This document shows, in pieces, positions 1-64,000 of a DNA stretch of 64,000 bases. Every line of letters starts with the position of its first letter. Position 1 is the first letter of the stretch. The position numbers and the translations under genes were made by a program. Location of the stretch: positions 107,396-171,395 of the forward strand of contig PNNN01000011.1 of NCBI GenBank assembly GCA_013824245.1, read 5' to 3'. This stretch comes from Chlorobiaceae bacterium. Lineage in GTDB: Bacteria > Bacteroidota > Ignavibacteria > UBA10030 > SZUA-254. The notes beneath the pieces are model-generated. The model had not been told where the DNA came from. It searched no databases and saw only the letters and a program-made list of their open reading frames with translations.

Positions 1-694
1 CCATAAATGGGTCGAGCACTACTCCGTCTGGTGGACAGAAACATTGAATGAAGTCATATGGAATCTTATCAGGAAAAGGTGCAGGGTGTTTTCGCTTGAT
101 TGGGTTCTTGTCTCCTGCCATTAAATACTCCCAAACAGTTCCTCGACATTTTGTTGAGTTTATCTCACGTCTAACAGTCTCAGTTGTTTCTCCATTTGTC
201 CGTCGATTTCCACTACCGGTCATGGTCTTGCCACCATGTTTAGACGGAACCTTCAAAGGTTCTTTGTTGAAGTATTGCGGTTTCCTCCCCTTCACAAAAA
301 TTGGCATATACTCGTGGTCTACTCTGAACCGTTGCGTCCACCAAGCTCCTTCAGTTCCATGTTTCCGGTAGATCACACACTCGAAGAGTTTGAAACCAAT
401 ATTATCGCACCAATCAACAATTGTGCGAAACGAGGTTAACGTCTTTCCGAAGTCCTGAGTTTGGTCTTGAATCACCATTGCTGCTATTCCACCGTCCCTG
501 AGGATGCGAAGAATTTGTTCTCCCGTAGCATGCAAATCGTAGGAAAATCCTTGGTAGTCCCTTGTATTATCATACGGAGGTGAAGTAACAACAAGGTCGA
601 TGGATCCGTCGGGAATTGTTTTCATTGCTTCGACGCAATCAAGGCAGTAAATCTTATCTAATGTGTATGGTCCGATTGTCTCTAATTCTGTCAA
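1..694 (-). CDS. DNA methyltransferase, beta-type motif order, 3' end beyond window
   Basis: Reading the minus strand from about 694 towards 1 gives an uninterrupted protein that runs off the left edge. It opens with LDKIYCLDCVEAMKTIPDGS, then the catalytic motif TSPPY (motif IV of N4-cytosine/N6-adenine methyltransferases), and reaches the SAM-binding motif VLDPFMG at the edge. Catalytic motif before SAM motif is the beta-class order, and an FPDKIP segment precedes DPF as usual in this family. It should methylate an exocyclic amino group in DNA; the target cannot be inferred. The start is uncertain. A TTG at 694 and a CTG at 727 are in frame, whereas the ATG at 732 sits in another frame and meets TGA two codons later, so a non-ATG start or a frameshift is possible. 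No restriction endonuclease is visible on the right side. Confidence 0.85.
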   Translation of the reverse strand, partial: MTELETIGPYTLDKIYCLDCVEAMKTIPDGSIDLVVTSPPYDNTRDYQGFSYDLHATGEQILRILRDGGIAAMVIQDQTQDFGKTLTSFRTIVDWCDNIGFKLFECVIYRKHGTEGAWWTQRFRVDHEYMPIFVKGRKPQYFNKEPLKVPSKHGGKTMTGSGNRRTNGETTETVRREINSTKCRGTVWEYLMAGDKNPIKRKHPAPFPDKIPYDFIQCFCPPDGVVLDPFM

Positions 695-1034
695 GTGGTT
701 GGCTCCAAAATCGATTTTGTTACTCAGAACATAATTTCTTTCTGGTTAAGAATTAATAGAATATAAGCACATTCCAGCTAAGAATCCATTCTTGGGCAGG
801 AGAAGGTACTTGTGGAAGAGCTGATGTCATTGTATTGATGTGAGATTGAACTGCGACTTACTTTCCAATGATAAGTTCAGGGGGAGTGAATTACACGTAA
901 CACCAAAATTAAGTCTCTTTTAGTGTCACAGTATGGACCGTGACAATTGGGGTACAACGTGTCGTGATGACGCATATTGTGTCAGATTCTGATCAATCCC
1001 GCTCGAAAAATGGGACGGAACAACGGGCTTCTTA
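695..1034. other. Gene-free stretch with one inverted repeat
   Basis: No convincing gene or RNA was found between the methyltransferase and the GNAT-like gene. The only structure seen is TGTCAC-N10-GTGACA at 924-945, a perfect 6-bp dyad that could be an operator or arise by chance. The stretch may hold the methyltransferase promoter, but no clear -35/-10 pair was recognised. Confidence 0.5.
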
Positions 1035-2189
1035 TTAAGATAGCTCCTTTTCGTAAATCCTATATTTCTTGTACAGCTTCCCGCCCACAGCTTCATCGAA
1101 GCGGTTGATCAGATCGTTATCCTCGAGGTTCCACGACATCTCGCACCACGTATACCCTAATCGCGCGCCTCTCTTTACCGTCTCGTAATACAACACGCTG
1201 CTGATGCCCGTGAGTCGGTATTCTTTCTTAATGCCGAACACGATCGCCCGGGCTCCGGTTATCTTCTTTTTGTAATAGAGAAACTTTAAGATACCGATGG
1301 GACCAAGTTTTCCGTTCAGCTTTTTCAACACCTGATTCATATCGGGGAGAGTGATGCTCACACCTACCGGCTGTCCGTTGACTTCAGCGAATAAGACGAG
1401 TTCCGGCTCACAAATGGGTCTCAATTCTTTCGCCATGAGATCCATTTCCTTTTCAGTCATAGGTACAAAACCCCAGTTTAATTCCCACGCCGCATTGTAA
1501 ATATCCTTGACGATCGCTACTTCCTGTTTAAAATTTTTCAAGTCAACCGGTCTGATGACGACATTTTCTTTGCTCTTCACCCGCTCTACAAGTTTTGCAA
1601 TCCGATCGACTACCCCTATGTCACTTTTTAGATAGGCGTATAAATCTTTTGCTTTAACAAAACCGTATCGCTCGCAGAATTCAAGATAGTACTTAGGATT
1701 ATACGGCATCATTATGACAGGGTCGATATCGAAACCTTCCAACAAGAATCCGCACTCGTCGTTCATGCTTAAATTCATCGGTCCCCGCATTCGGTTCATG
1801 CCCTGATTCTTGCACCAAGTTTCTGCGGAAGAAAATAATGCTTTCGCTGCCTCGTAGTCTTCAACGCATTCGAACATGCCGAAAAATCCGGTGCGTTCTT
1901 TGTGAAATTCATTATAACGGTCGTCAACGATTGCGGCGATACGCCCCGTGATAGTAGTTCCGCGGCGAGCGACGAATAATTCTATTTTTGCATGTTCGAA
2001 AAACGGATGCTTCGATTGATTCAATTTGAACTTCACATCCCGCAAGAGAGGAGGTACCCAATGAGGATAATCTTTGTAAATCTGCCAAGGGAGACGGATA
2101 AATCCGTTCAGATCATTATCATTTTGGATCCGCTCGATGATAAGCGCATCCGAGTTACTGTTTGCTTGAATATTTCTTTTCAACATCAT
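1035..2189 (-). CDS. GNAT-like N-acetyltransferase family protein
   Basis: This protein of about 384 residues resembles the long cytoplasmic GNAT-fold proteins common in FCB bacteria. The N-terminal part (LPWQIYKDYPHWVPPLL, then a KLN...HPFF segment) and the middle RGPMNLSMNDECGFLLEGFD segment are characteristic. The C-terminal part has the strand-turn pattern LVLFAEVNGQPVGVSITLPD and ends with YTWCEMSWNLEDNDLINRF. The substrate is unknown. The frame stays open upstream to a GTG at 2240, but that GTG abuts a GAGGAG sequence with no spacer. The tandem ATG codons at 2189/2186 are therefore preferred, although no strong ribosome site precedes them. It is a lone gene; fold assignment is fairly sure and function is not. 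Confidence 0.7.
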   Translation of the reverse strand: MMLKRNIQANSNSDALIIERIQNDNDLNGFIRLPWQIYKDYPHWVPPLLRDVKFKLNQSKHPFFEHAKIELFVARRGTTITGRIAAIVDDRYNEFHKERTGFFGMFECVEDYEAAKALFSSAETWCKNQGMNRMRGPMNLSMNDECGFLLEGFDIDPVIMMPYNPKYYLEFCERYGFVKAKDLYAYLKSDIGVVDRIAKLVERVKSKENVVIRPVDLKNFKQEVAIVKDIYNAAWELNWGFVPMTEKEMDLMAKELRPICEPELVLFAEVNGQPVGVSITLPDMNQVLKKLNGKLGPIGILKFLYYKKKITGARAIVFGIKKEYRLTGISSVLYYETVKRGARLGYTWCEMSWNLEDNDLINRFDEAVGGKLYKKYRIYEKELS

Positions 2190-2324
2190 GAGGAATATAC
2201 AATACTCGTTTCTTAATTGCAAAGAATTTGCAAGTTTCACCTCCTCTGTCGAATCGTTTCTAATTTTGCTTTTGGTTCTTCAAAATCGGGTTTGCATTGT
2301 GTAGAGGTTAACGATAATCTGTTA

Positions 2325-2933
2325 TTAATAGATGATATTGGAAATCTCTATCATCGGACCTTCGTCAAGATCCATCATTGCATTTATAAGAGTCGCTTTC
2401 TCATAATGGGCAATGTCTTCTCTGGAAATTCTTTCTTCGCTTATGATATTGTTTCTCAATAACTTTTCTCTTTTTGTCCCACGAAGCAACGGGGTGGAAG
2501 GGGTTATCCATTTTTTCCCGTCGTAAAATACAATGTTGGCGAAAGAGGTGTCTGTAATCATTCCATTCTTAATGATAAGAATATCGTCAGTCTTAACGGA
2601 GTCCATAAGATCGTTGAATATTCTTCTATCCACGTATTTATACGTGTATACGAGATTATCACACTCAACTAACTTGAGTGTTCTAATTTGTCTTTTGGCG
2701 TAATGGGCGAATTGAATTTGCTCGATTTCTTCTGAATAGACGACCCGGCATTTGGAAACATCATTGCCTAGATCTTCGGGAATTGAAATCAGATCATTCA
2801 AGTCAATAATGTCAGTACATCCGAATATATTTTTTCGGGATTTGTTCAATCTCTCGTTGTGATATTCGAGATTGTGCAGAATCTTATTTTCAATTTTTAT
2901 TGTCTCAAACAATGGGCACATATACTTTATCAA
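2325..2933 (-). CDS. pabC: Aminodeoxychorismate lyase (class IV aminotransferase)
   Basis: The 202-residue protein has the fold-type IV PLP signature. KYVDRR near residue 100 supplies the candidate Schiff-base lysine, and MITDTSFANIVF followed by TPSTPLLRGTKREKLL is the cofactor-binding and substrate region. It should split 4-amino-4-deoxychorismate into p-aminobenzoate and pyruvate for folate synthesis. It is short for the family (usually about 260-290) because the N-terminal domain is reduced. Its start overlaps the 3' end of the pabB-like gene by 29 bp, which indicates translational coupling. A branched-chain aminotransferase relative is the alternative, but the pabA/pabB neighbours make PabC the better call. 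Confidence 0.82.
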   Translation of the reverse strand: MIKYMCPLFETIKIENKILHNLEYHNERLNKSRKNIFGCTDIIDLNDLISIPEDLGNDVSKCRVVYSEEIEQIQFAHYAKRQIRTLKLVECDNLVYTYKYVDRRIFNDLMDSVKTDDILIIKNGMITDTSFANIVFYDGKKWITPSTPLLRGTKREKLLRNNIISEERISREDIAHYEKATLINAMMDLDEGPMIEISNIIY

Positions 2934-3876
2934 TTAATTCTTGATATTCCGATTTGGAATCACTCATTGATGTTATCCCGCCGCCGCTTTTATACTTTAA
3001 TTGTTTTCCTGTTTTTTCTATAAACCTTATCATAACTCCGCTGTCAAGATTATTGCCGTCAAAATATCCGAACACGCCGGTATAATAGCCACGTTTGTAA
3101 TTTTCTGTTTCTTTTATAATTTGAATCGTTTTCTTTTTCGGTGCACCGCTAATTGAGCCGGCTGGCAACAACGCGAAAATGATGTCGCCGATATTTGATC
3201 TATAATCCCGACCAAGTTCACCGACGATCTTCGAACTGACTTGAAGAAGGTTTTTATTGTGTGTCTTAATCTTATCGATGTACCGGAATCTCTCGACACG
3301 AACATTCTTAGCCACCATACTTAAATCGTTTCTAATTAAATCAACGATTGTGTTATGTTCGGCGAGTTCTTTTGGGTCTGATAATAATATTTGTTTTGCA
3401 TTTGGGATTGATGCGTTTATCGTTCCCTTCATTGGATACGATGATATTTTGTTATTATGAATCCGTATAAATGTTTCCGGTGAAAATACAACGAATTTAT
3501 TTTGAAAACATAATTTATATTTTGCACGGCTCCGATAGAATATCTCTTCGAGCGAAAGATTTATTTTTACTTTTGTCGGAAATGTTAGGTTTAAAAGATA
3601 TGTGTTGCCGTTAGCGATGTGCCGCTTCACCTTACTAAACGCGGATTGGTACCGGTTGAATGAAACAAATTGTTTTGTGAATAGAATATTTTTCAGTAAT
3701 ATGGTTGGAGTGATGTAATTTTTTGTACCATTTATATCATAACGAATTTCAAAGTTATTGATTTTATCGAGTCGATGGACAATTAGTGCTTTCATCTCAA
3801 AATCGACGATGAAAAGGAACGGGGTTTTAGTAGTCCCGTATTTGTTCATCATTTTGATTGCGCTTTGTTTATGCAT
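2905..3876 (-). CDS. pabB: Aminodeoxychorismate synthase component I
   Basis: This is a 323-residue chorismate-binding enzyme. It shows the conserved C-terminal core of PabB/TrpE: PMKGTI (the key-lysine KGT motif), DLIRNDLSMVAKNVRVE, LLPAGSISGAPKKKTIQII and GYYTGVFGYFDG, ending with the SGGGIT...SEYQE segment. With ammonia from PabA it converts chorismate to aminodeoxychorismate. It is shorter than the usual 450 residues because the N-terminal subdomain is reduced, as in other compact PabB proteins. It is transcribed with pabC and divergently from pabA, with a 37-bp gap between the two starts. PMKGT rather than a TrpE-type motif, and the pabC partner, favour PabB over anthranilate synthase. 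Confidence 0.87.
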   Translation of the reverse strand: MHKQSAIKMMNKYGTTKTPFLFIVDFEMKALIVHRLDKINNFEIRYDINGTKNYITPTILLKNILFTKQFVSFNRYQSAFSKVKRHIANGNTYLLNLTFPTKVKINLSLEEIFYRSRAKYKLCFQNKFVVFSPETFIRIHNNKISSYPMKGTINASIPNAKQILLSDPKELAEHNTIVDLIRNDLSMVAKNVRVERFRYIDKIKTHNKNLLQVSSKIVGELGRDYRSNIGDIIFALLPAGSISGAPKKKTIQIIKETENYKRGYYTGVFGYFDGNNLDSGVMIRFIEKTGKQLKYKSGGGITSMSDSKSEYQELIDKVYVPIV

Positions 3877-3913
3877 AGAATAAAGTAATGAAAAAATTAT
3901 TCATATTAAATTT

Positions 3914-4489
3914 ATGAACTCAGAGATATTAGTAATTGATAATTACGATTCATTTACATATAACTTGATTCAGATTGTGGAAGGGCTCGGAAAACATGAT
4001 TGTGTTGTTCTGAAAAATGATGCAATTAATCTCCGTGCAATAAAACGGTATAAAAAAATATTAATCACACCCGGACCTGGAGTGCCCTTGGATGCCGGGG
4101 AAATATTGAGTGTCATTAAACGGTATGGTTCAAGTAAATGCATATTGGGTATTTGCCTCGGACATCAGGCAATCGCAGAAGCGTTTGGAGGTCGATTAGA
4201 AAAAATGCCCAAAGTAGTACATGGAATAAAAAAGCGAATCACTGTTGTTGCTCGTGATGAGTATTTGTTCAAAGGCATTCCGAAAAATATTTCCGCAGGA
4301 TTTTATCATTCATGGGCGGTCTCTAAAAAATACTTGCCCGATTGCTTGGATGTTACTGCATGGGATGATGACGGAACGATTATGGCAATCAGACACAAAC
4401 ATTTTGATGTTAGAGGTATCCAATTTCATCCCGAATCGATAATGACCGATTATGGAAAAAAGATAATCCAAAATTGGTTAAATCGTTAA
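3914..4489 (+). CDS. pabA: Glutamine amidotransferase, PabA/TrpG type
   Basis: A class I glutamine amidotransferase of 191 residues, the usual length. It opens with VIDNYDSFTYNL, has PGPG in the oxyanion region, the nucleophile elbow GICLGHQ with Cys81, and the FHPES His-Glu pair near the C terminus. It supplies ammonia to the PabB partner. The family also serves anthranilate synthase; no trp genes are in the window, whereas pabB and pabC lie divergently next door. Its last codon overlaps the end of the convergent thioredoxin-YCII gene by 4 bp, leaving no room for a separate terminator. Confidence 0.9.
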   Translation: MNSEILVIDNYDSFTYNLIQIVEGLGKHDCVVLKNDAINLRAIKRYKKILITPGPGVPLDAGEILSVIKRYGSSKCILGICLGHQAIAEAFGGRLEKMPKVVHGIKKRITVVARDEYLFKGIPKNISAGFYHSWAVSKKYLPDCLDVTAWDDDGTIMAIRHKHFDVRGIQFHPESIMTDYGKKIIQNWLNR

Positions 4490-5325
4490 TTCAACTTCGA
4501 TCCCTTCGCAAGCCACACCGGCAAAATCTCCATTGACAATCGTCCCGAGATTACTGCAGGATCATCTCTTTCTAATTTATCAGCTTCTTCTTTTGTTTTT
4601 ACGTTGAAAATTATTATTCCACGGTATTCATTATCGCCGTCAAACGGACCGGCAACGGAGATTAATCCGGCTTTCCCTAACTTGTTCAGGTGGGCTAAGT
4701 GATTTTCCTGTATTTTTGCTGCGGCTAATGAATCCTGCGTTCTGTTAGGTCCTTTCTTGAGCAAGCAGAAGAAATATTTTTTCATCGTGTAATTTTCTTC
4801 ACCTACCTTTATATCCAATTCATCTTGCGATGACGTGGAAACGGGCGCCCACCTCTTAAGAAACTCGAAAACTTTTTCCCTGCTGTGTCCTTTACCCGAT
4901 TCTAAATCACCCGTATCTTGTGAGTGAAGCAGTTTACCGTCTTTTTCCAGTACAAATATATGCGGGTATCCTTTGATCTCCGGATACTGTGATAAAACTT
5001 TTTCATTCTCATTTTCTTTGCTGAAGTTTACTTTGACGACAACGTAATTTTTAAACATGAATTCCATTAAATCAACATTTTTTATGAACAACGTATCGAG
5101 CCGCTTGCACCAAATGCACCAATTACCGCCAATATCGAGTATGATTCTGCGATTACTTTTTGTGGCTTCCACAATTGCTGAACGGATATCTGCTGAGGCA
5201 TCGCGAGCTGGATCAAATTTTTCAACCGGAATGTATTCGGGTTTAGCCACACTTTGGGCTGAGATCAGTACGGGCGTTCCAATGAATAAAATCAAAATGA
5301 ATATATTAATAAAAGTTCTTTTCAT
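4486..5325 (-). CDS. Secreted thioredoxin-like protein fused to a YCII domain
   Basis: A 279-residue exported protein. Residues 1-23 form a signal peptide ending ISAQ. Residues 35-160 form a thioredoxin-like domain of the Thioredoxin_7 kind, with CIWC (Cys70/Cys73) preceded by GGNW and a cis-proline in GYPH near 120. Residues 183-272 look like a YciI-related domain: YFFCLLKKGPNRT, a conserved His near 209, AGPF, RGIIIF and DPAV..GRL. The first domain suggests thiol-disulfide chemistry or protein folding outside the cytoplasm. YCII domains have a ferredoxin-like fold with poorly known enzymatic roles, and the combination is unusual. It lies just downstream of obg on the same strand. Confidence 0.8.
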   Translation of the reverse strand: MKRTFINIFILILFIGTPVLISAQSVAKPEYIPVEKFDPARDASADIRSAIVEATKSNRRIILDIGGNWCIWCKRLDTLFIKNVDLMEFMFKNYVVVKVNFSKENENEKVLSQYPEIKGYPHIFVLEKDGKLLHSQDTGDLESGKGHSREKVFEFLKRWAPVSTSSQDELDIKVGEENYTMKKYFFCLLKKGPNRTQDSLAAAKIQENHLAHLNKLGKAGLISVAGPFDGDNEYRGIIIFNVKTKEEADKLERDDPAVISGRLSMEILPVWLAKGSKLN

Positions 5326-5340
5326 TGTATTGTATCCATG

Positions 5341-6333
5341 TTATTTAATGTTTCGACTAACTTTTCTCCACATCTCATCTATTAAATCTTTCAAACCCTC
5401 GCCCGAGACGGCTGATATATGAATAACCTTTATGGTTTTCCTGAATTTAAGTTTCTTTAAAGTTTTTTTAAGATCTGCATCCGCCAAATCAATTTTAGAT
5501 ATCGCAATGATCTGAGGTTTCTTCAGCATTTTCTCATTGAACGATTTTAACTCATTCACCAAAGTTTTATACTGTTCTTTTGGATCATCGCTTGTGCACT
5601 CGATGAGGAAGACGAGAACGCTTGTTCTCTCAATGTGTCGTAAGAATTCAATCCCGAGTCCTTTTCCGGTGTGTGCACCTTCAATAAGTCCCGGCATATC
5701 GGCAACGACGAAACTTTTTTCCTCGCTGTACCTAACAATGCCAAGATTGGGAATAAGTGTTGTGAATGGATAATCCGCTATTTTTGGTTTCGCGGCAGAT
5801 ATACGCGAGATTAATGTCGATTTGCCTGCATTGGGGAGCCCAACCAGTCCGACATCGGCAAGAAGCTTCAGTTCGAGGTTGATGTTTCGTTCTTCACCCT
5901 GTATGCCTTTTGTTGCTTTGCGAGGTGCTTGATTGGTTGATGTTGCAAATTCGGCATTTCCTTTGCCGCCGCGTCCGCCTTTTACAATTACAATTTCATC
6001 ACCTTCGCGTTTTAGATCGATGATGATATTATTTGTTTCAGAATCATGTATAATCGTACCGACAGGAACTCTCAGTATTGTGTCTTCTCCGCTCTTGCCG
6101 GTTCTATTGGATGTTTCTCCTTTGTTACCATCAGTCGCATTATATCTTCGCTTGTAGCGGAAGTCCATCAAAGTTGTAAGTTGTTTATCGGCACGTAAAA
6201 TTATATCGCCACCCTTGCCGCCGTTGCCGCCGTCGGGTCCGCCTTTGGGAATATACTTTTCACGACGAAAACTTACCATCCCGTCTCCGCCATTTCCCGC
6301 TTTTACATATATCGTTGCTTCATCGATGAACAT
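5341..6333 (-). CDS. obg: Obg family GTPase
   Basis: A 330-residue Obg/CgtA GTPase involved in 50S ribosome maturation and the stress response. Residues 1-158 are the glycine-rich Obg fold (GNGGDG, GGPDGGNGGKGGD, GGRGGKGN). The G domain follows, with G1 GLPNAGKS at 165-172, the switch region YPFTTLIPNLG, G3 DMPGLIEGA from 212 and G4 SKIDLAD. It lacks the extra C-terminal domain found in some Gram-positive Obg proteins. The gene sits between the thioredoxin-YCII gene and an unknown gene on the same strand. A heptad-like A-rich tract lies just upstream at about 6341-6366. Confidence 0.97.
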   Translation of the reverse strand: MFIDEATIYVKAGNGGDGMVSFRREKYIPKGGPDGGNGGKGGDIILRADKQLTTLMDFRYKRRYNATDGNKGETSNRTGKSGEDTILRVPVGTIIHDSETNNIIIDLKREGDEIVIVKGGRGGKGNAEFATSTNQAPRKATKGIQGEERNINLELKLLADVGLVGLPNAGKSTLISRISAAKPKIADYPFTTLIPNLGIVRYSEEKSFVVADMPGLIEGAHTGKGLGIEFLRHIERTSVLVFLIECTSDDPKEQYKTLVNELKSFNEKMLKKPQIIAISKIDLADADLKKTLKKLKFRKTIKVIHISAVSGEGLKDLIDEMWRKVSRNIK

Positions 6334-6412
6334 GGTTCAATCCAAAATTAAAAAGTTAAAAATTAATATCACTGATATCAAACGTTGTTTTTCGCAAATC
6401 TCGTATCTCAAA

Positions 6413-7477
6413 TCATTTCTTCAGATGAAACTGTTCGGAAATTATCTCTATAAACTTTGTCGCTTCTGAAGAATACGGGTAGACCTCGTGTTTTATGAAA
6501 ATCTCATCGATTAATTTCGATGCCTGCTTCCATGATGTCTGTTTTGTTAAGGTGTTCAGTAATGAGAGATATGCCTTCTCATTATGGCTGAATATTTTCT
6601 TTACAAATTTTCTTTTATCCGATTCGGAAATATCAAACTCTATCTTTGAAATCGATCGATCGGTATCATCAATATTATCCGACTGATCTAAATTTAAGTT
6701 ATCTGCCTGAAACGAACCGAGTGTGTGCCTGCTGTCTTCGAGTATATCTCCAAGTTCTTTTTTACTAATTTCACTTTTACCCTGGGCTACTTCACCTTCA
6801 AGGCGCGGAATTACAAGATTTAGCCCTTTGTCTTCAAAAAACTTGATTATCGCTTTAATCGGCAACAAATAATTGCCGCTCTTAATATAGTGATTAAAAA
6901 AGTCAAATATCGGTGAGATTATTTCTGCAAGCTCATAACCCGATTTTCGTTTTATATATTCACTGTCGGCTTTCCATAACAGGGTTCTGAATTCTTTTTC
7001 CGTTATTGATTCAATCTGTTTTTCAGAAAAATATCTTATGACGATCTCTTTAGAATAATTATAAGGCGCGAAATACCTGAATATCTCCATTAGATTTTGG
7101 GTTGAAATTGTCTTATCTTTTTCGAATATGATGTTCGATAATGTCCACTGTGGGCGAACAAGATAATTTATCATCAAGTGAACTGCTTCATCTATTCGAT
7201 GCTCCATATTGTTGAACTTGAAGTTTAAGATGAGTATAGAATCAATTTGCTGTTGTAAACTTCGAATCCCAGGGTGGTGATGATTAAACCGACTTTCTTT
7301 AGTGAATTTATTTTGCTCGTTTCGCAGTAAAGCTTCAACTTCTGCCTTGAAATAATATTTTATTGGGTCCGGGATGTCAACCGCTAAAATATCTTTCAAG
7401 CATATAACATCGGTTCCCTTATTCGGGAAAAGTTGTTTAATTCCCTTTAATATGTTTTCTGTCTCTCGTTCAAGCAC
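6413..7477 (-). CDS. Unknown 354-residue protein downstream of TPR gene
   Basis: I do not recognise this protein. It has no signal peptide or membrane segment, and is rich in charged residues and predicted helix. A low-complexity acidic stretch (DNLNLDQSDNIDDTDRS) near residues 255-275 probably links an N-terminal helical part to a short C-terminal helical part. The GTG start at 7477 overlaps the TAG stop of the large TPR gene by one base, so the two are almost surely translationally coupled. A role as a partner of the TPR protein is an inference from coupling only. Confidence 0.75.
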   Translation of the reverse strand: MLERETENILKGIKQLFPNKGTDVICLKDILAVDIPDPIKYYFKAEVEALLRNEQNKFTKESRFNHHHPGIRSLQQQIDSILILNFKFNNMEHRIDEAVHLMINYLVRPQWTLSNIIFEKDKTISTQNLMEIFRYFAPYNYSKEIVIRYFSEKQIESITEKEFRTLLWKADSEYIKRKSGYELAEIISPIFDFFNHYIKSGNYLLPIKAIIKFFEDKGLNLVIPRLEGEVAQGKSEISKKELGDILEDSRHTLGSFQADNLNLDQSDNIDDTDRSISKIEFDISESDKRKFVKKIFSHNEKAYLSLLNTLTKQTSWKQASKLIDEIFIKHEVYPYSSEATKFIEIISEQFHLKK

Positions 7478-10400
7478 TATCGGGGTTCTTTTTTTATTAT
7501 TGAATTCACCCTGTTGATTTCTTTTTGAGCCGCCGCTTTAAATGTTGCGTTGATTCCGGGTCTATCAATTACCTGCTGGTACATGCTAATAGCTTCACTG
7601 AATTTAGACATTTTTTCGTACGATTGTCCCGCCATATAAAGCGATGTAGCAGTCCAATTTACTTTTCCCTGCTTAGTAACCAGATACGGAATTTTTAAAA
7701 ATTCGAGAATCGCTTGTTGATAATCGCCTTTATAATAATATGCTTCGCCAATGTTGTAACGGATCTCAGCTTCCAATAAACTTCCGGCTTCAGGAATTAA
7801 ATTCTGGAAATGCAGAACCGCCTGATCGTAATATCCTATTTTTGTATAGAGTGTACCGAGTTTAATTTTTTTGTCGACTATACCTTCATCGTTAGGATAT
7901 CGTTCAATGTAATCGCGCGTAATCTTTAAGGCATCATCATATAGCTTTGTCGATTCATACGCTTCTATCAAGTTGTTCATCGCATAAGAGAGTATATCGC
8001 CCGATTTGGTGGGTGACTTAATGATTTCCTGATAAAATCGGATTGATTGTTCGAACCGTTCAGCATTGAAGTGCATGTTGCCAAGCGATAGCAGTACTCG
8101 CGGTATCACATCTGAGTCGGGGAATTTCTTCAATATCGACTCATATTTTTTTGCCGCATCCTCAAGCTTATTTAAAACTTCGGATATTTTTCCGATATAA
8201 AAATTGCCCCAGGCGCCGAATCGAGTCTCTTCATAATCGTCGGCAACATTTTCAAACAATTTTTTTGCCGCGGTATAATCTTGTTTTCGGTAATAAAGAA
8301 GTCCGGTCTCGTATTCAAATTCGGCTTTGTAATTTTCTATATCTTTATAGTTTTTGTTAAAATCGTTTATCAATTTTTGCGCTTCAGCGAGTCGGTTATC
8401 GCGTAGAGTAGAAACAATGGCGCGCGATTGGAAGTGCTGTTTATCTTTCAAACTGTCATTTGCTTGAGCGAGTTGGGAATATTGTTTTGCCGCCTCGCCG
8501 TATTGTTCGGTTTGAAAAAGTAAGTCTGCAATCTCGCTCGTCATGGAACCGGCGTCGCCAAGCGAAACGGCTTGTTTAAAGTATGATGAAGCGTTATCCA
8601 AGCGTCCCTCGGTACGCGAAAGTGTTCCAAGCGAGTAAAAAGCTTTGCTTGCGTTAACTCCTTTTCTATCGTTCGCTAAATATTCCGAATAATATTTAAC
8701 CGCTTTTTGCCGTTCTCCCATTTTTTCGTAAACCGTCGCAAGCGAAAAATAGATTTGATTTACATTCTTAGCTTTTAATTCGTCAGACAAATATTTGTTT
8801 AGCGGATCATTATAAAATTGAATCGCTTCATCGTACTCGGCGTTCGCGATGTACAGTTCCGGTATCGCAGATGCCGCTTTTTCTGAAATGGAAGTATAAT
8901 AGAAGTCGTTTACCAATCGTTTCAGTATGTTAATTGCATCAGGATAATTACGTTTAACATTATAATAATCAGCAAGATTCCAGAGCGAGTGAATTGTAGA
9001 AGTTTTAATATAATCGGTTGTTATTGCCTTTCGCCAATTTAGTTCAGACGAGTCGGGGTGCTTGAGGAGTTTATACAGATTACCCAACTGAAAATATGCA
9101 TCGGGTAAAAAAGGAGATTTTGGATATTCAGTTACCAATAATTGTAGAGATGAGATTGCATCATTAGGAGCTTGAGCCATTGCAGATGCGTTTGCCAACT
9201 CGAGCAAAACCTGATCCCAGTGGAGTGAGGATGGATATTGGGATAAATATTCCTGCGCCAAGCCGATAACCTCTGCAGGATTTTTCTCATGAGATTTTAA
9301 TTTGTAAGAATAAAACGCAACATCTTCGTTGGCGCTGTTCTTCGGATATTTTTTTAATAGAGCATCATAAAATTCAATCGCCGAAGCGATTGCTTCAGGT
9401 TTTAATTCCGACAAAAGATGATATGATCGTGCGCGGTAATAGTAAGCATCGAAGAGCTGTTTCTCTTCAAGCCCGCCGTCGATTGCCGATGTGAATTGTT
9501 TTGCCGCGGACTCATAATCTTTTAAATCGTTAAAATAAATTTCACCCAATTTGAATGACAATTCTGATTTATTTTTATCGGTTAAAACTTCGCCCATCAA
9601 TCGCGCGAGTTTTTCAATTCCGGCATCCCGGTCTTTGATGCGATGATTCTTAATATATTCGATTTTGCCCGATACCGAATCGGAGAAATCGTTCGCGGGG
9701 TAACGTGATTGAAGATCGATGTATGTTTTCAACGCGCCGTCGAAATCATTGGCTTTTTCCTGACAAGCTGCAATCCCTATCGCGGCTTCAACAACTAACG
9801 GTGTTTGCGGAAATTTTTGCGTCAGTTGATCGTAAACATTTATCGCTTTTCTGTATTCCTGTAAATTAATCTCGAAGATACCGGCTAATCGAATTAATGC
9901 AGAAGGAGTTTGAATATTATCAGGGAATGCCTCGGTGTAACTTAGCAAATAGCGACATGCTTCGCTGTACTGTCTAAGGGCGAACGATGCTTCGGCGGCA
10001 AGCAGTAAAGCCGGCGCGGAATAAGGAGAAGCATGAACGGAAATTATTTTTTTAAAATATCGCAGGGCGTCTTTATAATCTTCGTTCAGTAAAGACGATC
10101 TACCGGCTTCAAGAATTGCCTGCTCTGCCAATACTGATTTGGGAAATTTCGATGTAAGTTTATCGAATGATTTTCTGGCATTCGAATATTCTTTTTGAAT
10201 CTGATATAACTTACCTGTTTCCAGCAATGCTCTGGCTTGAAGTGAATCATCGGCAGAATCGTCGGAGGAAACTTTTTTAAAATAATCTATCGCGGTAATA
10301 TAGTCGCGCCCGCTTGCGGCTAACTTTCCCATCTCGAACGCCGCGGCTGTTGCGGCAGAAGATTTTTTATTGTTAACGATTACAGATTTAAATGTACCCT

Positions 10401-11154
10401 CGGCTTCGGCAAATAAGCAGTTCAATACCTGCAGTTTACCGATTGAGAATAAGGCGCTTGCCTTCACCTCAGGCGGGGCATCGCTTTCGGCTACTCGGCG
10501 TGCTTCGCGTTCTGCCAATTCTGTTTGACCTTCCTCGGCATACATCTCTCCGATAGCAAGCCGTGCAGGCAATACACTCGCGGCAGCAGGATATTCCTGT
10601 ATTATAGCTCTGAAAATTTTCTTCGCATTTTCTCTATCCGCTAACTGACGATATAACTGTCCCGCTTTTAACAGCGCTTCGGGCACCAACTGACTTTTAG
10701 GATGAAACACTTTCACCCGCTCATATGCAGAAGCGGCTTCACGCGTATTGTTGAGGGCAAGGAAAGCGTCGCCAACTTTAAGCCATGCTTCGGGCGCTTT
10801 CGGGTGTTCAACATAGGTAAGCGCAAAATTCTGAAACGTTACTCTTGCCTCATCGTACCGTTTTAATTTTAGTTGTGTAGTGCCAAGGTAAAAATGCGAT
10901 TCAATACCGTTGGATGTATTCGGGTAAGTGTTGATAAAATTTTTGAATTGCTCAACAGCTAAATCGTACATCCCATCGTTGTACAAACCGACTGCTAATT
11001 TGAACTCGGAGTTTTCTTTATCCTGAGCGTATAACGGTTTACCAAGAACCATTAACAAAGAGCCAACAACCAACAGCCAAGAGCTAAGAGCCGTGAGCTT
11101 GGAACTACGAGAAAAGAGATTATAGATCGATGAAATTTTAAGTTTAATTTTCAT
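7477..11154 (-). CDS. Large exported TPR-repeat protein, 1225 residues
   Basis: The protein starts with a signal-peptide-like segment ending near YAQD (residue 44) and then consists almost wholly of tetratricopeptide repeats of about 34-37 residues, with recurrent A-x(3)-F/Y-x(2)-...-YP patterns such as FKNFINTYPNT, FRAIIQEYPAA and YEAILKKFPDS-like units. Such repeats form a helical solenoid for protein binding. It is probably periplasmic or outer-membrane-attached, resembling BamD/YbgF-type scaffolds in FCB bacteria; no enzyme domain is visible. Residues 18-32 of the signal peptide are encoded by tandem heptanucleotide repeats (11061-11102), so the hydrophobic core seems built from repeat DNA. 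The next gene starts on its stop codon. Confidence 0.88.
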   Translation of the reverse strand: MKIKLKISSIYNLFSRSSKLTALSSWLLVVGSLLMVLGKPLYAQDKENSEFKLAVGLYNDGMYDLAVEQFKNFINTYPNTSNGIESHFYLGTTQLKLKRYDEARVTFQNFALTYVEHPKAPEAWLKVGDAFLALNNTREAASAYERVKVFHPKSQLVPEALLKAGQLYRQLADRENAKKIFRAIIQEYPAAASVLPARLAIGEMYAEEGQTELAEREARRVAESDAPPEVKASALFSIGKLQVLNCLFAEAEGTFKSVIVNNKKSSAATAAAFEMGKLAASGRDYITAIDYFKKVSSDDSADDSLQARALLETGKLYQIQKEYSNARKSFDKLTSKFPKSVLAEQAILEAGRSSLLNEDYKDALRYFKKIISVHASPYSAPALLLAAEASFALRQYSEACRYLLSYTEAFPDNIQTPSALIRLAGIFEINLQEYRKAINVYDQLTQKFPQTPLVVEAAIGIAACQEKANDFDGALKTYIDLQSRYPANDFSDSVSGKIEYIKNHRIKDRDAGIEKLARLMGEVLTDKNKSELSFKLGEIYFNDLKDYESAAKQFTSAIDGGLEEKQLFDAYYYRARSYHLLSELKPEAIASAIEFYDALLKKYPKNSANEDVAFYSYKLKSHEKNPAEVIGLAQEYLSQYPSSLHWDQVLLELANASAMAQAPNDAISSLQLLVTEYPKSPFLPDAYFQLGNLYKLLKHPDSSELNWRKAITTDYIKTSTIHSLWNLADYYNVKRNYPDAINILKRLVNDFYYTSISEKAASAIPELYIANAEYDEAIQFYNDPLNKYLSDELKAKNVNQIYFSLATVYEKMGERQKAVKYYSEYLANDRKGVNASKAFYSLGTLSRTEGRLDNASSYFKQAVSLGDAGSMTSEIADLLFQTEQYGEAAKQYSQLAQANDSLKDKQHFQSRAIVSTLRDNRLAEAQKLINDFNKNYKDIENYKAEFEYETGLLYYRKQDYTAAKKLFENVADDYEETRFGAWGNFYIGKISEVLNKLEDAAKKYESILKKFPDSDVIPRVLLSLGNMHFNAERFEQSIRFYQEIIKSPTKSGDILSYAMNNLIEAYESTKLYDDALKITRDYIERYPNDEGIVDKKIKLGTLYTKIGYYDQAVLHFQNLIPEAGSLLEAEIRYNIGEAYYYKGDYQQAILEFLKIPYLVTKQGKVNWTATSLYMAGQSYEKMSKFSEAISMYQQVIDRPGINATFKAAAQKEINRVNSIIKKEPR
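11061..11102. repeat. Heptanucleotide tandem repeat inside TPR signal peptide
   Basis: Six consecutive 7-bp units on the plus strand: AGCCAAC, AACCAAC, AGCCAAG, AGCTAAG, AGCCGTG and AGCTTGG. On the coding (minus) strand they specify residues 18-32 of the TPR protein, most of the hydrophobic signal core. Similar heptads occur in intergenic spaces of this window. Confidence 0.75.
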
Positions 11155-11186
11155 GGAAAAGAGAAGAAAGTTAATTTATGCCATTT

Positions 11187-11222
11187 TTTAATAATCCGAA
11201 ATCTGCAATCCGCAATCAATAA
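11187..11222. repeat. Heptanucleotide repeat tract upstream of TPR gene
   Basis: Units ATCCGAA, ATCTGCA, ATCCGCA and ATCAATA follow each other in the gap between the TPR gene and the divergent spmA-like gene. The A-T-C-C/T core matches tracts at 16911 and 31589. Confidence 0.65.
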
Positions 11223-11264
11223 AAGATAGCTCAATTTTGGGAGTTGTGCAAACATGGTATAGGG

Positions 11265-11293
11265 TTGACATCTCCCCAATAATCCGTTATATT
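11265..11293 (+). promoter_or_regulatory. Sigma-70-type promoter for spmA-spmB
   Basis: TTGACA at 11265-11270 is followed after exactly 17 bp by TATATT at 11288-11293. It points to the spmA-like gene starting at 11408. The match to the primary-sigma consensus is nearly perfect and recurs at 53061 and, on the minus strand, at 44327. Confidence 0.72.
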
Positions 11294-11302
11294 ACCACAT
11301 TA

Positions 11303-11400
11303 TAAAATCAAAATTAAAAATTAAAAAATTTCACTTGATGTGGATGCGCCTCTGGCGCAAAAATTAAAAAGCTAAAAACCAAAACCAAAAAGCTAGAAGG
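11303..11400. repeat. A-rich heptad tract with internal GCGCC hairpin
   Basis: AAATTAAAA-type heptads flank a short GGATG-GCGCC-TCT-GGCGC hairpin (11346-11358), followed by CAAAAATTAAAAAGC and AAAGCTA/AAAACCA units. A related composite occurs at 26427-26547. It makes up most of the spmA leader. Confidence 0.6.
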
Positions 11401-11407
11401 TAAAACC

Positions 11408-12358
11408 ATGCTCAATTATATATGGTTAGGATTGATAGTCATCGGTATTGCTGTGGCAGTCAGGAGCGATTGGAGAGATATCTCCACCAACAAATACCAC
11501 AACGGTGAAGAAATCGAAACATTAATCCAACTCTCCAATAATCCAACACTCCCGTTGACTTCATCTCAAACTTATCCGTGCACACTAATCTATTCGGAGG
11601 CGCTCGGTATAACCCAGCAAGCGGAACTTATAGTCGGATCGAATAATTCAGGAGTTCTTCACATATTCATGGATGACAACACGCCTCCGCTCTGGCGCGA
11701 GGTTTATAAAATTCAGAAGAACGAAAAATACCTCCTTGCTCATGTAACCCTCGGCGGTATTGAAGGACAAACAGTGCATTGTAAAATGGTTTTCGATCCG
11801 GTAAAGTTTGTAAAACTGAATGCCGTTACAAACGATGGAATAATCAAGTACGCAAAAATTGCGGTAGAGCTTGCACTGGGACTTATCGGAATAATGGCGC
11901 TGTGGCTTGGCATCATGAAGATTGCCGAACAATCCGGTTTGATTGCAAAACTTGCAAGCGCACTGAAGCCAGTTACAACCAGATTGTTTCCGGATGTTCC
12001 TGCCGATCATCCTGCTATGGGCGCGATGATTATGAATATTTCTGCTAACATGCTTGGACTTGCAAACGCCGCCACTCCTCTCGGCTTGAAAGCTATGGAA
12101 GAATTAAATAAGCTCAACAAAAAACTTGGAACGGCTACTGATGCCATGTGTACATTTTTGGTTATCAACACAAGTAACGTTCAACTTATTCCTGCAACAG
12201 TAATTGCGATACGAGCATCTGCGGGTGCATCCAATCCGACTGATATCATCGGACCTGTTATTGTTGCCACTACAGTCAATACTATAGTGGGTGTGGTTAC
12301 TGTCAAACTTCTATCGAGATTGAAAGTATTTAAAAAGCAGATACAGCCCAATGTATAA
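11408..12358 (+). CDS. SpmA-like nucleoside-recognition (Gate) membrane protein with large insert
   Basis: The C-terminal two-thirds (from about residue 145) matches spore maturation protein A: a membrane segment VELALGLIGIMALWLGIMKI, then LFPDVPADHPAMGAMIMNISANMLGLANAATPLGLKAM and the later Asn-Thr-Ser-Asn-Val-Gln-Leu motif. These are hallmarks of the Gate domain family. In spore formers SpmA/SpmB help dehydrate the spore core, but homologues are frequent in non-sporulating bacteria, where they may act in transport. Unusually, an extra polar domain of about 110 residues (22-145) follows the first membrane segment, making the protein 316 residues instead of about 200. spmB follows after an 83-bp gap, so they probably form one unit. 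Confidence 0.88.
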   Translation: MLNYIWLGLIVIGIAVAVRSDWRDISTNKYHNGEEIETLIQLSNNPTLPLTSSQTYPCTLIYSEALGITQQAELIVGSNNSGVLHIFMDDNTPPLWREVYKIQKNEKYLLAHVTLGGIEGQTVHCKMVFDPVKFVKLNAVTNDGIIKYAKIAVELALGLIGIMALWLGIMKIAEQSGLIAKLASALKPVTTRLFPDVPADHPAMGAMIMNISANMLGLANAATPLGLKAMEELNKLNKKLGTATDAMCTFLVINTSNVQLIPATVIAIRASAGASNPTDIIGPVIVATTVNTIVGVVTVKLLSRLKVFKKQIQPNV

Positions 12359-12374
12359 TAGCAAAGAATTTTTC

Positions 12375-12421
12375 AACGCAGAGTAAACTCTTGGCGTCTC
12401 TTTGCGATCTTAGCGGTTAAA
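12375..12421. repeat. GCG-type dispersed repeat between spmA and spmB
   Basis: The segment AACGCAGAG...GGCGTCTCTTTGCGATC, ending TTAGCGGTTAAA, matches the form at 29426-29457 in its core (TTTGCG..CTT.GCGGT.AAA). It occupies most of the spacer within the spmA-spmB pair. Confidence 0.55.
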
Positions 12422-12441
12422 TTTTTTTTAAGGAAATTAAG

Positions 12442-12987
12442 ATGTCAGATATAATAATAAATATAGTAAGCACTATTTCCGTAGTTGCAATTCCCGGACT
12501 TATTCTTTTCATCGTTGTTTACGGAGTTATCAAAAAAGTCAAAATCTACGAAGCATTTGTTGAAGGTGCGAAAGAAGGTTTCAATGTTGGCGTGCGTATA
12601 ATTCCATACCTTGTTGCAATGCTTGTAGCGATCGGCATCTTCCGTGCTGGTGGCGCAATGGAACTGCTGGCAAAATTAATATCACCCTTAACAAATTTTA
12701 TCAACATGCCTGCCGAAGCATTACCGATGGCTATCATGCGCCCGTTATCTGGAAGTGGTGCATTAGGTGTTATGGCAGAAACAATAAAAGCTAATGGACC
12801 TGATTCTCTAATCGGGCGGATGGTTGCAGTTATGATGGGTAGCGGTGAGACAACCTTCTACGTACTTGCTGTTTACTTCGGTTCGGTGAGCATCACCAAA
12901 ACTCGGCAGGCGGTTCCTGCAGGTATTATTGCGGATATTGTTGGGATTTTGATGTCGGTGTGGATTGTAAATCTTATTTTCGGTTAA
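12442..12987 (+). CDS. SpmB-like nucleoside-recognition (Gate) membrane protein
   Basis: A 181-residue membrane protein matching spore maturation protein B: an N-terminal helix, KIYEAFVEGAKEGFNVGVRIIPYLVAML, then PLTNFINMPAEALPMAIMRPLSGSGALGVMAE and MMGSGETTFYVLAVYFGSV. It is the usual partner of SpmA and of typical length. The pair probably forms a membrane complex; the substrate is unknown. An AAGGAA ribosome site precedes the ATG. There is no sign of sporulation genes in the window, so the spore name should not be taken as function. Confidence 0.9.
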   Translation: MSDIIINIVSTISVVAIPGLILFIVVYGVIKKVKIYEAFVEGAKEGFNVGVRIIPYLVAMLVAIGIFRAGGAMELLAKLISPLTNFINMPAEALPMAIMRPLSGSGALGVMAETIKANGPDSLIGRMVAVMMGSGETTFYVLAVYFGSVSITKTRQAVPAGIIADIVGILMSVWIVNLIFG

Positions 12988-13087
12988 GTTAGCTTGATTT
13001 TTAAGCCCATCTTGGCTATATTCAGCAAGTTTAATTTTCCCATAATGCCGAAATAAACAAAATTTCAATTCCTTTTGAATAGAGCAA

Positions 13088-13984
13088 ATGAATCTGTTAA
13101 ATAAGCTTATTGTTACTACGCTCCCGGCAATTCCAAAACCAATAGTAAGAAAGTTCGCAAGTAAATATATCGCCGGCGAAAAACTTTCCGATGCAGTTCG
13201 TGTTGTGAAAGAATTGAACACAAAAGGTATTATGGCAACTTTAGATGTTCTTGGCGAAGCGATCACAACAAAGGAAGAAGCGATTGTTGCCCGTAATGAA
13301 ATTTTAGAATTATTCCCAACAATCCAAAAAGAAAAATTAGATTCGAATGTCTCGATCAAACTTACTCAGCTTGGCTTAGCGCTTGATAAATATTTTTGTC
13401 TTGATAATGTTCGCATGATAGTTGCAAAAGCGAAAGAGATGAACAACTTCGTTCGAATCGACATGGAAGATTCTCCGACGACCGATGATACAATCTGGGT
13501 TTACCGTCAAATTAGAAAAGAGTTTAAAAACAGCGGGATTGTTCTTCAGGCGTACATGCGCAGAACGGAAAACGATGCGGATGAATTAATAAAAGAAGGA
13601 CTCGGACATTTCCGGTTGTGCAAAGGAATTTATGTTGAACCGGCAGAGATTGCTTTCAAAGGACATGATGAGGTAAATCAGAATTTCATTCAGGTGATGA
13701 AAAAAATGTTTGAGAAAAAAGCATACGTCGGTATTGCAACTCACGATGATGCTTTGGTGGATGCGGCATACAGAATTATTCAGTCTATGAAGTTGCAGAA
13801 ACAGGAATATGAATTTCAAATGTTACTCGGTGTGAAGGATGATCTCCGGTCGAAGATTGTACGCGATGGACATAGGATGCGAGTCTACGTTCCGTTTGGT
13901 GAGCACTGGTATCGATACTCGATCCGACGGTTTAAAGAAAATCCGCAAATGGCAGGATATGTTTTAAAAGCTTTATTCAATTGA
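13088..13984 (+). CDS. Proline dehydrogenase
   Basis: A 298-residue monofunctional proline dehydrogenase with a FAD-binding TIM barrel. It oxidises proline to pyrroline-5-carboxylate and feeds electrons to the quinone pool. Recognisable parts are SIKLTQLGL, FVRIDMEDS near residue 120, VLQAYMRRT, LCKGIYVEP (lysine strand), VGIATHDD, FQMLLGV and the terminal MRVYVPFGEHWYRYSIRRF, where arginines bind the substrate carboxylate. No pyrroline-5-carboxylate dehydrogenase follows. The next gene, 52 bp away on the same strand, is a peptide transporter, consistent with use of peptide-derived proline. Confidence 0.93.
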   Translation: MNLLNKLIVTTLPAIPKPIVRKFASKYIAGEKLSDAVRVVKELNTKGIMATLDVLGEAITTKEEAIVARNEILELFPTIQKEKLDSNVSIKLTQLGLALDKYFCLDNVRMIVAKAKEMNNFVRIDMEDSPTTDDTIWVYRQIRKEFKNSGIVLQAYMRRTENDADELIKEGLGHFRLCKGIYVEPAEIAFKGHDEVNQNFIQVMKKMFEKKAYVGIATHDDALVDAAYRIIQSMKLQKQEYEFQMLLGVKDDLRSKIVRDGHRMRVYVPFGEHWYRYSIRRFKENPQMAGYVLKALFN

Positions 13985-14036
13985 AAAAAATAATCTTAAT
14001 TATCAATCCTTATATAATATAAAAAAGGAGATTTAA

Positions 14037-16082
14037 ATGGCAGATACACAATCCGGAAGCGGAACAAAACGGTTCACACCGTACGTTCCTGCCGATAAAG
14101 TGATGACGGAATTTTCCGGCAGAGCGCTTTTTATCGGCTTGATAATGTGCGTAGTTCTTGGCGCCGCAAATGCATATTTAGGTTTAAAAGCCGGCATGAC
14201 TATCGCGGCAACATATCCTGCGGCGGTTATCGGTATGGCATTCCTACGATTAGTAAAGGGAAATATTCTTGAAGAGAATATGGCTCGTACGGTCGGCTCA
14301 ATTGGAGAATCGGTTGCAGCGGGCGCAATTTTCACACTTCCTGCATTTTTCATCGCAGGAATCTGGGAAGAATTTTTCACTGTGGGTCATTACGTCCAAT
14401 CATCTCTCATTATGCTTGCAGGCGGCGTGCTTGGAATTATGTTCGTTGCGCTTCTTCGCCGCGTTATGGTTGAAGATGTTGAACTTCCTTTCCCGGAATC
14501 GGTTGCGGCATCCGAAATTCACAAAGCAGGTCGTTCAGGTGGGACAGGCGCGAAATTCCTTTTCGCCGCAATGGGTATTGGCGCTGTTATTCAGGCGATG
14601 CGTAATCTAAAATTCTTCGCAGAGTCAGCAGAAAAATTCATCGAGTTCTCCAAAGCTACAATCGGTTTAAAAGCGAGTGGAACTGTTACTGCTCAAAGTG
14701 GTATTCTTCTTAGCACTCCTGGTGTGAATCCATCGTACATGGGCGTCGGTTACATCATCGGACCGAAGCTTGCTTCATTAAATTTCAGTGGTGGACTGCT
14801 TGCGTGGGGATTGTTTGTTCCGATTCTTACTTACTTTATCGGACCCTCGCTTATGGCTACATCAACCACGCCTCTTGATGAGGGATCGTGGATTGGAATG
14901 GCGAACAACGTGTGGCGCTATATTGTGCGTCCGATAGCAATCGGCGGAATGTTGATGAGCGCGGGCTTTACACTTTTCAGAATGCGTAAGAGTTTAGGCG
15001 CAGGTTTGAAACGTTCTATTGGCGACGTTAAAAAAGCGGCAACCGGTGAACATGTTGCAATTCGAACCGAACAGGATATCAGTTTCAAGTGGGTGATGAT
15101 CGGAATTCTGTTGACAGGCGTTCTAACATTTTTCATCTATAATTATTTTGCTCAGGATGTTGTTGCTGCGTTGGTTGCAACAATCGTAATGATCATTGCC
15201 GGATTTTTCTTTGCCGCAGTATCGGGTTATCTTGTTGGAATAATCGGTTCAAGCAATAATCCTATCAGCGGACTCACACTCTCTACTCTACTCGTAGCTG
15301 CACTTCTGATGGTTGCACTTGGTATGACAGGGCAAACCGGTGTTGCGGCAGTGCTTGGTGTTGCGGCAGTTGTTTGCGTGGCGGCTGCGGTTGCAGGCGA
15401 GATGTTGCAAGATTTAAAAGTTGGTCACATTCTTGGCGGAACACCATGGAAAATGCAGGTTGGCGATCTTATCGGCGTTGGACTTGCGGCGGCAGTTATG
15501 TTCTTCCCGCTCGTCATTCTTCATCAAGGCGATATAAATATGGGAGGAACCGGATTGGGAGGAAAAACATATCCGGCTCCTCAGGCAAGTTTGATGGCAT
15601 TACTATCTCAAGGAATTGTAGGCGGACAAATGGCATGGCCCCTGATCATAGTTGGTATGTTGATGGGATTGGGATTCATACTTATGCAGGTAAAAAGTCC
15701 GATGCTTGTCAGCGTTGGTATGTATTTACCGCTTGAGACGACTTTTGCTATTTTCATCGGCGGATTGATAAAAGGAGTTGTCGATAAAGTAGTAGCGAAG
15801 AAAAAATTCAACGATGCACAGAAAGCGCGAGTGGAGAATACGGGCGTACTTCTTGCCGCAGGTTTAATCGCAGGCGAAGCGTTAATCGGATTACTCTTCG
15901 CTGGACTTGCAGTTGGCGATATTAAGTACGATACTTGGCTTCCGGCTATCTTTGCAGGATTTCCGTTCCCGTTCTATGTCAGCTCGCTGGTGTTCTTATT
16001 CATTGCCTGGCTCTTAATTCAAATACCGGTTAAGAACGCTGGTCGTCCAGACGAACCCGCGCCGCCAACGGCAGTGATGTAA
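14037..16082 (+). CDS. OPT family oligopeptide transporter
   Basis: A 681-residue polytopic protein of the OPT superfamily with about 14-16 membrane segments. Characteristic stretches are an early YLGLKAGMTIAATYPAAVIGMA segment, EENMARTVGSIGESVAAG, PFPESVAASEIH, SSNNPISGLTLSTLLVAA and GGTPWKMQVGDLIG. These proton-coupled carriers import oligopeptides, or metal chelates in some members. A clear AAGGAG ribosome site lies 6 bp upstream of the ATG. The neighbours (proline dehydrogenase, PepD dipeptidase) argue for peptide uptake. A strong hairpin follows at 16090-16133. Confidence 0.94.
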   Translation: MADTQSGSGTKRFTPYVPADKVMTEFSGRALFIGLIMCVVLGAANAYLGLKAGMTIAATYPAAVIGMAFLRLVKGNILEENMARTVGSIGESVAAGAIFTLPAFFIAGIWEEFFTVGHYVQSSLIMLAGGVLGIMFVALLRRVMVEDVELPFPESVAASEIHKAGRSGGTGAKFLFAAMGIGAVIQAMRNLKFFAESAEKFIEFSKATIGLKASGTVTAQSGILLSTPGVNPSYMGVGYIIGPKLASLNFSGGLLAWGLFVPILTYFIGPSLMATSTTPLDEGSWIGMANNVWRYIVRPIAIGGMLMSAGFTLFRMRKSLGAGLKRSIGDVKKAATGEHVAIRTEQDISFKWVMIGILLTGVLTFFIYNYFAQDVVAALVATIVMIIAGFFFAAVSGYLVGIIGSSNNPISGLTLSTLLVAALLMVALGMTGQTGVAAVLGVAAVVCVAAAVAGEMLQDLKVGHILGGTPWKMQVGDLIGVGLAAAVMFFPLVILHQGDINMGGTGLGGKTYPAPQASLMALLSQGIVGGQMAWPLIIVGMLMGLGFILMQVKSPMLVSVGMYLPLETTFAIFIGGLIKGVVDKVVAKKKFNDAQKARVENTGVLLAAGLIAGEALIGLLFAGLAVGDIKYDTWLPAIFAGFPFPFYVSSLVFLFIAWLLIQIPVKNAGRPDEPAPPTAVM

Positions 16083-16089
16083 TATTGTC

Positions 16090-16133
16090 ATTCTTCATCT
16101 CGTCCCATTTATTTTCGGGACGGGATGAAGAAT
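16090..16133 (+). terminator. Long hairpin after OPT gene; REP-like
   Basis: A 17-bp arm beginning ATTCTTCATC and ending TCGTCCC pairs with GGGACGGGATGAAGAAT across a 10-bp loop with a single mismatch. It lies 8 bp after the OPT stop codon. It can act as a terminator, but the lack of a U-tract and the GTCATTC...GAAGAATCT outline suggest a dispersed repeat. Confidence 0.6.
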
Positions 16134-16158
16134 CTGATTTCCCAACAATTTAAAGAAT

Positions 16159-16530
16159 ATGAAACAAAACGAAACTGAGAAAATTAACCTTTTAGATTTA
16201 AAACCATCGAGAAATTTGAAATGGGAAACGGGTGAGAAGAATGAAGTTATTTTGTTCGTTCCGAAATTTCAAAATCGGTTTTTAGTAAAATATATAATGC
16301 CGAATATCAAGAGGCCCTATTTTAAAATAAAACTTGATGACCACGGTAGTTTCATCTGGAGTCAGTGCGATGGTAATACAACGGTCGGCAAGATATCCGA
16401 TAAGTTGAAAGAGAAATTCGGCGAGAGCTTCGATCCGACTTATGAAAGAATTGGTAAGTTTGTAAATCAATTGGTGAGGGATAAATTTTTATCGATAGAG
16501 AATCAAAGTGATTTCAAAAAAGACAATTAA
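16159..16530 (+). CDS. PqqD-like protein
   Basis: The 123-residue protein contains a PqqD/RRE-like winged-helix domain. The core FKIKLDDHGSFIWSQCDGN, then TVGKISDKLKEKFGE and RIGKFVNQLVRDKFL, follows the pattern in which LD..G..IW..CDG..T forms the first helix and strands. Such domains bind peptide precursors for radical-SAM or other RiPP enzymes, but many stand-alone members have unknown roles. No radical-SAM enzyme or short precursor gene is visible nearby, so RiPP biosynthesis is not supported here. The end of the gene overlaps the GTG start of the nucleotidyltransferase by 23 bp. Confidence 0.75.
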   Translation: MKQNETEKINLLDLKPSRNLKWETGEKNEVILFVPKFQNRFLVKYIMPNIKRPYFKIKLDDHGSFIWSQCDGNTTVGKISDKLKEKFGESFDPTYERIGKFVNQLVRDKFLSIENQSDFKKDN

Positions 16531-16822
16531 AAATATTGTCAGAGAGATCGTTGATGCGTGCGATCCGGAGTTGGTGATTCTTTTTGGCTCTTATGGACGA
16601 GGTAAACCTAAAAAGGATAGTGACCTCGATATTTTTGTGGTAGCTGATTTACCTGGCACCGCGTCAGAGAAAAATCGATTCGTAGACCGGGCAATTACTT
16701 CATCCAGCTTTGGTATTGATATCGTAGTTAGAAGTCGCGAGCAAGTAAAAAATGCTTTGAAGGGAAGAGATTGGTTTATTCAAGAGATATTCGCTGAAGG
16801 TAAAAAGCTGTATGCACGCTGA
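16508..16822 (+). CDS. MNT-type nucleotidyltransferase (antitoxin-like)
   Basis: A 104-residue minimal nucleotidyltransferase. It has the pol-beta motif FGSYGRGKPKKDSDLDIF, with Gly-Ser at 27-28 and metal-binding Asp39/Asp41, and a third carboxylate in FGIDIVV. In MNT-HEPN (type VII) modules such proteins AMPylate and silence a HEPN RNase toxin. It starts with GTG inside the PqqD-like gene, and its own end overlaps the start of a HEPN remnant. Because the HEPN gene is broken, this antitoxin appears to be orphaned. Confidence 0.88.
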   Translation: MISKKTIKNIVREIVDACDPELVILFGSYGRGKPKKDSDLDIFVVADLPGTASEKNRFVDRAITSSSFGIDIVVRSREQVKNALKGRDWFIQEIFAEGKKLYAR

Positions 16823-17003
16823 TGCTACTCCATGGATTGAAAAAGCTAAAGGTGATTATGAAAGTGCAATTCATCTTTCCAAAAAAAGATCGAATTGTAA
16901 ATTATTAAAGATTCCGAAATCCAAAATCCCAAATCCGAAATCAAATTATGCCTTTTCCGTATTCATGAACTTTAAACATTTAAATTATTATAAAAGAAAA
17001 TAA
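16812..17003 (+). pseudogene. Truncated HEPN-domain gene
   Basis: The reading frame begins within the end of the MNT gene, as in intact MNT-HEPN pairs. Its first 27 residues (WIEKAKGDYESAIHLSKKRSN) match the N-terminal helix of HEPN proteins. After that the similarity stops: the expected continuation with the second helix (a CFH.QQ.AEKYLKA pattern) and the RxxxxH catalytic motif is absent. The DNA there consists of heptanucleotide repeats (16911-16945) followed by unrelated AT-rich sequence. This is best read as a toxin gene truncated by deletion or repeat insertion. Confidence 0.7.
16911..16945. repeat. Heptanucleotide tract at the HEPN break point
   Basis: Units ATTCCGA, AATCCAA, AATCCCA, AATCCGA and AATCAAA follow directly. 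The tract starts about 15-20 bp after the last recognisable HEPN codon and lies inside the residual reading frame. Confidence 0.75.
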
Positions 17004-17038
17004 CAAGTATTTATAAAGATAAATCAAGGAGCTAATAT

Positions 17039-18496
17039 ATGTCAAACGCAATAGATGGATTAAAACCGGAGCTTGTATGGAAATACTTTGCAGAGATTGC
17101 AAAAATTCCTCACGGCTCTAAGAACGAAACAGCAATCTCGAAATATGTTTATGAGACTGCAAAAAAGTTCGGTCTCGAAGCGAAACAGGATAAATTCGGA
17201 ACTGTACTTGTTAAGAAGCCGGCATCATCCGGATTCGAAAACAAAAAAAGTATCTGTCTGCAAGGGCATCTCGACATGGTTTGCGAGAAGAATGCCGATA
17301 AACAGCACGACTTCATGAAAGACCCAATCGAGCTTGTCCGCAAAGGAAACGTCATCATGGCGAACGGCACAACGCTCGGCGCCGATAACGGAATCGCCGT
17401 TGCAACTAACCTTGCTATCATGGAAGATAAATCATTAAAACATGGTCCGCTGGAATTTCTTTTCACGATAGATGAAGAGACAGGATTGACCGGCGCGAAT
17501 AATTTACAAAAGGGATTCGTGCAAAGCCAAACTCTTCTTAATCTCGATTCAGAAGAAGAAGGCGCAATTTATGTCGGCTGTTCAGGTGGGCGCGATACGC
17601 TTGGGACATGGAAGGTTAATTTTGAAAAAGTTCCGGCACCGTACATCGCGGCTGAAATTTCGGTGAAAGGATTGAAAGGCGGTCACTCAGGACTTGAAAT
17701 CGATAAAGGCAGAGGCAATGCGATTAAGATAATTAATAGAGTTCTAATAGCCCTCGGTGAAGTTGGCGCGCGTTTGTCCAGTATCAACGGCGGTAATAAA
17801 CGTAATGCTATTCCGCGCGAGTGCGTAGCGCAAGTATTCATTCCGAAAACTAAAATCGGTTTGGCGAAGGAAATTGTTGCTAATTGCAATATCGTAATGA
17901 AAGCCGAATTAGCTACTGTTGAAAAAGATTTAATCGTCAGCATGTTAGAATTGCCAAAGGTGAAGAAGGGCAAAGTTGTGAAGAAAGCCCAGCAGGCAAA
18001 AATTTTACAAACGATTGCCGCCTTACCACATGGTGTAATAAAGATGAGCGCCGATATTCCGGGGTTGGTTGAAACATCAACCAATGTCGCTGTTATTACC
18101 ACAACAAATAAAGTTATAACCTTAGCAACAAGTCAGAGAAGCTCGGTTGCTTCAGAGATTGACGAGATTGCGTTTGGCGTGAAAGCCGTTTTCGATTTGG
18201 GTACAGCGAAAGTTGAACAGTCCGATGGTTACCCCGGCTGGAAGCCTAATCTCGATTCTCCGATTTTGAAAGTCGCAAAAGCAACTTATAAATCACTCGC
18301 TGGTAAAGAGCCGGAAGTGAAAGCAATCCACGCAGGACTTGAATGTGGAATCATAGGAGAAAAATATCCCGGAATGGATATGATCTCTTTCGGTCCAACT
18401 CTTAAAGCTGTTCACTCACCTGATGAGAAAATTTACATCGATACGGTTGAGAAGTTCTGGAACTTCCTGCTGGCGATATTGAAAAACGCGAATTAG
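17039..18496 (+). CDS. pepD: Cytosolic Xaa-His dipeptidase (peptidase family M20C)
   Basis: A 485-residue dizinc aminoacyl-histidine dipeptidase with broad dipeptide specificity. Metal-site motifs are clear: LQGHLDMVCEKN (His and following Asp), LGADNGIAVA (bridging Asp) and DEETGLTGA (catalytic Glu pair). The lid domain has GLKGGHSGLEIDKGRGNA, and the C terminus carries HAGLECGIIGEKYPGMDMISFGP and the VHSPDE metal ligand region. Length is normal. AAGGAG is placed 8 bp before the ATG. It fits the peptide-use theme with the OPT carrier and proline dehydrogenase. A hairpin at 18514-18563 follows. Confidence 0.95.
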   Translation: MSNAIDGLKPELVWKYFAEIAKIPHGSKNETAISKYVYETAKKFGLEAKQDKFGTVLVKKPASSGFENKKSICLQGHLDMVCEKNADKQHDFMKDPIELVRKGNVIMANGTTLGADNGIAVATNLAIMEDKSLKHGPLEFLFTIDEETGLTGANNLQKGFVQSQTLLNLDSEEEGAIYVGCSGGRDTLGTWKVNFEKVPAPYIAAEISVKGLKGGHSGLEIDKGRGNAIKIINRVLIALGEVGARLSSINGGNKRNAIPRECVAQVFIPKTKIGLAKEIVANCNIVMKAELATVEKDLIVSMLELPKVKKGKVVKKAQQAKILQTIAALPHGVIKMSADIPGLVETSTNVAVITTTNKVITLATSQRSSVASEIDEIAFGVKAVFDLGTAKVEQSDGYPGWKPNLDSPILKVAKATYKSLAGKEPEVKAIHAGLECGIIGEKYPGMDMISFGPTLKAVHSPDEKIYIDTVEKFWNFLLAILKNAN

Positions 18497-18513
18497 AGTT
18501 CTGTAGATTAGCC

Positions 18514-18563
18514 AAACCTCCGATTTTTCATTAAGTTGCAACAAGGAAAGAAGTCGGAGGTTT
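18514..18563. terminator. Convergent terminator between pepD and ATPase gene
   Basis: AAACCTCCGA pairs with TCGGAGGTTT across a 30-bp loop and is followed by TTTCG on the plus strand; the minus strand gives GATTTTTCA after its arm. It could end transcription in both directions. A diverged direct copy is at 19847-19896, on the other side of the ATPase gene. Confidence 0.6.
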
Positions 18564-18570
18564 TTCGTTC

Positions 18571-19710
<1,140 letters not shown>

Positions 19711-19846
19711 TTATAATCGCACAACAATATAATATTCTGCGGTTAGAAACGCAAATTTAAGGTAAAAATGGAAAAATTTGATGGATTAGGCAATTTGATG
19801 AATATCTTTCTTAGCCGATAGTTACATGCGATATATTTGATTTGTA

Positions 19847-19896
19847 AAACCCCCGATTTTTCATTCAGATCAAACACTGAAAGAAATCGGAGGTTT
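19847..19896. repeat. Second copy of the CCGATTTTTCATT palindrome
   Basis: AAACCCCCGAT pairs with ATCGGAGGTTT (one mismatch) over a 28-bp loop. CCGATTTTTCATT and GAAAGAA.TCGGAGGTTT are shared with 18514-18563 in the same orientation, with diverged loop bases. Confidence 0.65.
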
Positions 19897-19910
19897 ATTG
19901 TTAAATAAAA

Positions 19911-19934
19911 GCGCCCGAGCATTTGATCGGGCGC
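19911..19934. terminator. Perfect 8-bp hairpin GCGCCCGA/TCGGGCGC
   Basis: The arms 19911-19918 and 19927-19934 are perfectly complementary with an 8-bp loop. On the minus strand the hairpin is followed by TTTTATTTAA, suitable for a terminator of the T9SS cargo gene that ends at 20034, although 100 bp beyond its stop. Confidence 0.5.
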
Positions 19935-19970
19935 AATACCCTCCACCATTCTCTAAGCCACAATCCATGT

Positions 19971-20030
19971 GTAGTAGCCGATCACTGATCGGCGTAAACA
20001 GATAATGACGGTCAGGTGACCGTCTACTAC
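19971..20030. repeat. 60-bp MITE-like element with GTAGTAG/CTACTAC ends
   Basis: Terminal inverted repeats GTAGTAG (19971) and CTACTAC (20024) enclose two palindromes: CCGATCACTGATCGG (19978-19992) and GACGGTCAGGTGACCGTC (20007-20024). It has no coding capacity. It ends 4 bp from the stop codon of the T9SS cargo gene. Confidence 0.65.
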
Positions 20031-20033
20031 GGT

Positions 20034-22265
20034 TCATTTCATCAAAATTAATTTCTTGGTTTCCATAAACCGTTGCCCTGGGCTTGACGAAGGGTCTCCA
20101 GCTTGTAAACGATAGAAGTAAACTCCGCTTGGTAAACTTGATGCGTTGAAGTACATCACGTGATATCCCGCTTCCTGCGTTGCATCCACTAGCAATGCTA
20201 CCCTTTGACCGAGTGTGTTAAAAACACTCAAGCTTACATGCGATGCCTGCGGTAACGCGTACTTGATTGTTGTGGATGGGTTGAAGGGGTTGGGGTAGTT
20301 TTGAGAAAGTGTGAACGTCTTTGGTGTCAAGTTCTTTTCGGGATTGACACTAGTGATAGTACCGTTCCCAGTCATAACGATTTTTATGACTGCTGCCTGT
20401 GAATTGTTATACAGACGCAGCGTATCTGTATAATCCTGAATAGTGTCCGGTGTAAATGACATGATTATGTGGACTGAGTCCCCTTGATAGATGATCAAAG
20501 GGAATGTCGTGTCGCAATCGAATATCGGGGCCAAATAGCGTGCTGAATCTACCCTCGCTGCATTGATGGATGAGTTGTTCAGTGAAAGCGTTCTTGTTCT
20601 CGTCTCTCCGTACTTCACGTTGCCGAAATCGATGCTCATTGTATTTAGATGTAATACTGGGAAAGGTGACGATCCAAGTAAGACAACCTGTCCAGCACCA
20701 CCATCATACGCTATCCTCAATGTATCTTTAAAAATTCCAAAAGATGCCGGTTTAAATTTTACTGCAACTACCAAGCTATCGTGTGGTTTTATAGTATCAG
20801 GCAATCCGAGTGAAAATGAGAAGGATGCGTTTGCGTTATTTAAAGATAAAATAATTAGAGAATTAATCGTTTGATTAAAAAAGACGGCATTAAGTAATAA
20901 CGAGTCACCCACAACTATTTCGGCGTAATTCAACTGATTTTCCTTAAGAGTCAGAACAGGTTTAGGTGAATTGCCTGCCATGGGGATCTTTAATAAAGGA
21001 GTTGAAGAATTATTATGAAGAAACAATGTATCAATGTAGCTACGAATGGTATCAGGAGCAAAGGTAACCTGTAATGTCAGCGAGTCAGTGTTTGTCACCG
21101 TACCGCCCCCAATATTTGAGTGAAACCATCGTGACCGTGTGTATACCGAATCGATAACAAGGTTGTTGATTGATGTGTTCTTAGCAATAAGCGACCGAAA
21201 TACGATAGAATTTTTTGCTACATCACCGAATTGCACGCTCGTCGGCAAAATGGAAATGTTTGGAAAGGGAGAGGTGCCACTTAGTACAATTCTAACAGTT
21301 CCTCCTGTCGATCCTAGAACAAGGGTGTCAGCAAAAGATCCAAATCTATTTGGAATGAACTTTACTTTTACTTCAATCGTATCGTAATCGAATAGAGTGT
21401 CGGGAGTATTGATGTTAGACCTGAATACGGATGTTGACGTTACTCCAGAGGTAATAAGCAACGGGGAGGTAGATTGATTTGAAACGTGGATAATTTGTTC
21501 GGAGGAATCACCCAGAACAATTGGGTTGAAGTTGATTGCACTTGCGGATACTACCATGATCGGTGGTGTAATTGAAACAACCGTTGAGTCCCATCCGCTA
21601 TACAGTCTCTCTGTAGTTTGTGCACGAACAAAGATCATATCACCGTTATTCACGGCAATCTGCTTTTGGATGGTCGTGAAGATACTAGTTGAATCATTCG
21701 GGGCATTGAATGCTATTGTTGTAGGTGATGTTTGTCCACCACCATAGTACTTAACGTAATATTCAGCCCGATACATGTCCTTGAATTGGAACTTTGCCGG
21801 TCTTGCATCACTCCATCGGTCGAACGAATCCTTCAATCGGAAATACACTTTGTCTCCTCGCTTCAATGGTATGTCGCTCAGATTTATGGTACTGTCTCCA
21901 GCAACCGTAATCGATGTTCCATTCCCTCTGCCCGGATCGGTATTAATAAAATATTCCGCGTAGACAAGATTTGCGCCCGAATTACTAAAATACTCTTTGC
22001 GAAGGATGCACTGCGGCTTACTCCATGTTCCGTTCGTGCTCTTGAATCGTATGTATATTCTAGTTCCAACGGGAGGATTGCCAATAGCGACGTTGACATT
22101 TATGTTGGGGAGAGTATCGGTTTGAATCCACGTACCTTGTCCTTCACCGGGATCGGTATTCAAAAAGTATTCTCCTCCGACAATATTCTGATCCCGCTGA
22201 TACTGAGGGAAAGCAAACGAGCAACTGATACACAATAGCGCCAGTATTTTCATAGTCATTTTCAT
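20034..22265 (-). CDS. T9SS-secreted protein with ASH-like repeats and sorting domain
   Basis: The ATG at 22265 is chosen because AAGGAAGG precedes it at good spacing and a typical signal peptide follows ([11 protein letters not shown]...FAFPQ). Residues 20-220 carry repeats of the EYFxNTDPGxGxG kind, and the middle has four or five immunoglobulin-like units of about 100 residues with xFGDVxxG and LxIxSxY patterns (choice-of-anchor D/ASH-like). The end is a type IX secretion sorting domain: [43 protein letters not shown] and TKKLILMK. It is exported by the T9SS and probably attached to the surface. Between QAG and ETKK lies an insertion of about 11 residues encoded by a REP-like palindrome. 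Confidence 0.88.
20076..20095. repeat. REP-like palindrome inside T9SS sorting domain
   Basis: CCCTGGGCTTGACGAAGGGT on the plus strand has CCCT/AGGG ends and resembles, in reverse complement, the CCCTTCGACTTCGCTCAGGG element at 26679. It lies in frame and encodes DPSSSPGQ in the sorting domain. Confidence 0.7.
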
Positions 22266-22278
22266 GATTGGACCTTCC

Positions 22279-23061
22279 TTAGTAATTTGCACGGGCTTTT
22301 GCCTGGAGATTTATTGTGCTTACGCCGGGAGTAATAAGTATTTCTGTAACGACCGGATAAATCGGGCAATCTGGTCCCCCGAAATAGCCAATGTCACTTC
22401 GTGAACCATCAGGATCGAACAACGAGGGAGATCCCCCATTCACACAAGAGGAAGTTGGTTGGAGATGTATATCGTATTCAGATACGAACTGTGGTTCGTC
22501 GGAGAACGAATACGAAATCACAATCGATGAGCTATATGAATCATAGTAAAATCCAGCACCATTGCTCCAACCAATACAATTGATCACATTTATAGTTGCT
22601 CCATTGCTACCCTGAATGCCATGTAAATTGTTTTTATAGAAAACACAATTAAAAATCTGTGTGATTGCTCCGTTGGTATTCGATAGAATACCTTCCCCAA
22701 GGCACGATATAATAGCGCAATTTGAAACTGTTCCACCACTTGTCTTAATTCCATCTCCTGAATATGATGTAACACGAAACCACATTAGCTTTCCCGTATT
22801 CATCAAAACAACAGGGTTATAACTACCGGAAAGAATTGTTCCTTCGTATCCTGATCCCATTAAAACAACGTCCTTGTTCAAATTGACTTGTTGATTGTAG
22901 ATTCCGGGCCATACTTTCACAGTATCTCCAGCAACTGATGCTTGTATAGCTGCATTGATACTTGTATAACCCCCACCTCCGTTGATGTCAACAATTCTGG
23001 TAGTGGCAAAAGCAATATTCACCATTGCGATGACAAAAATAAGTGTGATTACGGTTTTCAT
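22279..23061 (-). CDS. Secreted right-handed beta-helix protein
   Basis: A 260-residue protein with a signal peptide (to FATTR). [35 protein letters not shown] is the standard opening of pectin-lyase-fold proteins, followed by rungs rich in Gly, Asn and Ile such as [19 protein letters not shown] and [12 protein letters not shown]. The last rungs run into [28 protein letters not shown], a common capping motif. It ends with a short polar tail rather than a full sorting domain. An AAGGAG ribosome site is positioned before the ATG. It is cotranscribed with the T9SS cargo gene. Polysaccharide binding or cleavage is possible but no catalytic residues can be assigned. Confidence 0.82.
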
Positions 23062-23153
23062 GTTGATGTACTCCTTATAAGTTTGTGATGAATTATTTTT
23101 TTGCAGAGCATTTCCACTTTCTAGATATATCTGGCACTAGTGGTTGTTGCTCC

Positions 23154-23594
23154 CTATTTGGGAATGTTTGATTCTATGCCGTCTAGCAATTCATTGTATT
23201 TACTTTCCGGACTTTGACCTATATAACCAGGAACTTCTTGCCAATCACTCCCCTTCTTTTGTTGCCAAGATATTATGGCAATTATTTTTATCTGTGTCTC
23301 CGTTAATTTAATTATCGAAAGATTGAATTTTAGTCTTTGGACACTTCCAAGGAAGTTCATCACCCCTGAATTAGATTTATAATCAGTATTGAGGATCCCC
23401 AAATCTTTATCTACAGTTAGAATTGCATAACCATTATTGTTGCAGTAATCTACTGCTGCTTTTAGAACGGTGGCATAGTCAGCATTGTAGATTCTGCTTC
23501 TCTTTGATGCTTCAACTGACTGTGAAGTTGCACAACCCCAGAGAATGAAGGCAATGCTTACGACTGCAAGAAAGATATTGACATGACGTTTCAT
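23154..23594 (-). CDS. Small predicted lipoprotein
   Basis: The 146-residue protein has a lipoprotein signal peptide with lipobox LWGC (Cys about 21), so it is expected to be lipid-anchored. The mature part starts with a Ser-rich linker, then shows YNADYATVLKAAVDYCNNNGYAILTVDKDLGILNTDY. This pattern resembles small FCB lipoproteins that pair a helix with a short beta sheet. Function is unknown. It lies 92 bp beyond the beta-helix gene on the same strand, so a common transcript is possible. Confidence 0.75.
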   Translation of the reverse strand: MKRHVNIFLAVVSIAFILWGCATSQSVEASKRSRIYNADYATVLKAAVDYCNNNGYAILTVDKDLGILNTDYKSNSGVMNFLGSVQRLKFNLSIIKLTETQIKIIAIISWQQKKGSDWQEVPGYIGQSPESKYNELLDGIESNIPK

Positions 23595-23734
23595 TTGTAG
23601 ACCTTTCTATTTGAACATGTTTAACAATACGATGAAAGACAGACGGATAAAACCATACGTTTTTCTTTGGTATTTCAATTGTTGAATATAGTTCCAGATA
23701 ATGTGGCAAGAAATATCAAGATTGAATTTCCCCC

Positions 23735-24037
23735 TTATCCCATTGCCACCTTGTTGAACTCGTTCTGAGTGATTGCCATGCCAATCGGTCCGAGAAAAAA
23801 GCGGAGGAGAAAATTACCCAAGGTACTGTGGGCACCGTTGGTGACTTTCTCAACGCCTGTCGAATACACCCAAAACCAATAGATGTTCGCAAATGGAATG
23901 ATAAGTAACCACGCCGTGGGTATGGCGGTACCTTGCCCGTTCATCTCGTTTTTTGTCTTCACGTACCAAACAAGCCCGTAGATACCGAACGTTATCATTG
24001 GAAGAAAAAGGATTGCAAGTGGGCTGCGTTTTTTCAT
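23735..24037 (-). CDS. DUF4234-type membrane protein
   Basis: About 100 residues with two or three membrane segments. The motif FGIYGLVWYVKTKNEMN, then IPTAWLLIIPFANIYWFWVYSTGVEKV is typical of DUF4234 proteins, and the end FLGPIGMAITQNEFNKV fits the third segment of the same family. The frame is open upstream to 24070, but the ATG at 24037 has GAGG at good spacing and begins with the basic MKKRSP expected before the first membrane helix. Its role is unknown. Confidence 0.75.
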   Translation of the reverse strand: MKKRSPLAILFLPMITFGIYGLVWYVKTKNEMNGQGTAIPTAWLLIIPFANIYWFWVYSTGVEKVTNGAHSTLGNFLLRFFLGPIGMAITQNEFNKVAMG

Positions 24038-24279
24038 GGCTAACCTCTTCGATTGAGTTTGAAGAAACATGATTAATGTATTTATCTATATATTTCACCG
24101 ATTGCTTCTTCTTCCAGAAAAAATGAGAAAGTAAATAAGGGATTTATTAATATCTACAGAATTGGCTTGTTTTGCTACTAAGAAAGGTCTTTGGACGTGT
24201 ATAATTTATTACCTATCAGTGTATTTACAAACTTCTCCCAACCACGAGGTGATAGACCATCCCAGTATTTAGCGAATCC

Positions 24280-24636
24280 TTATGTGCTGCGGAATCGAAT
24301 TCGATTCTCAGTAATAATGATAAGTTTTCCTTGTAAGTCTTGTTCTGAGAAATGATCAAAGATGTATCGAAGTTGAGAATTCACTGTTGCCGAAGTTGTG
24401 CTTCGAGTGCGAAAGACTATAATCCCGGGACCGAAACGGTGAGGATATTCACGAACATCGGCGAAATCTAAATCGAATGTGATAAGAATTCTTTTCTCAG
24501 AGACTGATAATTTCCATAAATCTTCGTCGCTGGCTTCACCGAGTTTAAGTATTCTTGTGTCTACAGCATCATGTCCAAGATTGCAGAGATAAGCTGTGGT
24601 TTTCGGAGAGATATTTTGATCGAGAAGAAATTTCAT
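24280..24636 (-). CDS. DUF5615 PIN-like toxin
   Basis: A 118-residue PIN-like protein of the DUF5615 family. The opening MKFLLDQNISP, then DEDLW near 40 and LITFDLDFADVREYP supply the acidic residues of the presumed nuclease site; GIIVFRTRS is the usual following strand. It overlaps the upstream DUF433 gene by 4 bp, the standard arrangement of this toxin-antitoxin pair. RNA cleavage is expected by analogy with PIN toxins and has not been shown by the sequence itself. Confidence 0.88.
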   Translation of the reverse strand: MKFLLDQNISPKTTAYLCNLGHDAVDTRILKLGEASDEDLWKLSVSEKRILITFDLDFADVREYPHRFGPGIIVFRTRSTTSATVNSQLRYIFDHFSEQDLQGKLIIITENRIRFRST

Positions 24637-24881
24637 GCCGGATTGATTTGCTCCAAGGCATGGATTTCTTCATTTTCAATCATCAAACGGGCGTATTCAA
24701 TAGCTGCTTTTATATCTGCTTCGGAAAGCTCAGGATATTCCTCAATTATCTGAGTGAAATTGAGACCCTCTTCGACTAATCCCAAAATTACTGAGATCAT
24801 GATTCTTGTTCCCTTAATACAAGGTTTCCCGTGGCAGATTTTCGGATTTACAGAAATTCGATCAAACATAATTTTCTCCAT
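24633..24881 (-). CDS. DUF433 antitoxin
   Basis: An 82-residue DUF433 protein: ISVNPKICHGKPCIKGTRIMISVIL, GLNFTQIIEEYPELSEADIKAAIEYA. This small winged-helix-like family acts as antitoxin and probably as autorepressor for DUF5615 PIN-like toxins. The stop overlaps the toxin start (ATGA-type 4-bp overlap), so the two are translationally coupled. The pair stands alone on the minus strand. Confidence 0.9.
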   Translation of the reverse strand: MEKIMFDRISVNPKICHGKPCIKGTRIMISVILGLVEEGLNFTQIIEEYPELSEADIKAAIEYARLMIENEEIHALEQINPA

Positions 24882-24929
24882 TCAAAATATAACATAATAT
24901 AATTCTATTAGCTGCGGAAATCAAGCTGC

Positions 24930-26426
24930 CTAGGGCAATTTCATTGCCACTTCAATATATTTCTTGTTCATCGTTGGAATGTTTACGAATTTCTCACCAT
25001 TCCAGTAAAGGAGAGATTTTTTGAGTTTTTCTAAATGCTCGGGTATAAGGGATTTTTTTAATTTGCCATGTTTCAACAAATAATCGTTTAGTTTAATAAA
25101 ATGATCATTCGGGGCGATAGCTACGACCTCTAAGTCGGGGCGAAATAAATATACTTCTCCAACATCTTTGATATTTTCAGGTGTGTTGATTTGCAAAATT
25201 TCATTAATATAAACTCTTATCTTTCCATCTTTTAGTATCTCAAGACTCTTAACGCCGTTATATGATACTTGTCCATACAATTCATGCAATTTTGATAAAG
25301 GAAATAATAGATAATATTTTTCTTCTGCTTTTTTTATTTCGGTGGGTTGGAATTGTAGAGTAACAGGTGCATGGCCGTCGATATTATCGGGATCAAGGAC
25401 GGCAATGTAAGCTCTGTTGTAGGCATCATTGATACCGGCGAGGATAATCTCTTCATTCCCGTCTTTGTTTAAATCCGAATGATCAACTGTCGATGTTCCT
25501 CCTCTGTTGAAATAGCCGTGAAGTACTTTACCGTCATCTATATCAACTTCCAAAAGTTTAACCGGGGAAAATTGGTGGACAGATGCTAATATATATAATC
25601 GAAGCTTATTTGAAATTCGCTGTGTGATAGTACAAAAATCGCTGATGTAAACATTCCCTTGATGGCTTTTACCAGCTTCACCGAAATAAATCCAGTTTCC
25701 GGTGCCAGCTTTCCATCTCAATCTTCCATCGTTATTAAGACAATAAAGAGTATCGCAGGTATATTCGGCATCCTGTAGTTTACCAGTCAGTATTAGTTCG
25801 TTTTTCCCATCGCTATCAAGATCGCGAATTAAAATAAACCTTTTCATTTCTCCCTCTGATTCAATTTTGTTTTCACTAGAACAATCAGGGACACCGATAA
25901 CAGTTTTACTCCAAATTTCATCAGCATTTTTATTATAAACTCTGAGAACATAATCTTTCACTTTAGCAAAAGCAGGATTGTTGTCTTTTACAATTTTCGG
26001 TATTGCCAAGAATGCCAGCACTATTGCAAATGCGGCAAATGATGTCCCCCCTACAAATCTTACTGGATGAATCCTAATATATCTTACGATCCTTTGCATT
26101 AGTGGCCTTTGGTACGGCTCAATTATCTCCACAAATGTCGAGAGTGCATTATCCACCCGCTCTTGAAGTGCAAGTTTCTTTTCAGGAAGTGCAAGTCGTT
26201 TACGTTCGAGGAGTTTATCGGCAAACGCTTTATCGCGCTCGGTTGGCTCGGTTTGCGACTCCTTCTCAACACCATTATAAAATGCGGTCAGCTTTTCAGC
26301 ATGGTCTTTGCAGTAAGCACACTGTTCTAAATGGGTTGAGATATCAGTCAACTCAACGTGAGTGAAATCTTCACGCGATATTATGTATTTCTCTAATATG
26401 TTTTTTTCTATATGTTCCACTATCAA
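24930..26426 (-). CDS. Membrane anti-sigma-like zinc-finger protein with FG-GAP-like repeats
   Basis: A 498-residue single-span protein. The cytoplasmic N terminus has the zinc-binding anti-sigma motif HLEQCAYC (H32, C36, C39). A basic linker and a membrane helix at about 124-146 follow. The extracytoplasmic part shows calcium-binding-like repeats DLDSDGKNELILTG and DLNKDGNEEIILAG, typical of FG-GAP/VCBS propellers. The architecture suggests a sensor that releases a regulator in response to an external signal. The gene 467 bp upstream on the same strand encodes a candidate partner. Anti-sigma function is inferred from the motif and layout only. Confidence 0.72.
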   Translation of the reverse strand: MIVEHIEKNILEKYIISREDFTHVELTDISTHLEQCAYCKDHAEKLTAFYNGVEKESQTEPTERDKAFADKLLERKRLALPEKKLALQERVDNALSTFVEIIEPYQRPLMQRIVRYIRIHPVRFVGGTSFAAFAIVLAFLAIPKIVKDNNPAFAKVKDYVLRVYNKNADEIWSKTVIGVPDCSSENKIESEGEMKRFILIRDLDSDGKNELILTGKLQDAEYTCDTLYCLNNDGRLRWKAGTGNWIYFGEAGKSHQGNVYISDFCTITQRISNKLRLYILASVHQFSPVKLLEVDIDDGKVLHGYFNRGGTSTVDHSDLNKDGNEEIILAGINDAYNRAYIAVLDPDNIDGHAPVTLQFQPTEIKKAEEKYYLLFPLSKLHELYGQVSYNGVKSLEILKDGKIRVYINEILQINTPENIKDVGEVYLFRPDLEVVAIAPNDHFIKLNDYLLKHGKLKKSLIPEHLEKLKKSLLYWNGEKFVNIPTMNKKYIEVAMKLP

Positions 26427-26547
26427 TTAAAAATTCAAAAGTAAAAATCAAAAAAATATAAAATAAAAAAATCAAAATATCTGCCAAAAACGGATGTACC
26501 TTCCGCCATTAAGATTGGCGGACAAGCAAGCGCAAAAATTTAAAAAT
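26427..26547. repeat. A-rich heptad tract with CCGCC/GGCGG hairpin
   Basis: Units ATTAAAA, ATTCAAA, AGTAAAA and ATCAAAA lead to CGGATGTACCTT, then the hairpin CCGCC (26503) / GGCGG (26517), and close with GCGCAAAAATTTAAAAA. The same order (A-rich heptads, GGATG, GC hairpin, GCGCAAAAATTAAAAA) is found at 11303-11400. Confidence 0.6.
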
Positions 26548-26556
26548 AACGTCATC

Positions 26557-26580
26557 AATCCACTAATCCATTTCTCCAAT
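26557..26580. repeat. Three octanucleotide units
   Basis: AATCCACT, AATCCATT and TCTCCAAT follow directly, sharing the TCCA core with the four units at 28032-28063. Confidence 0.5.
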
Positions 26581-26669
26581 CTAACATACTCAATCCGCCT
26601 CATGCGGACTCATCTACTACTTAATACATTTCAACGTTTCATATCAATTCCATAAAAACCCTTTACCAG

Positions 26670-26709
26670 TTCCGATGACCCTTCGACTTCGCTCAGGGTG
26701 ACATCGGAA
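26670..26709. repeat. REP-like palindrome
   Basis: Outer arms TTCCGATG and CATCGGAA surround inner arms ACCCT and AGGGT with a TCGACTTCGCTC loop. The CCCTTCGAC..CGCTCAGGGTGA core is a well-known dispersed element in many genomes and is related to the copy within the sorting domain at 20076. Confidence 0.7.
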
Positions 26710-26823
26710 CGGAGTTGACTGAAAAGGTTCTCTTCAGCCCGAGGCTGATGAGCCTTCGGCTCACGATACTCTATGATGAAACTAAGGACCAGAGAACCTG
26801 TATCAATAGCCGGTTTTCGAGTG

Positions 26824-26846
26824 TTCTTCGACGACAAGTCGAAGAA
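26824..26846. repeat. Perfect hairpin TTCTTCGAC/GTCGAAGAA
   Basis: Nine-bp arms at 26824-26832 and 26838-26846 enclose GACAA. It lies about 50 bp past the 3' end of the sigma-like gene on the minus strand and could end its transcript. Confidence 0.5.
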
Positions 26847-26893
26847 TGTAACGAGAAAATAGACTTATTAGTCAACCCCTATAGGGTGAGGGT

Positions 26894-27916
26894 TCAAATC
26901 TCTTTCATCAACCTTGCCGCAAATTCTTCCCTCGCTATTTTCAACAAATATTCCATTTTCGTGCGGTATATTTCTTCATATTGCTTTTCCTCAATTTGTA
27001 AATGTGCTTTCAAATATTCTAGTATCGACGGTTTAGATTCTTCCCCGCAACACCAATCTTCCAGCATATCTCTGAATGTATTGTACAATGCCTCTGCTCC
27101 TTTTCTATCAACTTTACCCCGTGCTAAATATGTGAGGAATATTTTTTCTTTTAGCGCTAGCAGCACTTCTGATGATAATTGCTCTATCTCGAATTTGGTT
27201 AAACCCTCCGACGTGCAAATAACTTCTTGTTCCTCGATTGTTTGATCGCTATGATATATTTTTCTGAAAATCTGAACCACATCAACCACAGACATCGATG
27301 TCCGGTACTTATTTTGTCCCGTCAATACTCCACAGCAAACTTCCAGTAGTTCCGGTATCGTTCGATGATGATCTACGTTTATCATGAATTCGCGTTCGAA
27401 TTCTTCTCGCGGGAAATCATTCAATTGCAGCGTTGTTTGATTTTTCGGTTTTAAGATCAATCCCCGATAATCTCTTTCAATAATAAGTGTGTCGGATTTT
27501 TTCACCGTGTCGCGTATGTTTCTATGGATCTTTGCGCCCACAGGATCGGATTGAGCATATAACCGTGCAAGCTGCGCATCTGCCAAACAGGTGAGGAACG
27601 ATTTGTAAGCGAGAAATATTTCAATCTCAGGAAGCTGTGTTAAATCATCATCGAGAGCTTTTGAGAAATTTATCAATTTTTGATAATTATTATTCTCATC
27701 TTTTGAGAATGCTTCAGCTATGCAATCGTATGCTAAATCGGTAATCGTAAGACCTTGATGGAGAGAGAGGTGTACCACCGATTGTCGAAAATACCTGAGG
27801 TAATTTTCGATTATCGATCTGCTGATATGGACCAACTCGGCAAGCTCTCGATGGTCGATATCTCCTTCAAGGAGCTTCATCAGCCGATCTTTTATTATTT
27901 TACAATCCCATTTCAA
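26894..27916 (-). CDS. Unknown cytoplasmic protein, possible divergent sigma-like regulator
   Basis: I do not securely recognise this 340-residue protein. The segment LTITDLAYDCIAEAF near residue 55 resembles the DLAQDVFLRAF pattern of sigma-70 region 2, and the long helical middle (FLTCLADAQLARLYAQSDPVGAKIHRNIRD) and a helical C-terminal half would suit a DNA/RNA-polymerase-binding protein, but no clear region 4 helix-turn-helix is visible. It has no signal or membrane segment. The next gene on the strand encodes a zinc-finger anti-sigma-like membrane protein, which is the main reason for suggesting a regulatory pair. The sigma idea is tentative. Confidence 0.6.
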   Translation of the reverse strand: MKWDCKIIKDRLMKLLEGDIDHRELAELVHISRSIIENYLRYFRQSVVHLSLHQGLTITDLAYDCIAEAFSKDENNNYQKLINFSKALDDDLTQLPEIEIFLAYKSFLTCLADAQLARLYAQSDPVGAKIHRNIRDTVKKSDTLIIERDYRGLILKPKNQTTLQLNDFPREEFEREFMINVDHHRTIPELLEVCCGVLTGQNKYRTSMSVVDVVQIFRKIYHSDQTIEEQEVICTSEGLTKFEIEQLSSEVLLALKEKIFLTYLARGKVDRKGAEALYNTFRDMLEDWCCGEESKPSILEYLKAHLQIEEKQYEEIYRTKMEYLLKIAREEFAARLMKEI

Positions 27917-28031
27917 ACAATTGCCTTTTTTGAGATAGATCTATCCGCGAATCGAAAAATAGAAAGAATTGAGGAAAGAATCAAACCTTTGCATCTTCCC
28001 TAAAATTTCTATATTTTGGAATAAATTAGAA

Positions 28032-28063
28032 AATCCAATATTCCAAAACTCCATTAATCCAGT
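28032..28063. repeat. Four octanucleotide units before MFS gene
   Basis: AATCCAAT, ATTCCAAA, ACTCCATT and AATCCAGT follow each other directly and end 9 bp before the MFS start codon, occupying the expected leader and ribosome-site region. Confidence 0.65.
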
Positions 28064-28071
28064 GGCATTTT

Positions 28072-29424
28072 ATGTCTGAACGACCTTTACCCTCTGCTCT
28101 CTATCGCTGGATGGTTTTACTATTCATCAGTCTTGCGATGTTCGGTAATTACTATATTTACGATAGTATAAGTCCGCTTGCCGATCTGTTGAAATCACAA
28201 CTTTGCTTCACCGATTCTGAGATCGGGCTGCTCAATGGTATTTACAGTCTACCCAATATCATTATGGTGTTGATCGGCGGCATCATCATAGATAGAATCG
28301 GAACACGCAAATCTGTTTTTATCTTCACCATGCTGATAATGTTAGGCGCTTTGGTTACCGCAGTTAAAGGAGATATTTTTTGGATGGCTGCAGGCCGTCT
28401 TATCTTCGGTCTTGGCGCCGAATCGATGATTGTAGCAATCACTACGATTATTGCTCGATGGTTCAAAGGTAAACAACTCGCTTTTGCGTTCGGTTTGAAT
28501 TTAACTATTGCCCGACTTGGATCGTTCATGGCTCTCAATGCACCTTCGTGGGGAAGGGGTTTGTACGATTACTGGCAATCGCCGCTCTGGATTACTGTCG
28601 GCGCCGGAGTGTTTGCGGTGATTTGCATAATTGTTTTCTACATTATGGATGTATACGGGAATAAAAAATTCGCGATGGAGAAAGAAGGCAATCAGGACAA
28701 GATAGAAATAAAAGAGATTTTTAAATTTGGAGTTTCGTTCTGGTACATTACAGCGCTTTGCGTTACATTTTATTCGGCAATGTTCCCGTTTCAAACATTC
28801 GCTATTAAATTTTTTCAGGAAGCACACGGCACAACAAGAGAGGTTGGCGGAAATCTTTCGAGTATGTTAACGCTTGCGGCAATGATCTTCACGCCGCTGT
28901 TCGGATTATTAACAGATAAAATTGGAAAGCGTTCTTTGATGATGATGTTCGGTTCGCTTCTAATTGTTCCTGTATATCTCATAATGGCATATAAAATTGA
29001 TCTCGCTTCGTTCATCGGTTTGCACGGCGGATTAACATTCGACTTTGCATTCTTTGGAATCGAAAAAGCAGTTATCCCGTATTATCTTATGGTTCCGATG
29101 TCGTTAATGGGAATTGCTTTTTCTTTGATACCCGCTGTTATGTGGCCCTCAGTTGCATATATTGTCGATCCTAAAAAATTAGGAACGGCTTATGGTTTGA
29201 TGACGATGATACAGAATATTGGATTGTTCGGTTTCAATTTGCTGATTGGATGGGCAAATGATTTTTCAGGTGCAAGCGCTGCGAACCCCGGCGGTTATAC
29301 ACTTGGAATGTGGATATTTACATCGTTAGGATTTTTTGGATTGATGTTTGCGTTTTTATTGAGGAGAAGAGAAATAGGACCGCACGGACATGGATTAGAA
29401 AGGGTTTCAGGTTCAACAAAATAG
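28072..29424 (+). CDS. MFS transporter
   Basis: A 450-residue major facilitator with 12 predicted membrane segments. The loop motif GGIIIDRIGTRKSVF between segments 2 and 3 is the MFS signature, and LTDKIGKRSLMMMFG is its repeat in the second half. A long polar loop lies in the middle (EKEGNQDKIEIKEIFK). The family's range is wide and the substrate cannot be assigned; the opening YYIYDSISPLADLL with FTDSEIGLLNGIYSLPN resembles carboxylate/sugar-phosphate type carriers in FCB bacteria. No Shine-Dalgarno sequence is seen; the octad tract occupies the place. Confidence 0.9.
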   Translation: MSERPLPSALYRWMVLLFISLAMFGNYYIYDSISPLADLLKSQLCFTDSEIGLLNGIYSLPNIIMVLIGGIIIDRIGTRKSVFIFTMLIMLGALVTAVKGDIFWMAAGRLIFGLGAESMIVAITTIIARWFKGKQLAFAFGLNLTIARLGSFMALNAPSWGRGLYDYWQSPLWITVGAGVFAVICIIVFYIMDVYGNKKFAMEKEGNQDKIEIKEIFKFGVSFWYITALCVTFYSAMFPFQTFAIKFFQEAHGTTREVGGNLSSMLTLAAMIFTPLFGLLTDKIGKRSLMMMFGSLLIVPVYLIMAYKIDLASFIGLHGGLTFDFAFFGIEKAVIPYYLMVPMSLMGIAFSLIPAVMWPSVAYIVDPKKLGTAYGLMTMIQNIGLFGFNLLIGWANDFSGASAANPGGYTLGMWIFTSLGFFGLMFAFLLRRREIGPHGHGLERVSGSTK

Positions 29425-29425
29425 A

Positions 29426-29457
29426 TCCTCTGTGCTCTCTGCGCCTCTGCGGTGAAA
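29426..29457. repeat. GCG-type dispersed repeat after MFS gene
   Basis: TCCTCTGTGCTCTCTGCGCC followed by TCTGCGGTGAAA. It shares the pattern TCTGCG..CT..GCGGTnAAA with the copy at 12375-12421. Confidence 0.55.
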
Positions 29458-29509
29458 ATATTTTAGCTCAGAGCTGTAGAAATTTCAAAAACAATATTGA
29501 TAAATAGTT

Positions 29510-29803
29510 GTGAAAAATTTAAACACGGTAAAAAAAATATTAGTAAAGCACAAACCTGAAATCGTTAAAAGATTTCATGTTAAGGAGATAGGTGTTTTTG
29601 GATCTTACGTTAGGAATGAACAGAAGAAAAGGAGTGATGTAGATATACTTGTGGAGTACTCTAAAGTTCCCGGATTCTTTGAATATCTGGATCTAGAAGA
29701 GTATCTATCGAATCTCTTGAATTTAAAAGTCGACCTTGTTATGAAAAGCGCTTTGAAACCGTACATAGGAAAATATATTCTTCAAGAGGTTATGTATCTA
29801 TGA
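29510..29803 (+). CDS. MNT nucleotidyltransferase antitoxin (type VII TA)
   Basis: A 97-residue minimal nucleotidyltransferase with VFGSYVRNEQKKRSDVDILVEY: Gly31-Ser32 and Asp43/Asp45 of the pol-beta site, and LKVDLVMK with the third Asp. It starts with GTG. Its end overlaps the HEPN gene by 4 bp. In characterised MntA/HepT pairs the antitoxin adds AMP to the toxin tyrosine. The set appears complete, in contrast to the broken pair at 16508-17003. Confidence 0.92.
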   Translation: MKNLNTVKKILVKHKPEIVKRFHVKEIGVFGSYVRNEQKKRSDVDILVEYSKVPGFFEYLDLEEYLSNLLNLKVDLVMKSALKPYIGKYILQEVMYL

Positions 29804-30186
29804 CCCGGACTATAGCAGATTATGTCAAGGATATAAATGACATGATCACAAAGATAGAAGAGTTCTCTGAAGATATAAAATTTGAACAATTTGAGAAGGA
29901 TGAAAAGACAAAGTATGCAGTTGTACGTGCATTAGAAATAATGGGAGAAGCATCTAAAAATATTCCACCTTTTATCAAGAAGAAATATAATAAAGTTCCA
30001 TGGAAGAAAATGGCAGGAATGAGAGATAAATTGATTCATGAATATTTTGGTGTAAATACAAAGGTATTATGGCAAACAATCAATGAAGAAATTCCAGTGA
30101 TCAAGCAATTGCTCAAGAATATCTCTGAAGAAATTCATGATGAACTGAGGTTAGATTTTCGTAATAATGAAAACCATAATAAATAG
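29800..30186 (+). CDS. HEPN (DUF86/HepT-like) RNase toxin
   Basis: A 128-residue DUF86 HEPN protein. The catalytic RNase motif RDKLIHEY (Arg75, His80, Tyr82) is intact, and Tyr82 lies where MntA AMPylates HepT toxins. VVRALEIMGEASKNIP is the usual preceding helix. The 4-bp overlap with MNT indicates tight coupling. The C-terminal tail is short, basic and Asn-rich. An active, neutralisable toxin is expected. Confidence 0.92.
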   Translation: MTRTIADYVKDINDMITKIEEFSEDIKFEQFEKDEKTKYAVVRALEIMGEASKNIPPFIKKKYNKVPWKKMAGMRDKLIHEYFGVNTKVLWQTINEEIPVIKQLLKNISEEIHDELRLDFRNNENHNK

Positions 30187-30222
30187 ATTTTAATAATTTT
30201 TGTAAATATAATCTGAATCCTT

Positions 30223-31197
30223 ATGAACATATCGAATGAGTTATACTCCGCCTCCCTAATCGCCGTCCGCGATTGCATGGGAACAAAATCAAACGAAAAA
30301 GTTCTCGTCGTAACCGATGAGCCGCTGCGAACTATTGGTTATTCGCTTTGGCAAGCGGCGAAAGATTTAGGAACCGAAGTGATGCTCATTGAAATGCTTC
30401 CGCGCAAAACGAACGGTGAAGAACCGCCGGCGGAAGTTGCCGAGTTGATGAAAAAAGTTGATGTAGTTTTATGTCCGACATCTAAGTCGCTAACACATAC
30501 CGATGCGAGGCGTAACGCAAGTGCCGTGGGAACGCGAATTGCCACGCTCCCGGGTGTAACTGAAGAAATCATGATTCGTTGCATGAACGCCGATTACAAT
30601 AGAATTGCTGAACGGACTTTCAAAATTTGTGCGATGATGAAGAAAACCGATGCCATTCGTGTTACAGCTTCAAGCGGTACAGATATAACGATGCCAATCA
30701 AGGGGCGTGAAGCGCATGCAAGTTCCGGACTTTTCAGAGAGAAGGGTTTGTGGGGAAATCTTCCAACCGGCGAATCGTATTTAGCTCCACTTGAAGGATT
30801 GTCGAACGGCATTGTTGTTGTCGATGGATCGATGGCAAGTGTCGGCATGGTGAAAGTACCGATACGTATTGTGGTGAAAGACGGTTACGCCACCGAGATT
30901 ACGGGAGGCGATGAGGCAAAACGGTTACGCGAATTATTAGAGCCGCATGGAAAAGATGCTTACACGGTTGCTGAATTCGGAATTGGAACGAACGACAAAG
31001 CTATACTAACCGGTAAAATTTTAGAAGACGAAAAAGTTATGGGAACAATCCATATCGCTTTTGGTGATAATAAATCAATGGGCGGATCTGTGCGCGTAGC
31101 CAGCCATCTCGACGGGTTGATTAAGGAGCCGACTGTATGGTTTGATGATAAGATGATAATGAAGGATGGGAAGTTTTTAATTGATTTCGAATTGTGA
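30223..31197 (+). CDS. Aminopeptidase of the M29-like family
   Basis: A 324-residue metallopeptidase-like protein of the M29/leucyl aminopeptidase group. Diagnostic segments are VLVVTDEPLRTIGYSLWQAA, LPGVTEEIMIRCMNADY, the GTDITMPIKGREAH strand, NLPTGESYLAPLEG (metal-binding Glu region), TVAEFGIGTNDKA and IHIAFGDNKSMGG (His-Asp ligands). It should release N-terminal residues from peptides with two divalent metals; the related NicX dioxygenases are a less likely option. The last two codons and stop (GAATTGTGA) form the first unit of a heptanucleotide tract at 31189-31216. Confidence 0.85.
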   Translation: MNISNELYSASLIAVRDCMGTKSNEKVLVVTDEPLRTIGYSLWQAAKDLGTEVMLIEMLPRKTNGEEPPAEVAELMKKVDVVLCPTSKSLTHTDARRNASAVGTRIATLPGVTEEIMIRCMNADYNRIAERTFKICAMMKKTDAIRVTASSGTDITMPIKGREAHASSGLFREKGLWGNLPTGESYLAPLEGLSNGIVVVDGSMASVGMVKVPIRIVVKDGYATEITGGDEAKRLRELLEPHGKDAYTVAEFGIGTNDKAILTGKILEDEKVMGTIHIAFGDNKSMGGSVRVASHLDGLIKEPTVWFDDKMIMKDGKFLIDFEL

Positions 31198-31216
31198 ATT
31201 GTGGATTGTGAATTGA
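31189..31216. repeat. Heptad tract at end of aminopeptidase gene
   Basis: Units GAATTGT, GAATTGT, GGATTGT and GAATTGA. It overlaps the final codons and stop of the aminopeptidase gene and ends 16 bp before the four-helix-bundle start. Its reverse complement (CAATTCAC type) matches the tract on the other side of that gene. Confidence 0.75.
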
Positions 31217-31232
31217 CCTTTGGAAGGTATAT

Positions 31233-31589
31233 ATGACTACCGAGGAATTGAAAGAGCGAACAAAAAAAATGGCATTGGAAGTTATAAGATTAACTTCATC
31301 ATTGCCACGAAATAGAGAGGTGGATGTTTTAGCAAAACAATTAGTACGTTCCGCAACTTCCGTAGGTGCCAATTATCGATCCGCATGTCGAGCACGTTCA
31401 AAAGCCGATTTTATAAATAAAATTGATATCGTTGAAGAAGAAGCTGACGACTCTTTGTATTGGCTGGAATTATTTACAGAGTCAAAGATAATAAAATTCG
31501 ATAAAGTCCAACCATTGATGAATGAAATGAAAGAATTATTGGCAATTTTTACTGCCTCAGGTAGAACGGCTAAATTTGGTAAAAAATAA
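31233..31589 (+). CDS. Four-helix-bundle protein of the 23S rRNA intervening-sequence type
   Basis: A 118-residue member of the S23/IVP four-helix-bundle family: MALEVIRLTSSLPRNREVDVLAKQLVRSATSVGANYRSACRARSKADFINKIDIVEEEADDSLYWLEL is the diagnostic run, spanning residues 13-80. Members lie in insertions of 23S rRNA genes in some bacteria and are scattered singly elsewhere; relatives act as accessory Avd proteins of diversity-generating retroelements. No reverse transcriptase or rRNA is in the window. A GGAAGG ribosome site precedes the ATG. It is flanked by heptad tracts in opposite orientation (31189-31216 and 31589-31616). Confidence 0.92.
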   Translation: MTTEELKERTKKMALEVIRLTSSLPRNREVDVLAKQLVRSATSVGANYRSACRARSKADFINKIDIVEEEADDSLYWLELFTESKIIKFDKVQPLMNEMKELLAIFTASGRTAKFGKK

Positions 31590-31616
31590 ATTCGCAATTC
31601 GCATTTTGAAATCCGA
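31589..31616. repeat. Heptad tract after four-helix-bundle gene
   Basis: Units AATTCGC, AATTCGC, ATTTTGA and AATCCGA begin on the last base of the stop codon. They are the inverted counterpart of the upstream GAATTGT units. Confidence 0.72.
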
Positions 31617-31703
31617 AATATCATAGTAAACTTTTTACCTAAAAATATGTCTAATTTTCAGTCTATTTCCACAATCTAATAAATAATCATTATTTTATAT
31701 CAA

Positions 31704-33110
31704 ATGAAGAAAAAAATATTTTTATATTCCGGAGTAGGTATTATAATAATCGCAGTTGCGGTTTATTTCTTATTCTTTAGTTCGGATTCCGCGGAAATTA
31801 AGTATAGGACCGAAAAAGTAACTCGTGGAGATGTTACTATACAGGTGCGGGCAACCGGCACTATAAACCCCGTTCAAACAGTACAAGTTGGAAGTCAGGT
31901 ATCGGGAATAATTGATAAACTTTATGCCGACTTCAACTCGGAGGTGAAGCAAGGACAAATAATCGCACGTATCGATTCAACGTTTCTTTATGCATCTGTA
32001 AAAGAAGCAGAGGCAAATCTTGAGCGCAACCAAGCACAAGTCAACGAAGCAAAACGCAGCTTCAATAGAACGACAGAGCTGTTTAAGAAAAATTTAGTAT
32101 CGCAAGCTGATCTCGATGCTGCACAAACTCAATTTGAAGCTGCGACTGCACAGCTTAAGCAATCGCAAGCATCCTTAGACAGAGTTATGGTGAATTTGCG
32201 CTATTCTATTATTCGCGCACCGATAGACGGAGTAGTGATATCGAGAGAAATCGATGTCGGTCAAACTGTGGCGGCAAGTTTTCAGGCGCCAAAGCTTTTT
32301 ACTATCGCAAACGATCTGAAACAGATGCAGGTGGAAGCAAGTGTGGATGAAGCAGATATTGGGCAAATCAAAGAAGATCAAGTGGCAACCTTCACAGTTG
32401 ATGCATATCCCGGTGAAGAATTCGAAGGTGAAGTTACACAGGTTCGTCTTTCACCAGTAACGGTTCAGAATGTAGTTACTTACACTGTTATTATTCATGT
32501 CCCGAATGCTGATCTAAAACTCAGACCCGGAATGACGGCTACGGTTTCCATACTAATCGACAAACGCGAGAACGTGCTTCGCGTTCCAACACTTGCAATC
32601 CGTTTCCAGCCGCCTCAGGAAGTTTTAGCGAAGATGAAGAATGAAGGCAAGCCGGAAACAGGAGACAAAATAATAACCGAAGCCAAGCCCGAACAGAAAT
32701 CGCCTGAGAATCAAGTAGGTGAACAACGCATGAGAGAATTCAGACAAGGGAACCCTTCAGGTGAACAAAAAAGCGAACGTGGACGACCTGAAAAAATGGA
32801 GCGAAGAAAATTTCGATCGGGCGATGATTCTCTTAATCAAGATGGCAGTATGACGAGGAAACATTTCAAACCGAAGACGGCAAAAGTTTGGATTTTAGAA
32901 AAAGGGAAGGACCTAAAATCAATCGAAGTTCGCACGGGCATCAATGATAACCGCTTCGTTGAAATCATGACCGATGAGTTAAAAGATGGCGATGAAATTA
33001 TTATTGGAACGACGAACGGGGCGACTGCAATGGGATCACAGCAAACTAATCCATTTGCACCGAGGACGATAGGCGGATCCGGTTCTGGTATGGGTCGCCG
33101 GGGACCATAA
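31704..33110 (+). CDS. MacA-like periplasmic adaptor of an efflux ABC transporter
   Basis: A 468-residue membrane-fusion protein anchored by an N-terminal helix (residues 5-26). The lipoyl half-motifs (GTINPVQTVQVGSQVSGIIDKLYADFNSEVKQGQIIARID; then LRYSIIRAPIDGVVISREIDVGQTVAA) flank an alpha-hairpin (residues 90-165), and the beta-barrel domain ends LRPGMTATVSILIDKR. An insertion of about 85 charged residues (310-395, rich in Glu, Lys, Arg and Gln) interrupts the C-terminal domain. It should join an inner-membrane pump to an outer-membrane channel. The partner permease follows 23 bp downstream. Confidence 0.93.
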   Translation: MKKKIFLYSGVGIIIIAVAVYFLFFSSDSAEIKYRTEKVTRGDVTIQVRATGTINPVQTVQVGSQVSGIIDKLYADFNSEVKQGQIIARIDSTFLYASVKEAEANLERNQAQVNEAKRSFNRTTELFKKNLVSQADLDAAQTQFEAATAQLKQSQASLDRVMVNLRYSIIRAPIDGVVISREIDVGQTVAASFQAPKLFTIANDLKQMQVEASVDEADIGQIKEDQVATFTVDAYPGEEFEGEVTQVRLSPVTVQNVVTYTVIIHVPNADLKLRPGMTATVSILIDKRENVLRVPTLAIRFQPPQEVLAKMKNEGKPETGDKIITEAKPEQKSPENQVGEQRMREFRQGNPSGEQKSERGRPEKMERRKFRSGDDSLNQDGSMTRKHFKPKTAKVWILEKGKDLKSIEVRTGINDNRFVEIMTDELKDGDEIIIGTTNGATAMGSQQTNPFAPRTIGGSGSGMGRRGP

Positions 33111-33133
33111 ATGGAAAACGGTTAGAGAAAATT

Positions 33134-34354
33134 ATGATGAGATTTATAGAAATATTACGTATAGCATTCGATGCATTGCTGCGAAACAAAATGCGCTCAC
33201 TGCTTACAATGCTCGGTATCATTATTGGTGTTGGCGCAGTGATTGCGATGGTGGCTATCGGGCAAGGTGCTCAGGTTCAGGTAGAAGCCCAGATAAGTAG
33301 TTTGGGTTCAAATATATTGTTAGTATTTCCAGGCACAACCACACGCGGAGGTGTAATGGCTGGGGCAGGCACCGGATCTACGATCACTGAAGAAGACGGT
33401 CAAGCAGTGAAAGAACAATGCCCTGCAGTCGCCTACGTCAGTCCGCTACTTCGATCTGGTGCACAAGTAGTTTATGCAAATCTCAATTGGGGTACGGTAA
33501 TTCAAGGTGGTGCTGTTGATTTTTTTTCTATCCGAGATTTCAGATTGCAGTCGGGTGATTATTTTACTGAGCAAGATGTTCGTGCTGCAACAAAAGTATG
33601 TTTACTTGGGAAAACTGTTGTAGACCAATTATTTGAATCTGCTGATCCGGTAGGACAAACAGTACGCATTCGCAATATTCCCTTTAGGGTAATTGGAACG
33701 CTGCAGCCGAAAGGGCAGAATGCGATGGGGCAAGATCAGGATGATATTATTATCATTCCATACACAACATTACAAAAACGGTTGATGGGTCATACACGGT
33801 CCTGGGGTTTCATTGTATCGGCAGTTAGTAAAGCACAAATTAGTGCAGCGCAGCAGCAGATCACCGATCTTCTACGAGTTCGTCATAAACTTGGACCTAT
33901 GGATGATAATGATTTCACGATACGTACTCAAACAGAAATCGCCGATGCGCAATCGGCAACTGCCAATATAATGACGATTCTTCTTGCAAGCATTGCATCT
34001 ATATCTTTGCTTGTTGGTGGAATTGGTATCATGAACATCATGCTTGTTTCGGTAACGGAACGAACGCGCGAAATAGGAATACGAATTTCCATAGGCGCGA
34101 GACAGAGAGATATATTAACTCAATTCTTAATGGAAGCTATCGTAATGAGTTTGCTTGGAGGACTCATCGGAATTTTGTTCGGTGTTATTGCATCAAATCT
34201 TGTTTCCAAATTTGCAGGGTGGCCCACATTTGTAACAGCACAGTCAATAATTATGGCGGTATCGTTTTCTATGGCAGTCGGTGTATTTTTCGGATATTAT
34301 CCCGCAAGGAAGGCATCCGGGCTTAACCCAATTGATGCACTGAGGTATGAATAA
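33134..34354 (+). CDS. MacB-like ABC transporter permease (no ATPase domain)
   Basis: A 406-residue protein with the MacB periplasmic core (residues 45-230) between the first membrane helix and three C-terminal helices (FtsX domain). Family motifs include NKMRSLLTMLGIIIGVGAVIAMVAIGQGA and, later, GGIGIMNIMLVSVTERTREIGIRISIGARQRDILTQFLMEA, with the coupling-helix segment RTREIGIR for contact with the ATPase. The product is a macrolide/lipid/peptide exporter-type permease. Unlike full MacB it lacks the ATPase, which in split systems is a separate gene; none lies next to it here. Confidence 0.93.
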   Translation: MMRFIEILRIAFDALLRNKMRSLLTMLGIIIGVGAVIAMVAIGQGAQVQVEAQISSLGSNILLVFPGTTTRGGVMAGAGTGSTITEEDGQAVKEQCPAVAYVSPLLRSGAQVVYANLNWGTVIQGGAVDFFSIRDFRLQSGDYFTEQDVRAATKVCLLGKTVVDQLFESADPVGQTVRIRNIPFRVIGTLQPKGQNAMGQDQDDIIIIPYTTLQKRLMGHTRSWGFIVSAVSKAQISAAQQQITDLLRVRHKLGPMDDNDFTIRTQTEIADAQSATANIMTILLASIASISLLVGGIGIMNIMLVSVTERTREIGIRISIGARQRDILTQFLMEAIVMSLLGGLIGILFGVIASNLVSKFAGWPTFVTAQSIIMAVSFSMAVGVFFGYYPARKASGLNPIDALRYE

Positions 34355-34370
34355 TCTATAGGGGGTTATT

Positions 34371-35249
34371 GTGATTAAAATATGGTCAGAAGATGAAATA
34401 AAATTTTTAAAAAAACATTATAGGAAACACGGAGCAAAGTATGTTGCTGAAAAGATAGGCAGAACAACCGATTCTGTTACGATGAAAGCAGGACAACTCG
34501 ATATCCATGTTAAAAATATAAGAAAATGGGAAGAGTGGGAAGACAATTATCTACGGCGTCATCATGAAGACAGAACTAACGGTTCTATTGCCCGATCTCT
34601 TAAAAGAACTGTACCGTCGGTTCTTGGAAGATTGAAAAAGTTAGGACTGACCGGACCTCGTCATGAAAGATGGACGGAAGAACAAAAAGAATTACTTCGA
34701 AGATATTATCCCGATAGATCGGTTTCACTTACGGAACTTGCAAAATTGATCGGCAGATCAAGATACAGCTTACTTATCTATGCACAATACCTCGGAGTGA
34801 ACAGACCTCAGCACGATCATGAATGGTCGAAGGAAGAGCACCGCTACCTTGTTAAAAATTTTAAGAAGAAGACAAACAAGGAACTTGCCGAGGGTCTTGG
34901 TTTAACGCTCAGTGCAGTCAATCATTACCTTAGCCGCCACGGATTAAACCGCCGACCAAAACCGCGTCGATGGACGGATGAGGAAAAAGAATATCTTCGC
35001 GTAAACTATAAAAAAATTCCAACTAAAGAAATTGCAGAAAAATTTCAACGCAGTAAAGATAATATTATCAATTATGCAGGCGAATTAGGATTAAGTTCCG
35101 GTCCAAGTAAATTATGGACTGAACAAGATAAAACTTACGTTATAGAAAATTACAGTAGTGAGCCGATTGAAAAGATAGCGGAAAATTTAGGCAGGACTGC
35201 AAAAGCCGTTGAAGCTTATGTGGTGAAGCATAAATTATTTCGTAAATGA
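34371..35249 (+). CDS. Protein of six tandem Myb/SANT-like DNA-binding repeats
   Basis: The whole 292-residue protein consists of six tandem units of 48-51 residues. Each starts W-[ST/E]-x-[ED]-[EQWH]-x(3)-[YFL]-[LV] (Trp at 5, 53, 101, 152, 201 and 249), continues with a helix holding IA..LGR and ends with a third helix AV..Y..xLGL. This is the Myb/SANT helix-turn-helix pattern. A single or double copy is common in phage and bacterial proteins, but six with nothing else is unusual. It starts with GTG behind AGGGGG and lies 16 bp after the macB-like gene. Sequence-specific DNA binding is expected; the target is unknown. Confidence 0.85.
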   Translation: MIKIWSEDEIKFLKKHYRKHGAKYVAEKIGRTTDSVTMKAGQLDIHVKNIRKWEEWEDNYLRRHHEDRTNGSIARSLKRTVPSVLGRLKKLGLTGPRHERWTEEQKELLRRYYPDRSVSLTELAKLIGRSRYSLLIYAQYLGVNRPQHDHEWSKEEHRYLVKNFKKKTNKELAEGLGLTLSAVNHYLSRHGLNRRPKPRRWTDEEKEYLRVNYKKIPTKEIAEKFQRSKDNIINYAGELGLSSGPSKLWTEQDKTYVIENYSSEPIEKIAENLGRTAKAVEAYVVKHKLFRK

Positions 35250-35309
35250 ACTGATCGTTAGTTTCAGTATTTAAGTCGAAAAATAATTATTTTTACATTG
35301 ATTAGGTAG

Positions 35310-37325
35310 ATGGCATTTCAACTCATCTCTGATTTTAAACCGGACGGCGATCAACCGCAAGCTATAAAAGAGCTTTCTGAAGCTGTTTTGCGCGGAGATA
35401 AATATCAAACTCTTCTCGGCGTTACAGGGAGCGGGAAAACCTTCACTATTTCCAACGTCATCGCCCAAATAAATAAACCGACACTTATTATGTCGCATAA
35501 TAAAACCCTCGCGGCTCAGTTGTACGCAGAGTTTAAACAATTTTTTCCCAAAGATCATGTCGAGTTTTTTATTTCTTACTACGATTATTATCAGCCCGAA
35601 GCTTATTTACCTGTAACCGATACTTATATTCAAAAAGATTCGTCGGTGAATGACGAAATAGATAGACTGCGCCTCAAGGCAACCAGCGCATTGCTTAGCG
35701 GTGATTCTAATGTAATTGTTGTTGCATCTGTAAGTTGTATTTACGGTATCGGCGCACCCGACGAATGGCTCGATCAGATGCTTCGCATCAAAAAGGGAGA
35801 CCAAATTGAACGAAGCGTTTTATTGAAAAAACTTATTGCCATTCATTATTCAAGAAACGATTTCGAGTTTAGCAGAGGAACTTTTCGTGTCCGCGGCGAT
35901 ATTATCGAGATAATTCCCGCTTACGAAAACGAAGAAGCGCTACGCATTGAACTTTTTGGCGATGAAATTGAAAAAATATCTCATATAAATCCTCTTACCG
36001 GACATTTTATTTCAGAAAGCGCGTTTGAAATAATTTATCCCGCTAAACATTTCATCACTACACCGGCAACATTAGAACGTGCGATAGTAGACATAGAAGC
36101 CGAGCTAAATGAACAGGTGAAAGTTTTTAAGCAAATTGGTAAGCTTGTTGAGGCGCAGAGAATAGAACAACGCACCCGTTTCGATATCGAAATGATGCGT
36201 GAGGTGGGGTACTGTTCCGGAATAGAAAATTATTCCCGCCACATTGCCGGAAGACCTCCGGGCTCGCGACCTCATTGTCTGTTCGATTATTTCCCAAAAG
36301 ATTTTCTTCTCGTTGTTGATGAATCGCATGTTTCTGTTCCTCAGGTTGGCGGTATGTGGCACGGCGACCGCGCCCGAAAAACAACTTTAGTTGATTTTGG
36401 ATTTCGGTTACCTTCGGCGTTAGATAACAGACCACTTACTTTTGAAGAGTGGGAAAAGATTATTAATCAGGTTATATTTGTCAGCGCAACACCGGGTCTG
36501 TACGAGCTGGAAAAATCTAAAGGAGTTGTTGTTGAGCAGATAATAAGACCCACCGGACTTGTTGATCCCGAAGTGGATGTCCGCCCGATAAAAAATCAAA
36601 TTGATGATCTTATTCATGAAATCCGTGAACGCGTAACAAGAAAAGAACGGATTCTTATTACGACTCTGACAAAACGGATGGCGGAAGACTTATCAAAATA
36701 TCTAAGCGATATTAAAATCAAAGTTAGATATATTCATTCTGAGATAGATTCGTTGGAGAGAGTTGAGATACTCCGCAACCTGCGTTTAGGCGACTTCGAT
36801 GTTTTGGTGGGTGTAAATTTATTGCGTGAAGGATTGGATTTGCCGGAAGTGTCGCTTGTGGCTATTTTAGATGCGGATAAGGAAGGTTTCTTACGCTCAG
36901 ATAAATCGTTAATACAAACCGCAGGCAGAACAGCCCGGAATATAAACGGTAAAGTAATTCTTTACGCCGATATTGAAACTGGATCGATGAAGCGTATGCT
37001 GGATGAAACACGGCGGCGCCGCGAGAAGCAAATTGAATATAATAAAGAGCACGGTATTACTCCGAAGACGATATACAAAACAACCGAAGAAGTACTTGCC
37101 GCAACTGCAGTAGCTGATGTGAAGGCATCGCGAGATGCGCGGCGTGAACGAGAAAAAGTGCCCGTTGTTTCAGAATCCATATTCAAATATATGACAAATG
37201 ATCAGCGCAAAGATCTTGTCGAAGAACTTCGCTCGGAAATGCGCAAGGCATCGAAAGATTTAGAGTTTGAAAGAGCGGCGGATTTGAGAGATGAAATTGC
37301 ACGACTTGCGAAAATAATAAAATAG
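35310..37325 (+). CDS. uvrB: Excinuclease ABC subunit B
   Basis: A 671-residue UvrB, the damage-verification helicase of nucleotide excision repair. Walker A is GVTGSGKT (37-44), the beta-hairpin region has [10 protein letters not shown], and motif II lies in VDESH near residue 340. Helicase motifs V-VI appear as [30 protein letters not shown] and QTAGRTARN. The C-terminal UVR domain ([13 protein letters not shown]) binds UvrC. Length and motifs are complete. It is followed after 13 bp by comF. Confidence 0.98.
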
Positions 37326-37338
37326 AATTGGTAAAAGC

Positions 37339-38061
37339 ATGGGGGTAGCACAATTAAATATTTTCCGACAAACTCTTATCGATCCCATACTGGATTTTGT
37401 TTTTCCACCGGTTTGTCTCGCTTGTAATAAGCGAATAGAGACTAAAAACGAAAGCATGTGCCGCCAATGTTGGGAGAGTATAACTCGCGTCGATTCACTT
37501 CACCCAACGTGGATAGAGATTAAATCTAAATTCGACGCTGAAGGTTTTATAAAAGATTTCAGTTCGTCATTCCTCTTCGAAAAAGAAGGAGCGTTGCAGC
37601 ATCTTATCCACCTTCTAAAATATCAGGGTATGAAATCGTTAGGAATAAAATTAGGGGAAGAAGTGGGCAGGAAAATGCTTCTCGATGAATATTATGCCGG
37701 TGCCGATTATCTAATACCAATCCCTCTTCATAAACTCAAGTATCGCGAGCGCGGGTATAACCAAAGCGAATTTATATGTAAGGGTATATCTAATGTTACC
37801 CAAATATCTGTGAATAACTCTATCGCCATAAGAATAAAATACACTCAAACTCAAACTCAGCTTAATCTAATTGAACGGAAAGAGAATATCGGAGATGCGT
37901 TCAAAATAGATGAAAAATATCAATATCTTATTCAAGGTAAAACATTTATAATTGTTGATGATGTAATTACAACCGGCTCAACGATAAATTCGTGCGCGAA
38001 GATGCTTCTTGCAACCGGTGCCGGTTGCGTTCTTGCTGCTTCGGTGGCGTTGGCTGAGTAG
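37339..38061 (+). CDS. ComF family phosphoribosyltransferase-like protein
   Basis: A 240-residue ComF/GntX protein: an N-terminal four-cysteine zinc motif (CLACNKRIETKNESMCRQCW), then YRERGYNQSEFICKGIS, and the PRPP-binding loop FIIVDDVITTGSTINSCAKML. ComF proteins assist single-stranded DNA uptake in natural transformation, and related proteins have unknown metabolic roles. No other competence genes are in the window. The 13-bp gap to uvrB suggests a common transcript. Confidence 0.9.
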   Translation: MGVAQLNIFRQTLIDPILDFVFPPVCLACNKRIETKNESMCRQCWESITRVDSLHPTWIEIKSKFDAEGFIKDFSSSFLFEKEGALQHLIHLLKYQGMKSLGIKLGEEVGRKMLLDEYYAGADYLIPIPLHKLKYRERGYNQSEFICKGISNVTQISVNNSIAIRIKYTQTQTQLNLIERKENIGDAFKIDEKYQYLIQGKTFIIVDDVITTGSTINSCAKMLLATGAGCVLAASVALAE

Positions 38062-38176
38062 TTGGAATTCCTGTAAGGGTTTTATTAACCTTCGAAATCC
38101 GGATAGTTACGATCAAATCTTAAGTTGATACAAACTAATTCCAATTCAATATTTTACTTCGTCAGGTTATCCGCAT

Positions 38177-38205
38177 TTGTATTTCATTACCATCTTTGGT
38201 AAATT
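38177..38205 (+). promoter_or_regulatory. Possible promoter for gap-pgk
   Basis: TTGTAT at 38177-38182 and TAAATT at 38200-38205 are spaced by 17 bp, 63 bp before the gap start codon. The match is weaker than those at 11265 and 53061. Confidence 0.4.
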
Positions 38206-38267
38206 ATTGCAGTCAAAAATTTAATTCTAATCTAAAAGAAAATATTCAAACGAAATGGAGATTATCA

Positions 38268-39323
38268 ATGACAGTTAAAGTAGGTATTAACGGATTCGGA
38301 CGAATCGGTCGACAGGTGTTCAGGATTATACGTGATAACTATCCTAAAACTTTGGAGGTTGTAGCGATAAATGATATCGGTGATCTAAAAACGATGGCTC
38401 ACCTTTTAAGGTACGACACAAACTACGGCAAGTTCAACGGTAAAGTTGAGGTTGGTGACGGTGAACTTATTATCGACGAAAAAAAAATTAAGATGTTCAA
38501 AGAAACCGAGCCGGATAAACTTCCTTGGAGTTCAGTAGGTGTTGATATCGTAATTGAAGGCACCGGACTCTTTACAATCAAGAAAGATGGTGTAAATAAA
38601 AAAGGAAAGACCGTCAAGGGTGCCGAAAACCATATCACAAAAGGCGGCGCCAAGAAAGTTATTATTACCGCTCCCGCCGAAGGTGAAGACCTCACAGTTG
38701 TTCTTGGTGTGAATGAGAAAAATTATGATCCCCAAAATCATCATGTTATTTCCAACGCTTCTTGCACTACCAATTGTCTCGCGCCGGCAGTTAAGGTTGT
38801 ACACGATAAATTCAAAATCATGAAGGGATTGATGACAACCATTCATGCTTACACGAACGATCAGAAAATTCTCGATTTACCCCATAGCGATTTACGCCGA
38901 GCTCGCGCAGCAGCAATGAACATCATTCCAACAACGACCGGCGCGGCAAAAGCTTTAGCGCTTGTAATTCCTGAACTCAAAGGTAAGTTCGATGGATACG
39001 CTTTACGCGTTCCGACATCGACAGTATCTGTAGTGGATTTTACTGCGCAGGTAGAAGTACCTTGTACAACCGATGAATTGCGTCAATCTTTCCGCGATGC
39101 AGCGGCTGGTCCAATGAAAGGTATTCTTGCGGCTATTGATGAACCTTTAGTAAGTGTTGACTTCAAAGGAGATCCGCACAGTTCATCGGTAGATTTACCA
39201 TTCACTCAGGTTCTTGGTAAAGAGAAGAGTGACTTCATAAAAGTTGTTACATGGTACGATAACGAGTGGGGTTATTCTGTTCGAACTGCAGATCTGGCTA
39301 ATCTCATTGCATCAAAATTATAA
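38268..39323 (+). CDS. gap: Glyceraldehyde-3-phosphate dehydrogenase, type I
   Basis: A 351-residue NAD-dependent enzyme that converts glyceraldehyde-3-phosphate to 1,3-bisphosphoglycerate. The ATG at 38268 is chosen over the upstream open frame because [16 protein letters not shown] is the standard start and GGAG precedes it at the right distance. The active-site motif [12 protein letters not shown] has the nucleophilic Cys at 166, and [35 protein letters not shown] follows. An Asn-Lys-Lys-Gly-rich insertion near 100-115 makes it slightly longer than usual. pgk follows 19 bp downstream. Confidence 0.97.
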
Positions 39324-39342
39324 GAGAAATAAAAATTGATAT

Positions 39343-40518
39343 ATGAATAAAAAAACCGTAAAAGATATCGATCTCCAAGGTAAACGTGTTCTTATGCGCG
39401 TTGATTTCAATGTTCCGATGGATAAGGGCGTGGTCACTGATGACAAGCGCATACGTGCCGCGCTTCCAACGATTCAATATGTTTTAGAACAAGGCGCTTC
39501 GTTGATAGTGATGAGCCATTTAGGCCGCCCTAAGGGAGTTGGCTTTGAAGCGGAATTCAGTTTGAAGTCGGCTTCTGATGTTTTAGCGAAATTGTTAAAC
39601 AAACCTGTAAAAATAGCATCTGATTGTATAGGCACAGAGGTTGAGTCGCTGTCGAAAAATTTGAAATCGGGTGAAGTGCTTATGTTAGAGAATGTCCGTT
39701 TTCATAAAGAAGAAGAAAAGAACGATCCTGAGTTTGCAAAAAAACTTGCCGCACTCGGAGAGATATATGTTAACGATGCGTTCGGTTCTGCGCATCGCGC
39801 TCATGCAAGCACAGAAGGTGTGGCGAAATATCTTCCTGCGATTTCCGGTTTTTTAATGCAGCAGGAATTGGAATATCTAAGCAAAGCAACAATGAACCCC
39901 GAGCGGCCATATGTTGCAATTCTTGGCGGCGCTAAAATAAGTGATAAAATTGCTGTGATTGAAAACTTGTTGACTAAATGCGATACGCTGATTATCGGCG
40001 GGGGAATGGCGAACACATTTCTCGCCGCAAAAGGTTTTAATATGGCAGAAAGTTTGGTAGAACAAACTGCCATCGATACTGCAAAAAAGATTATTGCAAA
40101 CTCCGGCAGCAAACTCCTTTTACCTGTCGATGGTGTTGTGGGTTTAAAAGCCGATCCTCAAGCCCAACCAAAAATATTTGATGCTAATAAAGTACCGAGT
40201 GGCGGAAGCATGATGGATATTGGTCCGAGGAGCATTGAGAGTTTCAGTAATGTATTGAAGAATGCGAAGCTCGTTGTATGGAACGGACCGATGGGTGTTT
40301 TCGAAGATCCGCGATACTCGGAAGGAACATTTGCAATTGCAAAGCTGCTGGCAACATGTGGCGCAACGACTGTCATTGGAGGAGGCGATAGTGCATCGGC
40401 TGTAAAAAAAGCAGGAGTGGCAAAACAAATGTCGCATGTTTCTACTGGCGGTGGTGCTTCGCTCGAATTTCTTGAGGGGAAAATCCTTCCCGGCGTTGCA
40501 GCGCTAATGGACAAATAA
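39343..40518 (+). CDS. pgk: Phosphoglycerate kinase
   Basis: A 391-residue monomeric kinase that makes ATP from 1,3-bisphosphoglycerate. Start region RVDFNVPMD, then [21 protein letters not shown] and [15 protein letters not shown] contain the substrate-binding basic patch. The nucleotide domain has [21 protein letters not shown] and the glycine-rich [14 protein letters not shown]. Complete and of normal length. It forms the glycolytic gap-pgk operon. Confidence 0.98.
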
Positions 40519-40593
40519 CTGTCTTAATCGTGCTGGACATATTTTCGGTTCAATAAATTTGTTATCACGGCGCTGATTTATATTTTGGGAGAT

Positions 40594-40610
40594 GAAACCT
40601 AAATGGTTTC
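40594..40610 (+). terminator. Small hairpin after pgk
   Basis: GAAACC-TAAAT-GGTTTC followed by GCTTTCGTTT. It is short and AT-poor in the U-tract, so a weak terminator at best; it lies 76 bp after the pgk stop. Confidence 0.4.
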
Positions 40611-40646
40611 GCTTTCGTTTATATTAAAAAAGGTTTATATTATTCC

Positions 40647-41549
40647 ATGTCATATTATCGTTATTCAAATTCAAGTTTTTTAAAACCATCATTGTTTGGG
40701 GGATTCAAATTTTTCCCGCCGGTTATAAAAGCGCTTCTGGTTAGCAATGTAGCTATTTATTTCCTTGCAAGTTTCTTCGGGCTTTTTCGATATCAGGGTA
40801 TGCCGCTATCGGTATTTATCGACACGATATTACCGCTGTACCCGATTGGCAATGGATTTTATTTCTGGCAACTCTTCACTTATATGTTCATGCACGGCGG
40901 ATTCATGCACCTTCTCTTCAATATGTTCGCCTTATGGATGTTCGGAATGGAGCTGGAAAACCAATGGGGTTCAAAGAAATTTTTCCTGTACTATATGCTT
41001 TGCGGCTTGGGCGCGGGATTATCGAATTTATTCATCGCTCCTTTATTCGCAACAGGTGGTCCGACCGTAGGCGCATCGGGTGCTGTGTACGGTGTTCTGA
41101 TTGCGTTCGGTATGTTATTCCCCGACCGACCGATTTTTGTATACTTCCTTCTTCCGATACGTGCAAAATATTTTGTGATGCTTTATATCGGCATCGAGAT
41201 TTACGCAGGTGTAACCGGCACTATGGATGGTATAGCGCATTTTGCGCATTTAGGCGGCGCGGCTGTTGGTTTTATATATCTCCTTGCTGAAAGAAAAGGA
41301 TTCTCAATCGAACGCTTTTTACCGAAACGTAAAATGACTTATGTGAGCGGAGGGAAGGAATATGAATATGCATCTTCCGGAAGATCGGATGTATCGGATG
41401 CAAGTTATTTCGATATACATGATGAAAGAAAATCTGAAGCTGAAAAAAGTGTCGACGATATTCTCGATAAAATAAATCAGCATGGATACCAAAGCTTGAC
41501 AGATGAAGAAAAGAAAATTCTATTCGAAGCAAGTAAGAAACTTAATTAA
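40647..41549 (+). CDS. Rhomboid family intramembrane serine protease
   Basis: A 300-residue rhomboid with six membrane segments in residues 25-215. The catalytic dyad is Ser144 in VGASGAVYG and His201 in AHLGGAAVG, with HGGFMHLLFNMFALWMFGMELE as the conserved L1-helix 2 region. It cleaves membrane proteins within the bilayer; no substrate is known. The cytoplasmic C-terminal tail (220-300) is acidic and ends with VDDILDKINQHGYQSLTDEEKKILFEASKKL, a small tail domain common in FCB rhomboids. Confidence 0.95.
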   Translation: MSYYRYSNSSFLKPSLFGGFKFFPPVIKALLVSNVAIYFLASFFGLFRYQGMPLSVFIDTILPLYPIGNGFYFWQLFTYMFMHGGFMHLLFNMFALWMFGMELENQWGSKKFFLYYMLCGLGAGLSNLFIAPLFATGGPTVGASGAVYGVLIAFGMLFPDRPIFVYFLLPIRAKYFVMLYIGIEIYAGVTGTMDGIAHFAHLGGAAVGFIYLLAERKGFSIERFLPKRKMTYVSGGKEYEYASSGRSDVSDASYFDIHDERKSEAEKSVDDILDKINQHGYQSLTDEEKKILFEASKKLN

Positions 41550-41631
41550 TTGATTCACGATTCAAGCTTCATGCTATTCCATATACAATTATTACAATCA
41601 TTAAAATATTTTCAATCATATAATCTTAGCA

Positions 41632-42735
41632 ATGCAAAATAACCCGCAATCTAAAGAGCATGCCTCATACAAAGTCGGCATTCGACGGTCGACTCGACAA
41701 GTTAATGTTGGCGGAGTTCTTGTCGGTGGTAATGCGCCAATCTCCGTTCAGACTATGACTAAGTCGAAGACATCGGATGTTGCGGCAACAGTTGCACAAA
41801 TTAAACAGTCGGCTATTGCAGGATGTGATATTATACGCGTAACCGTGAACGATGAACCTGCTGCCGATGCCATTGCAGAAATTGTAAAACAATCTCCTAT
41901 ACCGGTTGTTGCTGATATTCACTTCAATCATATCTTTGCTCTGAAATCTATCGATGCGAATGTTGCAAAAGTTCGTTTGAATCCGGGTAACATCGGATCA
42001 AAAGACCGAATTCATCAGGTTCTTACTGCCGCAAAAGCAAAAGGAATCCCGATAAGAATCGGTGTCAATTCCGGTTCGCTTGAAGAAGATATTCTGGAAA
42101 AGCACGGTTATCCGACTGCTGAAGCTCTATTTGAAAGCGCTATGCGGCATGTTGAGATTTGCGATGAGTTTAATTTTAGAGATGTGATAATTTCTGTGAA
42201 GTCGACAGATGTGAAGTTGATGATTGAAGCATATCGGTTGATCGCACAGCGGACAGATATTCCACTGCACCTTGGTGTAACAGAAGCTGGACCTACAAAA
42301 ATTGGAACGATCAAATCGGCAGTTGGAATCGGAACACTTTTAGCGGAAGGAATTGGAGATACAATCCGCGTTTCTTTGACCGACGATCCGGTTAAAGAAG
42401 TTGAGGTTGGGAAAGAAATACTCAGATCTTTAAGTTTGGCAACACGTAATGTGGAATTGATCGCTTGTCCGACATGCGGCAGATTGGAGGTTGATCTCTT
42501 CGGAATAATGAAAGAACTTGAGGAAAAACTATCCGGCGTGAAAAAACCGATTAAGATAGCGGTTCTCGGTTGTGTTGTAAACGGACCCGGTGAAGCAAGT
42601 GAAGCCGATATCGGTATTGCTGCGGGAAAAGGTGTTGCAATACTTTACCGTAAAGGTGTTGTTGTAAGGAAAATAAAAGAGGAGGAAATTGTTCCAGCTA
42701 TATTAGAGGAAGTTGAAAAATTTCAGGTGCTGTAA
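41632..42735 (+). CDS. ispG: 4-hydroxy-3-methylbut-2-en-1-yl diphosphate synthase
   Basis: A 367-residue IspG (GcpE) of the short bacterial type in the non-mevalonate isoprenoid pathway. The TIM-barrel part has PISVQTMTKSKTSDV, VRVTVND-like IIRVTVNDEP, VADIHFN and KVRLNPGNIG. The 4Fe-4S domain has LIACPTCGR (two Cys) and VLGCVVNGPGEASEADIGIA (third Cys), all ligands present. It reduces MEcPP to HMBPP. The polyprenyl synthase at 44433-45410 uses the pathway product. Confidence 0.96.
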   Translation: MQNNPQSKEHASYKVGIRRSTRQVNVGGVLVGGNAPISVQTMTKSKTSDVAATVAQIKQSAIAGCDIIRVTVNDEPAADAIAEIVKQSPIPVVADIHFNHIFALKSIDANVAKVRLNPGNIGSKDRIHQVLTAAKAKGIPIRIGVNSGSLEEDILEKHGYPTAEALFESAMRHVEICDEFNFRDVIISVKSTDVKLMIEAYRLIAQRTDIPLHLGVTEAGPTKIGTIKSAVGIGTLLAEGIGDTIRVSLTDDPVKEVEVGKEILRSLSLATRNVELIACPTCGRLEVDLFGIMKELEEKLSGVKKPIKIAVLGCVVNGPGEASEADIGIAAGKGVAILYRKGVVVRKIKEEEIVPAILEEVEKFQVL

Positions 42736-42786
42736 TTTTTTTTATTGCGAATAGTTTTCAATGTTCCGAATTTTGTTTAGAGCGAA

Positions 42787-44238
42787 TCAATAATTCAAAT
42801 CATAAAACTTCTTACGCCATAATTTTAAATAAGGAGCTGGATCATCATAATTAATACCACTGGCTTCAACAAGATAATTTTTGGCATTTTCTTTTTCGGT
42901 TGAGTCGCCGACAAAATAAACACCGATTGCATTCAGGAAGACAATCTGGGGCCACATCTTATCGAGATCTCGCTGCCACTCCTCACGTGACATTGTAGGT
43001 GAACCGATTCTCGGGTCAAAGCCGAGAGATATTAAATCGTCAATAAACTTTAAAAATTCTTTAGTCCCAATCAGTTGAGAACTTTTTTCAAAGATTTGTT
43101 TTTTATAATTCTCCGACCTTAGAAGTTCTAATCCTTTAAATGGATATCTTTGGCGCCACGTTTTCCACTGTTCCGTTGTTGAGAAACTAGTATCACAATG
43201 AAATTTCAAAGTGTTAAGGGCTATTTGATAAAGGTTTTTACCTGAAGCTCCATTTTTATGAGATTCAAATAATTCAAGCCGCTTTAAAGATGCCTGAATA
43301 ATTCTATTGCTAAAAATATACTGCAACGGATGGTGATTGATAACAAAACCATTACGAATTATGAACGCATCATAATAATCAGGTAACAAGTTGTCGTCAT
43401 TTGGCGGCGAGTCTTTCCATGGAACATCCTCAGCATTGATAAAAAAATCTGATGAACCGAACTGCTCGGATTTAAGCGGGGAACGACTTCGAGCTACCTG
43501 ATTGATTGTAAAAACCTGATCAGATCCAAGTGCTTGTTTCAAATATCCTCCGAGGAACATTCCTTTGCTTTCTTCTGGCGTGAGTACGCCGCTATAATCT
43601 TTTCTTACTGTTTTTATTTTCAGATGGCCAGCCCCATAGAATATTATTGCTTTAAAGCTTGGATATTCATTGAGATATGAAATTATATTCGATGAAATTA
43701 AGCTATCGCGCTGATTGACAAAGAATAGTCGCGATGCCCTTTCAGAAGAATCTATTATTTTTGGATCAAAGATATTCATAGCTTCAGGTCCTTGAATATC
43801 GAAAACAATCTGTTTAGAAGGTGGAAACTTGTTGTTCAGAGTATCAACACGTTTAGATATGTTTCGAAGGTCGGAATAAAATTCAAGTCTTTCGATAGAA
43901 ATATTCGGTAAAACAAGATCCAAAAAGGGATCTATGTCACCGGTTTTTATATACTGTTTAATAAGATTATTTATTTGCTTATCCTCCTCGAGAAATAATG
44001 CCATGTTCATTATTTCTGATTCACCTTTCTCAACCATAGTCAGCCATGTTGATACAGTTTTAACCAGACTCTGATATGGTAAAGGAAATCCGTGAGCAAA
44101 ATCTCCTAACATAACAATGCGTTTTTTTGAAAGCTCCCGGACGATATGCACTTCGGGATCTTCTATATATATTTTGGATTGATGGCAGGATAAAGATACG
44201 ATGATGGTAAAACAAACAATAAAATTTCTATACCTCAT
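42787..44238 (-). CDS. Unknown lipoprotein, possibly erythromycin-esterase/ChaN-like fold
   Basis: A 483-residue lipoprotein with lipobox VSLSC (Cys about 18). Residues 38-60 (SKKRIVMLGDFAHGFPLPYQ) recall the LGE.HG loop of erythromycin esterase-like proteins and ChaN-type haem-binding lipoproteins, and later AIIFYGAGHLKIKT has the G-x-G-H motif of that fold. The C-terminal 200 residues have no recognisable feature. Enzyme activity is a guess. A strong promoter precedes it. Confidence 0.62.
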   Translation of the reverse strand: MRYRNFIVCFTIIVSLSCHQSKIYIEDPEVHIVRELSKKRIVMLGDFAHGFPLPYQSLVKTVSTWLTMVEKGESEIMNMALFLEEDKQINNLIKQYIKTGDIDPFLDLVLPNISIERLEFYSDLRNISKRVDTLNNKFPPSKQIVFDIQGPEAMNIFDPKIIDSSERASRLFFVNQRDSLISSNIISYLNEYPSFKAIIFYGAGHLKIKTVRKDYSGVLTPEESKGMFLGGYLKQALGSDQVFTINQVARSRSPLKSEQFGSSDFFINAEDVPWKDSPPNDDNLLPDYYDAFIIRNGFVINHHPLQYIFSNRIIQASLKRLELFESHKNGASGKNLYQIALNTLKFHCDTSFSTTEQWKTWRQRYPFKGLELLRSENYKKQIFEKSSQLIGTKEFLKFIDDLISLGFDPRIGSPTMSREEWQRDLDKMWPQIVFLNAIGVYFVGDSTEKENAKNYLVEASGINYDDPAPYLKLWRKKFYDLNY

Positions 44239-44298
44239 TTGACAAATCCCTCTGTTATGGAAATCCAGTGATGAAATTTATTACAGATTCCAGTGGAT

Positions 44299-44327
44299 AG
44301 TATAAAGAATTATCTCGGTATTGTCAA
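44299..44327 (-). promoter_or_regulatory. Sigma-70-type promoter of the lipoprotein gene
   Basis: On the minus strand TTGACA (44327-44322) and TATACT (44304-44299) are separated by exactly 17 bp, about 60 bp before the start codon at 44238. A long 5' leader is thus not needed. Confidence 0.72.
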
Positions 44328-44432
44328 ATATTAAGCGTGAATCTATTGATGATTGGTGGTTGGAAATATTCGTAATAATAAGATGAATCGGAGATTGGTC
44401 GGGTGTAGGAACTCCCTCCCAGATATTGAGTT

Positions 44433-45410
44433 TTATTTCTTTCGTTCCATAACAAACTTTACAAATGCCTGTAAAGATGTTTTTGCTGAAGAATCCGGGA
44501 GTACTTGAAGAGCATCTAATGCACGATTAGAATATTCTTCGGCTCTTTGCAAAGCATATTCAATACCGCCGTATTGTTCGGCGAAAGCTATAATTTTTGT
44601 AAGCTCTTTTTTCTTAGCACCGTTTTTAATGATTCGCAGGATCTCTTTCGATTCGCTTTTCGGCGCTTTGCTCAAAGCGTGGATGAGAGGTAATGTCAAT
44701 TTCTTCTCTTTCACATCTAAACCGGTTGGCTTACCGGTGATGCTCATTCTGCTCGTGTAATCTAAAAGATCGTCACGGATTTGAAACACCATCCCCAAAT
44801 TCTCACCGAACGCATGCATCTCTTTATGAACGGAAATATCACTCGTGGCGCTTGTGGCGCCAATTTCACAGCATGTCGCGAACAACGACGCTGTTTTATC
44901 GGAGATAATTTTCAAATATGTGGATTCATCTATATCGAGATCACGGCTTTTTTTGATCTGTAATATTTCTGCTTCGCTCATCCGCCGCACAGCGTCTGAA
45001 GTGATCTTTAAAAATTGGAAATCGTTGTTATCCAGTGATAGAAGCAATCCTTTTGCAAGCATATAATCGCCCATCAGAACAGCGATCTTGTTTTTCCATA
45101 CCGCGTTGATGGAGGGGAAACCGCGTCGTGTATCCGATTCGTCAACCACATCGTCGTGTATAAGTGTGGCGGTGTGCAATATTTCAACTAATGACGCGCC
45201 ACGGTGAGTGCTTTCATTAATGTTGCCGCATGCTTTCGCGCTTAACAAAACGAGGGCGGGTCTAATGCGCTTTCCTTTTTGTTTGACAATGTAACGGGCA
45301 ATTAAATCAACGAAAGCTATCTTAGATCGTATAGCTTTCTTAAAATGAGTGTCGAAGATTTCTAAATCTCTATCGATCGGTTCTAATATTTCTTTTAAAT
45401 CCATATTCAA
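44433..45410 (-). CDS. Polyprenyl diphosphate synthase
   Basis: A 325-residue trans-isoprenyl synthase. The first Asp-rich motif is LIHDDVVDESDTRRG and the second FQIRDDLLDY; KGKRIRPALVLLSA and GASLVEILHTATLIHDD are the family context. GKPTGLDVKEKKLTLPL lies in the usual place. Bulky-residue pattern before motif one (AT) and length fit long-chain (C35-C45) synthases that make quinone side chains, but product length cannot be read with certainty. It is next to tatC, with 11 bp between. Confidence 0.93.
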   Translation of the reverse strand: MNMDLKEILEPIDRDLEIFDTHFKKAIRSKIAFVDLIARYIVKQKGKRIRPALVLLSAKACGNINESTHRGASLVEILHTATLIHDDVVDESDTRRGFPSINAVWKNKIAVLMGDYMLAKGLLLSLDNNDFQFLKITSDAVRRMSEAEILQIKKSRDLDIDESTYLKIISDKTASLFATCCEIGATSATSDISVHKEMHAFGENLGMVFQIRDDLLDYTSRMSITGKPTGLDVKEKKLTLPLIHALSKAPKSESKEILRIIKNGAKKKELTKIIAFAEQYGGIEYALQRAEEYSNRALDALQVLPDSSAKTSLQAFVKFVMERKK

Positions 45411-45421
45411 ATTATAATTAA

Positions 45422-46198
45422 TTACGCTAATGCTGCATTATCGCGTTTTCGTTTGGCGATTGCGGCTATCCAGATGCTTATTTCATATAACAACAACATA
45501 GGGAGAGAAAATACTCCCATTGTAAACGGATCGGTTGTTGGGGTTACTATCGCGGCGATAACCAATATAACCACAATCGCATGACGGCGGTACTTGCGCA
45601 TAAATTTCGGTGTAAGTATACCAAGACGTGAGAGAAAATAAGATACCATTGGGAGCTCGAAGATTAAACCCGAAATTAAAATCAATTGAAGAACGAAGCT
45701 TACATATTCGCTAACAGAAATCATATTCTGTATAGAGGGCGTGCCGAACGTGGCGAAGAACTGAAGCATGTACGGCATCATGATAAAATAAGCGAAAGCG
45801 ACACCGGCGAAAAAACATATCGACGAAAAGAAAACGATTCCCCAAATATATTTTCTTTCCTTAGGCATAAGTCCGGGTTGTATGAATTTCCAAACCTGAA
45901 ATAAAATCCATGGCGCACTGAGTACAATGCCCGACATTAATATAACAACCATGTAAAAAGTTATTTGTCCGTACGGGATAGTATTTATTAGAACGAGCGG
46001 AGGACTTGTGAGCCGGCTGGGACGAAGTATTGCCTCATTTACAATCCAATCCGAGAAGAAACCGCAGATGGCGGTAGTTACCATAAGCCCTATGACTGCT
46101 TTGACAATTCGCCATCTCAGTTCTTCGAGATGGTCGAGGAAAGTCATTTCATTTTCTGTCCCGTCTGAAGCGCCGATATTTTTTTTTCGCCATTGCAT
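45422..46198 (-). CDS. tatC: Sec-independent protein translocase TatC
   Basis: A 258-residue TatC with six membrane segments. MTFLDHLEELRWRIVKAVIGL holds the conserved N-terminal Glu-Leu-Arg motif that recognises twin-arginine signals; GQITFYMVVILMSGIVLSAPWILFQVWKFIQPGLMPKERKY is the hallmark loop, and FGTPSIQNMISVSEYVSFV follows. No TatA gene is present in the window. A lysine/arginine-rich tail ends the protein. Confidence 0.95.
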   Translation of the reverse strand: MQWRKKNIGASDGTENEMTFLDHLEELRWRIVKAVIGLMVTTAICGFFSDWIVNEAILRPSRLTSPPLVLINTIPYGQITFYMVVILMSGIVLSAPWILFQVWKFIQPGLMPKERKYIWGIVFFSSICFFAGVAFAYFIMMPYMLQFFATFGTPSIQNMISVSEYVSFVLQLILISGLIFELPMVSYFLSRLGILTPKFMRKYRRHAIVVILVIAAIVTPTTDPFTMGVFSLPMLLLYEISIWIAAIAKRKRDNAALA

Positions 46199-46204
46199 GG
46201 TTAA

Positions 46205-47299
46205 TTAAAATAAATCCTTTTCGTATTTCAGTTCTAGTGAAAAGGCAGAGAGGTATCTTTCGGGATTGTCAGAATATAAATAGATTTGATTTGAAAGAGG
46301 AATGATAGCATAATCGAATGATGGTACGAATGATGTCTCTATTCCTAATTTTCTGAGTGGTGCAATGATTCCGAAACCGTAACGAAATTCTGGATTACCC
46401 TTTACTCCATAAATACCTGTTATAGGTCTGGTGTATAATCCAAATCTTATAGAAGCTATCTCATAAAAAGTTGTTTCTATGCCTGCCCCCCAATAATCAA
46501 CGGCATCACTATTTTCTTTATATTGGTTTAATAGGTTGCAATATTGTAAAGTAATTGTACTCTTAAGTGGTGAGAACATTTCTTCTTTAATTTTATTCAT
46601 CGAGAACCTATAAGAAAATCCGATTCTTGCGTAACGAGGAATTTTTTGATATTTGTGTTCAATTAAAAAGTCTGAACCAAAATTTTGAAATGATAATCCG
46701 AATGAAATATTATCAGTAGAATGCTTAGATACTAAGAAGGGCGAATGAGAAAAAAAGAATCCCAAATCAACGATTAGAGGGTGAGTCGTGGTTTTAGATG
46801 TTTTAATCGGAACGATTGAGGAAACTGATTTCCATCCGAAATTAAATGTTTTTAGAGTTAAACCAGCAGATAAATTAGAAGCGAATTCCCTTACATATGC
46901 GAAACCGAAAGTATGATCATAATAATTTACAACTCCGGTACCTTCGGGATATGTTGGAGTGGTCATCTGCATTCTTTGCATATGGAATTTATTGTAAAAA
47001 ACTTCGAATGTCCCAATTTCAGTTTTAGCAATACTGTTAAATGAGGTGTAAAACATATCCGGATCTTGTTTCATCCAGTTGAAATATCTTTTATTGAATG
47101 AAATACTAAATTCTTCATCACTTCTTATAGTTGCTGGATTGTAGTAACTACCTGATGATGAATTGTGTAATGCAACAAACGATTCTCCCATTGATATACT
47201 TTTAGCATCCATTGGTGTATCTAGAGAATTGAAAGTGGATTGAGTAAAGCAACTTTCAGATAGAATGATAAATATGAAAAAGACAAATACAGTTCTCAT
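46205..47299 (-). CDS. PorV/PorQ-like outer-membrane beta-barrel protein
   Basis: A 364-residue protein with signal peptide ending near CFTQ. The start of the mature part, MDAKSISMGESFVALHNSSSGSYYNPATI, is characteristic of the PorV/PorQ/FadL-like family in FCB bacteria (MGgA...sg..YNPA). Alternating strands with aromatic ends follow and the end is FSLELKYEKDL. It is expected to be an outer-membrane barrel; whether it helps T9SS cargo is unknown. It ends 6 bp before tatC begins. Confidence 0.75.
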   Translation of the reverse strand: MRTVFVFFIFIILSESCFTQSTFNSLDTPMDAKSISMGESFVALHNSSSGSYYNPATIRSDEEFSISFNKRYFNWMKQDPDMFYTSFNSIAKTEIGTFEVFYNKFHMQRMQMTTPTYPEGTGVVNYYDHTFGFAYVREFASNLSAGLTLKTFNFGWKSVSSIVPIKTSKTTTHPLIVDLGFFFSHSPFLVSKHSTDNISFGLSFQNFGSDFLIEHKYQKIPRYARIGFSYRFSMNKIKEEMFSPLKSTITLQYCNLLNQYKENSDAVDYWGAGIETTFYEIASIRFGLYTRPITGIYGVKGNPEFRYGFGIIAPLRKLGIETSFVPSFDYAIIPLSNQIYLYSDNPERYLSAFSLELKYEKDLF

Positions 47300-47321
47300 T
47301 TAAAACCAGCAATAATATTCA

Positions 47322-48620
47322 TCATTGATAAAGTGGAAATCTTGAGCAAAGCTCTTTCACTTTTTGTTCTACTTGTCGGGCAATATCAAGATTTCCAATA
47401 TTCTTCAGAACATCATCAATCAACTCACCAACAATCTCCATTTCCGGTTCTTTCATTCCACGAGTTGTCAGAGCTGGTGTGCCGACACGAATACCACTCG
47501 TTATAAGCGGACTTTTGTCATCAAATGGCACGCCATTTTTATTTACGGTTATACCAGCAGGATCAAGTGCTTCCTGCGCCGCTTTGCCCGTAAGATTTTT
47601 ATTTCTTAAATCAATTAGCATTAAATGGTTATCTGTGCCACCGGAAATAATATTATATCCCAAACTCATTAGTTTTGCAGCGAGCGCTTTTGCATTTTTG
47701 ATTACCTGTTTCGCATATTCCTCGAAATTTGGTTGAAGATTTTCACCAAACCCGACTGCCTTCGCGGCAATAATGTGCATTAAAGGTCCACCCTGAATTC
47801 CCGGTATTACCATCGAATCAATTAATTCCGACATCATCTTTCTTCTTCCCGATTTCGGCGCAACAATACCGAACGGATTTTCAAAATCTTTACCCATCAA
47901 AATTAATCCGCCTCGCGGACCACGAAGTGTTTTGTGTGTTGTTGAGGTTACTACATGGCAATGGGGAAGTGGATCGTTTAATAATTTCTTTGCAATCAAC
48001 CCTGCCGGGTGAGCGATATCGGCAAAAAGAAACGCACCAATTTTATCTGCGATAACACGGAATGCTTTATAATCTATATTGCGTGAGTAAGCGCTTGCGC
48101 CAACCGTGATCATCTTTGGTTTTTCTTTTAAGGCAATTGTTTCGACCTCATCATAATCGATGTAGCCGGTTTCTTTTTTAACTCCGTATGCAACGAAGTT
48201 ATAAAGCTGACCCGAAAAATTCACAGGTGAGCCATGTGTTAGATGTCCGCCGTGAGAAAGATTCATACCCAAAACTTTATCCCCCGGTTTTATAAATGTA
48301 AAATAAACTGCCATATTCGCCTGTGAACCGGAGTGAGGTTGAACATTGGAATACTCGGCTCCGAATAATTTTTTTGCGCGGTCTCTTGCCAAATCTTCCG
48401 CCATATCAACGTACTCACAACCGCCGTAATAACGTTTGCCGGGATAACCTTCGGCATATTTGTTAGTCATAACTGAGCCGATTGCTTCAAGGACGGCGCG
48501 GCTTACAAAATTTTCGGATGCGATCAATTCAAGCTTGGTATTCTGGCGATTGATTTCGCTCTGGATAGTATTAAATACTTCGGGGTCTTGTTGGCGTAAG
48601 GTATTCATTGTGATTCCCAC
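47322..48620 (-). CDS. glyA: Serine hydroxymethyltransferase
   Basis: A 432-residue PLP enzyme converting serine and tetrahydrofolate into glycine and methylene-THF. Motifs: [63 protein letters not shown] and the PLP lysine in [27 protein letters not shown] and [13 protein letters not shown] (here [13 protein letters not shown]) complete the set. Normal length. Confidence 0.97.
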
Positions 48621-48638
48621 ATTATTTCTGAAAATAAT

Positions 48639-49076
48639 TTAAAGATTCGTTAGTGAATGAATTTTCTTGACTCGCATTTCATGTCTTCCTCCTTCAAATG
48701 CAGTCGAGAGGAAAATTTTTACAATTTCTGCAACTGTTTCCCAATCGGTTAAGCGCGCTCCAACGCAGAGGATGTTGGCATCGTTATGCGCCCTCGCCCA
48801 AATTGCGGCTCCTTTTGATTCAACATTTGCAGCGCGGATACCGGTGTGCTTGTTCGCGGTTATTGCCATCCCAATTCCTGTTCCGCATATTAAAATCCCG
48901 CATTGCGATTTGTTGGCACTGACACTTTCGGCTACAGCATGAGCAAAGTCCGGATAATCGCAAGATGCTGTTGAGTGGGTTCCGAAATCTTGATACTCTA
49001 TCTTCATCGTATCAAGAAGCTTTTTTATATTTTCTTTGTATTCAAAACCTGCGTGGTCTGAGGCAATTGCGATCAT
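48639..49076 (-). CDS. rpiB: Ribose-5-phosphate isomerase B
   Basis: A 145-residue RpiB. The ATG at 49076 (MIAIASDHAGFEYK) is chosen; the frame is open upstream to 49115, which would overlap the preceding gene by 28 bp. SDHAGF with the phosphate-binding Asp-His, CDYPDFA, and the active-site Cys in CGILICGTGIGMAITANKHTGIRAA are present. It interconverts ribose- and ribulose-5-phosphate. It precedes glyA by 18 bp and is likely cotranscribed. Confidence 0.94.
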   Translation of the reverse strand: MIAIASDHAGFEYKENIKKLLDTMKIEYQDFGTHSTASCDYPDFAHAVAESVSANKSQCGILICGTGIGMAITANKHTGIRAANVESKGAAIWARAHNDANILCVGARLTDWETVAEIVKIFLSTAFEGGRHEMRVKKIHSLTNL

Positions 49077-49087
49077 TGAAATATTCC

Positions 49088-50359
49088 TTATTCCTGAGCA
49101 GGTCTTTCGAACCAAACTTCGCCGCCGCTGAGCGAAAATGAAAGACGGAATATGTTATCCTTCTGTAACTGCTTGTCGGTAGTGCCGCGGAAACTGTACC
49201 CAAGATTTATATTCAAGCGCGCATCGGTAAACAACGGCGCTCCAAATCCGATAGTAAATCCTAACTCGTTCAACGGTTCATCCTTCAATTGATAATAGGA
49301 AGAGTTGTAGAAAAATCCTGCTCGGTACGCAACCCTCTGAAAATATGAAGAAGAAAGATCACGTTTGGATAGGTGCTCTAATCCGGCAGAGAAACGGAAA
49401 TTATTTCTGATCTCAGAAGAACTGTTTCCGAAGAGAGAATATTTATCCCAGTTCTGATAGAAGAAATCACCTGCGTAAAGTATTTTTTCTGTTGAATAGG
49501 CAATGCCGCCGCCAAATGAAAAAGGAATTTCTAATTTTCCGGTAACTGCATCTGCTGTGTCTCTCACCAGTATGGTTGCCGTGTTGAATGAATAATATTT
49601 TTGCTCCTTTGCTTTCAATGAAGAGCCGGTTGAAAATACTCCACCAATGGAAAACATTTGTGATTCAGGAAGGTTTAGAATTGACCTTAAACCGGTGTAT
49701 ACAAAACCTACCGTAGCGCCAAAACCATTCACTTCGATTGTGCGTGTAACTTCACTGCTCGTATAATCTGATCCAACAAAAAGTTGTTTGGTTGTATAAT
49801 TGAGTGTGCCGGAATAATAATCTATTTTCAAACCGAGACTTAAATCGGAACCGATTTTAACGGATGAACCGAGATTGGCTTGAGAGATTCCGCCATCACC
49901 GAGATATTGAATGTTGTAATTAAGCGTATCAAAAGAACTTGGAGTAATGATATTGTAATTTATTCGGCTATAAGGTGTAAGTCCGAATGCGAGAGTTATA
50001 CCATTACTCGGTGCAACTGGCAATGATACCATCAGTCCGGTAAAAGCAACCCCGCTGAAAAACCGTGATTCGTTTATGTCTTCTGCCGAAATTCCCTCAT
50101 ACAACACACCGAACGAATAACGTGTGCGGTTAAGCTGTGTCCACGCGGCTGGGTTCATCCGATTGATCGAGGCAGATGTAAGCACTGCAAACGATGCACC
50201 TCCCATACCGAACGCACGACTTGAAGGGAAATACTGTATGTCTCCTATCCCATATCGTGAACTGCCGATACCGCCGTTGCCGGCAATTAGAGATTGAAAT
50301 CCGATAAGAATCGAGAACGAAACAGTTAATATTTTCGTATAAAAAATTTGCCGTTTCAT
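49088..50359 (-). CDS. Outer-membrane beta-barrel protein of PorV/FadL type
   Basis: A 423-residue protein with a signal peptide ending about ISLIAG. The mature start GGIGSSRYGIGDIQYFPSSRAFGMGGASFAVLTSASINRMNPAAW is the common N-terminal plug/strand of PorV/FadL-like proteins. Further strands (LGLKIDYYSGTLNY, FSFGGGIAYS, GFTIGFGAPL) alternate hydrophobic residues. The C terminus FRLSFSLSGGEVWF is a barrel-like last strand. Substrate unknown. It starts two bases after the upstream lipoprotein gene ends. Confidence 0.77.
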   Translation of the reverse strand: MKRQIFYTKILTVSFSILIGFQSLIAGNGGIGSSRYGIGDIQYFPSSRAFGMGGASFAVLTSASINRMNPAAWTQLNRTRYSFGVLYEGISAEDINESRFFSGVAFTGLMVSLPVAPSNGITLAFGLTPYSRINYNIITPSSFDTLNYNIQYLGDGGISQANLGSSVKIGSDLSLGLKIDYYSGTLNYTTKQLFVGSDYTSSEVTRTIEVNGFGATVGFVYTGLRSILNLPESQMFSIGGVFSTGSSLKAKEQKYYSFNTATILVRDTADAVTGKLEIPFSFGGGIAYSTEKILYAGDFFYQNWDKYSLFGNSSSEIRNNFRFSAGLEHLSKRDLSSSYFQRVAYRAGFFYNSSYYQLKDEPLNELGFTIGFGAPLFTDARLNINLGYSFRGTTDKQLQKDNIFRLSFSLSGGEVWFERPAQE

Positions 50360-50361
50360 AA

Positions 50362-51513
50362 TTATGGTAACTTAGTGTAAATGATTGATAATTTTGGCTT
50401 CAGGTGCGATGCCGCTTTATTGTTGAAGAGAGCAAAATGATCGAGCGAATAATTTTCCGCGTAAGGTCTGATAAGCAAACCATTGTTCGGTTCGCGAACG
50501 AGCCATGTTTGAACAATAGCTTTAATATCCGCGCGGTAAACTTTTTGTCCGTTCTTGATTGCTGGTACACAAAGAGTTCCGAGTGCGGTTGAATCGAACG
50601 GGTAATAACTTTTTCGTATCAGGTGAACAAGAAGAGAATCGTGTGTGCGTGAATTTGACAACGGATTGGTTGTATCGGAGGACAACTCAAGTATTGCGCG
50701 GGTGATGCTGATTCGTTGGGGTAATTTACTTAGATCGAATTGTAATTTACCACGATGACCGATCCCGCCTTGGATTAAAATAGTGGTATCGATAACGGGG
50801 AATGTTCCGTTCGAAACGAATGTTGTTTGAACAGCGTTAGTACTAAAATGTTTGATAGTGGTATCGCCCAAAATATGATAAGCGATTGTAAGCTTTGGAT
50901 ATTGATCTGCGAGCGTTAACAATCTGGATCCTATTATAATATCGCTGCCATCCAAACCCGGCTCTAAAAGAATACCATTTGGCTTATCGATTTTGTTTCG
51001 GACCCATTTTTCAGCAAGAGAATCTATCAAGATGTTAATATCCTTTAGTCCGGTAAAAGATTGTTGAAAATCATATTTGACCGTTGGGTTATAAGAATCT
51101 TTCAACGAATCCCACAAAAAAGTGGTTTGGTCCCAACCTACGTTCATCTCGTAAACTCCGAAGCGAACGTTCCCTATTGTATCAGGGACCGAATAGTTAA
51201 GATGAAGAGTAATATAAGCCGTATCTATGATTGCTGAATCTGGCACGGTAGATATTCCTGAGAATTGCGTTAGACCGCGAGCTTCAATATTTGTTGTGCC
51301 GTTTTGATACTTTCCCACCATAAGATGTGAAGTTCCGCTGAATCGATATAGAAAAGATGTGTCGGCAGTTGAGAACAATTCAACAGTTGCTACCGAAAGC
51401 GTATCGGTCGGTGATATAAGTCCCGATCCGAAAATGCCCGGATCATCGCTGCATCCGTAAAATATGCCGATTAAAATGAGCGCGAGAATAACAATATTAT
51501 GTATGTGCTTCAT
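50362..51513 (-). CDS. Lipoprotein with DNRLRE-like region
   Basis: A 383-residue lipoprotein with lipobox GIFYGC (Cys about 21). Its middle resembles DNRLRE/carbohydrate-binding-like beta sandwiches: LTQFSGISTVPDSAIIDTAYITLHLNYS, VYEMNVGWDQTTFLWDSL, ILIDSLAEKWVRNK..NGILLEPG and a second set near 255-375 (LQFDLSKLPQRISITRAILELS; IVQTWLVREPNNGLLIRPY). Such domains occur in surface proteins. It overlaps gmhB by 4 bp and precedes the barrel protein by 2 bp, so the three genes form one unit. Confidence 0.75.
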   Translation of the reverse strand: MKHIHNIVILALILIGIFYGCSDDPGIFGSGLISPTDTLSVATVELFSTADTSFLYRFSGTSHLMVGKYQNGTTNIEARGLTQFSGISTVPDSAIIDTAYITLHLNYSVPDTIGNVRFGVYEMNVGWDQTTFLWDSLKDSYNPTVKYDFQQSFTGLKDINILIDSLAEKWVRNKIDKPNGILLEPGLDGSDIIIGSRLLTLADQYPKLTIAYHILGDTTIKHFSTNAVQTTFVSNGTFPVIDTTILIQGGIGHRGKLQFDLSKLPQRISITRAILELSSDTTNPLSNSRTHDSLLVHLIRKSYYPFDSTALGTLCVPAIKNGQKVYRADIKAIVQTWLVREPNNGLLIRPYAENYSLDHFALFNNKAASHLKPKLSIIYTKLP

Positions 51514-52118
51514 GAGGTTTTTATTGTTGCAGTTTGTGGTTGTTCTTTGTTAATAATTTCTTGTATGTATTGGACAGCGTCGATTAGATTAGCCGCCACA
51601 TAATCGATATGAATTTTATTTAAGCGGCAAATTTTTAATTCCTCTTCACCATAACCGGTCAGGACAAGAATTGTACTTGCGCCGCAATTGTTGCCGGTTT
51701 GGATGTCGATCATTTTATCTCCAACGACAAATGATCTCGATAAATCTATTCCGTGATCTTTTGATGCCTGGCGAAGCATCCCGGTTTTAGGTTTCCGGCA
51801 TTCGCAATCTATTCTATATTTATCAGATCCAACTTCGGGATGATGCGGGCAGTAATACAATCCATCAATCTTTGCGCCTTGGCTCTTGAGTTGAGCCATT
51901 AAGTTTTGATGAATTATTTCAAGTTCCTGTTCGGTTAGTAGACCGCGAGCAATACCCGACTGGTTTGTAACGATGAAAAGATGTAAGCCAAGCTTGTTCG
52001 CTATGCGAATAGCTTCAGAAGATTCTGCAATGAGTTGAATCTGGGAAGGGGAACGAAGATAATCAACTTCTTTGATGATCGTTCCATCGCGATCTAAAAA
52101 AATGCCGACGCGGTTCAT
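51510..52118 (-). CDS. gmhB: D-glycero-manno-heptose 1,7-bisphosphate phosphatase (GmhB-like)
   Basis: A 202-residue HAD phosphatase of the HisB-N/GmhB type. The nucleophile motif is FLDRDGTI, motif II VTNQSG, a CPHHP/CECRKP zinc-binding insertion (CPHHPEVGS, CECRKPKTGML) follows, and motif IV is VVGDKMIDIQTGNN. Used in heptose supply for LPS or S-layer glycans; a histidinol-phosphatase role is unlikely without his genes. It overlaps the GT5-like gene by 4 bp. Confidence 0.88.
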   Translation of the reverse strand: MNRVGIFLDRDGTIIKEVDYLRSPSQIQLIAESSEAIRIANKLGLHLFIVTNQSGIARGLLTEQELEIIHQNLMAQLKSQGAKIDGLYYCPHHPEVGSDKYRIDCECRKPKTGMLRQASKDHGIDLSRSFVVGDKMIDIQTGNNCGASTILVLTGYGEEELKICRLNKIHIDYVAANLIDAVQYIQEIINKEQPQTATIKTS

Positions 52119-52981
52119 CCGTTATTCTTAGATAGATCCCTATAAATATCGATAAGTTTTTGGGCGATCTGCGAATGCCCGGAACCATTTTCAGACTTCA
52201 TTGATACGATGGCTGACTTCCGTTTATGCAAAATTTTCTCAATGTCGTCACAGGGTTCTTTCCATATGCCTTTATCGGCTCTACTGCCGAACGTGGTAAT
52301 TACATCTGCAAACGATAAGCCCATCTTCATGAAGTTCAATCTATCTGCATCTTGACCGTTTCCATTATTGCGAAAGTGATCGAATGGAAGTCCCGATTTA
52401 TCTAAAGAACTTTTTGGGAATGAAGCATGTGGAGACAGGTTGTAAACCGTAAAAACTGTTCGAACATTTTTAAAATAAGGATCATTCTTATAGATAGTTT
52501 TTAAATAAGCCGGAATCAAACCCGCCTGCCAATCGTTACAATGAATAATGTTGGGCTGCCAGTGAAGACGCTTCAATGTTTCTAAAACACCTCGGCAGAA
52601 GAAAATAAAACGTTCGTCGTTATCGGGGAAATATTTTTTTGTCTCGGGATGAAAATATAATCCGTCGCGTTCAAAATACCGATCGTTCGAAAGAAAATAA
52701 ACAAGCACTTTATGATTATCGCTGCACAAATAAGATGATTTTACGTGGGCATGTTCGAAAGAGGCGGCTATCGGCACTTCAATGTCTTTCATGCGAAGGA
52801 GATTATGCAACTGGAACCGTCTATTGCTAATCGAACCATATCCCGGCAGCATAACCCGGATATCATGACCGAGCGATTTCAAAATTTTTGGTAAATTTCC
52901 GGCAAGGTCACCGATTGCACCTGTTTTAATGAATGGATCGGCTTCGCTTGCTACAAAAAGTATCCCTATGGGTTTTGGCAT
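52115..52981 (-). CDS. Stand-alone N-terminal domain of GT5 glycogen/starch synthase type
   Basis: A 288-residue protein with the N-terminal half of GT5 glycogen synthases: FVASEADPFIKTGAIGDLAGNLPKIL (the KTG..D motif that binds ADP-glucose), IRVMLPGYG, then PNIIHCNDWQAGLIPAYLK, VYNLSPHASFP and FADVITTFG. The C-terminal GT-B domain with nucleotide-sugar contacts (about 190 residues) is absent; instead a charged tail ends the protein. Without the second domain ordinary synthase activity is unlikely, so it may be regulatory or a degraded gene. It overlaps gmhB by 4 bp. Confidence 0.82.
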   Translation of the reverse strand: MPKPIGILFVASEADPFIKTGAIGDLAGNLPKILKSLGHDIRVMLPGYGSISNRRFQLHNLLRMKDIEVPIAASFEHAHVKSSYLCSDNHKVLVYFLSNDRYFERDGLYFHPETKKYFPDNDERFIFFCRGVLETLKRLHWQPNIIHCNDWQAGLIPAYLKTIYKNDPYFKNVRTVFTVYNLSPHASFPKSSLDKSGLPFDHFRNNGNGQDADRLNFMKMGLSFADVITTFGSRADKGIWKEPCDDIEKILHKRKSAIVSMKSENGSGHSQIAQKLIDIYRDLSKNNG

Positions 52982-53304
52982 GATGTCCGATTATTATGAG
53001 GAAATCCAATAGATTTGCAATACAATTTACGAATATTTCGCCAAAAAAACAACAATATTCTTGACATTCTTAAAAACTTTCTATATATTTACTCAAGAAA
53101 ATATTTCATCAACCGGAGCTTTCTCTATCGATTTTGTTAAAGGTTAACATTGAAAAGTCTATAACTGCGTAAGCAGATATCATTTTTTTTAATTTATCAT
53201 TAATATTGAGACCTTTAACACCATATACTGAGAGAGAAAGTCGGTTAATTCACCGAATGTCTCACATAAATCGATATTCGGTTTTTTATTTTTATCACTT
53301 GCCG
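52982..53304. other. Divergent gene-free stretch before porU
   Basis: No gene seen. It contains the porU promoter at 53061-53089 and an AT-rich leader. The porU reading frame remains open upstream to a TTG at 53206, but the ATG at 53305 with its signal peptide is the likely start. Confidence 0.6.
53061..53089 (+). promoter_or_regulatory. Sigma-70-type promoter of the T9SS locus
   Basis: TTGACA (53061-53066), 17-bp spacer, TATATT (53084-53089). It lies about 215 bp before the chosen porU ATG, leaving a long leader, or about 115 bp before the alternative TTG. Confidence 0.72.
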
Positions 53305-56300
53305 ATGCGAAAAATTTTATCAGGATTTCTGATTTTTCTATTTTCTTTTTTGTCTGCACTTAAAGCGCAGGACGTGAGTGTAGTTCAGTCCGATGCGTCA
53401 GGATGCACCATTCAGTTTTCCGCTGATTTTTTGCTACCTGAGACTTTGTTCGTTGATGGAGTTCAAACTGTACGTTTCGGATTCGCGGAAGCAATACGTT
53501 ATTCTGAAACAAAATCGGGTGAACCTGAAATTTTTGTCCGGTCAACTCTTTTACAGATGCCGGGAATGCAAGGTAATACGGTTTCGATACTGCAAAGTGA
53601 ATATGAAGAAATTCAGAATGTTTTAATTCCGCCAGTGCCTTATCCTATGCGTAATACCATTGGAATGACTGCAGAATATCGTTTCGAGTCCAATATCTAT
53701 AATCGAAATGGATTTGTTCCCGTGGATCCGGTATGGATCGATCATATCGGAGAAACGCGAGGTATGTTCTTAGGATCGTTACGAATTTCTCCAATCCAGT
53801 TTGATCCCGTTAGAAAAATATTACGTAAATACACACGATTGGTCGTTCGGGTAAACTATGGAACACCGGATAAATTGCAGAGAGCCGGTCAACTTCGGGA
53901 TAATCTAATAATCAACAACATCATAAATCAATCTGCGGAAGGTGCAGACACCCGCATCGCTACACGCGGCAAAATAAACAGTGTACTCAGCGAAGGAACC
54001 TGGTATCGATTCGATGTAAATGAAGATGGTATGTACAAACTTACAGGTCAAAGTTTACTTAATGCCGGGTTTCCTGCAAGTACCGATCCACACACAATCA
54101 AAGTTTATTCAAATGGCGGAATGGAAACGCCAATCGATGTACGCGCTTACTATCCTGATGATCTTATTCAAAACGCGGTCGATGTTTTCGATGGAGATAA
54201 TGCCGGGCAATTAGATCCAACCGATTACATAGTTTTTTATGGAAAAAGTTCACGCGGCTGGAAATACAATTCATCATCTAAATCGTTCTCGCATTATATC
54301 AACCATTTTGATGATCGGAGTTATTATTGGATTACTTACGGTGGCGCAAGTTCGAAACAAGTCGCGAAAGTTACGAATCCATTCCAGACTGCAGGGTTTA
54401 TCCCGCAAACCATTGAAGCGAAAATATTCCGGGAAGATGATAAATCGAATTTATTTAATTCAGGTATTGAATGGGTTGGAGAATCTTTTCTCGGTGGCGG
54501 GCAAATTGTATATCGCCATCAGCTTTCGGGCATCGATTTGACACAGCCAATGCGTTACAAGATAAATCTTGGCGCTCTGTCGGTGGCGTATTCTACTTTC
54601 GAGGTTTATGAACATGATTCGCTTCTCACAAGTTCATCAATTCGCGGCGATGGGGGCGACTATCCGAATTATTATTCTAACACAGCAACAATTCAGGGGA
54701 GGATTCCCAACTTTATCGAAGAACAATCGGTGCTTAGGTTCCGGTATAATAATTCTTCTTCCGGGCGCGGCTATATAGATTGGTATGAAATATTTTATCG
54801 ACAATTGCTTAAAGCGCAGAACGATAATTTTTCGTTTCACGCGCCAGATACAAATGCAATTGCCGAGTACCATGTTGCGGGTTTCAGCGGCGGAAATGTT
54901 TTAGTGTATGATGTTTCAAAGTTTGATAGTATTATTAAGATAGAGACCACTCGATATTCGATGGATACATGCACATTTCAATTAGCATTGAATGCCGGTA
55001 CGGTGAAGGAAATATTTGCTGTCGGTCAAAATGGTTTCAAAACTCCGGGAACGTTGTCATCTGTGCAAAATCAAAATCTACATGGAAGTTCAAACGAAGC
55101 GGAGTTTATAATAGTGACACACAAAGATTTCCTTTCTGCCGCAGAAAGATTAAAACAACATCGCGAGGGGAAAAGCAAGAATCCAATTTCCACTCAAGTT
55201 TTTGATCTTGATGAAATTTACCATGAATTTGGTGGCGGATCGAAATCTCCGGTCGCGGTCAGAAATTTTTTGAAATATGCTTATCTCAATTGGCAACAAC
55301 CCCCAAAATATTTATTACTTTTTGGAGACGGAGATTTTGATTATAAACGTATCATGGGATCCGACGAACCAAACTGGGTACCGCCATGGGAATCGATTGA
55401 ATCATTTATTCAACTTTCGAGTTACGCAAGCGATGATCTTTACGGTGTCTTTTTCACCGGAGAAAGAGTGAACCTTGGTATAGGCAGATTGCCGGTTAGA
55501 TCCATGACCGAAGCGAATAATGTTGTCGATAAAATCATCGAGTATGAAGAGGAATCTGTCCCTGATATCTGGAAACTCAGATTTACTTTTGTTGCCGATG
55601 ATGGACCTGCGGCGCCCGACAGAAACGATCGGTCAACTCACATGGCGCATGCAGAAGGTATAGCCGCCATGGTTCCACCTTTATTTGAAAAAAGAAAAAT
55701 TTATATTTATGAAAATCCGACTGTATATACACCCGCAGGTAGACGTAAGCCAACCGCGAATCTTGCCATTCTCAATGCAATCAACCAAGGGAGTCTTGTT
55801 TTGAATTTCGCGGGGCATGGAAATCCTCGTCTCTGGACACACGAAGCTATTTTTGTTAAAGAAACCGATTTCCCCTTGCTAAGTAATAAGGGAAAATATT
55901 TTTTCCTAGTTGCGGCAACATGCAATTATGCCGTTTTCGATTTACTGACAGATCAATCGAGCGGTGAATTGCTTATGCTGATGAAAGATGCAGGCGCAAT
56001 CGGGGTGTTCTCAGCCCTTCGCGCTGTTTACGCAGACGATAACTATGATCTGAATGTTGATTTATATAAGTATCTCATTGATACCACCCGTTATGGCAAC
56101 GTTAAAAGAAAACGCTTAGGAGATATTATTTTTCAAACTAAACAGCATATTCACGATCTTGTAAATGATCGAAAATATTTTCTTATCGGAGATCCTTCTC
56201 TTGAGCTTCAATTCCCAAAACTTGTTGCATCGGTAGACAGCATAAACCATATTGCAAACACTCAACCTGTTCAACTGCAGGCGTTGAGCAGAACCGAGAT

Positions 56301-57285
56301 AGATGCAACCGTGCGCGATACAAGTTTGAATCAGGCAACACAAATTTCCGGTCGGGCACACCTAACAGTATATGATGCAGATCGGACCAATATAATCAAC
56401 GCGCCAGAATTGGGTAGCGGTTATAAATATTCAACATCCGGGTCAATATTATTCCGCGGTCAAGATACAATTATGAACGGAAATATAGAAGGTGAATTTA
56501 TAGTTCCAAAAGATATTTCCTATTCAAGCGATCCCGGGCGTATAGTAATTTATTTCACGGGTGATTCAGCGGATGGCGCCGGTTTCACAAGAAATATTCT
56601 AATGAATGGAACCGATACCAATGCTGTCGCTGATAATAAAGGTCCTCAAATTACGTTATATCTCGACAGACGAAGTTTCAAACCGGGAGATGTTGTGAGT
56701 TCATCACCGATACTGTTAGCCGACTTTGTTGATTCGAGCGGAATAAATACATCGGGCGGCGGAATTGGGCACCGTCTTGAAGCATGGTTAGACAACAATT
56801 CTGAAAGCATCGATCTTTCCGAATATTATAAGAGTAAAGTTAATACCTACCGTCTTGGATCGGTAGAATATCCGCTCGGTCCGCTAAGCAATGGGACTCA
56901 CATTCTCCGATTGCGTGCGTGGGACACATACAACAACTCTTCGACTGAAGAAACGATGTTCAATGTCGTATCAGGATCAGGATTATCGCTGTCTAATATT
57001 CTCAACTATCCAAATCCTATTTCAAGCGCAACGTATTTTACATTCGCGCATAATCAAGTGAATGCAATCGATGCTGAAATAAAAATATACACAGTTGCCG
57101 GAAGGATGATTCAATCATTATCGCGTAAAGGGATCATGGAACGTTTCGTAAAAATATATTGGGATGGATATGATAAGGATGGAGATCGTTTAGCGAACGG
57201 TGTCTATCTGTATAAAGTTATCGCCAAAACTCCTGACCGTCGATTCAACGCTGAGGGTATTGGGAAATTAACTATTTTACATTGA
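53305..57285 (+). CDS. porU: Type IX secretion system sortase PorU
   Basis: About 1326 residues with a signal peptide (MRKILSGFLIFLFSFLSALKA) and a gingipain-type C25 peptidase core. Catalytic His lies in LNFAGHGNPRLWTHE (His838) and the nucleophile in LVAATCNYAVFD (Cys873); VGRLPVRSMTEANNVV-like GIGRLPVRSMTEAN precedes them. The N-terminal part has RYDVNEDGMYKLTGQSLLNAGF, as in PorU. The end is a FlgD-like domain (ILNYPNPISSATYFTF, YLYKVIAKT). PorU cleaves C-terminal sorting domains and attaches cargo to anionic LPS at the surface. porV follows. Confidence 0.95.
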   Translation: MRKILSGFLIFLFSFLSALKAQDVSVVQSDASGCTIQFSADFLLPETLFVDGVQTVRFGFAEAIRYSETKSGEPEIFVRSTLLQMPGMQGNTVSILQSEYEEIQNVLIPPVPYPMRNTIGMTAEYRFESNIYNRNGFVPVDPVWIDHIGETRGMFLGSLRISPIQFDPVRKILRKYTRLVVRVNYGTPDKLQRAGQLRDNLIINNIINQSAEGADTRIATRGKINSVLSEGTWYRFDVNEDGMYKLTGQSLLNAGFPASTDPHTIKVYSNGGMETPIDVRAYYPDDLIQNAVDVFDGDNAGQLDPTDYIVFYGKSSRGWKYNSSSKSFSHYINHFDDRSYYWITYGGASSKQVAKVTNPFQTAGFIPQTIEAKIFREDDKSNLFNSGIEWVGESFLGGGQIVYRHQLSGIDLTQPMRYKINLGALSVAYSTFEVYEHDSLLTSSSIRGDGGDYPNYYSNTATIQGRIPNFIEEQSVLRFRYNNSSSGRGYIDWYEIFYRQLLKAQNDNFSFHAPDTNAIAEYHVAGFSGGNVLVYDVSKFDSIIKIETTRYSMDTCTFQLALNAGTVKEIFAVGQNGFKTPGTLSSVQNQNLHGSSNEAEFIIVTHKDFLSAAERLKQHREGKSKNPISTQVFDLDEIYHEFGGGSKSPVAVRNFLKYAYLNWQQPPKYLLLFGDGDFDYKRIMGSDEPNWVPPWESIESFIQLSSYASDDLYGVFFTGERVNLGIGRLPVRSMTEANNVVDKIIEYEEESVPDIWKLRFTFVADDGPAAPDRNDRSTHMAHAEGIAAMVPPLFEKRKIYIYENPTVYTPAGRRKPTANLAILNAINQGSLVLNFAGHGNPRLWTHEAIFVKETDFPLLSNKGKYFFLVAATCNYAVFDLLTDQSSGELLMLMKDAGAIGVFSALRAVYADDNYDLNVDLYKYLIDTTRYGNVKRKRLGDIIFQTKQHIHDLVNDRKYFLIGDPSLELQFPKLVASVDSINHIANTQPVQLQALSRTEIDATVRDTSLNQATQISGRAHLTVYDADRTNIINAPELGSGYKYSTSGSILFRGQDTIMNGNIEGEFIVPKDISYSSDPGRIVIYFTGDSADGAGFTRNILMNGTDTNAVADNKGPQITLYLDRRSFKPGDVVSSSPILLADFVDSSGINTSGGGIGHRLEAWLDNNSESIDLSEYYKSKVNTYRLGSVEYPLGPLSNGTHILRLRAWDTYNNSSTEETMFNVVSGSGLSLSNILNYPNPISSATYFTFAHNQVNAIDAEIKIYTVAGRMIQSLSRKGIMERFVKIYWDGYDKDGDRLANGVYLYKVIAKTPDRRFNAEGIGKLTILH

Positions 57286-57403
57286 AAATTTGTCAAATAT
57301 TTGTAGTTGCTTATAAAAATCAAAGGTGGTACATTTAATAAACTGGTTGGAGAATCCAATAGAATATTCATTATTTAAACGTCATTTTCAAAAGGTAATA
57401 GAT

Positions 57404-58576
57404 ATGAGATCAAAAAAATCCACGGGAAAAATATCCCAAATTTTCTTTATTTCTGTTGCGTTAATTTTATTTGCGTCGCAGATGTTCGGGCAAGGTGAAT
57501 CGGCTGTGCCTTTTCTACTAATTGCTCCTAATGCCCGTGCCGACGGTATGGGTGAATCGGGCGTGGCTCTTTCAGATGATGGGGCTGCTTCTTATTGGAA
57601 TCCCGGTGGCCTTGCATTTGAAAAATATCAAGAAATCAGCATCACTCATTCCAACTGGCTTCCGCAATTTCATCTATCCGATCTTTTTTATGAATTTCTT
57701 GCGTACCGAAATAATATAGAAGATTGGGGTGGTACGGTTTCTGGAAGCATTATCTATTTGAATCTTGGTGAATTCAACCGGCGCGGTGAAAATAACGAAG
57801 ACCTTGGTACATTCAAAGCTTATGAGTTTGCAGTAACGGCAGGGTATGCTACGAAAGTATTATCTGAACTTGGAGTTGGAGTGAATCTTCGTTTCATTTA
57901 TAGCGCTCTTGATCCGCAGACATCTCAGAATCAGGCGCGAGGTGTTGCTTCAACCGTCAGTTTTGATATCGGCGCGCTCTGGAAACCACAGTCGCTCGTA
58001 CTTCCAGGCCTCGGGGATATTGAAGATCGATTCGCGGTCGGTGTAAATCTTTCAAATCTTGGTCCAAAGCTTACTTATATTCAACAAGCTCAGGCAGATC
58101 CGCTTCCAACCAATTTACGTCTCGGATTTGCAGTGAAAATTATCAAGAGTGAATTTAACAACATCACGGGCACAATAGATTTCAGCAGAATGTTGGTGCG
58201 TCGCTATCCAACCGATACTTTAAAGGATGCTGAAGGTAATCCTGTGCAACCGTTAGTTGTAACAGAATCTCATGTTGATAATCTCCCGAAGTCGTTGATC
58301 AGCGCTTGGGAAGCGGGCGGGTTAAAGAAAGTTACAATAGCAGGCGGGCTTGAATATTGGTATGGCAGTCCGAAGTTATTTGCGTTGCGCTGGGGTTATT
58401 TTTACGAGCATCCAAATTACGGGAACAGAAAGTTTATGACATTCGGTGCCGGTCTCCGTTACGATATTTATGGTTTCGATTTCAGTTATCTCTCTGCGAT
58501 TGAAGAAAATCATCCGTTAAGCGAAACACTTCGCTTCACACTGCTGATGTCGTGGGGTGGCGAGGACGAAGAATAA
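57404..58576 (+). CDS. porV: T9SS outer-membrane protein PorV
   Basis: About 390 residues. The ATG at 57404 follows AAAGGT and gives a signal peptide ending AQ/FGQ; the frame is open to 57326. The mature start SAVPFLLIAPNARADGMGESGVALSDDGAASYWNPGGLAF is the PorV signature (GMGE.G.A...D..a.YWNPA). Barrel strands follow, and the end FSYLSAIEENHPLSETLRFTLLMSWGGEDEE is typical. PorV carries cargo from the translocon to PorU. A perfect hairpin closes the transcript at 58615. Confidence 0.93.
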   Translation: MRSKKSTGKISQIFFISVALILFASQMFGQGESAVPFLLIAPNARADGMGESGVALSDDGAASYWNPGGLAFEKYQEISITHSNWLPQFHLSDLFYEFLAYRNNIEDWGGTVSGSIIYLNLGEFNRRGENNEDLGTFKAYEFAVTAGYATKVLSELGVGVNLRFIYSALDPQTSQNQARGVASTVSFDIGALWKPQSLVLPGLGDIEDRFAVGVNLSNLGPKLTYIQQAQADPLPTNLRLGFAVKIIKSEFNNITGTIDFSRMLVRRYPTDTLKDAEGNPVQPLVVTESHVDNLPKSLISAWEAGGLKKVTIAGGLEYWYGSPKLFALRWGYFYEHPNYGNRKFMTFGAGLRYDIYGFDFSYLSAIEENHPLSETLRFTLLMSWGGEDEE

Positions 58577-58614
58577 TCAGATTTTATTTCATTAGAAAAA
58601 TATAATTTATAATT

Positions 58615-58640
58615 GAATCGACACCTGCGGGTGTCGATTC
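58615..58640 (+). terminator. Terminator after porV
   Basis: GAATCGACACC pairs perfectly with GGTGTCGATTC across a TGCG loop, followed by ATTCTTTC. It lies 39 bp after the porV stop codon. Confidence 0.75.
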
Positions 58641-58677
58641 ATTCTTTCAAGCAATCAATAATCCATACGAGACGACT

Positions 58678-61600
58678 GTGCAAAATAAAATCATCACGAT
58701 AATACTTATCTCGTTATTCATTTTCCCTTTATTATCACTCGGTCAAAATAAATTTCAACCGGTTTTCGATCATTCGTTGATGGCTGAGCGAGATTATTTT
58801 TCTCAAAATGTTTCCAAACCCGAAACTTCGCTCCGGGTTCTTGCGGTTATGGTTGATTTCCAGACGGATAATGATTCAAGAACCACAGGGGATGGTCATT
58901 TCGATCTTCGTGACACTTCGAAAAAATTTCTCGATGCACCGCCGCATAACAGATCGTATTTTAATCAACATCTTGCATTTTTAAAAAATTATTATGAAAA
59001 AGTTTCAGACAACGTATTAAATGTTTCATTTGAGTTACTTGACAGCATTTATCGTTTGCCTCATGAAATGAAATACTACAGTCCAATAAAATCGAGTAAA
59101 AATAATGTTGAACTCGGAAACCTTGTCAATGATACGTGGAAGCTGGTAGATTCGCTTGCAGTGGCATCCCTGCATCCGATAGATTATCAGCAATATAATA
59201 CTTTTATAATTTTTCATGCTGGAGTTGGAAGAGATATAGATCTTGCATCCCTTTACGGTTATGATCCTACACCTTATGATATTCCATCGCTTTACATTAA
59301 TCTTAAATCGATGCGAACAATGTTTAATGACGATAATTATGCCGGGATTGCGCTCGATAGCGGTAGATTCCATGTAACAAGTTCAATGATTTTACCTGAA
59401 ACCGAAACGCGTGATCAAGTGCCATTTCCGTTAGGGATTAACGGTTTAATTATTGCTTCTATTGGCAGCCATCTTGAATTACCCGACCTATTCAACACGA
59501 TAAACGGTAGTTCTGCAATCGGACGTTTTGGATTAATGGACGGGCAATCGATTTTCAGTTGGAATGGAGCATTCCCGCCGGAACCATGCGCTTGGGAAAA
59601 ACAATATTTAGGTTGGATCAAACCGATTGAAATAAAATCATCTGATTCGATATTTACTTTTCCCGCAAAAAGTTTAACCGGTAGTTCAGATACTACTTTT
59701 AAAGTCAATATTAATTCCGAAGAATATTTTTTGATCGAAAATCGAAACCGCGATGCTAACGGCGACGGTGCAATTGTTACAATGATTGTTGGGGGAGATA
59801 CAGTCAGAAAACGATGGTTAAGAGATACATCAAATTTTAATGCCATCGATCAGGATTCATTGTACGGAACGATCATCGACGTTGATGAATTTGATTGGAG
59901 CTTGCCGGGTGGTGTTGATAGCCGAACGAAAACATTTTATGACGGCGGAATTCTCATTTGGCACATCGATGAAAATATTATCAATCAGAATATCGCTTCC
60001 AGCACAATCAATGCGGATGCCAATAAGCGGGGAGTTAATTTAATGGAAGCCGACGGTTCGCCCGATATCGGTCAATCTTATGATTTATTACATCCGGGTT
60101 CGGGAAGTGAAAGCGGTACCGCGCTCGATTTTTGGTTCGCCGGAAATTCCGCTCCGCTCAGAAAATATGACACAACCGGTTTCACCCCAACATCTTATCC
60201 GAGCAGCAATAGTAATACCGGGGCTAATAGCCATATCTATATAAATAGATTTTCGGAACGCGGACCAAGAATGAGCGCAAGAATAAAAATTGGAGATGAG
60301 CAAATTTCGCTTCTTCCTCAATTCCCGAAATCTGTTGGAAAAAATTTTAAATGCAATTCAATCACCGCGCTCGGATATGATCCCGGGAATCAGGGATTGA
60401 TAGTTTCAGCAAATCCACCTGTTGACACATCGAATTTTGTATATCAATCACCAGCTATTTATGGATGGAAATTTGATGGCTCTTCTTTAATAACCGGAGT
60501 CGATTCTACGCCTTTACCATTGTCATTACAATACCTTAACGCAAGGTTTACAGGTAAAATTGCTGTTCACGATTTTTCGAGAGATCTAATTAGCGACTTG
60601 GTAATATCGGTTAATAGCGATGTGCCCGGAAGTTATTTACTTGGGTGGTCATTAGCGGATACTGATTTAGATAATAAATTAGATTCATTGTTCTCTCCTT
60701 TTTTTGTAGCAAGGGAAATTTCTACATCTCCGGTCTTCTCCGATTCTTCCATAGCATATGGAACAAAGAACGGATCAATATATTTTGTCAAAAGCGATGG
60801 TAATATAACAGGTGCGGTTAGTTTAAATGTTTTTGATTCAACAGAGATTGTAGGATTAAGTCTTCTATCGAATAATAGTTTTATTGCGCTTTCTGCTAAA
60901 GGTGATGTGCGAAAAATTTATAATAACGGAACAGTGAGTGAGCTTAAAAATTATGGGCATTCTTTGAACGCTCCGGCTGCTTCTGCATTTCTTTCCGCCA
61001 ATTCCTATTGGGCGGATGTTGTGGGTCAATGTATCGCTTTTGCCTCAAAGGATGGATATCTATTTGTCGTTGATAGTTTGCTAAATGTACTCAACGGATT
61101 TCCGGTTGCAACTGGCGGCGAAATTAATAACTCTCCTGCTATCGGTGATGTTGACGGCGATAATATAAAAGATATCGTTGTGTTCAGCGGAAGTAAAATA
61201 TACGCCGTGAATGCAACGGGGGCGTACTTAGATAATTTCCCGATCACTGTGTCGAGCCAAAAACCGATTCTAACTTCACCAATCATTGCGGATGTTAACG
61301 GAGACGGACTGGTTGATATTGTCGCGGTTACTCAGGAAGGGATTGTTGTTGCATACAATTCACAAGGAAGAATGGTGAACGGTTTTCCACTTCTTTCCGG
61401 ACCAAACAGCGGTTCAACACCTGCAGTTTTTTATATGGATAGTCTTTGTCTCAGTTGTATTGACATTGGATTGGCTGTCGGCTCGGATGACGGTTTTGTA
61501 TATGCGTGGAAAACCGGAGGAATGGTTACAGGTTTAATTGCACCACCAGTAATGCCATGGCCACAATATCTTCACGATGCACAGAATACGGGAATGAGCG

Positions 61601-61926
61601 CTGAAGTGAGTGCTCCAATTTCAAAAAGTGATAATTATTTGCCCGCTGAGCGGGCATACAATTGGCCCAATCCGGTAACCGCCGCCGATAATTTTAGAAC
61701 GCATTTTCGTTTCTATGTTAAAGAAAACTCAAGCATACATTTCAAAATTATTGATCCTGCGGGTGATTTAGTTAATCAATTCGATACAAACGGAATTGGC
61801 GGAATCGACAACGAATTTGAATGGGATGCATCCGCGTTACAAAGCGGAGTGTATTTTGTTCACATCGAAGCCGGCGGATCATCCGGAAGTGGATATTCAA
61901 TTTTTAAGATGGCAATAGTCCGGTAA
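58678..61926 (+). CDS. T9SS-secreted M6-peptidase-like protein with lost zinc motif
   Basis: A 1082-residue exported protein starting with GTG (MQNKIITIILISLFIFPLLSL signal). Residues 55-310 resemble M6 (immune inhibitor A) peptidases: LRVLAVMVDFQTD, FLKNYYEKVSDNVLNV, and the metal region. There the family HExxHxxGLPDLYD is replaced by ASIGSHLELPDLFN (260-273), so zinc and base residues are missing. Later there are FG-GAP/VCBS-like units (DVDGDNIKDIVVF, DVNGDGLVDIVAV) and a sorting domain (YNWPNPVTAADNFRTHF; LQSGVYFVHIEAGG). It is probably a surface protein with a non-catalytic M6 scaffold. Confidence 0.83.
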   Translation: MQNKIITIILISLFIFPLLSLGQNKFQPVFDHSLMAERDYFSQNVSKPETSLRVLAVMVDFQTDNDSRTTGDGHFDLRDTSKKFLDAPPHNRSYFNQHLAFLKNYYEKVSDNVLNVSFELLDSIYRLPHEMKYYSPIKSSKNNVELGNLVNDTWKLVDSLAVASLHPIDYQQYNTFIIFHAGVGRDIDLASLYGYDPTPYDIPSLYINLKSMRTMFNDDNYAGIALDSGRFHVTSSMILPETETRDQVPFPLGINGLIIASIGSHLELPDLFNTINGSSAIGRFGLMDGQSIFSWNGAFPPEPCAWEKQYLGWIKPIEIKSSDSIFTFPAKSLTGSSDTTFKVNINSEEYFLIENRNRDANGDGAIVTMIVGGDTVRKRWLRDTSNFNAIDQDSLYGTIIDVDEFDWSLPGGVDSRTKTFYDGGILIWHIDENIINQNIASSTINADANKRGVNLMEADGSPDIGQSYDLLHPGSGSESGTALDFWFAGNSAPLRKYDTTGFTPTSYPSSNSNTGANSHIYINRFSERGPRMSARIKIGDEQISLLPQFPKSVGKNFKCNSITALGYDPGNQGLIVSANPPVDTSNFVYQSPAIYGWKFDGSSLITGVDSTPLPLSLQYLNARFTGKIAVHDFSRDLISDLVISVNSDVPGSYLLGWSLADTDLDNKLDSLFSPFFVAREISTSPVFSDSSIAYGTKNGSIYFVKSDGNITGAVSLNVFDSTEIVGLSLLSNNSFIALSAKGDVRKIYNNGTVSELKNYGHSLNAPAASAFLSANSYWADVVGQCIAFASKDGYLFVVDSLLNVLNGFPVATGGEINNSPAIGDVDGDNIKDIVVFSGSKIYAVNATGAYLDNFPITVSSQKPILTSPIIADVNGDGLVDIVAVTQEGIVVAYNSQGRMVNGFPLLSGPNSGSTPAVFYMDSLCLSCIDIGLAVGSDDGFVYAWKTGGMVTGLIAPPVMPWPQYLHDAQNTGMSAEVSAPISKSDNYLPAERAYNWPNPVTAADNFRTHFRFYVKENSSIHFKIIDPAGDLVNQFDTNGIGGIDNEFEWDASALQSGVYFVHIEAGGSSGSGYSIFKMAIVR

Positions 61927-61932
61927 CATTTT

Positions 61933-62592
61933 GTGCGGTCATTTATTCTTATTTCAATATCTTTGCTTGTTTTCTCGTGCCGCGATATCGAATCACCATC
62001 CGAACTTGGAAATATCAATGGTTATGAAGTCCGAGGTAAGGTTGCGACTACAAACGGGATACCGATTGAAAGTGTGCAGGTGAGTTTATACTACTATTAC
62101 GAATATATCAGTGATAAGCAACTTGATACGGTGGAGATTATAATAACAGACACGATGCAAGTTCTTGATATCACGGTTTTATCAAATAAATTAAAAGAAG
62201 TGCGAAAAATATTTTCCGGAAGATGGAAAACACTCGGTCCTGTTCAGCATATTTACTGGAATGGGCGCGACGATAACAATAATCCTGTACCGAGCGGCTT
62301 ATATTATATGGTCTTCACTCTCGATAGTGTGGTTGTAAAACAAAACAACATGATTATTGAGGGGCATGGTACAACTGTTACAGATTATTACGGCAGGTTC
62401 ATATTGCCCAATGAAAATCTTCCTGTTGGCGCTGTATTTGATGCGTATAGTGATGATGGAAATTTTTACGGGGTTTTAAAAGTTGAACCCAAAATTGCAC
62501 TCATTTTGAACAAACGGCAAAGCGTTGCCACATATGAATCTATTCAACTCATGAAAAATACAATCACATCGCTCGTTCTGACTTTAGAATAA
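61933..62592 (+). CDS. Lipoprotein with carboxypeptidase-regulatory-like domain
   Basis: A 219-residue lipoprotein starting with GTG, lipobox LLVFSC (Cys about 16). After GYEVRGKVATTNGIPIESVQVSLYYYYE (the opening of a regulatory-like Ig fold) comes FSGRWKTLGPVQHIYWNGRDDNNNPVPSGLYYMVFTLDS, which resembles the FlgD-like domain found in sorting regions. The final part DYYGRFILPNENLPVGAVFDAYSDDG repeats the first fold. It begins 6 bp after the M6-like gene, so the two are cotranscribed. Function unknown. Confidence 0.77.
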   Translation: MRSFILISISLLVFSCRDIESPSELGNINGYEVRGKVATTNGIPIESVQVSLYYYYEYISDKQLDTVEIIITDTMQVLDITVLSNKLKEVRKIFSGRWKTLGPVQHIYWNGRDDNNNPVPSGLYYMVFTLDSVVVKQNNMIIEGHGTTVTDYYGRFILPNENLPVGAVFDAYSDDGNFYGVLKVEPKIALILNKRQSVATYESIQLMKNTITSLVLTLE

Positions 62593-62598
62593 TCCCCT

Positions 62599-64000
62599 AT
62601 GAAATATTATATACTCTTCACATCTATTTTTATTATTCATTTAACTCTTTCCGCTCAAGAAGACTTCTATCATCCCGAGCTTGAATGGCGGACAATTCAA
62701 ACGGAACATTTTAATATTCATTACCATCCGGGTGTTGAACGAACCGCGCGCGTTGTTGCAAAAATTGCTGAAGATATTTATGGACCCATTACATCCTTCT
62801 ATCAATACGAACCCGACGGTAAAATAAGTTTTATAATGAAGGATTACGATGATTTTTCGAACGGAGCGACATATTTTTTCGATAACAAGATTGAAATATG
62901 GGCATCGGCGCTCGATTTTGATCTTCGTGGTTCACATAATTGGCTTCGGAACGTTATCACGCACGAATTCACCCACATGATTCAAATTCAAGCTTCTATA
63001 AAATTCGGACGAAAAGTTCCAGCTTTTTATCTACAATGGCTTCAGTATGAGTCTGAAAGACGAACAGACGTTTTATATGGTTATCCGAATGGTATCGTTT
63101 CTTATCCAGTATCCGGCTTCGTTATGCCGGCTTGGTTTGCAGAAGGTGTAGCACAATACAATCGACGAGAATTTGCCTACGATTGGTGGGATTCGCATCG
63201 CGATATGATTCTTCGAATGTACATACTTGATGGCAACATGTTGTCGTGGAATCAAATGTCAACGTTTGGTAAAACAAGTCTTGGAAATGAATCGGCATAC
63301 AATTCCGGATTCGCGCTTGTTGGTTACATTGCAGATCATTATGGGGAAGATAAGCTGCGGGAGATTACTTACAATCTTCGTTCACTCACAACTTTTACAA
63401 TCGATGGAGCAATAGAAAAAGCAATTGGTAAAAGCGGTAAAGAATTGTACAGCGAGTGGATTGATTATCTTCGAAATGATTATAACAATAGAATATCTGC
63501 CCTGAAAGGAAATCTTGTAACCGGAGAAATGATCGGAAGCGTTGGGTTCGGAAATTTCTATCCCCATTTTTCACCTGATGGAAAGTCGATTGCTTACATC
63601 AGTAATAAGGAATCGGATTATTTCGGAACGTCATCCTTATACTTGTACGATATCATTTCAAAAAAAGAAAAGCTTCTGCATGCGGGTGTAAGGTCTAATT
63701 TTTCATGGAGTCCGGACGGAAAAAAAATCTATTATTCAAAACTCACGCGCGATAATCCACATTGGTCGAATATCTTCGATATTTTTTGCTATAATATCGA
63801 AAATGAAGAAAACAACCGGATTACCAAAGGATTACGCGCAGATGCGCCTTCGGTTTCTCCTGACGGAAATAAAATCAGTTATGTCTCAGGTGCGGATGGA
63901 ACCCTTAATATTTTCACTATGGATTTAGATGGGAAGAACATCAAACAACTCACATTTTTTAAAAATGGTGAGCAGGTTTTTAATCCATCCTGGTCACCGA
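62599..64000 (+). CDS. Peptidase MA-like metalloprotease with TolB-type propeller, 3' end beyond window
   Basis: The frame is open from the ATG at 62599 to the right edge (at least 467 residues). A signal peptide ends about TLSAQ. Residues 23-290 form a gluzincin-type domain: zinc motif THEFTHM (H122, E123, H126) and PAWFAEGVAQY, supplying the third ligand Glu. It continues with PD40/TolB-like propeller blades: FSPDGKSIAYISNK, FSWSPDGKKIYYS, SVSPDGNKISYVS, PSWSP. Proteins of this make-up in FCB bacteria are exported and may act on peptides at the envelope. It lies 6 bp behind the lipoprotein gene. Confidence 0.88.
   Translation, partial: MKYYILFTSIFIIHLTLSAQEDFYHPELEWRTIQTEHFNIHYHPGVERTARVVAKIAEDIYGPITSFYQYEPDGKISFIMKDYDDFSNGATYFFDNKIEIWASALDFDLRGSHNWLRNVITHEFTHMIQIQASIKFGRKVPAFYLQWLQYESERRTDVLYGYPNGIVSYPVSGFVMPAWFAEGVAQYNRREFAYDWWDSHRDMILRMYILDGNMLSWNQMSTFGKTSLGNESAYNSGFALVGYIADHYGEDKLREITYNLRSLTTFTIDGAIEKAIGKSGKELYSEWIDYLRNDYNNRISALKGNLVTGEMIGSVGFGNFYPHFSPDGKSIAYISNKESDYFGTSSLYLYDIISKKEKLLHAGVRSNFSWSPDGKKIYYSKLTRDNPHWSNIFDIFCYNIENEENNRITKGLRADAPSVSPDGNKISYVSGADGTLNIFTMDLDGKNIKQLTFFKNGEQVFNPSWSP

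What the first reader, a model, noticed from the sequence alone, without database searches (positions are those of the whole stretch)
34371..35249. Protein composed only of six Myb/SANT-like repeats
Trp residues recur at 5, 53, 101, 152, 201 and 249, each opening a three-helix unit of 48-51 residues. Six tandem repeats with no effector domain would give a long DNA-reading rod, unlike ordinary bacterial regulators. The window also has abundant tandem heptads (7 bp) and octads (8 bp), so a protein reading periodic DNA is an appealing but untested idea. The gene sits 16 bp behind macB-like efflux genes and could regulate them.
Basis: partly seen in the sequence, partly recalled or inferred. Interest (0 to 1): 0.65.

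Follow-up and report, generated by a model that had tools for sequence, protein, structure and literature searches.

The report
Six-repeat Myb-type DNA-binding protein
A Bacteroidota gene encodes a protein made of nothing but six linked DNA-gripping units of the Myb/GcrA type; it is a real, selectively maintained member of a scattered family also found in phages and plasmids, most likely an effector-less DNA-binding regulator whose target is still unknown.

Summary
ORF 34371-35249 (292 aa) is six tandem three-helix units and nothing else. Each repeat is recognised by a model of the other five (27-47 bits; shuffled proteins at most 11). Profile search finds c-Myb R1R2R3 (E=1e-5) and GcrA. The AlphaFold model (pLDDT 87) shows 6x3 helices, but pTM 0.33 suggests flexible beads rather than a rigid rod. 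Relatives with 2 to at least 8 repeats occur in 32 of 294 genomes of the class, in none sampled from the rest of the phylum, and in phages and plasmids; PHROG names the nearest family 'D5-like'. Repeats keep their position identity across genera (93 of 103). Predicted base-contacting residues are as conserved as the core in close pairs but the most variable between distant orthologues, suggesting sequence-specific binding with shifting targets. The heptad idea fails (few, short, not linked to the gene). A CRISPR-repeat role fails (no cas1 in the own genome). Linkage to macAB holds in five genomes but not in most, and a suspected operator upstream of macA is no more conserved than other intergenic DNA. 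Best reading: an effector-less Myb/GcrA-type repeat regulator, target unknown; a new member of a known kind.

The parts
34371..35249 (+). Gene for a 292-aa protein composed only of six Myb/GcrA-type HTH repeats (GTG start, pI 9.9, 34.6 kDa)
   Evidence: purifying selection, dN/dS 0.08
34377..34520 (+). Repeat 1 (residues 3-50), recognition-position residues T D T M G Q
   Evidence: HMM 79.5 bits, leave-one-out 36.3 bits
34521..34664 (+). Repeat 2 (residues 51-98), V P L G K K
   Evidence: HMM 77.1 bits, leave-one-out 26.7 bits
34665..34814 (+). Repeat 3 (residues 99-148), R Y L I Q Y
   Evidence: HMM 70.7 bits, leave-one-out 27.7 bits
34818..34961 (+). Repeat 4 (residues 150-197), L S N H S R
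   Evidence: HMM 77.4 bits, leave-one-out 41.6 bits
34965..35105 (+). Repeat 5 (residues 199-245), K D I N G E; the most conserved slot across the class (DxIINxAGPL)
   Evidence: HMM 80.0 bits, leave-one-out 47.4 bits
35109..35246 (+). Repeat 6 (residues 247-292), A K E A V K; absent from the 5-repeat clade
   Evidence: HMM 74.4 bits, leave-one-out 32.6 bits
34360..34365 (+). AGGGGG, likely ribosome-binding site of the repeat gene; the 16-bp gap to macB is 15/16 conserved in the same-genus genome
31704..33110 (+). macA-like membrane fusion protein, upstream in the same gene string
   Evidence: PF16576 HlyD_D23; synteny
33134..34354 (+). macB-like permease (MacB_PCD + FtsX, no ATPase domain), ends 16 bp before the repeat gene

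Best explanation
The protein is an effector-less, sequence-specific double-stranded-DNA binder built from six Myb/GcrA-type helix-turn-helix units. Each unit inserts its third helix in the major groove; neighbouring units presumably line up along the DNA as in c-Myb R2R3, Reb1 or archaeal Cbp1, so that one monomer could cover roughly 20 bp (inference from c-Myb, not shown). Having no enzyme or ligand domain, it would act by occupying a site (promoter occlusion, block of elongation or termination, local DNA architecture) and probably regulates transcription of a few targets, perhaps its own operon. Shown: fold, repeat architecture, absence of other domains, purifying selection, position-specific conservation, patchy distribution within the class. 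Inferred: DNA binding, site length, regulation.
For: Repeat homology. Profile hits to c-Myb R1R2R3 aligned over three consecutive repeats and to GcrA; the GcrA model matches 28 of 30 homologues. Structure neighbours GcrA DBD Z 8.6, c-Myb and Cdc5. K+R minus D+E is +23, pI 9.9. Repeats keep slot identity across genera, 93 of 103, so each unit has its own role. In four close pairs the predicted base-contact positions (fixed beforehand by mapping c-Myb R3) changed in 10/132 cases versus 82/510 at other surface positions (Fisher p=0.012), as low as the core; between distant orthologues the same positions are the most variable (0.57 vs 0.48 surface, 0.35 core). That is what one expects of specificity residues that hold in the short term and switch in the long term. 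Paralogues with different repeat numbers in one genome (several loci each in G141, G166 and G024) fit a family of individual regulators.
Against: No DNA target was found. The conserved block upstream of macA (31626-31670) is no better conserved than other intergenic DNA of the same genome pair, and the upstream regions of 11 orthologues in another family share at most a promoter-like TAATTTTG box. pTM 0.33 leaves the arrangement on DNA open. The conservation contrast rests on 10 changes and four pairs. No expression or binding data.
Confidence: 0.55

Rival explanations
1. A D5-like low-specificity, possibly cooperative dsDNA-coating protein (nucleoid-type), as phage T5 D5 may be: a DNA-binding protein needed for replication and late transcription.
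For: phrog_323 'transcriptional regulator, D5-like' is the best library hit, E=3e-54; T5 D5 carries weakly recognisable copies of the same repeat, 10.6 and 11.3 bits against 5.6 for the best of 2,000 shuffles, and is annotated as DNA-binding, required for replication and late transcription. D5 was a major virion-associated protein in a T5-like phage (PMC8624392). High positive charge.
Against: Slots are kept distinct and recognition positions are constrained in close pairs; several differing paralogues in one genome; gene missing from most relatives (found in 11 of 60), unlike a nucleoid protein. The PHROG match covers only profile positions about 94-195 of 319.
Confidence: 0.22
2. A dedicated regulator of the macAB-like efflux genes with which it is probably co-transcribed.
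For: macA-macB-repeat gene order with gaps of 16, 16, 22, 144 and 679 bp in five genomes of two families, with two different subfamilies of the repeat protein.
Against: Most genomes with the repeat gene have it elsewhere (behind proS, beside a histidine kinase, near hyp genes); relatives keep macB followed directly by uvrB without it (G109, G223, G249). Between window and same-genus genome macA fell to 64 % identity while the repeat protein stayed at 86 %; against G227 macB is 94 % but the repeat protein 39 %, so alleles move independently. No special operator found.
Confidence: 0.15
3. A reader of periodic DNA (short heptad/octad tracts, or CRISPR repeats as archaeal Cbp1 does).
For: Four period-7/8 arrays in the window against none in 20 shuffles; Cbp1 (2lvs) is the second hit of the family profile in the PDB (E=3.5e-5), and Cbp1 is itself a three-HTH, effector-less protein that binds CRISPR repeats along their length (PMC10883916); in G130 the gene lies about 240 bp from a CRISPR array.
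Against: Tract density is not higher in genomes that carry the gene. The window's genome, G069 and G227 have no cas1; 14 of 32 genomes with the gene have cas1 against 128 of 262 without.
Confidence: 0.03
4. A recently captured phage or homing-endonuclease targeting module, i.e. mobile cargo without a settled host role.
For: Related arrays in phages (HNH endonucleases, D5-like regulators) and plasmids; patchy distribution.
Against: No phage or plasmid genes beside it in the window; dN/dS 0.08-0.20 in four close pairs; orthologues in 11 sampled genomes of one distant genus (g53), several at a shared location near hyp genes; no close relative found in IMG/VR contigs.
Confidence: 0.05

Closest known systems
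Phage 'D5-like transcriptional regulators' (PHROG 323; e.g. Listeria phage B054 gp65; namesake phage T5 D5)
   Same: Same repeat: B054 gp65 has four repeats (113 bits in all with our repeat model); T5 D5 has two or three weak ones. Repeat-built DNA-binding proteins.
   Different: The PHROG match covers only about two repeats of the 319-position profile at a time; T5 D5 has barely recognisable repeats and a phage role; the window protein has six clear repeats and is chromosomal.
GcrA DNA-binding domain (PF07750; Caulobacter 5yiu/5yiv)
   Same: Best single-domain structural match (Z 8.6, 1.3 A over 47 residues); 28 of 30 homologues match the GcrA model.
   Different: GcrA has one such domain plus a C-terminal part; here six copies and no such part; whole-protein GcrA score 26.8 is just below the cut-off 26.9.
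c-Myb R1R2R3 and other eukaryotic Myb/SANT repeat proteins (1h88; Reb1 5eyb; Cdc5)
   Same: Tandem Trp-opened three-helix repeats of about 50 residues; profile E=1e-5 aligned over three consecutive repeats; top Foldseek hit.
   Different: Only the first Trp of each repeat is kept (classical Myb repeats have three aromatic core positions); six repeats, bacterial, no activation domain.
Cbp1, archaeal CRISPR-repeat-binding protein (2lvs)
   Same: Effector-less chain of duplicated HTH domains lined up along one DNA site (PMC10883916); profile E=3.5e-5.
   Different: Three domains, archaeal, CRISPR-bound; the window's genome has no cas1.

Membership tests
Myb/SANT (PF00249) repeat | Profile score above Pfam cut-off | tested here: met
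   25.9 bits, cut-off 24.4, whole protein; 18 of 30 homologues match at E<=0.001
Myb/SANT (PF00249) repeat | Three-helix HTH unit of about 50 residues opening with Trp, in tandem | tested here: met
Myb/SANT (PF00249) repeat | Three regularly spaced Trp (or aromatic substitutes) per repeat | tested here: not met
   Only the first Trp is conserved; the other core positions are Leu/Ile/Val/Ala. This is the bacterial GcrA-like form.
Myb/SANT (PF00249) repeat | DNA binding | not testable with these tools
   needs EMSA/SELEX
D5-like phage transcriptional regulators (PHROG 323) | Significant profile match | tested here: met
   E=3e-54
D5-like phage transcriptional regulators (PHROG 323) | Match over most of the profile length | tested here: not met
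   Stretches match positions about 94-195 of 319, three times over; the profile also rings in 11 of 14 control genomes, so it is partly a generic HTH model
D5-like phage transcriptional regulators (PHROG 323) | Sequence relation to T5 D5 itself | tested here: inconclusive
   28 bits in all with our repeat model, single repeats 10.6 and 11.3 bits vs 5.6 for best shuffle
GcrA cell-cycle regulators (PF07750) | Whole-protein match including the part behind the DNA-binding domain | tested here: not met
   Only profile positions 2-47 of 155 match, 26.8 bits vs cut-off 26.9
Cbp1 CRISPR-array-binding proteins | Host has CRISPR-Cas | tested here: not met
   No cas1 in G000, G069, G227

The most novel reading that the evidence does not exclude
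A natural modular DNA-reading scaffold: each of the Myb/GcrA-type units reads its own 3-4 bp, units keep their order over long times while their recognition residues are re-tuned, so that the family forms a bacterial counterpart to zinc-finger arrays whose target could be predicted from unit order.
Probability: 0.12. Interest if true: 0.8.

Novelty: new member of a known kind. Interest (0 to 1): 0.36.

Why it matters
If the units read DNA independently, this family would provide a compact (48-51 residues per unit), bacterial, repeat-only set of DNA readers with natural variants of 2 to at least 8 units, useful both for learning how Myb/GcrA helices choose bases and as a scaffold. Even in the ordinary reading it shows that effector-less Myb-type arrays, known mainly from phage annotation, are long-kept chromosomal genes in one class of Bacteroidota.

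Tried and rejected
(1) Operator upstream of macA: a 45-bp block with the palindrome-like GTAAACTTTTTAC (31626-31638) is conserved in the same-genus genome, and its second half is unique in both genomes, but all intergenic regions of this pair longer than 50 bp are 73-82 % identical with equally conserved 40-bp stretches, and 1-mismatch copies of the 13-mer are no more frequent than the backwards control. Dropped; it may simply contain the promoter. (2) Autoregulation footprint in 11 five-repeat orthologues: only a promoter-like TAATTTTG box in 6 of 11. (3) Heptad/octad tracts as targets: no association. (4) Cbp1-like CRISPR binding: own genome lacks cas1, no co-occurrence. (5) My first idea that strict conservation of recognition residues would show one fixed target: entropy at these positions across the class is higher, not lower, than at other surface positions, repeat 5 excepted; replaced by the close-versus-distant contrast. 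(7) Literature search for bacterial tandem Myb/SANT proteins found nothing on point in the held open-access library. (8) Rigid-rod idea: AlphaFold gives no confident inter-repeat arrangement.

Full report
OBSERVATION. The open reading frame 34371-35249 (+) encodes 292 residues with Trp at 5, 53, 101, 152, 201 and 249, plus W56. Models built from five repeats find the sixth at 26.7-47.4 bits, whereas the best score in 1,000 shuffled copies of the protein is 11.0 bits; repeats are 22-35 % identical to each other. The repeat model covers residues 3-292, so nothing else is encoded. The AlphaFold2 model (30 aligned homologues) shows three helices per repeat (helices 1 and 2 of the first run together) with mean pLDDT 87.3 but pTM 0.33: well-defined beads, undetermined relative placement. 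The gene is under purifying selection (dN/dS 0.08 against the same-genus copy).

WHAT THE REPEATS ARE. Pfam lists Myb_DNA-binding above its cut-off and GcrA 0.1 bit below it; over 30 homologues GcrA matches 28 and Myb 18. The family profile against PDB sequences gives c-Myb R1R2R3 first (E=1e-5, aligned over three consecutive repeats), then Cbp1 (3.5e-5) and GcrA (1.4e-3). By structure the GcrA DNA-binding domain is closest (Z 8.6, 1.3 A over 47 residues), followed by Cdc5 and c-Myb, though Z values near 7 for small helical domains are not strong on their own.

FAMILY. In the own genome the gene is single. Relatives occur in 32 of 294 sampled genomes of the class and in 11 of 395 of the phylum, all of them in this class. 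One relative carries a public title, 'Bacteroidetes bacterium'. Repeat number runs from 2 to 8 recognised copies; some genomes hold several differing copies, G180 two in tandem. Distant relatives lie in phages (72 records) and plasmids (82 records, chiefly Priestia, Pseudomonas and sphingomonads). PHROG 323, 'transcriptional regulator, D5-like', is the best library hit (E=3e-54), but only about 100 of its 319 positions match at a time, and the model also rings in 11 of 14 control genomes. T5 D5 itself contains the repeat only faintly; Listeria phage B054 gp65 has four copies and a Sphingobium plasmid protein six clear ones. T5 D5 is annotated as a DNA-binding protein needed for replication and late transcription, is abundant in a T5-like virion (PMC8624392), and is a trigger of retron-Kva2 through its HTH (PMC13405049, a preprint).

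EVOLUTION OF THE ARRAY. Comparing orthologues of 38-55 % identity, 93 of 103 repeats are closest to the window repeat in the same slot; same-slot identity is 0.55 within the 6/7-repeat clade against 0.29 between slots, and 0.44 against 0.29 between the 6/7- and 5-repeat clades. The array is therefore old and its units are not homogenised. Base-contact positions were fixed in advance by mapping c-Myb repeat 3 (columns 31, 32, 35, 36, 39, 40). Across the class they are more variable than the rest of the surface, except in repeat 5. In four close pairs they changed in 10 of 132 cases against 82 of 510 for other surface positions (p=0.012) and 23 of 267 for the core. Constraint on short and change on long time scales is what re-targeting specificity residues would show. 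The sample is small.

NEIGHBOURHOOD. The order macA-macB-repeat gene holds in the window, G069, G227, G166 and G141, with gaps of 16, 16, 22, 679 and 144 bp. In G109, G223 and G249 macB is followed directly by uvrB with no repeat gene. Elsewhere the gene sits behind proS, beside a PAS kinase, near hyp genes and so on (gene names of neighbours by eye from their sequences). In G227 the occupant of the macB site belongs to another subfamily (grouping with the second copies of G166/G141, support 97/91). Around the locus, window and G069 are 93-94 % identical at uvrB and the MFS gene and 86 % at the repeat protein, but 64 % and 83 % at macA and macB; window and G227 are 83 % and 94 % at macA and macB but 39 % at the repeat protein. 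macAB alleles and the repeat gene have thus evolved separately. I infer that a role in macAB control is possible but not the family's general job.

TARGET SEARCH. A conserved block upstream of macA looked promising but is no better conserved than other intergenic DNA of that pair. Heptad and octad arrays exceed shuffles in the window but are short and not linked to the gene: 3 in 210 kb from five genomes with a repeat gene, 4 in 144 kb from four without. A CRISPR-repeat role by analogy with Cbp1 fails because the own genome lacks cas1 and cas1 is equally frequent with and without the gene (14/32 against 128/262). The target remains unknown.

CONCLUSION. The protein most likely is an effector-less, sequence-specific DNA-binding regulator, one of a scattered family of Myb/GcrA-type repeat arrays shared by bacteria, plasmids and phages. 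DNA binding follows from fold and charge and is very likely; regulation of particular genes is inference. It is a new member of a known kind. The reading as a modular DNA reader is open and worth one SELEX experiment.

Noticed in passing
29510-30186: Nucleotidyltransferase + HepT-like pair (MntA/HepT-type toxin-antitoxin module) between the MFS gene and the M29 peptidase; present at the same place in G227 (44-55 % identity) but absent there in the same-genus G069.
   Followed up: partly
31233-31589: 23S rRNA intervening-sequence (four-helix bundle, PF05635) protein gene inserted just upstream of macA; absent at this place in G069 and without a match near macA in G227.
   Followed up: partly
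31704-34354: macA-macB tract with a sign of allele exchange: window and G227 closer than window and same-genus G069, while both flanks follow the genus; the homology tract to G227 ends at the macB stop codon.
   Followed up: partly
33134-34354: The macB-like gene lacks an ATPase domain (only MacB_PCD and FtsX), and no ABC ATPase gene was noticed beside it; a separate ATPase presumably serves it.
   Followed up: no
L040:9600-10044: In G130 a CRISPR array (repeat GTTTCAATCCACGCGCCCGCATGGGGCGCGAC, spacing 65-67) starts about 240 bp behind the seven-repeat orthologue.
   Followed up: yes
L038:8024-10035: G180 carries two repeat-array genes in tandem (7 and 6 repeats, 44 bp apart), strongly diverged from each other.
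   Followed up: partly
L043-L048 upstream of the repeat gene: Six of 11 five-repeat orthologues share a TAATTTTG box shortly before the start codon, resembling the Bacteroidota -7 element (from memory), suggesting expression from an own promoter there.
   Followed up: no
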